Assembly: GCA_017547315.1 (NCBI GenBank)
Contig: JAFYQA010000202.1
Location: 1 to 6,498, forward strand
Length of the DNA: 6,498 nucleotides
Source: Roseburia sp.
Lineage (GTDB): Bacteria; Bacillota_A; Clostridia; Lachnospirales; Lachnospiraceae
Reading direction: 5' to 3'
Position 1 is the stretch's first letter; the number at the start of each line of letters is the position of its first letter. The position numbers and the translations under genes were made by a program. The notes beneath the pieces were generated by a model, which was not told the origin of the DNA, made no database searches, and saw nothing but the letters and a program-made list of their open reading frames with translations. Below are positions 1-6,498 of the stretch, one piece after another.

Positions 1-69
1 AAAAAGGGACTAGAGATTATTTTTGTGGAACAGATTCAGGAAGTTTTGGATGTGGCACTTGTTAAATAG
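1..69 (+). CDS. lon: Probable Lon ATP-dependent protease, C-terminal end only (partial)
   Basis: Frame 1 is open from the window edge and ends at a TAG at 67-69, giving 22 residues that end in FVEQIQEVLDVALVK. This resembles the extreme C-terminus of Lon, where an I-x-FV-x-x-(I/M)-x-EVL-x-x-AL pattern follows the Ser-Lys protease domain. Lon is a cytoplasmic AAA+ serine protease that degrades misfolded and regulatory proteins. The position directly before engB supports the call, because lon-engB (lonA-ysxC) is a known order in Firmicutes. The 51-base gap to engB shows no terminator, so read-through from lon into engB is plausible. The catalytic and ATPase parts lie outside the window, so the identification rests on a short tail plus synteny. 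Confidence 0.72.
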   Translation, partial: KKGLEIIFVEQIQEVLDVALVK

Positions 70-120
70 TTCTAAATGGCGTAAAATATAGTTATTACAA
101 TTAAGAATCAGGAGTATCCT

Positions 121-726
121 ATGGTAATTAAAAATGTAAGTCTGGAGACTGTCTGTGGTATTACCAGTAAGATTCCGGACAATATGTATAATGAAGTGGC
201 ATTTGCAGGGAAGTCTAACGTAGGTAAATCTTCTCTCATTAATGCGCTGATGAATCGTAAGTCGCTTGCTAGAACTTCTGCACAGCCGGGGAAGACGCAG
301 ACGATTAATTTTTACAATATTAATGATGCGATGTATCTGGTAGACTTGCCGGGATACGGCTATGCGAAGGTGTCTGAGCGAGAAAAAGAAAAATGGGGCG
401 AGATGATTGAACGTTATCTGAAGACCTCTAAGAAGTTGAAAGCAGTATTCTTGCTGATAGATATACGCCATGATCCATCTGCAAATGACAGACAGATGTA
501 TGAGTGGATGGTATATCAGGGGTATGCACCGATTATCATTGCTACAAAACTGGACAAGATTAAACGTAGCCAGATACAGAAAAATGTGAAGGCAATTCGA
601 GAAGGGTTACAAGTGGAGCCTGGAACGATTATCATTCCATTCTCAGCAGAGACGAAGCAGGGCAGGGAAGAAATCTGGGAGTTAATTGATTCTTTTGTTT
701 TACCACAGGAGGAAAACGACGTATGA
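121..726 (+). CDS. engB: Ribosome biogenesis GTP-binding protein EngB/YsxC (YihA family)
   Basis: The 201-residue product is a TRAFAC-class small GTPase needed for late assembly of the 50S ribosomal subunit; B. subtilis YsxC has a similar length. All G motifs are visible: P-loop GKSNVGKS at residues 30-37, the switch I/G2 region PGKTQTINFY from 56, G3 DLPGYG at 75-80, G4 TKLD at 142-145 and G5 SAE at 175-177. The DLPGYGYAKV stretch is typical of EngB rather than Era or Der. There is no membrane segment or signal peptide. The ATG at 121 is preceded by AGGAG at 110-114 with a 6-base spacer, and the protein begins just before the GTPase domain, as usual. It follows lon by 51 bases, and its stop overlaps the pncB start, so it is probably in an operon with pncB. 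Confidence 0.96.
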   Translation: MVIKNVSLETVCGITSKIPDNMYNEVAFAGKSNVGKSSLINALMNRKSLARTSAQPGKTQTINFYNINDAMYLVDLPGYGYAKVSEREKEKWGEMIERYLKTSKKLKAVFLLIDIRHDPSANDRQMYEWMVYQGYAPIIIATKLDKIKRSQIQKNVKAIREGLQVEPGTIIIPFSAETKQGREEIWELIDSFVLPQEENDV

Positions 727-2192
727 AGCAATCAGAAAAAAGAAATTTAACGATGGTAATGGATTTGTATGAATTAACCATGGCAAATGGTTATTTCAAC
801 TCTGGTGATAAAGAAAGCAAAGTTGCATTTGACGTGTTTTATCGCAAGAACCCGGATAAGGGAGGTTTTGCAATTTTTGCAGGACTTGAGCAGATTATTG
901 AATATATCGAGAGTTTGCATTTCGAAGAAGAAGACATTGCATATTTGCAGTCGTTAAATATTTTTACTGATGACTTTTTAGCGTATTTAAAAGACTTTAC
1001 TTTTAGAGGTGATATATATGCGTTCCCGGAAGGAACCATTATGTATCCAAATGAACCGATTATTACAGTGATAGCTCCACTGATTGATGCTCAATTAGTA
1101 GAGACAGCCATTCTTGCACTGGTAAATCACCAGTCGCTTGTGGCTACTAAGACCAGACGAATTGTAAGAGCAGCTGGTGGAAAAGCAGTATCCGATTTTG
1201 GTGCAAGACGTGCACACAATATGGATGCTGCAGTATATGGTGCCAGAGCAGCATACATCGGCGGTGCGGTAGGTACAGCCACTGTTTTAGCGGGTCAGAT
1301 GTTTGATATTCCAGTAAGTGGCACAATGGCACATAGCTGGATTATGTATTATCAGGATGAATTTGAAGCATTTAAGACATACGCAGAGAACTATCCGGAT
1401 AGTACTACACTTTTGGTAGATACTTATGATACTTTGAATTCTGGTATTCCGAATGCGATTCGTACAGCCAAAGAAGTATTAGAGCCGATGGGCAAGCGAT
1501 TAAAAGGCGTCCGTATCGACAGCGGTGACTTGGCATACTTGTCGAATAAAGTACGTGAGATGTTAGACGAGGCCGGATTAGAAGATTGTAAGATTATCGT
1601 TTCAAATAGCTTAGATGAGCATACAATTCGTTCTCTTAATAACCAGAATGCTAAAATTGACAGTTATGGTGTAGGTGAGCGTTTGATTACTGGAGCTTCC
1701 AGTGAGTTCTCCGGAGATAAGATTTCTTTACTTGGAGCAGTTTATAAGATTGCTGCGGTAGAAGAAAATGGTGAATTTAAGCCTCGTATTAAGATATCAG
1801 GAAATGTTGAAAAGATAACAAATCCTGGATTGAAAAAAGTATACCGTATTTATGACGAAAATGGTAAAGCAAGAGCAGACTTGCTGGCAAAAGCAGAGGA
1901 AGAGATTGATATGACAAAAGACTTCCGGTTTGTAAATCCGGAAATGCCATGGAAGAATCAGTATTTTTCAAACTGCACAGCTAAAAACCTGCAACAGAAG
2001 ATTTTTGAAAATGGAAAGCTTGTATATGAACTTCCAACGATTCATGAAATCAGAGATTATGTGCGTTATCAGTTAGAGAATGAGATATGGGAAGAGGAAC
2101 AGCGTTTCCACAATCCGCATAAACACTTTATGGATATGACGCCGGATTATTATGAGATGAAAATGAATCTTCTTTATGACTTACGCGAGTAG
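723..2192 (+). CDS. pncB: Nicotinate phosphoribosyltransferase (NAD salvage)
   Basis: This 489-residue enzyme converts nicotinate and PRPP (with ATP) to nicotinate mononucleotide, the entry step of the Preiss-Handler NAD salvage route in the cytoplasm. The N-terminus (MDLYELTMANGYF, residues 13-25) is the classic NAPRTase opening. The SGTMAHSW motif places the expected phospho-accepting histidine at H204, and the VRIDSGDL segment (around residues 263-270) plus SNSLDE (294-299) form the phosphoribosyl-binding barrel signature. The length fits the longer Firmicutes/eukaryote-like class rather than the roughly 400-aa enterobacterial one. The start ATG (723-725) overlaps the engB TGA, with AGGAGG at 707-712, a 10-base spacer and RBS placement inside engB, pointing to translational coupling. 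No frameshift or missing key residue was seen. A functional link between EngB and NAD salvage is not evident; co-transcription may simply be economical. Confidence 0.95.
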   Translation: MKQSEKRNLTMVMDLYELTMANGYFNSGDKESKVAFDVFYRKNPDKGGFAIFAGLEQIIEYIESLHFEEEDIAYLQSLNIFTDDFLAYLKDFTFRGDIYAFPEGTIMYPNEPIITVIAPLIDAQLVETAILALVNHQSLVATKTRRIVRAAGGKAVSDFGARRAHNMDAAVYGARAAYIGGAVGTATVLAGQMFDIPVSGTMAHSWIMYYQDEFEAFKTYAENYPDSTTLLVDTYDTLNSGIPNAIRTAKEVLEPMGKRLKGVRIDSGDLAYLSNKVREMLDEAGLEDCKIIVSNSLDEHTIRSLNNQNAKIDSYGVGERLITGASSEFSGDKISLLGAVYKIAAVEENGEFKPRIKISGNVEKITNPGLKKVYRIYDENGKARADLLAKAEEEIDMTKDFRFVNPEMPWKNQYFSNCTAKNLQQKIFENGKLVYELPTIHEIRDYVRYQLENEIWEEEQRFHNPHKHFMDMTPDYYEMKMNLLYDLRE

Positions 2193-2223
2193 CGAGGAAA
2201 AGCGTTTCAAATACGCGAGCAGC
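2182..2223 (+). repeat. Imperfect 12-base direct repeat, TACGCGAGYAGC, 30-base period
   Basis: TACGCGAGTAGC at 2182-2193 recurs as TACGCGAGCAGC at 2212-2223 (11 of 12 identical). The first copy contains the pncB stop codon TAG (2190-2192); the second lies in the pncB-pyk gap. The GC-rich word ACGCGAG stands out in AT-rich sequence and occurs again at 4719-4725 in the valS leader. It may be part of a dispersed intergenic repeat or a binding site, or it may be chance; no function is assigned. Confidence 0.5.
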
Positions 2224-2264
2224 ATTAAAGAAGATAATATAAAAAATAAAGGATGGATGCAAAA

Positions 2265-4043
2265 ATGTTTAGAAAAACCAAAATTATTTGTACCCTTGGA
2301 CCATCAACTGACAAAGGTGATGTATTAAGACAGTTAATCATGGAAGGTATGAACGTTGCACGTTTTAACTTCTCTCATGGAACTTATGAAGAACAGAAAG
2401 CAAGATTAGATAAGCTTGTTGCATTACGTGAAGAATTGGGACTTCCAGTTGCGGCATTATTAGATACAAAGGGACCTGAAATTCGTCTTCGTGATTTCGC
2501 AGAAGGTAAAGTAGAGTTAAAAGCAGGTCAGATGTTCACATTGACCACAGACGAGATTGCTGGAGATGTAAATCGTGTTTCTATCACATATAAAAATCTT
2601 CCAAACGATGTAAAAGTAGGAAATCGTATCTTGATTGACGATGGATTAATTGGAATGGAAGTCGTTTCGATTACACCGGTAGAAGGTGCTTCTGTAGACG
2701 AAGATGGTAATCAGCCAACAGATATTAACTGTCGTGTGTTAAATAGTGGTTTTGTGTCTAACAAAAAAGGTGTAAATGTTCCGAACGTTGAACTTACTAT
2801 GCCATATATCAGTGAAAAAGATTATAACGATATCGTATTTGGTGTTGAAAATGATTATGATTATATTGCTGCATCTTTTGTTCGTACAGCAGATGACGTA
2901 CTTGCTATCCGCCAGATTTTAAAAGAAAAAGGTGGTACAGACATTAAGATTATTGCTAAAATTGAAAATATGCAGGGTGTACAGAACATCGATGATATCA
3001 TCCGTGTAGCAGATGGTGTAATGGTTGCTCGTGGTGACATGGGTGTTGAAATTCCATTAGAAGATGTTCCTGTAATGCAGAAAAAGATTATCAGAAAATG
3101 TTACGAATCAGGTAAGACAGTTGTAACAGCTACTCAGATGTTAGATTCTATGATGAAGAATCCTAGACCAACCAGAGCAGAGTCTACAGACGTTGCCAAT
3201 GCTATCTATGATGGTACAAGTGCAATTATGCTTTCTGGTGAGACAGCAGCAGGTGCATATCCGGTAGAAGCATTACAGACGATGGTTCGTATTGCAATGA
3301 GAACGGAACAGGATATTAATTACTGGTATCGCTTCCACGCAAGACCGGCTAATGTAAATCCTGATATTACAAGTGCTATTTCACATGCTACATGTACCAT
3401 GTCAGAAGACTTAAATGCAGCAGCGATTATTACAGTAACCAAATCTGGACGTACTGCACGTATGGTATCGAAATATCGTCCAGCAACACAGATTATCTGT
3501 GGTTGTTTGACACAGAAAGTATATCGCCAGATGGGACTAACATGGGGCGTTCGTCCATTATTATTAGAAGAAAAAACAACAGCAGAAGGCTTGTTTGACT
3601 ATGCAGTAGATGAAACAGAAAAAGCAGGTTTTATCTCAAAAGGTGATGTAGTTATTATTACAGCAGGTGTTCCACTTGGTGTATCAGGTACAACAAACTT
3701 AATTAAAGTTCAGGTGGCAGGTCATATTTTAGTAAGAGGTCGCGGAATTAATAAGAAGAAAGTATCTGGAAGCTTATGTGTATGTCACGACATGAGTGAT
3801 TTGAAGAATTTCAAAGCTGGTGATATCATTGTAGCAAAAGACACGAATAACGATATGATGGAACAGATTAAACAGGCAAGCGGTATTATTGTAGAGGCAG
3901 AAGATATGAACTGTCACGCTGCAATCGTAGGTTTAAGTTTGGAAATTCCAGTATTAATCAGAGCAGAGCATGCACTTGAATTCTTAAAATCAAGTGCGTA
4001 TGTAGAACTAGATGCAGAAAATGGAGTAGTATCTGCAAATTAA
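2265..4043 (+). CDS. pyk: Pyruvate kinase with C-terminal PEP-utiliser-like domain
   Basis: Pyruvate kinase transfers the phosphate of PEP to ADP, the final ATP-yielding step of glycolysis. With the ATG at 2265 the product has 592 residues. Seen in order: RKTKIICTLGPS at the N-terminus; substrate loop RFNFSHG (33-39); LDTKGPEIR (66-74) opening the B domain; active-site signature IAKIENMQGV with catalytic K232; ARGDMGVEIP (from 255); TNLIKV (from 476) closing the core. Residues about 482-592 form an extra domain like that of Bacillus pyruvate kinases, ending in CHAAIVGLSLEIPV with His551. I chose 2265 over the in-frame ATG at 2253 because AAAGGA (2248-2253) overlaps the latter and is 11 bases before the former. 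The B domain carries an acidic stretch EGASVDEDGNQPT that may be a small insertion. No terminator follows the stop. Confidence 0.96.
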   Translation: MFRKTKIICTLGPSTDKGDVLRQLIMEGMNVARFNFSHGTYEEQKARLDKLVALREELGLPVAALLDTKGPEIRLRDFAEGKVELKAGQMFTLTTDEIAGDVNRVSITYKNLPNDVKVGNRILIDDGLIGMEVVSITPVEGASVDEDGNQPTDINCRVLNSGFVSNKKGVNVPNVELTMPYISEKDYNDIVFGVENDYDYIAASFVRTADDVLAIRQILKEKGGTDIKIIAKIENMQGVQNIDDIIRVADGVMVARGDMGVEIPLEDVPVMQKKIIRKCYESGKTVVTATQMLDSMMKNPRPTRAESTDVANAIYDGTSAIMLSGETAAGAYPVEALQTMVRIAMRTEQDINYWYRFHARPANVNPDITSAISHATCTMSEDLNAAAIITVTKSGRTARMVSKYRPATQIICGCLTQKVYRQMGLTWGVRPLLLEEKTTAEGLFDYAVDETEKAGFISKGDVVIITAGVPLGVSGTTNLIKVQVAGHILVRGRGINKKKVSGSLCVCHDMSDLKNFKAGDIIVAKDTNNDMMEQIKQASGIIVEAEDMNCHAAIVGLSLEIPVLIRAEHALEFLKSSAYVELDAENGVVSAN

Positions 4044-4045
4044 AC

Positions 4046-4074
4046 TTTTCACTTGGAATAGAATGTGCTATACT
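4046..4074 (+). promoter_or_regulatory. Predicted extended -10 sigma-A promoter for the small membrane protein gene
   Basis: TTTTCA (4046-4051, 4 of 6 to TTGACA) is separated by 17 bases from TATACT (4069-4074, 5 of 6 to TATAAT). TG at 4066-4067 gives a TGN extended -10, which compensates for the weak -35. It begins two bases after the pyk stop codon. Initiation would be expected near 4081, giving a leader of about 63 bases that contains a 6-bp GCTACT/AGTAGC inverted repeat (4088-4093 with 4108-4113). An additional inverted repeat overlaps the -10. Confidence 0.7.
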
Positions 4075-4080
4075 ATTCTA
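4059..4080. promoter_or_regulatory. Inverted repeat TAGAAT-N10-ATTCTA overlapping the -10 (candidate operator)
   Basis: TAGAAT (4059-4064) and ATTCTA (4075-4080) are exact reverse complements, with centres 16 bases apart, and the TATACT -10 lies between and partly under them. This arrangement suits a dimeric repressor that would block RNA polymerase. It has no T-run after it, so it is not a terminator for pyk. Six-base arms in AT-rich DNA can arise by chance; the regulator is unknown. Confidence 0.35.
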
Positions 4081-4143
4081 ATACAAGGCTACTGCAACAA
4101 GGGATAGAGTAGCATAGAGCACACAAAGTTAGGAGTGTATATC

Positions 4144-4278
4144 ATGACAGAGAGCGGATTACTTATTTTCTTAGGATGTATCATTTTATTATGTATCGTT
4201 GTGGTAGTAGCTGCGGTAGTTTCTTCCGTATCTGGTGCAGCAGCAGCGATTGTAGATGATGAAGACGGCGAGGAATAA
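4144..4278 (+). CDS. Small acidic single-pass membrane protein, 44 aa, unknown function
   Basis: ATG at 4144 opens a 44-codon frame ending in TAA at 4276-4278. AGGAG at 4131-4135 with an 8-base spacer and a dedicated upstream promoter support a real gene. Residues 5-26 (from GLLIFLGCIILL through VVVVAAVV) form a strong transmembrane helix; a small-residue stretch SSVSGAAAAIV follows, and the tail is DDEDGEE. There is no Lys or Arg at all: net charge about -7, which is unusual for a membrane protein and leaves its topology hard to predict by the positive-inside rule. Two cysteines (12 and 17) lie in the helix. I do not recognise the family. It lies between pyk and the valS T-box promoter with no terminator of its own, so its transcript should end at the T-box terminator or continue into valS. 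It might be a membrane regulator, a subunit of a complex, or a toxin-like peptide; nothing here decides. Confidence 0.75.
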   Translation: MTESGLLIFLGCIILLCIVVVVAAVVSSVSGAAAAIVDDEDGEE

Positions 4279-4283
4279 TTTGC

Positions 4284-4312
4284 TTGACAAATTAGGAATT
4301 GGCACGTATGAT
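4284..4312 (+). promoter_or_regulatory. Near-consensus sigma-A promoter for the valS T-box leader
   Basis: TTGACA (4284-4289, perfect -35) is followed after exactly 17 bases by TATGAT (4307-4312, 5 of 6 to TATAAT). The -35 starts five bases after the stop codon of the small membrane protein gene. Transcription would start near 4318-4320, just ahead of the T-box stem I, as expected when control is exerted by attenuation rather than at initiation. Confidence 0.9.
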
Positions 4313-4428
4313 AAGTGGAAGAAAAGTAGTTAATTAAAAGGTTGTGAGAAAGAGGAGTACACATATACTCTTTACAGAGAAGGATATCCATCGGCTGAAA
4401 GGTATCCCAGAGAACAGGTATGTGGAAG

Positions 4429-4431
4429 GTA
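4429..4431 (+). other. T-box specifier codon GUA (valine)
   Basis: Aligning this stem I by eye with the well-known glyQS T-box pattern (GAA-N-codon-purine, then a U-rich strand ending UUGA) puts GTA at the specifier position: GAA-G-GTA-G-CTTTTGA. GUA codes for valine and should pair with the UAC anticodon of tRNA-Val, agreeing with the downstream valyl-tRNA synthetase gene. A second GTA at 4418-4420 lies in the paired CACATA/TATGTG region and is not the specifier. Confidence 0.85.
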
Positions 4432-4566
4432 GCTTTTGAACTGCTTCGCCGAACGGCAGGTAGGGTATGTTTTGTACCAGTGACCAGCTTAGTAAGAGAA
4501 GACGTGGGGTTCACGTTATAGAACCACTGACTAACACATAAGTGTTGTTCAGGCATGAGTGATAAA

Positions 4567-4597
4567 CAAAGGTGGTACCGCGTTCATACGCCCTTTG
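4567..4597 (+). promoter_or_regulatory. T-box antiterminator with UGGU tRNA-binding bulge
   Basis: Helix A1 is CAAAGG (4567-4572) with CCTTTG (4592-4597). The seven-base bulge TGGTACC spans 4573-4579. Helix A2 is GCG (4580-4582) with CGC (4589-4591), closed by a six-base loop. The bulge bases UGGU (4573-4576) pair with a tRNA 3' end ACCA, so the discriminator base read is A, as in bacterial tRNA-Val. The 3' strand (4590-4597) is shared with the terminator stem, so the two folds are mutually exclusive. Confidence 0.93.
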
Positions 4598-4631
4598 CAA
4601 GGAATGAATTTCTTTGCAAAGGGCTTTTTTT
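4590..4631 (+). terminator. T-box intrinsic (rho-independent) terminator
   Basis: GCCCTTTGCAA (4590-4600) pairs perfectly with TTGCAAAGGGC (4614-4624). The stem extends by a G-U and three more pairs to 15 bp (4590-4604 with 4610-4624), with the five-base loop TGAAT. Seven T residues follow at 4625-4631. Default termination here stops transcription when tRNA-Val is charged. It is also the only strong terminator downstream of pyk and the small membrane protein gene. Confidence 0.96.
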
Positions 4632-4637
4632 GCGTGA

Positions 4638-4763
4638 ATAAGCAGAGGAAGATAGAACTGGATAAGCAGCTTGAAAGCTTGCTTACAAAGATGTTTATCC
4701 AGTTCTATCTGACGAGCAACGCGAGTTTTGGAATTTGTTTTACAAATTCTGAAACCTGCTTAT
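4638..4763 (+). repeat. Unexplained three-way-junction inverted-repeat element in the valS leader
   Basis: An outer stem ATAAGCAG (4638-4645) / CTGCTTAT (4756-4763) closes two arms. Arm 1 is a perfect 16-bp stem (4650-4665 with 4695-4710) whose 29-base loop can form an alternative inner hairpin (AAGC.AGCT / AGCTTGCTT, TGAA loop). Arm 2 spans 4725-4755: GTTTTGGAATTTGT pairs with ACAAATTCTGAAAC over 14 bp with two wobbles and a TTT loop. Arm 2 abuts the outer stem with no unpaired base. The junction strand 4711-4724 is GC-richer (GACGAGCAACGCGA). No T-run follows any arm, so it is not a second terminator. It may be a structured leader RNA element or a MITE/REP-like intergenic repeat. The pairings are seen directly; function is unknown. 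Confidence 0.6.
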
Positions 4764-4792
4764 GAGAGCAAAGAAATGTTTATGAAAGCAAA
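4760..4792 (+). repeat. Imperfect 13-base direct repeat TTATGARAGCAAA, 20-base period
   Basis: TTATGAGAGCAAA (4760-4772) recurs as TTATGAAAGCAAA (4780-4792), 12 of 13 identical and offset by 20 bases. The first copy overlaps the right end of the outer stem of the three-way-junction element. A spacing of about two helical turns is compatible with protein binding to DNA, but a local duplication at the element edge is equally possible. The remaining leader to valS (4793-4831) shows nothing further. Confidence 0.5.
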
Positions 4793-4845
4793 TGAATAGT
4801 TACCTTATAAAAAGATTATGATTAGGATAAGAAGGAGAGAGAATT

Positions 4846-6498
4846 ATGTGCAACGAATGTAAAGAACTTGCAAAGACCTACGATCCGAAAGGGATTGAAG
4901 ACCGACTTTACAAAAAATGGGAAGACAATGGTTATTTTCATGCAGAAGTAGACCGCAGTAAAAAACCATTCACCATCGTGATGCCTCCACCAAATATTAC
5001 AGGACAGCTTCACATGGGTCATGCATTAGATAACACCATGCAGGATATTTTAATCCGTTATAAGAGAATGCAGGGTTACAATGCATTATGGCAGCCAGGT
5101 ACGGACCATGCTTCTATTGCAACAGAAGTTAAGGTTATCGAGGCATTAAAGGCACAGGGAATCGATAAGGCTGATTTAGGCCGTGAAGGTTTCTTAGAGA
5201 AATGCTGGGACTGGAAAGAAGAATATGGTAACAGAATTATCAACCAGTTAAAGAAACTTGGTTCTTCTGCAGATTGGAAGAGAGAACGTTTCACAATGGA
5301 TCAGGGATGTTCTGATGCTGTATTAGAAGTATTTATTAAATTATACGAAAAAGGACTTATCTACAAAGGATCTCGTATCGTAAACTGGTGTCCAGTTTGT
5401 AAGACATCCATCTCTGATGCTGAGGTAGAGCATGAAGAACAGGATGGTTTCTTCTGGCATATCAACTATCCAGTAGTTGGAGAAGAAGGCAGATTCGTAG
5501 AAATCGCTACAACACGTCCAGAAACATTATTCGGTGATACAGCTGTTGCTGTTAATCCGGAAGATGACAGATATAAAGACTTAATCGGCAAAATGCTTGA
5601 ACTTCCAACAACAGGTCGTCAGATTCCAGTAATCGCTGACCACTATGTTGATAAGGAATTTGGTACAGGCTGCGTTAAGATTACACCGGCACATGACCCT
5701 AACGACTTTGAAGTTGGTAAACGTCATGGTTTAGAAGAAATCGTTGTAATCGGCGATGATGCTATCATGAACAAGCTTGCTGGTAAATACGAAGGCATGG
5801 ACCGCTATGAATGTAGAAAAGCATTAGTAGCAGATTTAGAAGCAGCAGGTCTTTTAGTAAAAGTTGAGCCACACTCACACAACGTAGGTACACATGACCG
5901 TTGTGGCACAACTGTAGAACCAATGATTAAACAGCAGTGGTTCGTTAAGATGGATGATTTAATCAAACCAGCCGTTGAAGGCGTTAAAAATGGTGACATC
6001 CAGTTACTTCCAAAACGTATGGAAAAAACATACTTCAACTGGACAGACAATATTCGTGACTGGTGTATTTCACGTCAGTTATGGTGGGGACACAGAATCC
6101 CAGCTTACTACTGTGATGAATGTGGCGAAATGGTTGTTGCAAAAGAACATCCAGGAAAATGTCCAAAATGTGGCTCTACACATATGCAGCAGGACCCAGA
6201 CACATTAGATACATGGTTCTCATCAGCATTATGGCCATTCTCAACACTTGGCTGGCCAAACAATACAGAAGATTTGGATTACTTCTATCCAAACGATGTA
6301 TTAGTAACTGGTTACGATATCATCTTCTTCTGGGTAATCCGTATGATTTTCTCTGGTTACGAACAGATGGGTAAAAAACCATTCCACACCGTATTATTCC
6401 ACGGTTTGGTTCGTGACTCACAGGGACGCAAGATGAGTAAATCACTTGGTAACGGTATCGACCCACTTGAAGTAATCGATAAATATGGTGCAGACGCA
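4846..6498 (+). CDS. valS: Valyl-tRNA synthetase, N-terminal 551 residues (partial, open at the 3' edge)
   Basis: Class Ia aminoacyl-tRNA synthetase that charges tRNA-Val with valine. The frame is open through the window end; complete enzymes have about 880 residues, so roughly the last third (tRNA-binding anticodon domain and coiled-coil arm) is missing. Visible motifs: [15 protein letters not shown] with HMGH at 56-59; TDHASIATE at 86-94, distinguishing ValRS from IleRS/LeuRS; a CP1 editing domain opening with [15 protein letters not shown] (from 222), which clears Thr-tRNA-Val; GTHDRCGT further on; zinc-ribbon cysteines C423, C426, C439, C442; [15 protein letters not shown]; and KMSKS at 529-533. 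A further CPVC lies at 182-185. The start has AGGAG at 4833-4837 with an 8-base spacer; the protein begins with an unusual CxxC (C2, C5). Expression is controlled by the upstream valine T-box. Confidence 0.97.

Follow-up and report, generated by a model that had tools for sequence, protein, structure and literature searches.

In the 6,498-nucleotide stretch of Roseburia sp. DNA analyzed here (the window), a large base-paired element lies between the intrinsic terminator of a T-box leader and the gene downstream, which, following the initial annotation, we take to be valS. This locus raises the question of what such an element is, and what it might do at a position that RNA polymerase reaches only past the terminator. 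The initial annotation had offered two answers, a new structured RNA of the valS leader acting after the T-box or a MITE/REP-like repeat that had landed at this site.

Position and fold of the element

The features of the leader are collected in Table 1. All stems described in the initial annotation (the outer 8-bp stem, the long arm, the 14-bp arm and the TTGC/GCAA pairs) were found where it had placed them, and the location between T-box terminator and valS is upheld by the coordinates of the hairpin, the T-run and the ATG. The outer stem consists of ATAAGCAG (4638-4645) and CTGCTTAT (4756-4763), the outermost pairs are TTGC (4630-4633) and GCAA (4768-4771), and the valS start codon follows 74 nt past the end of the element. 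Judged from their translations, the genes in the window are presumably engB-like, nicotinate phosphoribosyltransferase-like, pyruvate kinase and valS. A short ORF noted by eye between pyruvate kinase and the T-box (4144-4278; 44 aa, MTESGLLIFLGC...DDEDGEE) perhaps encodes a small membrane peptide.

Table 1. Coordinates of the T-box leader, the element and valS in the window
Feature	Position	Strand	Evidence and remarks
T-box leader (RF00230) upstream of valS	4335..4598	+	cmscan 91.1 bits, E 1.9e-20; just under the cut-off of 93
T-box intrinsic terminator	4590..4631	+	inverted repeat and sequence; hairpin 4590-4604/4610-4624, T-run 4625-4631
Whole element, flush with the T-run	4630..4771	+	covariance model R2, 123.4 bits (R2 contains this copy)
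RF01699 match inside the element	4641-4760		33.9 bits
Outer stem P1, 5' strand	4630..4645	+	partner 4756-4771; 4634-4637 appear eroded in the window copy
Long arm P2 with CUUG loop 4678-4681	4650..4710	+	folding, inverted repeat; arm length and loop conserved
Conserved junction GACGAGCAACGCGAG, probable mini-hairpin GAGC-AAC-GCGA at 4714-4724	4711..4725	+	conserved columns; aligned to UGAGC..GCGA of RF01699
14-bp arm P4	4725..4755 (4725-4738/4742-4755)	+	fold; covariation helix 4 in A4
P1, 3' strand	4756..4771	+	its TGCTTATGAGAGCAA is also present in L001, which is without the remaining element
valS, runs off the window	4846..6498	+	ATG 4846; SD AAGGAG 4832-4837

The segment 4625-4780 folds with -64.1 kcal/mol compared with -31.9 +/- 4.0 kcal/mol for 200 dinucleotide shuffles (z -8.0), none of which was as good. 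The initial annotation had proposed covariation as a test, and the outcome it named as fatal, homologues lacking compensatory changes, did not occur: RNAalifold, applied to six copies aligned without structure, found two-sided changes at 21/47 pairs. In A4, an alignment of 15 copies, such changes occur at 36/47 pairs vs 24.1 +/- 2.4 in shuffled alignments (0/500 as high), with a covariation score of 0.596 vs 0.193 and 89.1% paired cells vs 67.7% (28 to 45% in slid controls), and in A5, with 95 rows, the score is 0.707 vs 0.196 and pairing 87.1% vs 57.3%, both alignments having been fitted to the model structure and leaning towards it. Inverted DNA repeats could also covary; against this stands an excess of G-U over A-C cells on the sense strand (261 vs 114), a count biased by the fitting of model and alignment to that strand.

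The conserved details lie in the junction, in the loop of P2 and in its length. The junction segment 4711-4725 probably forms, as read from the aligned copies, a mini-hairpin GAGC-AAC-GCGA with tandem G.A pairs, which would bring the element nearer to a four-way junction. The loop of this GAGC-NNN-GCGA hairpin varies (AAC, GAA, GAAA and others). Copies that follow rplL or precede triosephosphate isomerase have GCGC-AAC-GCG(C/U) instead, suggesting that Watson-Crick pairs replace the tandem G.A pairs. By contrast, the argument for an RNA role that the initial annotation had drawn from possible G.A pairs in the GTGA/GAGA loop of P1 fails. The matching A4 columns (5-189 to 8-186) hold standard pairs in 10, 10, 13 and 12 of the 15 copies; the loop in the window copy therefore looks like erosion, and a functional G.A internal loop in P1 was rejected.

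The P2 loop reads CUUG in 75/92 homologues. Among 82 copies with CUUG, CCUG or CUCG, the 5' arm is 26 nt long in 38, and 67/82 have a 3' arm of 27 nt (48 copies) or 29 nt (19 copies), the arm sequence being free. A tightly set arm of ~26 bp is what might be expected of an endonuclease processing site, probably for RNase III, that parts a leader or an upstream cistron from the gene; we consider this explanation improbable, as a dsRNA substrate would not need the conserved junction and the CUUG loop. These same elements, GACGAGCAACGCGAG or GACGAGCGAAGCGA in the junction and CUUG in the loop at near-fixed spacing, could instead mark a binding site for a trans-acting protein or for RNA polymerase, as in a regulon or a put-like antitermination element, to which we also give little weight for reasons that lie in the placement of the copies.

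Relationship to Clostridiales-1 and distribution

At the gathering cut-off, the window contains no match to RF01699 (Clostridiales-1). In a relaxed Rfam scan, however, this family matches the element at an E of 1.5e-5 with a score below the cut-off of 48 bits (Table 1), and related copies score 37.5 (L119), 44.6 (L166), 46.2 (L191) and 51.7 bits (L222), the last being a terminator-flush copy with a long third helix that exceeds the cut-off and bridges both types. The helix layout also agrees, the CUUG-loop arm and the UGAGC..GCGA segment aligning to the model. The element is a divergent RF01699 relative, neither wholly new nor private to valS, with a variant of a fold already catalogued in Rfam; we hold both the structure and the family relation to be nearly certain. 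The published table row for Clostridiales-1 reads "y, n, n, Clostridiales, human gut" (PMC2864571).

Blastn searches of 19 related genomes, a comparison suggested in the initial annotation, revealed dispersed copies (best E 1e-27, 80% identity, in G001), so that the absence of further copies, which it had named as speaking against its proposal, was not observed. A covariance model built from 6 copies (R1) matched in 19/62 genus genomes (E 1e-3), and one built from 15 copies (R2) in 32/397 family genomes (E 1e-7) and in 6/291 class genomes (E 1e-6), three of which were already known from earlier searches; in searches over more than 40 genomes 55, 8, 11 or 13 candidates per genome were scored, and the copy numbers are therefore lower bounds. 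Eight carrier genomes hold 37, 10, 9, 7, 5, 4, 4 and 2 R2 matches at E 1e-5, the 37 in G273 including copies with canonical ends. R2 gave 95 matches on 98 sources, which became 92 after L190, L152 and L217 were dropped as duplicates, and together with 21 from G273 these make up the 113 non-duplicate copies considered below. Judged by the named loci, the carriers are Lachnospiraceae. In phage and plasmid collections, the element had no blastn match at E 1.

valS leaders in relatives

Among species representatives, the best ValS match is that of Roseburia sp. RGIG7456 (L001; 99% identity), the leader of which is without the element and keeps TGCTTATGAGAGCAA after its T-run. This remnant may be a deletion scar or a target; because it equals the 3' strand of the element, loss in L001 is a little likelier than gain in the window, as far as a single pair can tell. 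Among 80 related ValS loci, four of which (L010, L044, L049, L077) lie on contigs that begin at most 170 nt from the valS match, only L051 has an R2 match (E 0.05 or better) in the valS leader, again after the T-box terminator, and the other matches (L001, L013) lie outside that leader. A valS-specific leader RNA is therefore rejected. The proposal of a new structured valS leader RNA after the T-box stood with regard to sense orientation, flush position and covariation, but not with regard to novelty, given the RF01699 relative, or to valS.

The surroundings of this site vary in other ways. In L006, L008, L052, L002 and L066, other large hairpins or repeats occupy the gap between T-box terminator and valS, as if the spot tolerates or attracts inserts. 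Identity between L001 and the window is 82-87% upstream and 94.7% over window positions 4757-6498, from the 3' end of the element onward, a step that a recombination joint close to the element could explain. Two other structured elements occupy positions 3135-3450 of L001, between nicotinate phosphoribosyltransferase and pyruvate kinase; one of them has GTAACTATTCAGAGC ends and lies on the minus strand, and neither is present in the window.

Placement at terminators, promoters and stop codons

By their 5' edge, the 113 copies comprise 36 that adjoin a terminator T-run (class T), 29 that adjoin a -10 box (class P), 21 that adjoin a stop codon (class S), 11 with other terminal repeats (TAACTATTCAG-type ends) and 16 in no class, these automatic labels erring for L140, L144 (both after rplL) and the second tandem copy of L235, which are counted under P, and for L132 (ZTP riboswitch), missed as T owing to a bulge. 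At 2027 random positions drawn from the same loci, coding DNA included, the counts were T 15, P 122 and S 40 (0.7, 6.0 and 2.0%). The 5' edge is flush with an upstream functional unit, be it an attenuator terminator, a -10 promoter or a stop codon, far above chance.

Each class has its own features. The window copy and seven full copies (L118-L123, L129) lie immediately 3' of an intrinsic terminator. Class P has an exact TATAAT in 21/28 and a TGn extension in 19/28, and with such extended -10 boxes P1 would begin near +1; among canonical RF01699 loci, described below, 20/30 were called P with an exact TATAAT in 1/21, mostly because their own TGAT end makes the hexamer. Directly past the stop codon of what is presumably rplL, a variant with AGCGGA(T/C)TGAGAA and GCGCAACGCG is found (L135, L138, L140, L144), with the L10 leader upstream in L135, L138 and L140. 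Placement between rplL and rpoB was not upheld, the ORFs after the rplL-adjacent copies being others (L135, L144).

This placement bears on the two explanations raised by the conserved details. Stop-codon copies between genes, for instance before triosephosphate isomerase (L142), an ETF subunit (L180) and an ATP synthase subunit (L153), are where an RNase III site would be useful, but the copies at promoter +1 have nothing upstream to remove. Likewise, the copies occupy the points at which polymerase begins transcription, gets past an attenuator or moves into the next cistron, as a binding site might, but the downstream genes are unrelated and presence is patchy.

Regulators upstream and genes downstream

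A same-strand regulator recognized by Rfam ends at most 100 nt upstream of 17/36 class T copies. Fifteen of these regulators are T-boxes (window, L133, L158 (as L122), L160, L161, L162, L169, L171, L175, L194, L202, L214, L235, L238, L245), one is a cobalamin (L130) and one a TPP riboswitch (L168). The T-box cut-off of 93 bits is reached by 6/15, and all 15 have E <=1.5e-6, including the weakest (L238; 44 bits, E 1.5e-6), which is cut by the contig end. In addition, ldcC RNA (RF02440, typed sRNA in Rfam) lies 271 nt upstream of L149 and 228 nt upstream of L131, and a T-box-like core was recognized by eye in L137 and L151, for which the Rfam scan was run at the gathering cut-off only. No regulator was seen at 15/36 class T copies, of which L186 fell outside the scan; for L150 and L155 the scan used the cut-off or else short flanks (as L129 and L123), the latter giving a weak FuFi-1 match for L129. 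Among copies outside class T, L132 lies behind a ZTP riboswitch, and L134 behind a SAM riboswitch with no intervening terminator. When 13 loci were scanned, copies were found downstream of a cobalamin riboswitch, a T-box, a ZTP riboswitch and ldcC RNA, and across 60 loci scanned at E 0.01, terminators regulated by a T-box or riboswitch made up 13/25 of the element-flush terminators vs 1/91 of the others (Fisher p 1.2e-9).

For the 102 copies without canonical ends, the next gene, called by a simple longest-ORF script, is sense in 74, antisense in 11 and not called in 17. A sense ORF lies downstream of 83/92 copies and is absent in 9/92. Sixty of the 83 were tested and 54 carry a Pfam family, among them two aminoacyl-tRNA synthetases, anthranilate synthase, pyruvate formate-lyase, gyrase B and SecA; no pathway is common to these Pfam-typed genes. 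Other synthetases among the downstream genes, which we take from their translations to be thrS, tyrS and pheS, were also seen. The element does not appear to be its own sensor or terminator, i.e. a riboswitch or T-box expression platform: a complete T-box with terminator lies upstream, and the downstream genes are unrelated. Window-type elements also occur just upstream of a tRNA gene (L164 1411-1635) and upstream of RNase P RNA, rnpB (L191 983-1635), and at these two copies mRNA stability is not the point.

Mobility of canonical and window-type copies

RF01699 is found above its cut-off in 87/200 family genomes, with at least 13 matches in 20 of those. Thirty canonical loci (L256-L285), among the best-scoring, mostly have the left end TGATRYYAGGGTCAAAAG; many also carry its inverted counterpart, CCCCAACATCA, on the right, and directly repeated 5-mers (TTTTA, TAGTA and TTACA, for example) flank them on both sides. 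Automatic calling recovered 13/30, including L268, for which the right end is doubtful; for the duplication test, 17/30 with the right end as expected were kept by eye and the 13 with a missing or misplaced right end dropped beforehand, and in this set flanking repeats of at least 5 nt occur at 15/17 vs 6.0 shuffled. The next genes show no orientation bias (15 sense, 11 antisense, 4 not called). The inverted ends and 5-bp target duplications show that the Rfam "sRNA" Clostridiales-1 rides in a high-copy MITE.

Window-type copies behave differently. Flanking repeats are not in excess in class T (3/37 vs 1.6 shuffled) or class P (0/28 vs 2.3). They are in excess in class S (6/21 vs 2.3, p about 0.003), and some S copies may thus be plain insertions. 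The window copy does have terminal inverted repeats, namely the P1 strands TTGCGTGAATAAGCAG and CTGCTTATGAGAGCAA with a 4-nt mismatch block. For 27/59 copies the nearest neighbour comes from the same genome (2.4 expected), a likeness that fits spread by duplication, and tandem copies were seen among the matches listed. A Y1 transposase (PF01797) is encoded in 1/8 carrier genomes, with no R2 match in the 3351 bases (3.4 kb) around that gene, leaving mobilisation of the RAYT/REP type unsupported. Hence the second proposal of the initial annotation, a MITE/REP-like repeat, holds for the kinship to the MITE-borne Clostridiales-1 and for the dispersed copies, but T and P copies are without target-duplication excess and the REP part is unsupported.

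These data could be read as those of a functionless selfish MITE-like repeat that inserts in or beside T-runs, -10 boxes and stop codons, where only harmless insertions survive. Such a repeat would explain the many copies per genome, their patchiness in orthologous leaders, their within-genome similarity and tandem arrangement, the class S repeats and the canonical MITEs with their ends and duplications. It would not explain the lack of flanking repeats in T and P, the rarity of a Y1 transposase apart from any element is no help to it, and insertion preference alone predicts none of the sense bias, the preference for regulated terminators or that for extended -10 boxes. We consider it an unlikely account.

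Discussion

Based on these data, we suggest that the element probably has some RNA-level role in cis. As to which role, our tentative proposal, held with slightly less than even confidence and with a mechanism that we infer, is that a dispersed element was exapted as a leader module and now defines or shields the 5' end of the read-through mRNA. In this model, uncharged tRNA-Val would let RNA polymerase pass the valS terminator, and the element would be transcribed only then, folding behind the passing polymerase. Once RNase Y or J had removed the T-box leader, as happens in Bacillus, the closed junction at P1 would either stop RNase J from degrading the RNA 5'-to-3' or define the processed end, giving a stable read-through message. 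In each of classes T, P and S, transcription past a boundary would reach the module before anything else: P1 would form the physical 5' end of transcripts begun at promoters, and past attenuators and stop codons the 5' end would arise after an upstream cut.

Published precedents exist. In Bacillus, leaders that contain T-boxes or riboswitches are cleaved by RNases Y and J (PMC3542257). Once its leader has been cleaved, the thrS mRNA is stabilised through a 5' hairpin (PMC3386247), and RNase J1 is stopped by the compact fold of a viral RNA (PMC5760640). We favor a 5'-boundary role because the module follows a boundary in all three classes and because of these precedents for leader cleavage and for the RNase J1 block. 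An exonuclease block by the element itself, argued from analogy, is more doubtful. Equally speculative is the fuller version in which a portable 5' boundary RNA, derived from or sister to the MITE-borne RNA, halts 5'-to-3' decay so that genes whose transcription passes the attenuator give long-lived mRNA. In this fuller version, Lachnospiraceae would have placed such a portable RNA behind T-boxes, riboswitches, promoters and stop codons as a bacterial counterpart of viral xrRNA. We infer that the module spread as a mobile-type element and was retained where the mRNA of the next gene gains a structured 5' boundary.

Several observations count against a leader role. The element is dispensable, being present in 1/80 valS leaders and missing from that of the nearest relative (ValS 99%); 15/36 T copies are without a seen regulator, 16/113 copies are unclassed and 11/85 classifiable next genes are antisense; and the canonical relatives are MITEs, the copies are alike within genomes and 9/92 are without a sense ORF.

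With Clostridiales-1, the window copy shares the CUUG-loop arm, the UGAGC..GCGA segment and the helix order, but it has a shortened third helix, no TGAT..ATCA ends and no 5-bp duplication, and window-type copies are sense-oriented and boundary-locked, whereas canonical copies are MITEs. Pneumococcal BOX and other bacterial MITEs (PMC10969869) are similarly modular structured intergenic repeats that may enter mRNAs, and potential T-box motifs in BOX and the terminator-like SPRITE are mentioned there; likened by description rather than by sequence, window-type copies differ in following T-boxes and riboswitches and directly adjoining the terminators of these regulators. Mobile attenuators and exapted BIMEs (PMC2965389) are also repeat-derived elements in leaders; however, they are attenuators themselves, while the element sits after the attenuator. 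Viral exoribonuclease-resistant RNAs, of which a fold blocks RNase J1 (PMC5760640), are compact junction RNAs too; the hypothesis here is one of similar working and claims no kinship, and the ring pseudoknot is not shown in the element. Among the matches listed in the open-access literature, we found no description of Clostridiales-1/RF01699 as a MITE, of its boundary-locked placement or of a tie to regulated terminators.

Thus, Clostridiales-1, typed in Rfam as an sRNA gene, can be viewed in two ways that are open to testing: its canonical form as an RNA borne by a MITE, and the form found in the window as a leader module locked to boundaries. If the leader role is true, T-box and riboswitch regulation in these gut bacteria would have an extra post-terminator layer, repeatedly supplied by a mobile-type element.
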